DNA from: Candidatus Desantisiibacteriota bacterium
GTDB lineage: Bacteria > JACRDZ01
NCBI GenBank assembly: GCA_016209155.1
Contig: JACQWU010000330.1
Location: 1 to 6,031, forward strand
Reading direction: 5' to 3'
DNA length: 6,031 nucleotides
Shown here in pieces: positions 1 to 6,031 of the stretch. A program made the position numbers and the translations under genes. The stretch's first letter is position 1; the number at the start of each line of letters is the position of its first letter. The notes below the pieces were generated by a model, which did no database searches, was not told the DNA's origin, and saw only the letters and a list, made by a program, of their open reading frames with translations.

Positions 1-600
1 AGTAATTATCTATTTGCTTATAATAAAAATAAAATAATTGCTTTCGGGAAAAGCGGCAGCAAATTATTTCAAGAGGAGATAGAAGGAAATATTGAAAAAA
101 AAAGTACTGTTATGAACAAAAACGGGACATGTATTGTTGCTACAGATCAAGATCCTTATATACTAAATGTTTTTAGTATCTCGGGAAAAAAAAGTCTGTC
201 ATTAAAACTTAAGGAACCTTTGGGTGGTGTCGATATATCTGATGATGATAAATATATTATCTATTATTATGAACTTTTTGTCGGTGACAGCCTGAAATAT
301 ATTATGAAATTAGTGGATATTAAAACCGGTAAAGAAATATGGGAAAGGGCTTTATCCCTTTATACTGAAGAATTTCCTGAAATCTATATAGGGAAAGAGC
401 ATATTCTATTAAATTATTACAGAGCTCAAAATAAACCAAATCCCTACACACTTTATCTGTATGACTTTAAAGGAAATTTAATCGGATATACTAATTCTCC
501 GCAAAAACCGTTATTGTCAACTGATAGAAAATATATATTAATTTTTGATGTTCAAAAAGTATTTATGTATGAAATAAATCCCTATACTACTATCAAATGA
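1..600 (+). CDS. C-terminal part of a beta-propeller (PQQ/WD40-like) protein, 5' end outside the window
   Basis: The reading frame is open from base 1, so this is the last 199 codons of a longer gene; the internal ATG at 112 is unlikely to be the true start. The protein is rich in short hydrophobic/aromatic beta-strands with turn motifs such as DISDDDKYI, LVDIKTGKEIW and LYDFKGNLIG, which is the periodic pattern of PQQ-like or WD40-like propeller blades (Asp-x-x-x-Gly turn followed by a strand). No catalytic residues, membrane segment or signal can be judged because the N-terminus is missing. The gene ends with TGA at 598-600, and RNase G starts 21 bases later on the same strand, so the two are probably co-transcribed. 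The specific function is unknown: the family includes scaffold, periplasmic and regulatory proteins. The propeller assignment is from pattern only. Confidence 0.6.
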   Translation, partial: SNYLFAYNKNKIIAFGKSGSKLFQEEIEGNIEKKSTVMNKNGTCIVATDQDPYILNVFSISGKKSLSLKLKEPLGGVDISDDDKYIIYYYELFVGDSLKYIMKLVDIKTGKEIWERALSLYTEEFPEIYIGKEHILLNYYRAQNKPNPYTLYLYDFKGNLIGYTNSPQKPLLSTDRKYILIFDVQKVFMYEINPYTTIK

Positions 601-621
601 AGAGGACGTAGAGTTTAAACT

Positions 622-2157
622 ATGATCAAAGAAATTATTGTAAACCTTGAAAAGAATGAAATACGTGTTGCGATCCTGGAAAACAAGCAGGTTGTTGAGC
701 TGTTTATTGACAGAATAAAGGAGCCGCGCATTATAGGAAATATTTATAAAGGTAAAGTCAGCAATATTCTTCCAGGAATGCAGGCGGCTTTTATTGATAT
801 CGGATTACCCCGCAATGCATTTTTATATGTAAATGATATAGCTGATGATATGGACGAATATAAAGAATTAATGACACAGGAAGATGAAATAGAAGATAAA
901 GAAAACATTGATTATGATCCGTCGGCAATTCAAGCTTTCCCTTCAAGAAAAACGAACCTCTTGATTGAAGATATACTGAAAAAAGGACAGGAAATACTCG
1001 TACAGATAAATAAAGAACCGATTGAAAAAAAAGGAGCAAGAGTAACTTCTCATATTACTTTGCCCGGAAGATATCTGGTTTTGATGCCTATGGTAGAACA
1101 TACAGGTATTTCGCGCCGTATTGAAAATATTAATGAGCGTGAAAGACTGCGTGATATCATAAAAGGTATAAAACCGCCCGGAACAGGGGTTATAATACGA
1201 ACAGTATCGGAAGGTGTGGAAGAAGCATCTTTCAGGACAGATATGGATTTTCTGCTTAAAATATGGGAAAAAATACAGCATAATTCAAGCAATAAATCCG
1301 CTCCCAGTCTTATACATGAAGACCTGGGAATAATATATAAAGTAATCCGTGATTATTTTAATCATGATATTAATACATTGATAATTGATTCCTCTGAAGA
1401 GTATGAAAAAATTGTAAATTTTGTAGATTCACTGCTTCCTGAAATGAAATCCCGTATTAAATTATATTCCCGTCCGGAACCTATATTCGAAGCTTATGGA
1501 ATAGAAGAAGAAATACAAAAAGTTTTCAATAAAAAAGTTAAACTCAAATGCGGAGGGCATATTATCATTGAACAGACTGAAGCACTGGTATCAATTGACG
1601 TAAATACTGGTAAATATGTAGGAAAACGTAATCTTGAGGAAACCGTATTAAAAACCAATCTTGAAGCTGCAGAAGAAATAGCTTCTCAGCTCCGGCTACG
1701 AGATATAGGCGGAATAATTATTATTGATTTTATCGATATGGAAAAAAAAGAAAACCAGGAAAAGGTTCTGCAAAAGCTGACAGAAGTATTAAAAAATGAT
1801 AAAGCAAAAACCAATATTCTGCAGCTTACAGAACTTGGGCTCGTGGAAATGACACGCAAAAGAGTAAAAGAGAACCTTACCAGATTGCTGTGCCAGCCAT
1901 GTCCCTATTGCAGCGGCAGAGCAATAGTAAAATCTATATTAACAATGAGTCTGGAAGTTATAAGAGAACTAAAAAAAATATGCTCCTCAACAATAAGCAA
2001 AAACATTGTTGTCCGATTAAATCCGGCTGTAGCAAAAAGTCTTCTGGAAGAAAATTACGATCAAATAATGGAATTTCAAAAATTATTTGATAAACAGATA
2101 GATATTAAATCTGAATTGGATTTTCATATTGAGCAGGTTGAAATATTATCCGATTAA
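622..2157 (+). CDS. rng: Ribonuclease G / RNase E family endoribonuclease
   Basis: A 511-residue single-strand-specific endoribonuclease acting in rRNA 5' maturation and mRNA decay in the cytoplasm; E. coli RNase G is 489 residues. An S1 RNA-binding domain starts near residue 39 (GNIYKGKVSNILPGMQAAF) and is interrupted by an acidic insert at about 74-108. The 5'-phosphate sensor pair is likely R193/T194 (IIRT). The DNase I-like catalytic domain has the two metal-binding aspartates D326 (SIDVNTG) and D369 (IIDFIDM), 43 residues apart as D303 and D346 are in E. coli RNase E. The Zn-link cysteines are C427 and C430 (CPYC), with an extra C424 just before. It ends soon after a small domain, with no RNase E-like C-terminal scaffold, which supports RNase G. 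The ATG at 622 is the only start after an in-frame TAA at 613. An AGAGGA at 601-606 is a distant ribosome-binding site. Confidence 0.95.
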   Translation: MIKEIIVNLEKNEIRVAILENKQVVELFIDRIKEPRIIGNIYKGKVSNILPGMQAAFIDIGLPRNAFLYVNDIADDMDEYKELMTQEDEIEDKENIDYDPSAIQAFPSRKTNLLIEDILKKGQEILVQINKEPIEKKGARVTSHITLPGRYLVLMPMVEHTGISRRIENINERERLRDIIKGIKPPGTGVIIRTVSEGVEEASFRTDMDFLLKIWEKIQHNSSNKSAPSLIHEDLGIIYKVIRDYFNHDINTLIIDSSEEYEKIVNFVDSLLPEMKSRIKLYSRPEPIFEAYGIEEEIQKVFNKKVKLKCGGHIIIEQTEALVSIDVNTGKYVGKRNLEETVLKTNLEAAEEIASQLRLRDIGGIIIIDFIDMEKKENQEKVLQKLTEVLKNDKAKTNILQLTELGLVEMTRKRVKENLTRLLCQPCPYCSGRAIVKSILTMSLEVIRELKKICSSTISKNIVVRLNPAVAKSLLEENYDQIMEFQKLFDKQIDIKSELDFHIEQVEILSD

Positions 2158-2172
2158 ATACCGGATTATATT
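2142..2172. terminator. Possible bidirectional hairpin between convergent genes
   Basis: An inverted repeat (AATAT-T-ATCCG, 9-base loop, CGGAT-T-ATATT) spans the stop codons of both RNase G (TAA 2155-2157) and the convergent ATPase (TAA on the minus strand at 2166-2168). The stem is 10 pairs with one T-T mismatch. It is AT-rich and lacks a clean T-run, so terminator function is only inferred from its position between converging genes 8 bases apart. Confidence 0.3.
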
Positions 2173-3320
2173 ATTGGGCTGGAACTATCGATTAATTTTA
2201 CTTTTGTATTATATTGAGCTTCGAATGCTTTTTTATTTATATTTTGTTTTTTCCATTTTATTTCATAGGCAGATATGTTCTCTCCATCTTTAATAATTAA
2301 ATCAACTTCACTGTGTGCTTTTGATCTCCAGAAAAATAAATTTTTCATCTGCCCATTTAAAAGATTTTGTTTAGAAAATTCTGCAATTACCCAATTTTCC
2401 CATAATAATCCAATATCAGACCTTAAAGGATTAAGAGAAAATTCTTTTAAAAGAGCATTGCGTATACCTGTATCCCAAAAGAATATTTTGTGATTTTTGC
2501 TTATTTCCTTTCGCGGATTATTACTGAAAGCCGGTAAACGAAAAATAACATAAGTTTGTTCCAGAAGTTCAATATATCGCTCAACAGTTGGTCTTGCAAT
2601 TCCTAAATTAGTAGCCAATTCATTTATAGAAACTTCCGATCCGGCTTGATGCGCTAAAAGTAATAATAATCGTTTTATTAATCCATCTGTTTTTATAATT
2701 CCCAATTGAAGCACATCTTTTAATAAATAATCTGATACAAGATTTAAAAGATATTTTGATTTATCATCTGTGGTAAGCACTTCAGGATAATTCCCAAATA
2801 CCATACTTTGCAATAAAAGTGTATTTATTTGATTTTTGAAATTAACATCCAGTTGTTCATCACTATAAATATCAGAATACCATGATTTAGATACAATTAT
2901 TTCTTTAAATAAAAACGGCGGTAAAAATATTTTTTCATTTCTACCCGTTAAATTTTCACCGGCCTGGCTTATCAAATTTAAACTCGAAGAACCAAGTAAT
3001 ATTACTTTTGATTGTATTCTATAATCATACCAGCCTTTTACAATTCTGCATGTTTCCGGTTCTCTTTGAGCTTCATCAATAACAATATAATCGGGATTTC
3101 CCAGACTTCTTACTGCATCAATTGGCGGTAGTGTAGCACACGCAAGAAAACGATCCCTATCAACCTCGATATCTAAATTTAAAAAGATTGCTTTTTTATC
3201 TTTTAAAAAATAATTTATTAAAGTTGTTTTCCCTACCTGCCTTGCACCTATAATAATTAATATTTTTTGTGAATTAATGGATTTTTGTAATAAATCCTCT
3301 GCTGTTCTTTTGATATACAT
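2166..3320 (-). CDS. AAA-family ATPase with C-terminal DUF4143 domain
   Basis: A 384-residue protein of the common AAA_14 + DUF4143 type. Residues 20-37 hold a Walker A motif (GARQVGKT, 25-32), residues 78-85 a Walker B (YIVIDEAQ, D82/E83) and residues 106-113 a sensor-like strand (VILLGSSS). A winged-helix-like stretch follows at about 227-260 (SINELATNLGIARPTVERYIELL). The C-terminal part contains HSEVDLII (E338, D340) and YEIKW (E353, K355), resembling a PD-(D/E)xK nuclease-like core. The cellular role of the family is not settled; members are frequent in anaerobes, often as multicopy accessory genes, and toxin-like or DNA-related roles have been suggested. Length and domain order look complete. 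The start at 3320 is preceded by AAGGAT (3329-3334, minus strand) and a strong promoter. It converges on RNase G and is adjacent to the integron relic, with no evident functional link to either. Confidence 0.9.
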   Translation of the reverse strand: MYIKRTAEDLLQKSINSQKILIIIGARQVGKTTLINYFLKDKKAIFLNLDIEVDRDRFLACATLPPIDAVRSLGNPDYIVIDEAQREPETCRIVKGWYDYRIQSKVILLGSSSLNLISQAGENLTGRNEKIFLPPFLFKEIIVSKSWYSDIYSDEQLDVNFKNQINTLLLQSMVFGNYPEVLTTDDKSKYLLNLVSDYLLKDVLQLGIIKTDGLIKRLLLLLAHQAGSEVSINELATNLGIARPTVERYIELLEQTYVIFRLPAFSNNPRKEISKNHKIFFWDTGIRNALLKEFSLNPLRSDIGLLWENWVIAEFSKQNLLNGQMKNLFFWRSKAHSEVDLIIKDGENISAYEIKWKKQNINKKAFEAQYNTKVKLIDSSSPII

Positions 3321-3345
3321 AAATATATATCCTTTTTTATAGTTA

Positions 3346-3375
3346 AGTATACAATAATATATATTATTTTGTCAA
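3346..3375 (-). promoter_or_regulatory. Sigma70-type promoter of the DUF4143 ATPase gene
   Basis: Read on the minus strand: -35 TTGACA (3370-3375), an 18-base spacer, -10 TATACT (3346-3351). Transcription would start about 20 bases before the ATG at 3320, with the AAGGAT ribosome-binding site in between. The -35 is a full consensus match. Confidence 0.65.
3353..3368. repeat. Perfect 16-bp palindrome inside the ATPase promoter spacer
   Basis: AATAATATATATTATT is its own reverse complement, centred at 3360/3361, and fills almost all of the spacer between -35 and -10. That is a natural position for a dimeric repressor operator. It is made only of A and T, so chance is a real alternative. Confidence 0.35.
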
Positions 3376-3505
3376 GCGTATTATATACTTTCTCTATTCA
3401 TTGTTGTTGTTGTTATTATTAATATATAATCATATCACGATTAAATATTAAAACTTCCTGCAGATTTGCTGTATACGAAAAATTTGTTAGAAATCCAGCG
3501 GACTT

Positions 3506-3673
3506 TTAGCCTCTTTTACCGTCCTGCTCGGTACACAGTGGGTATAGATCATGAAGGATTAGCTGGTAGTAACGGAGCCATTTCAAATAATCCTTATGAA
3601 CAGAGACACCCCCTTATTTTTTTTTGAGGATAGCCTCATATGGCTCTAAAATGTTATCCGGTATATTGAGCAT
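3506..3673 (-). pseudogene. N-terminal remnant of an integron-type tyrosine integrase
   Basis: From an ATG at 3673 the minus strand reads MLNIPDNILEPYEAILKKK, then an in-frame TAA (3614-3616), then in the same frame GGVSVHKDYLKWLRYY and about 19 less recognisable residues before another TAA at 3506-3508. The LEPYEAILKKK and DYLKWLRYY strings resemble the N-terminal SAM-like core-binding region of the tyrosine recombinases associated with integrons in anaerobes (usually followed by LDFCHKY). The similarity fades after 3566. The catalytic domain with its Arg-His-Arg-Tyr residues is absent, since only ~55 of roughly 300 codons remain and the ATPase promoter lies where the rest should be. It is therefore inactive. 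Its orientation, pointing away from the cassettes with attI-like sequence behind it, is that of intI. The ribosome-binding site is weak (GGAT about ten bases upstream). The family call rests on motif recall, not alignment. Confidence 0.65.
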
Positions 3674-3729
3674 GGTATATTATCCACAAAACTATTCAAC
3701 ATGACAAAAAGTATATTATCTAAATAAAA

Positions 3730-3758
3730 AGCATAATAAATTCAAGTATTTATGTCAA
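3730..3758 (-). promoter_or_regulatory. Candidate integrase promoter (PintI)
   Basis: On the minus strand: -35 TTGACA (3753-3758, perfect consensus), a 17-base spacer, -10 TATGCT (3730-3735, 4 of 6). It would give a ~50-base leader before the integrase-remnant ATG at 3673. No LexA-type box was recognised over it. Confidence 0.5.
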
Positions 3759-3775
3759 GTTGAACTTAATTTATC

Positions 3776-3804
3776 TTGACGATGTCGACAATTTCTTATA
3801 TTAT
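3776..3804 (+). promoter_or_regulatory. Candidate cassette promoter (Pc)
   Basis: TTGACG (3776-3781), a 17-base spacer, TATTAT (3799-3804): 5 of 6 in each box with optimal spacing, reading into the first cassette, which begins only 24 bases after the -10. It is divergent from the candidate integrase promoter, with 17 bases between the two -35 boxes. This is the standard layout of an integron platform. Confidence 0.6.
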
Positions 3805-3822
3805 ATAGAAAACTATATAATA
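3799..3822. repeat. 10-bp perfect inverted repeat over the Pc -10, beside the attI-like core
   Basis: TATTATATAG (3799-3808) and CTATATAATA (3813-3822) are exact reverse complements around an AAAA loop. The left arm contains the whole -10 hexamer of Pc and the right arm ends 4 bases before the GTT of the recombination core at 3827. It could be an operator or an integrase-binding element of attI; the AT-only composition weakens the case. Confidence 0.4.
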
Positions 3823-3826
3823 ATAT

Positions 3827-3833
3827 GTTGGAT
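3827..3833 (+). other. attI-like recombination core (left boundary of first cassette)
   Basis: GTTGGAT matches the integron core consensus GTTRRRY exactly. Cleavage between G and TT would make the cassette begin TTGGATG, which is the exact complement of the left core of the attC at 4187. It lies just downstream of Pc and behind the integrase start, where attI is expected. Confidence 0.65.
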
Positions 3834-3853
3834 GTAACGCAGCATAATAACAA

Positions 3854-4063
3854 ATGAATTTAATGGCTTATATAAAACAGAGGAATTTTTTAATTCAAAT
3901 ATTTTCCAGAAAAAAATGAGAGAGAGAAAAACTCATTGAAGACGGCAGTTTTTTTAAATCTGTCATCGCTCATTTAAAGCCGAGAGGTTCAATTAATTTC
4001 ATTGGTTCAATAAATTCAACCAGTTTTCTGATATACCGAGAGAGTAAAACAGTACAAAAATAG
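3854..4063 (+). pseudogene. Decayed cassette ORF interrupted by TGA
   Basis: From ATG 3854 the frame reads MNLMAYIKQRNFLIQIFSRKK, stops at TGA (3917-3919), and continues in the same frame for 47 codons (EREKLIEDGSFFKSVIAHLK, then further residues to VQK) to TAG at 4061-4063. The two parts together would make a ~68-residue protein starting 26 bases after the cassette boundary, a typical place for a cassette ORF. There is no good ribosome-binding site. TGA recoding is unlikely, because the neighbouring propeller gene uses TGA as a normal stop. I do not recognise the product, and a chance open frame cannot be excluded. Confidence 0.25.
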
Positions 4064-4086
4064 CTCTTTAAAAATTCTTCCATTCA

Positions 4087-4281
4087 ATGAGCAGAACAAA
4101 TAGAGTTAAAAGCAAAAACAATTTCAGACAGCAGGCATCAAAGGCAGTTGTTAAAATAAAACGGTTAAAAAGTCGTTTTGCAGAGCATCCAACAGGTCAC
4201 TCCAGCCGACAACTAACACGGTGCTTCGAGCCTGAATTAAATAAATTTCAAACTTTTATCAGTCAGCAGCGTGAAGGTTAG
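4087..4281 (+). CDS. Small basic hypothetical ORF overlapping the attC site (doubtful)
   Basis: A 64-residue frame starting MSRTNRVKSKNNFRQQASK. The N-terminal half is rich in Lys and Arg, and the C-terminal half (from about residue 34, AEHPTGHSSRQLTRCF) is simply the attC palindrome translated. There is no clear ribosome-binding site (only AATTCTTCC upstream), no recognisable domain and no membrane segment. Cassette ORFs do sometimes run into their attC, so a genuine small cassette protein is possible, but about half of the frame is explained by recombination-site sequence. I give it a low probability of being a real gene. Confidence 0.25.
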   Translation: MSRTNRVKSKNNFRQQASKAVVKIKRLKSRFAEHPTGHSSRQLTRCFEPELNKFQTFISQQREG

Positions 4282-4305
4282 TTGCGGCTGAGCTTGGTGT
4301 TGTGG
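4187..4305 (+). other. attC recombination site (59-base element) of cassette 1
   Basis: The left core R'' is ATCCAAC (4187-4193, fits RYYYAAC); then 9 bases; then L'' CAGCCGACAACTAAC (4203-4217). The right side has GTTAGTTGCGGCTG (4277-4290), 8 bases, and the right core GTTGTGG (4299-4305). L'' and L' pair perfectly except for one extra A after CAGCCG, the same position as the extrahelical base in well-known attC sites of the AAGCCGACGCC type. Pairing continues inward (ACGGTGCT with AGCAGCGT) around an AT-rich loop. The ~119-bp length is in the range of long attC sites such as V. cholerae VCRs. The right core departs from GTTRRRY because its last six bases belong to the next cassette. Confidence 0.8.
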
Positions 4306-4410
4306 AGGTAGTAAGGCACTTGCCCTTGAGCTTAAACATTCTTGAAAATATTGCAAAACAAAATAAAAACAAGATATGTGGTTCTAAATTTTGATATTTC
4401 GATTTTATTG

Positions 4411-4439
4411 TGGACAAAATAAATTTAAAATAATAAAAT
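4411..4439 (+). promoter_or_regulatory. Candidate promoter of the kinase-like gene
   Basis: TGGACA (4411-4416), a 17-base spacer, TAAAAT (4434-4439): 5 of 6 in both boxes with ideal spacing, about 95 bases before the ATG at 4534. It lies in very AT-rich DNA, where chance matches are frequent. It would let the cassette gene be expressed independently of Pc. Confidence 0.4.
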
Positions 4440-4467
4440 AGTTTTTAACAATCAAATATACTGAATT

Positions 4468-4483
4468 GTACTATCGTACTGTC
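4468..4483 (+). repeat. 8-bp tandem repeat with one mismatch
   Basis: GTACTATC followed directly by GTACTGTC in the leader of the kinase-like gene, about 50 bases before its start. It may be a regulator half-site pair or chance. Confidence 0.25.
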
Positions 4484-4533
4484 GCTAATAATTTTATTGA
4501 GTACTTCGCAATATGAAGTAAAAAGGGGTTACT

Positions 4534-5508
4534 ATGCAAAAAAAATCGAGTTTACAGGAGAGAGCAGAGAGAGCTGCTTCCTTGTTCCCAGATACCGCCA
4601 GAAAACCGATAGTGATTGAGTTCGCTGGTACGCCAAAAGCTGGCAAAACAACAACCCTGAGCCAAATAAACGCTTTCCTCAAGAGATGCGGTTTCAAGGT
4701 TGAGATAGTGGTTGAACGGGCTTCTGTATGCCCGATCAAGGACAAGAAACACGTCAATTTCAACATCTGGACAGCATGTACTACACTGTCCCAGCTTCTT
4801 GAAAAAACGCAGACACCACCAAGACCAGAGGATCCGCAGGTACTGATTCTTGATCGTGGAATATTCGACTCGATCTGCTGGTTGCGTCTCATGGAGAGAC
4901 TTCAACGTCTCCGGCCATCCGAAAGGAAGATCGTGGAAAATTTCCTAGTTATTCCAGACTGGAGGGAGCGCATCACTGGCGTTATCCTCATGACGGCTTC
5001 TCCGACGGACTCAATGCAACGTGAGCAAGGGATGCTCCCTATTGTTGGTGCTAGAGGATCTATAATGAATGAGTCTGTGCTGGAACAGATGCTTCTTGTC
5101 GCTCGTGAGACAGCGAAAGACATGGAGACACTTTTCAGGGTGTTTGATGTAAGTACATCTGTTGGGGAGACCAAGAATAATCCTAAGCTGACAGCGGAGA
5201 AAGTTATTGAAATTGTCCTGTCACTTATCGAACAGCAACTTCAGGAAGATATCCTGCATCTGCCTAAGGACGAAGTTAAAAAAATGTTTAAAGGAGCAGC
5301 AACCATTGACGCGAGCATCGCTAAAGGACTTGTAGAAAGTTTCCAAAACTTCGGGAAGTATGCACCCAGGGAAGAAGTAGAAGCCAACACCGAACTAGTC
5401 CAAGCACTTCCAGTCGTGGTAGTACGCAATGCCTCGGGTAAGGTACTCCGCTTACGTCGGCGTGAGAGATCCGAAGGGAACCCTCTTCATGAAACCGCTT
5501 ACGTGTAA
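4534..5508 (+). CDS. P-loop nucleoside-kinase-like ATPase with truncated C-terminal Nudix-like domain
   Basis: A 324-residue frame with an excellent ribosome-binding site (AAGGGG, 4523-4528, five bases before ATG). Residues 27-40 form a Walker A (IEFAGTPKAGKTT, K38/T39). ERA at 61-63 and LILDRGIFDS at 104-113 resemble the ER and DR(S/G) motifs of deoxynucleoside and thymidylate kinase-like proteins. TASPTDSMQREQG (154-166) looks like the arginine-bearing lid. These suggest phosphorylation of a nucleotide-like substrate, but the substrate is unknown. From about residue 290 (LPVVVVRNASGKVLRLRRRE) a Nudix-like fold begins, and the frame then stops at TAA 5506-5508 just where the Nudix box should follow. 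The domain resumes out of frame at about 5511-5801. Base composition is clearly more GC-rich than the neighbours, indicating transfer as a cassette. The kinase part could still be functional. Confidence 0.75.
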   Translation: MQKKSSLQERAERAASLFPDTARKPIVIEFAGTPKAGKTTTLSQINAFLKRCGFKVEIVVERASVCPIKDKKHVNFNIWTACTTLSQLLEKTQTPPRPEDPQVLILDRGIFDSICWLRLMERLQRLRPSERKIVENFLVIPDWRERITGVILMTASPTDSMQREQGMLPIVGARGSIMNESVLEQMLLVARETAKDMETLFRVFDVSTSVGETKNNPKLTAEKVIEIVLSLIEQQLQEDILHLPKDEVKKMFKGAATIDASIAKGLVESFQNFGKYAPREEVEANTELVQALPVVVVRNASGKVLRLRRRERSEGNPLHETAYV

Positions 5509-5522
5509 CAACTGACAGTGTT

Positions 5523-5801
5523 GTGCTTCTAGGAGCGGTCTATCTGGAAGACGGCAAGTCATCTGTCAAGCATGTTGCAATTGTGTATGAATGGCGAGCC
5601 CCAACCGACGACGTCGAAGTCGCTCTAAGCAATGTTGAGTTCTTCGAGCGACGTGGGACATCTTTAAGTGGAAAGTTTGTGGACATTAAAGATATAGTGC
5701 AGGATATAACAGCAGACAAGAACGATGAGCCGTGGTCTGGTTATATTATCAGAGAGTTCCTTGCTAAAGAATATTCACAATTACAGCCTCGTCTGTTCTA
5801 G
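5523..5801 (+). pseudogene. Displaced C-terminal half of the Nudix-like domain
   Basis: A frame different from the upstream gene encodes LLGAVYLEDGKSSVKHVAIV and then a stretch including YEWRAPTDD, EFFERRGTSLSGKFVD and EPWS, ending QPRLF. This pattern (GAVY strand, HVAIVYEW strand, EF...SG.FV, WS) is what follows the Nudix box in Nudix hydrolases and has the same base composition as the preceding gene. The frame is open back to about 5499 with no ATG; a GTG at 5523 is the only nearby start and has no convincing ribosome-binding site. It therefore looks like the 3' part of the 4534 gene, separated by a deletion that removed the GX5EX7REUXEEXGU box and shifted the frame. A separately translated protein is less likely. 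Confidence 0.6.
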
Positions 5802-5813
5802 CTCTAATGCAGT

Positions 5814-5833
5814 GAACATAAGGGAACATAACA
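5814..5833 (+). repeat. Short tandem repeat, 10-bp period
   Basis: GAACATAAGG is followed directly by GAACATAACA, two copies differing in the last two bases, just after the kinase/Nudix gene. The rest of 5802-5898 is AT-rich with no gene, attC or clear terminator. Confidence 0.4.
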
Positions 5834-5898
5834 GAGTTAGTTTATTACCTTAAGAGAGATATAAAATTAAAAATAAAAAAACAGATAATTAAAATTAC

Positions 5899-6031
5899 AA
5901 TCGGGTAATCGGGGGCTCTAAGTCCCCCAATCCCCACACCACCTGGCATGCGGCTCCGCACCAGGCGGTTCATTGCAATCACTTTGGATAATGTCGTGCA
6001 ATCCACATTTCTCTTACACTTACCAGCCCTT
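5899..6031 (-). mobile_element. 3' end of a group II intron, continuing beyond the window
   Basis: On the minus strand the sequence carries a domain V hairpin (5938-5969), then a domain VI-like hairpin (GGGGG, loop ACTTAGAG, CCCCC, at 5911-5928) with purine-rich flanks, and an ending ATTACCCGATT at about 5899-5909. This D5-D6-CCCGAT arrangement is what I know from the 3' ends of bacterial group II introns that encode a reverse transcriptase/maturase. The RT gene should lie just past base 6031; the last minus-strand codons visible, AAG GGC TGG TAA (6031-6020), could be its end but cannot be claimed. The exact splice boundary is uncertain by two or three bases. The orientation is opposite to the cassettes. 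Confidence 0.6.
5938..5969 (-). ncRNA. Group II intron domain V
   Basis: The minus-strand hairpin has a 9-bp lower stem ACCGCCTGG/CCAGGTGGT, a two-base bulge (TG) on the 3' side, a 4-bp upper stem TGCG/CGCA and a 4-base loop GAGC. The lower stem contains CGC paired with GTG through a G-T wobble, four pairs below the bulge, matching the catalytic triad geometry of domain V. The loop is not a strict GNRA. Confidence 0.6.

Follow-up and report, generated by a model that had tools for sequence, protein, structure and literature searches.

A probable integrase-less integron remnant with its own attI, promoter and a single 472-bp cassette in Candidatus Desantisiibacteriota

The stretch of DNA analysed here (the window, all 6,031 nucleotides) comes from a Candidatus Desantisiibacteriota MAG of 352 short contigs that is about 79% complete and in which no 16S gene was detected, and it corresponds to contig C301 of that genome. 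We interpret part of it, with a probability of about 0.88, as the remnant of an integron that has lost its integrase gene and consists of an attI site, a promoter and one captured cassette of 472 bp. The platform, the cassette boundaries, the attC site and the ends of intI can be recognized from the DNA letters, as can an integrase gene on another contig that might act in trans; the history and activity of the locus are discussed conditionally below. The features are as follows.

3490-3552, minus strand: intI 3' end remnant, last 21 codons (tblastn and DNA identity).
3616-3708, minus strand: probable intI 5' end remnant, out of frame, reading away from the cassette (local alignment).
3628-3829, plus strand: truncated attI platform (mini-platform) of about 200 bp with two sharp edges (dispersed repeat, G^TT right edge).
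3730-3758, minus strand: Pint-like promoter TTGACA-17-TATGCT, directed toward the lost intI (consensus scan; kept in other copies).
3776-3804, plus strand: Pc-like promoter TTGACG-17-TATTAT, directed into the cassette (consensus scan).
3807-3829, plus strand: attI right end, ...AACTATATAATAATATG^TT, the most conserved stretch of the unit.
3828-4299, plus strand: integron gene cassette, 472 bp (boundaries from the attI unit and attC; start/R'' complement 8/8).
4187-4305, plus strand: attC site (held-out covariance model R3, model R2 and bottom-strand fold).
Parts of the attC: R'' 4187-4193; L'' 4203-4217; a long terminal loop; L' 4277-4290; R' 4299-4305.
Extrahelical bases of the attC: C4202 and A4209.

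The segment at 3628-3829 is, judged by its edges, promoter and remnants, a truncated attI platform. Its right edge lies at G^TT, where integron crossover takes place, and its final bases, AATAATATGTT, resemble the attI ends AATAAAATGTT published for class 2 and Shewanella integrons (PMC12901181, PMC9892861). As in an attI platform, minus-strand intI remnants are accompanied by a conserved Pc-like promoter, both hexamers of which are retained in eight of nine aligned copies. These copies resemble one another as far as ...TTGAC-N17-TATTAT...AAACTATATAATAATATGTT, beyond which they diverge, at the predicted crossover; their mean pairwise identity is mostly 0.5-0.7 across 3628-3829 and drops at both edges, and a leave-one-out profile constructed without the window recovered it with an E-value of 5.3e-24. 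The left edge of the unit falls inside intI and contains no known recombination site. The case for the Pint-like promoter rests on its conservation, because the total obtained in the promoter scan is not above chance. Beside it, at 3693-3722, lies an inverted repeat (TGGATAACAT...ATATTATCCA) that occupies the same place in other copies, being perfect in G001:C124 and degraded in the window, and that is a possible intI operator.

Two pieces of intI remain on the minus strand. Contig C158 carries an IntI remnant whose C-terminus matches the segment at 3490-3552 over 21 aa (tblastn, 86% identity, E 2.5e-8); at the DNA level the identity is 85% over 66 bases. The intact intI gene of G003:C35 aligns at its 5' end with the segment at 3616-3708 (z-score 6.1 against shuffles), and three other copies of the unit align to the intI 5' end with z-scores of 6.0, 3.7 and 3.7; the homology is modest, and we consider this segment a probable intI 5' remnant. 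Because minus-strand 3' and 5' remnants flank the deletion, intI appears to have run leftward and to have lost its middle. An integrase gene that reads away from the cassettes is typical of integron layout. With its cis intI reduced to the two ends the locus is not a complete integron, and the absence of an integrase in cis was overlooked in the first-pass annotation, as was the nature of 3490-3829, an intI remnant followed by attI. Elsewhere in the genome, contig C206 encodes an intact IntI (TIGR02249, 405.7 bits against a cut-off of 265; E 1.8e-75 to the solved integron integrase 2A3V), and no recognizable attI was found beside it. In the absence of a cis intI the cassette would be movable only by an integrase supplied in trans, for which the C206 protein is a candidate.

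The platform is not confined to the window, as a search of its own genome and of relatives showed that positions 3647-3832 recur on other contigs. Model R1 (E 0.001) identified nine copies in the same genome, some of them partial or interrupted by contig ends, three in G001 and two in G003, or 14 loci across three genomes; of the three same-phylum genomes, two contain the unit. At the same threshold, no copy was detected in G002 or in 17 other genomes. The first-pass annotation had reasoned that an excisable unit should vary among homologous genomes, and the DNA that follows the attI unit indeed differs at every copy; the cargo includes, as judged by eye, a HicA-like and a TIR-like protein. 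Same-strand attC sites are located downstream of the unit on C301 (the window), C74, G001:C124 (two) and G003:C12 (two), i.e. six sites as compared to about 0.3 expected by chance (a density-based estimate that allows 7 kb). No convincing attC emerged when the R'' partners of the other mini-platforms were sought by exact 7-mer matching, and several of these contigs end within 1-3 kb. In a tree of the copies, those from G001 and G003 group together (85/91) apart from the own-genome copies, with weak support elsewhere, which hints that the mini-platforms multiplied within each lineage.

The far end of the cassette is defined by 4187-4305, which its covariance score, fold and architecture identify as a true attC. 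It is an imperfect palindrome with the order R''-L''-L'-R' and AAC/GTT cores, and it folds on the bottom strand with an energy of -22.1 kcal/mol (z -3.97), a value that was equalled by none of 200 shuffles. A covariance-model score, proposed at the outset as a check on the site, proved clear: model R3, which was trained on 25 other attC sites of these genomes with the window excluded, assigns it 35.5 bits (E 2e-6), and the next best position in the window reaches at most 9.7 bits. Model R2, whose training set includes the window, scores it at 50.1 bits. A genome-wide search with fast filters yields a lower held-out score, 27 bits (E 0.06), a loss that is probably due to the long terminal loop. 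A first structural attC scanner missed it at a strict threshold and found it at a looser one, where null hits came mostly from a single GC-rich locus, and an Rfam scan of the window returned nothing relevant. Sites in these genomes share a common form (AAC, a GCACT-n-CA....G-A-like stretch, a loop, C....TGAG and GTT), and the L stem, in a set of 25 sites that excludes the window, shows 99.6% pairing and 77 double-change cells as compared to 24.6 in shuffles, numbers that measure consistency more than discovery because the sites were chosen partly for pairing.

The detailed structure of the attC agrees in part with its earlier description, which had the L'' and L' arms pairing over 14 bases with a single bulged adenine. 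The pairing and the bulge are present, with CAGCCG at 4203-4208, the extra A at 4209 and CAACTAAC at 4210-4217 facing the partner GTTAGTTGCGGCTG at 4277-4290; a second unpaired base, C4202, had been missed. C4202 and A4209 correspond to a bottom-strand G and T that are 7 nt apart on the R''-L'' arm. Canonical attC sites carry an extrahelical bottom-strand G followed by a T 6-8 nt on (PMC2727003), an arrangement that the predicted structure of the window site fits. The R' sequence, GTTGTGG, is a poor fit to GTTRRRY, matching only in the GTT and one R, a feature that had gone unremarked. This departure does not exclude an attC, because R' derives from flanking DNA and the other attC sites of these genomes likewise depart from the consensus.

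The first-pass annotation pointed to an exact 8-base complement between GTTGGATG (3827-3834) and CATCCAAC (4186-4193), and both are located at these positions, each occurring once in the window. Taken alone the complement is no evidence, as such matches commonly arise by chance; four GTT-start 8-base complements spaced 250-1200 bp apart are present in the window as compared to 2.2 expected. It counts as evidence because both partners were located independently by other means, and a match of the five variable bases at two independently fixed positions has a probability of about 4^-5, or 0.001. The rule behind it, that a cassette start pairs with the R'' of its own attC, holds in the array on contig C121 of the same genome (L106, 637-12914, at least nine attC sites) and in related arrays. 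Across 13 cassettes from C121, G003:C43, G003:C35 and the window, in which each start was set against the R'' of the same cassette's attC (the first G003:C35 pair being taken directly from the sequence), 56 of 65 variable positions match, and 20,000 shuffles gave a mean of 29 matches and never more than 47. The window cassette is among the perfect cases (8/8). Some neighbouring pairs in the other arrays mismatch, which is to be expected if an attC there has been overlooked or has disappeared. By eye, the ORFs of the C121 array include several toxin-antitoxin-like pairs.

Since the end of the attI unit, a true attC and the start/R'' rule agree, 3828-4299 can be assigned as a cassette in an integrase-less integron. 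The first-pass annotation had delimited the same 472-bp unit, and its extent from T3828 to G4299 stands, the start and the attC having been established here without recourse to the 8-base match. Integron cassettes usually carry an ORF, and cassettes that lack one are known. This cassette contains no intact ORF longer than 64 aa, and one frame consists of 21 aa and 46 aa split by a stop; family searches with the 64-aa ORF matched nothing, and relatives of the cassette DNA were found neither in plasmids nor, beyond the attI part, in related genomes. The cassette may be decayed or non-coding.

These features suggest how the locus could have formed. In the established mechanism, IntI recombines the two sites with attI in double-stranded form and attC as a folded bottom strand (PMC8946536). 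In the proposed scheme, an integron platform with intI reading leftward and attI and Pc facing rightward would have lost all of intI except its two ends. The attC bottom strand of a circular cassette, folded into a hairpin, would have recombined with the double-stranded attI between G and TT, inserting at G3827^T3828. Such a capture would account for GTTGGATG where the cassette starts and for the complementary CATCCAAC as the R'' of the far-end attC. Pc would now read into the captured cassette, which could exit as a 472-bp circle if an integrase acted on it in trans.

The most serious alternative, to which we give roughly even odds, is that the parts are genuine but fossilized, i.e. that no IntI recognizes them any longer and the cassette is frozen and decaying. 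The reduction of the cis intI to its ends, the broken or absent ORFs of the cassette and its off-consensus R' are all compatible with such a fate, and non-cognate IntI/attI pairs are usually inefficient (PMC8946536). However, no part of the unit is better preserved among divergent copies than the promoter and attI core, the start/R'' match remains 8/8, and the genome has an intact IntI. It is improbable that an integrase inserted the cassette at a chance chromosomal attG-like target instead of an attI; insertions of this type have been reported (attG sites cited in PMC12901181 and PMC12444791), but the target here is no unique sequence: it recurs as a unit and carries paired promoters and intI remnants. 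We consider it just as improbable that 3628-3829 is an unrelated dispersed promoter element that ends at the cassette start by coincidence. A protein search detects no intI remnant at most copies, and several copies have no attC on their short contigs, as this would predict, but the intI 3' remnant is in place, the 5' end aligns to intact intI, and same-strand downstream attC sites occur at four loci, against a chance expectation of about 0.3 sites. Similar 8-base complements are common in such AT-rich DNA, but the idea that no integron exists and that both hairpin and complement arose by chance is scarcely credible given the held-out attC score, the leave-one-out recovery of attI (E 5.3e-24), the fold (z -3.97) and the coincidence of the positions with the attI breakpoint.

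As an integrase-less integron remnant, the locus resembles several known systems. It shares with sedentary chromosomal integrons a divergent-promoter attI, a G^TT-joined cassette, an attC with R''/L''/L'/R' and two extrahelical bases, and the start/R'' complement; it differs in the deletion of intI, in having one cassette only and in the end of the contig soon after. Like a CALIN, it has an attC-bearing cassette without a cis intI that would be movable only in trans, but it retains an attI and promoter of its own, and it has one attC where a CALIN is defined by two or more attC sites without intI; the contig ends 1.7 kb beyond the site. An attI-bearing CALIN has been reported from a Shewanella prophage (PMC9892861). 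Pseudogenes constitute about a third of intI genes (Nemergut et al., PMC2426708), integrase losses are documented in Treponema (PMC3607928), and in integrons with intI pseudogenes an inactivated integrase likewise lies beside surviving recombination sites; here, in contrast, many truncated platforms with similar edges are dispersed in one genome and its relatives. Insertions at attG and delta-attI cassettes (PMC12901181) also show IntI using non-standard sites, including attI fragments, whereas the window unit has both promoters as well as remnants of intI and lies at the start of an array rather than at cassette ends.

Within this single window, the finding is ordinary integron anatomy; the wider point is the dispersal of attI-promoter units, given that attI is taken to adjoin its intI and to occur once per integron. 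Integrase-less arrays and intI pseudogenes are known, but the papers searched, few of them from subscription journals, contain no account of dispersed truncated attI-Pc units of similar extent such as the approximately nine in this genome and the five in its two relatives. A tentative and rather doubtful extension is that they form a distributed integron, in which truncated attI-Pc mini-platforms would have multiplied across the chromosome in members of this uncultured phylum, each docking and expressing cassettes separately while a single distant IntI serves them in trans. If one IntI does serve all units, cassettes could be expressed at many chromosomal sites simultaneously, and tools that seek intI or attC clusters alone would overlook the dispersed attI sites.

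Three other features of the window deserve mention. A repeat at 5890-6031 also occurs at G000:C206:7-155, C124:5111-5243, C329:1820-1923 and C289:2004-2088; its common end, ...CCCCCGATTACCCGATT, is the stop point of three contigs, including the one with the intact intI, and the repeat resembles the 3' end of a minus-strand group II intron. An RT-like ORF and a group II intron structure (RF02012) are also present on C329, and introns are known to associate with integrons. At 4534-5801, an NTPase-like gene (weak AAA_28 match) is followed by a 92-aa ORF in another frame, and the two look like one frameshifted gene. Relatives of the NTPase (58-65% identity) were found in Nitrospira, Magnetominusculus and gammaproteobacterial MAGs and none in the same phylum; model R2 detected no attC with the relatives in Nitrospira and the gammaproteobacterial MAGs. 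Finally, an AAA_14/DUF4143 ATPase is encoded on the minus strand at 2166-3320 and matches the candidate defence family PDC-S01 (E 6e-109).
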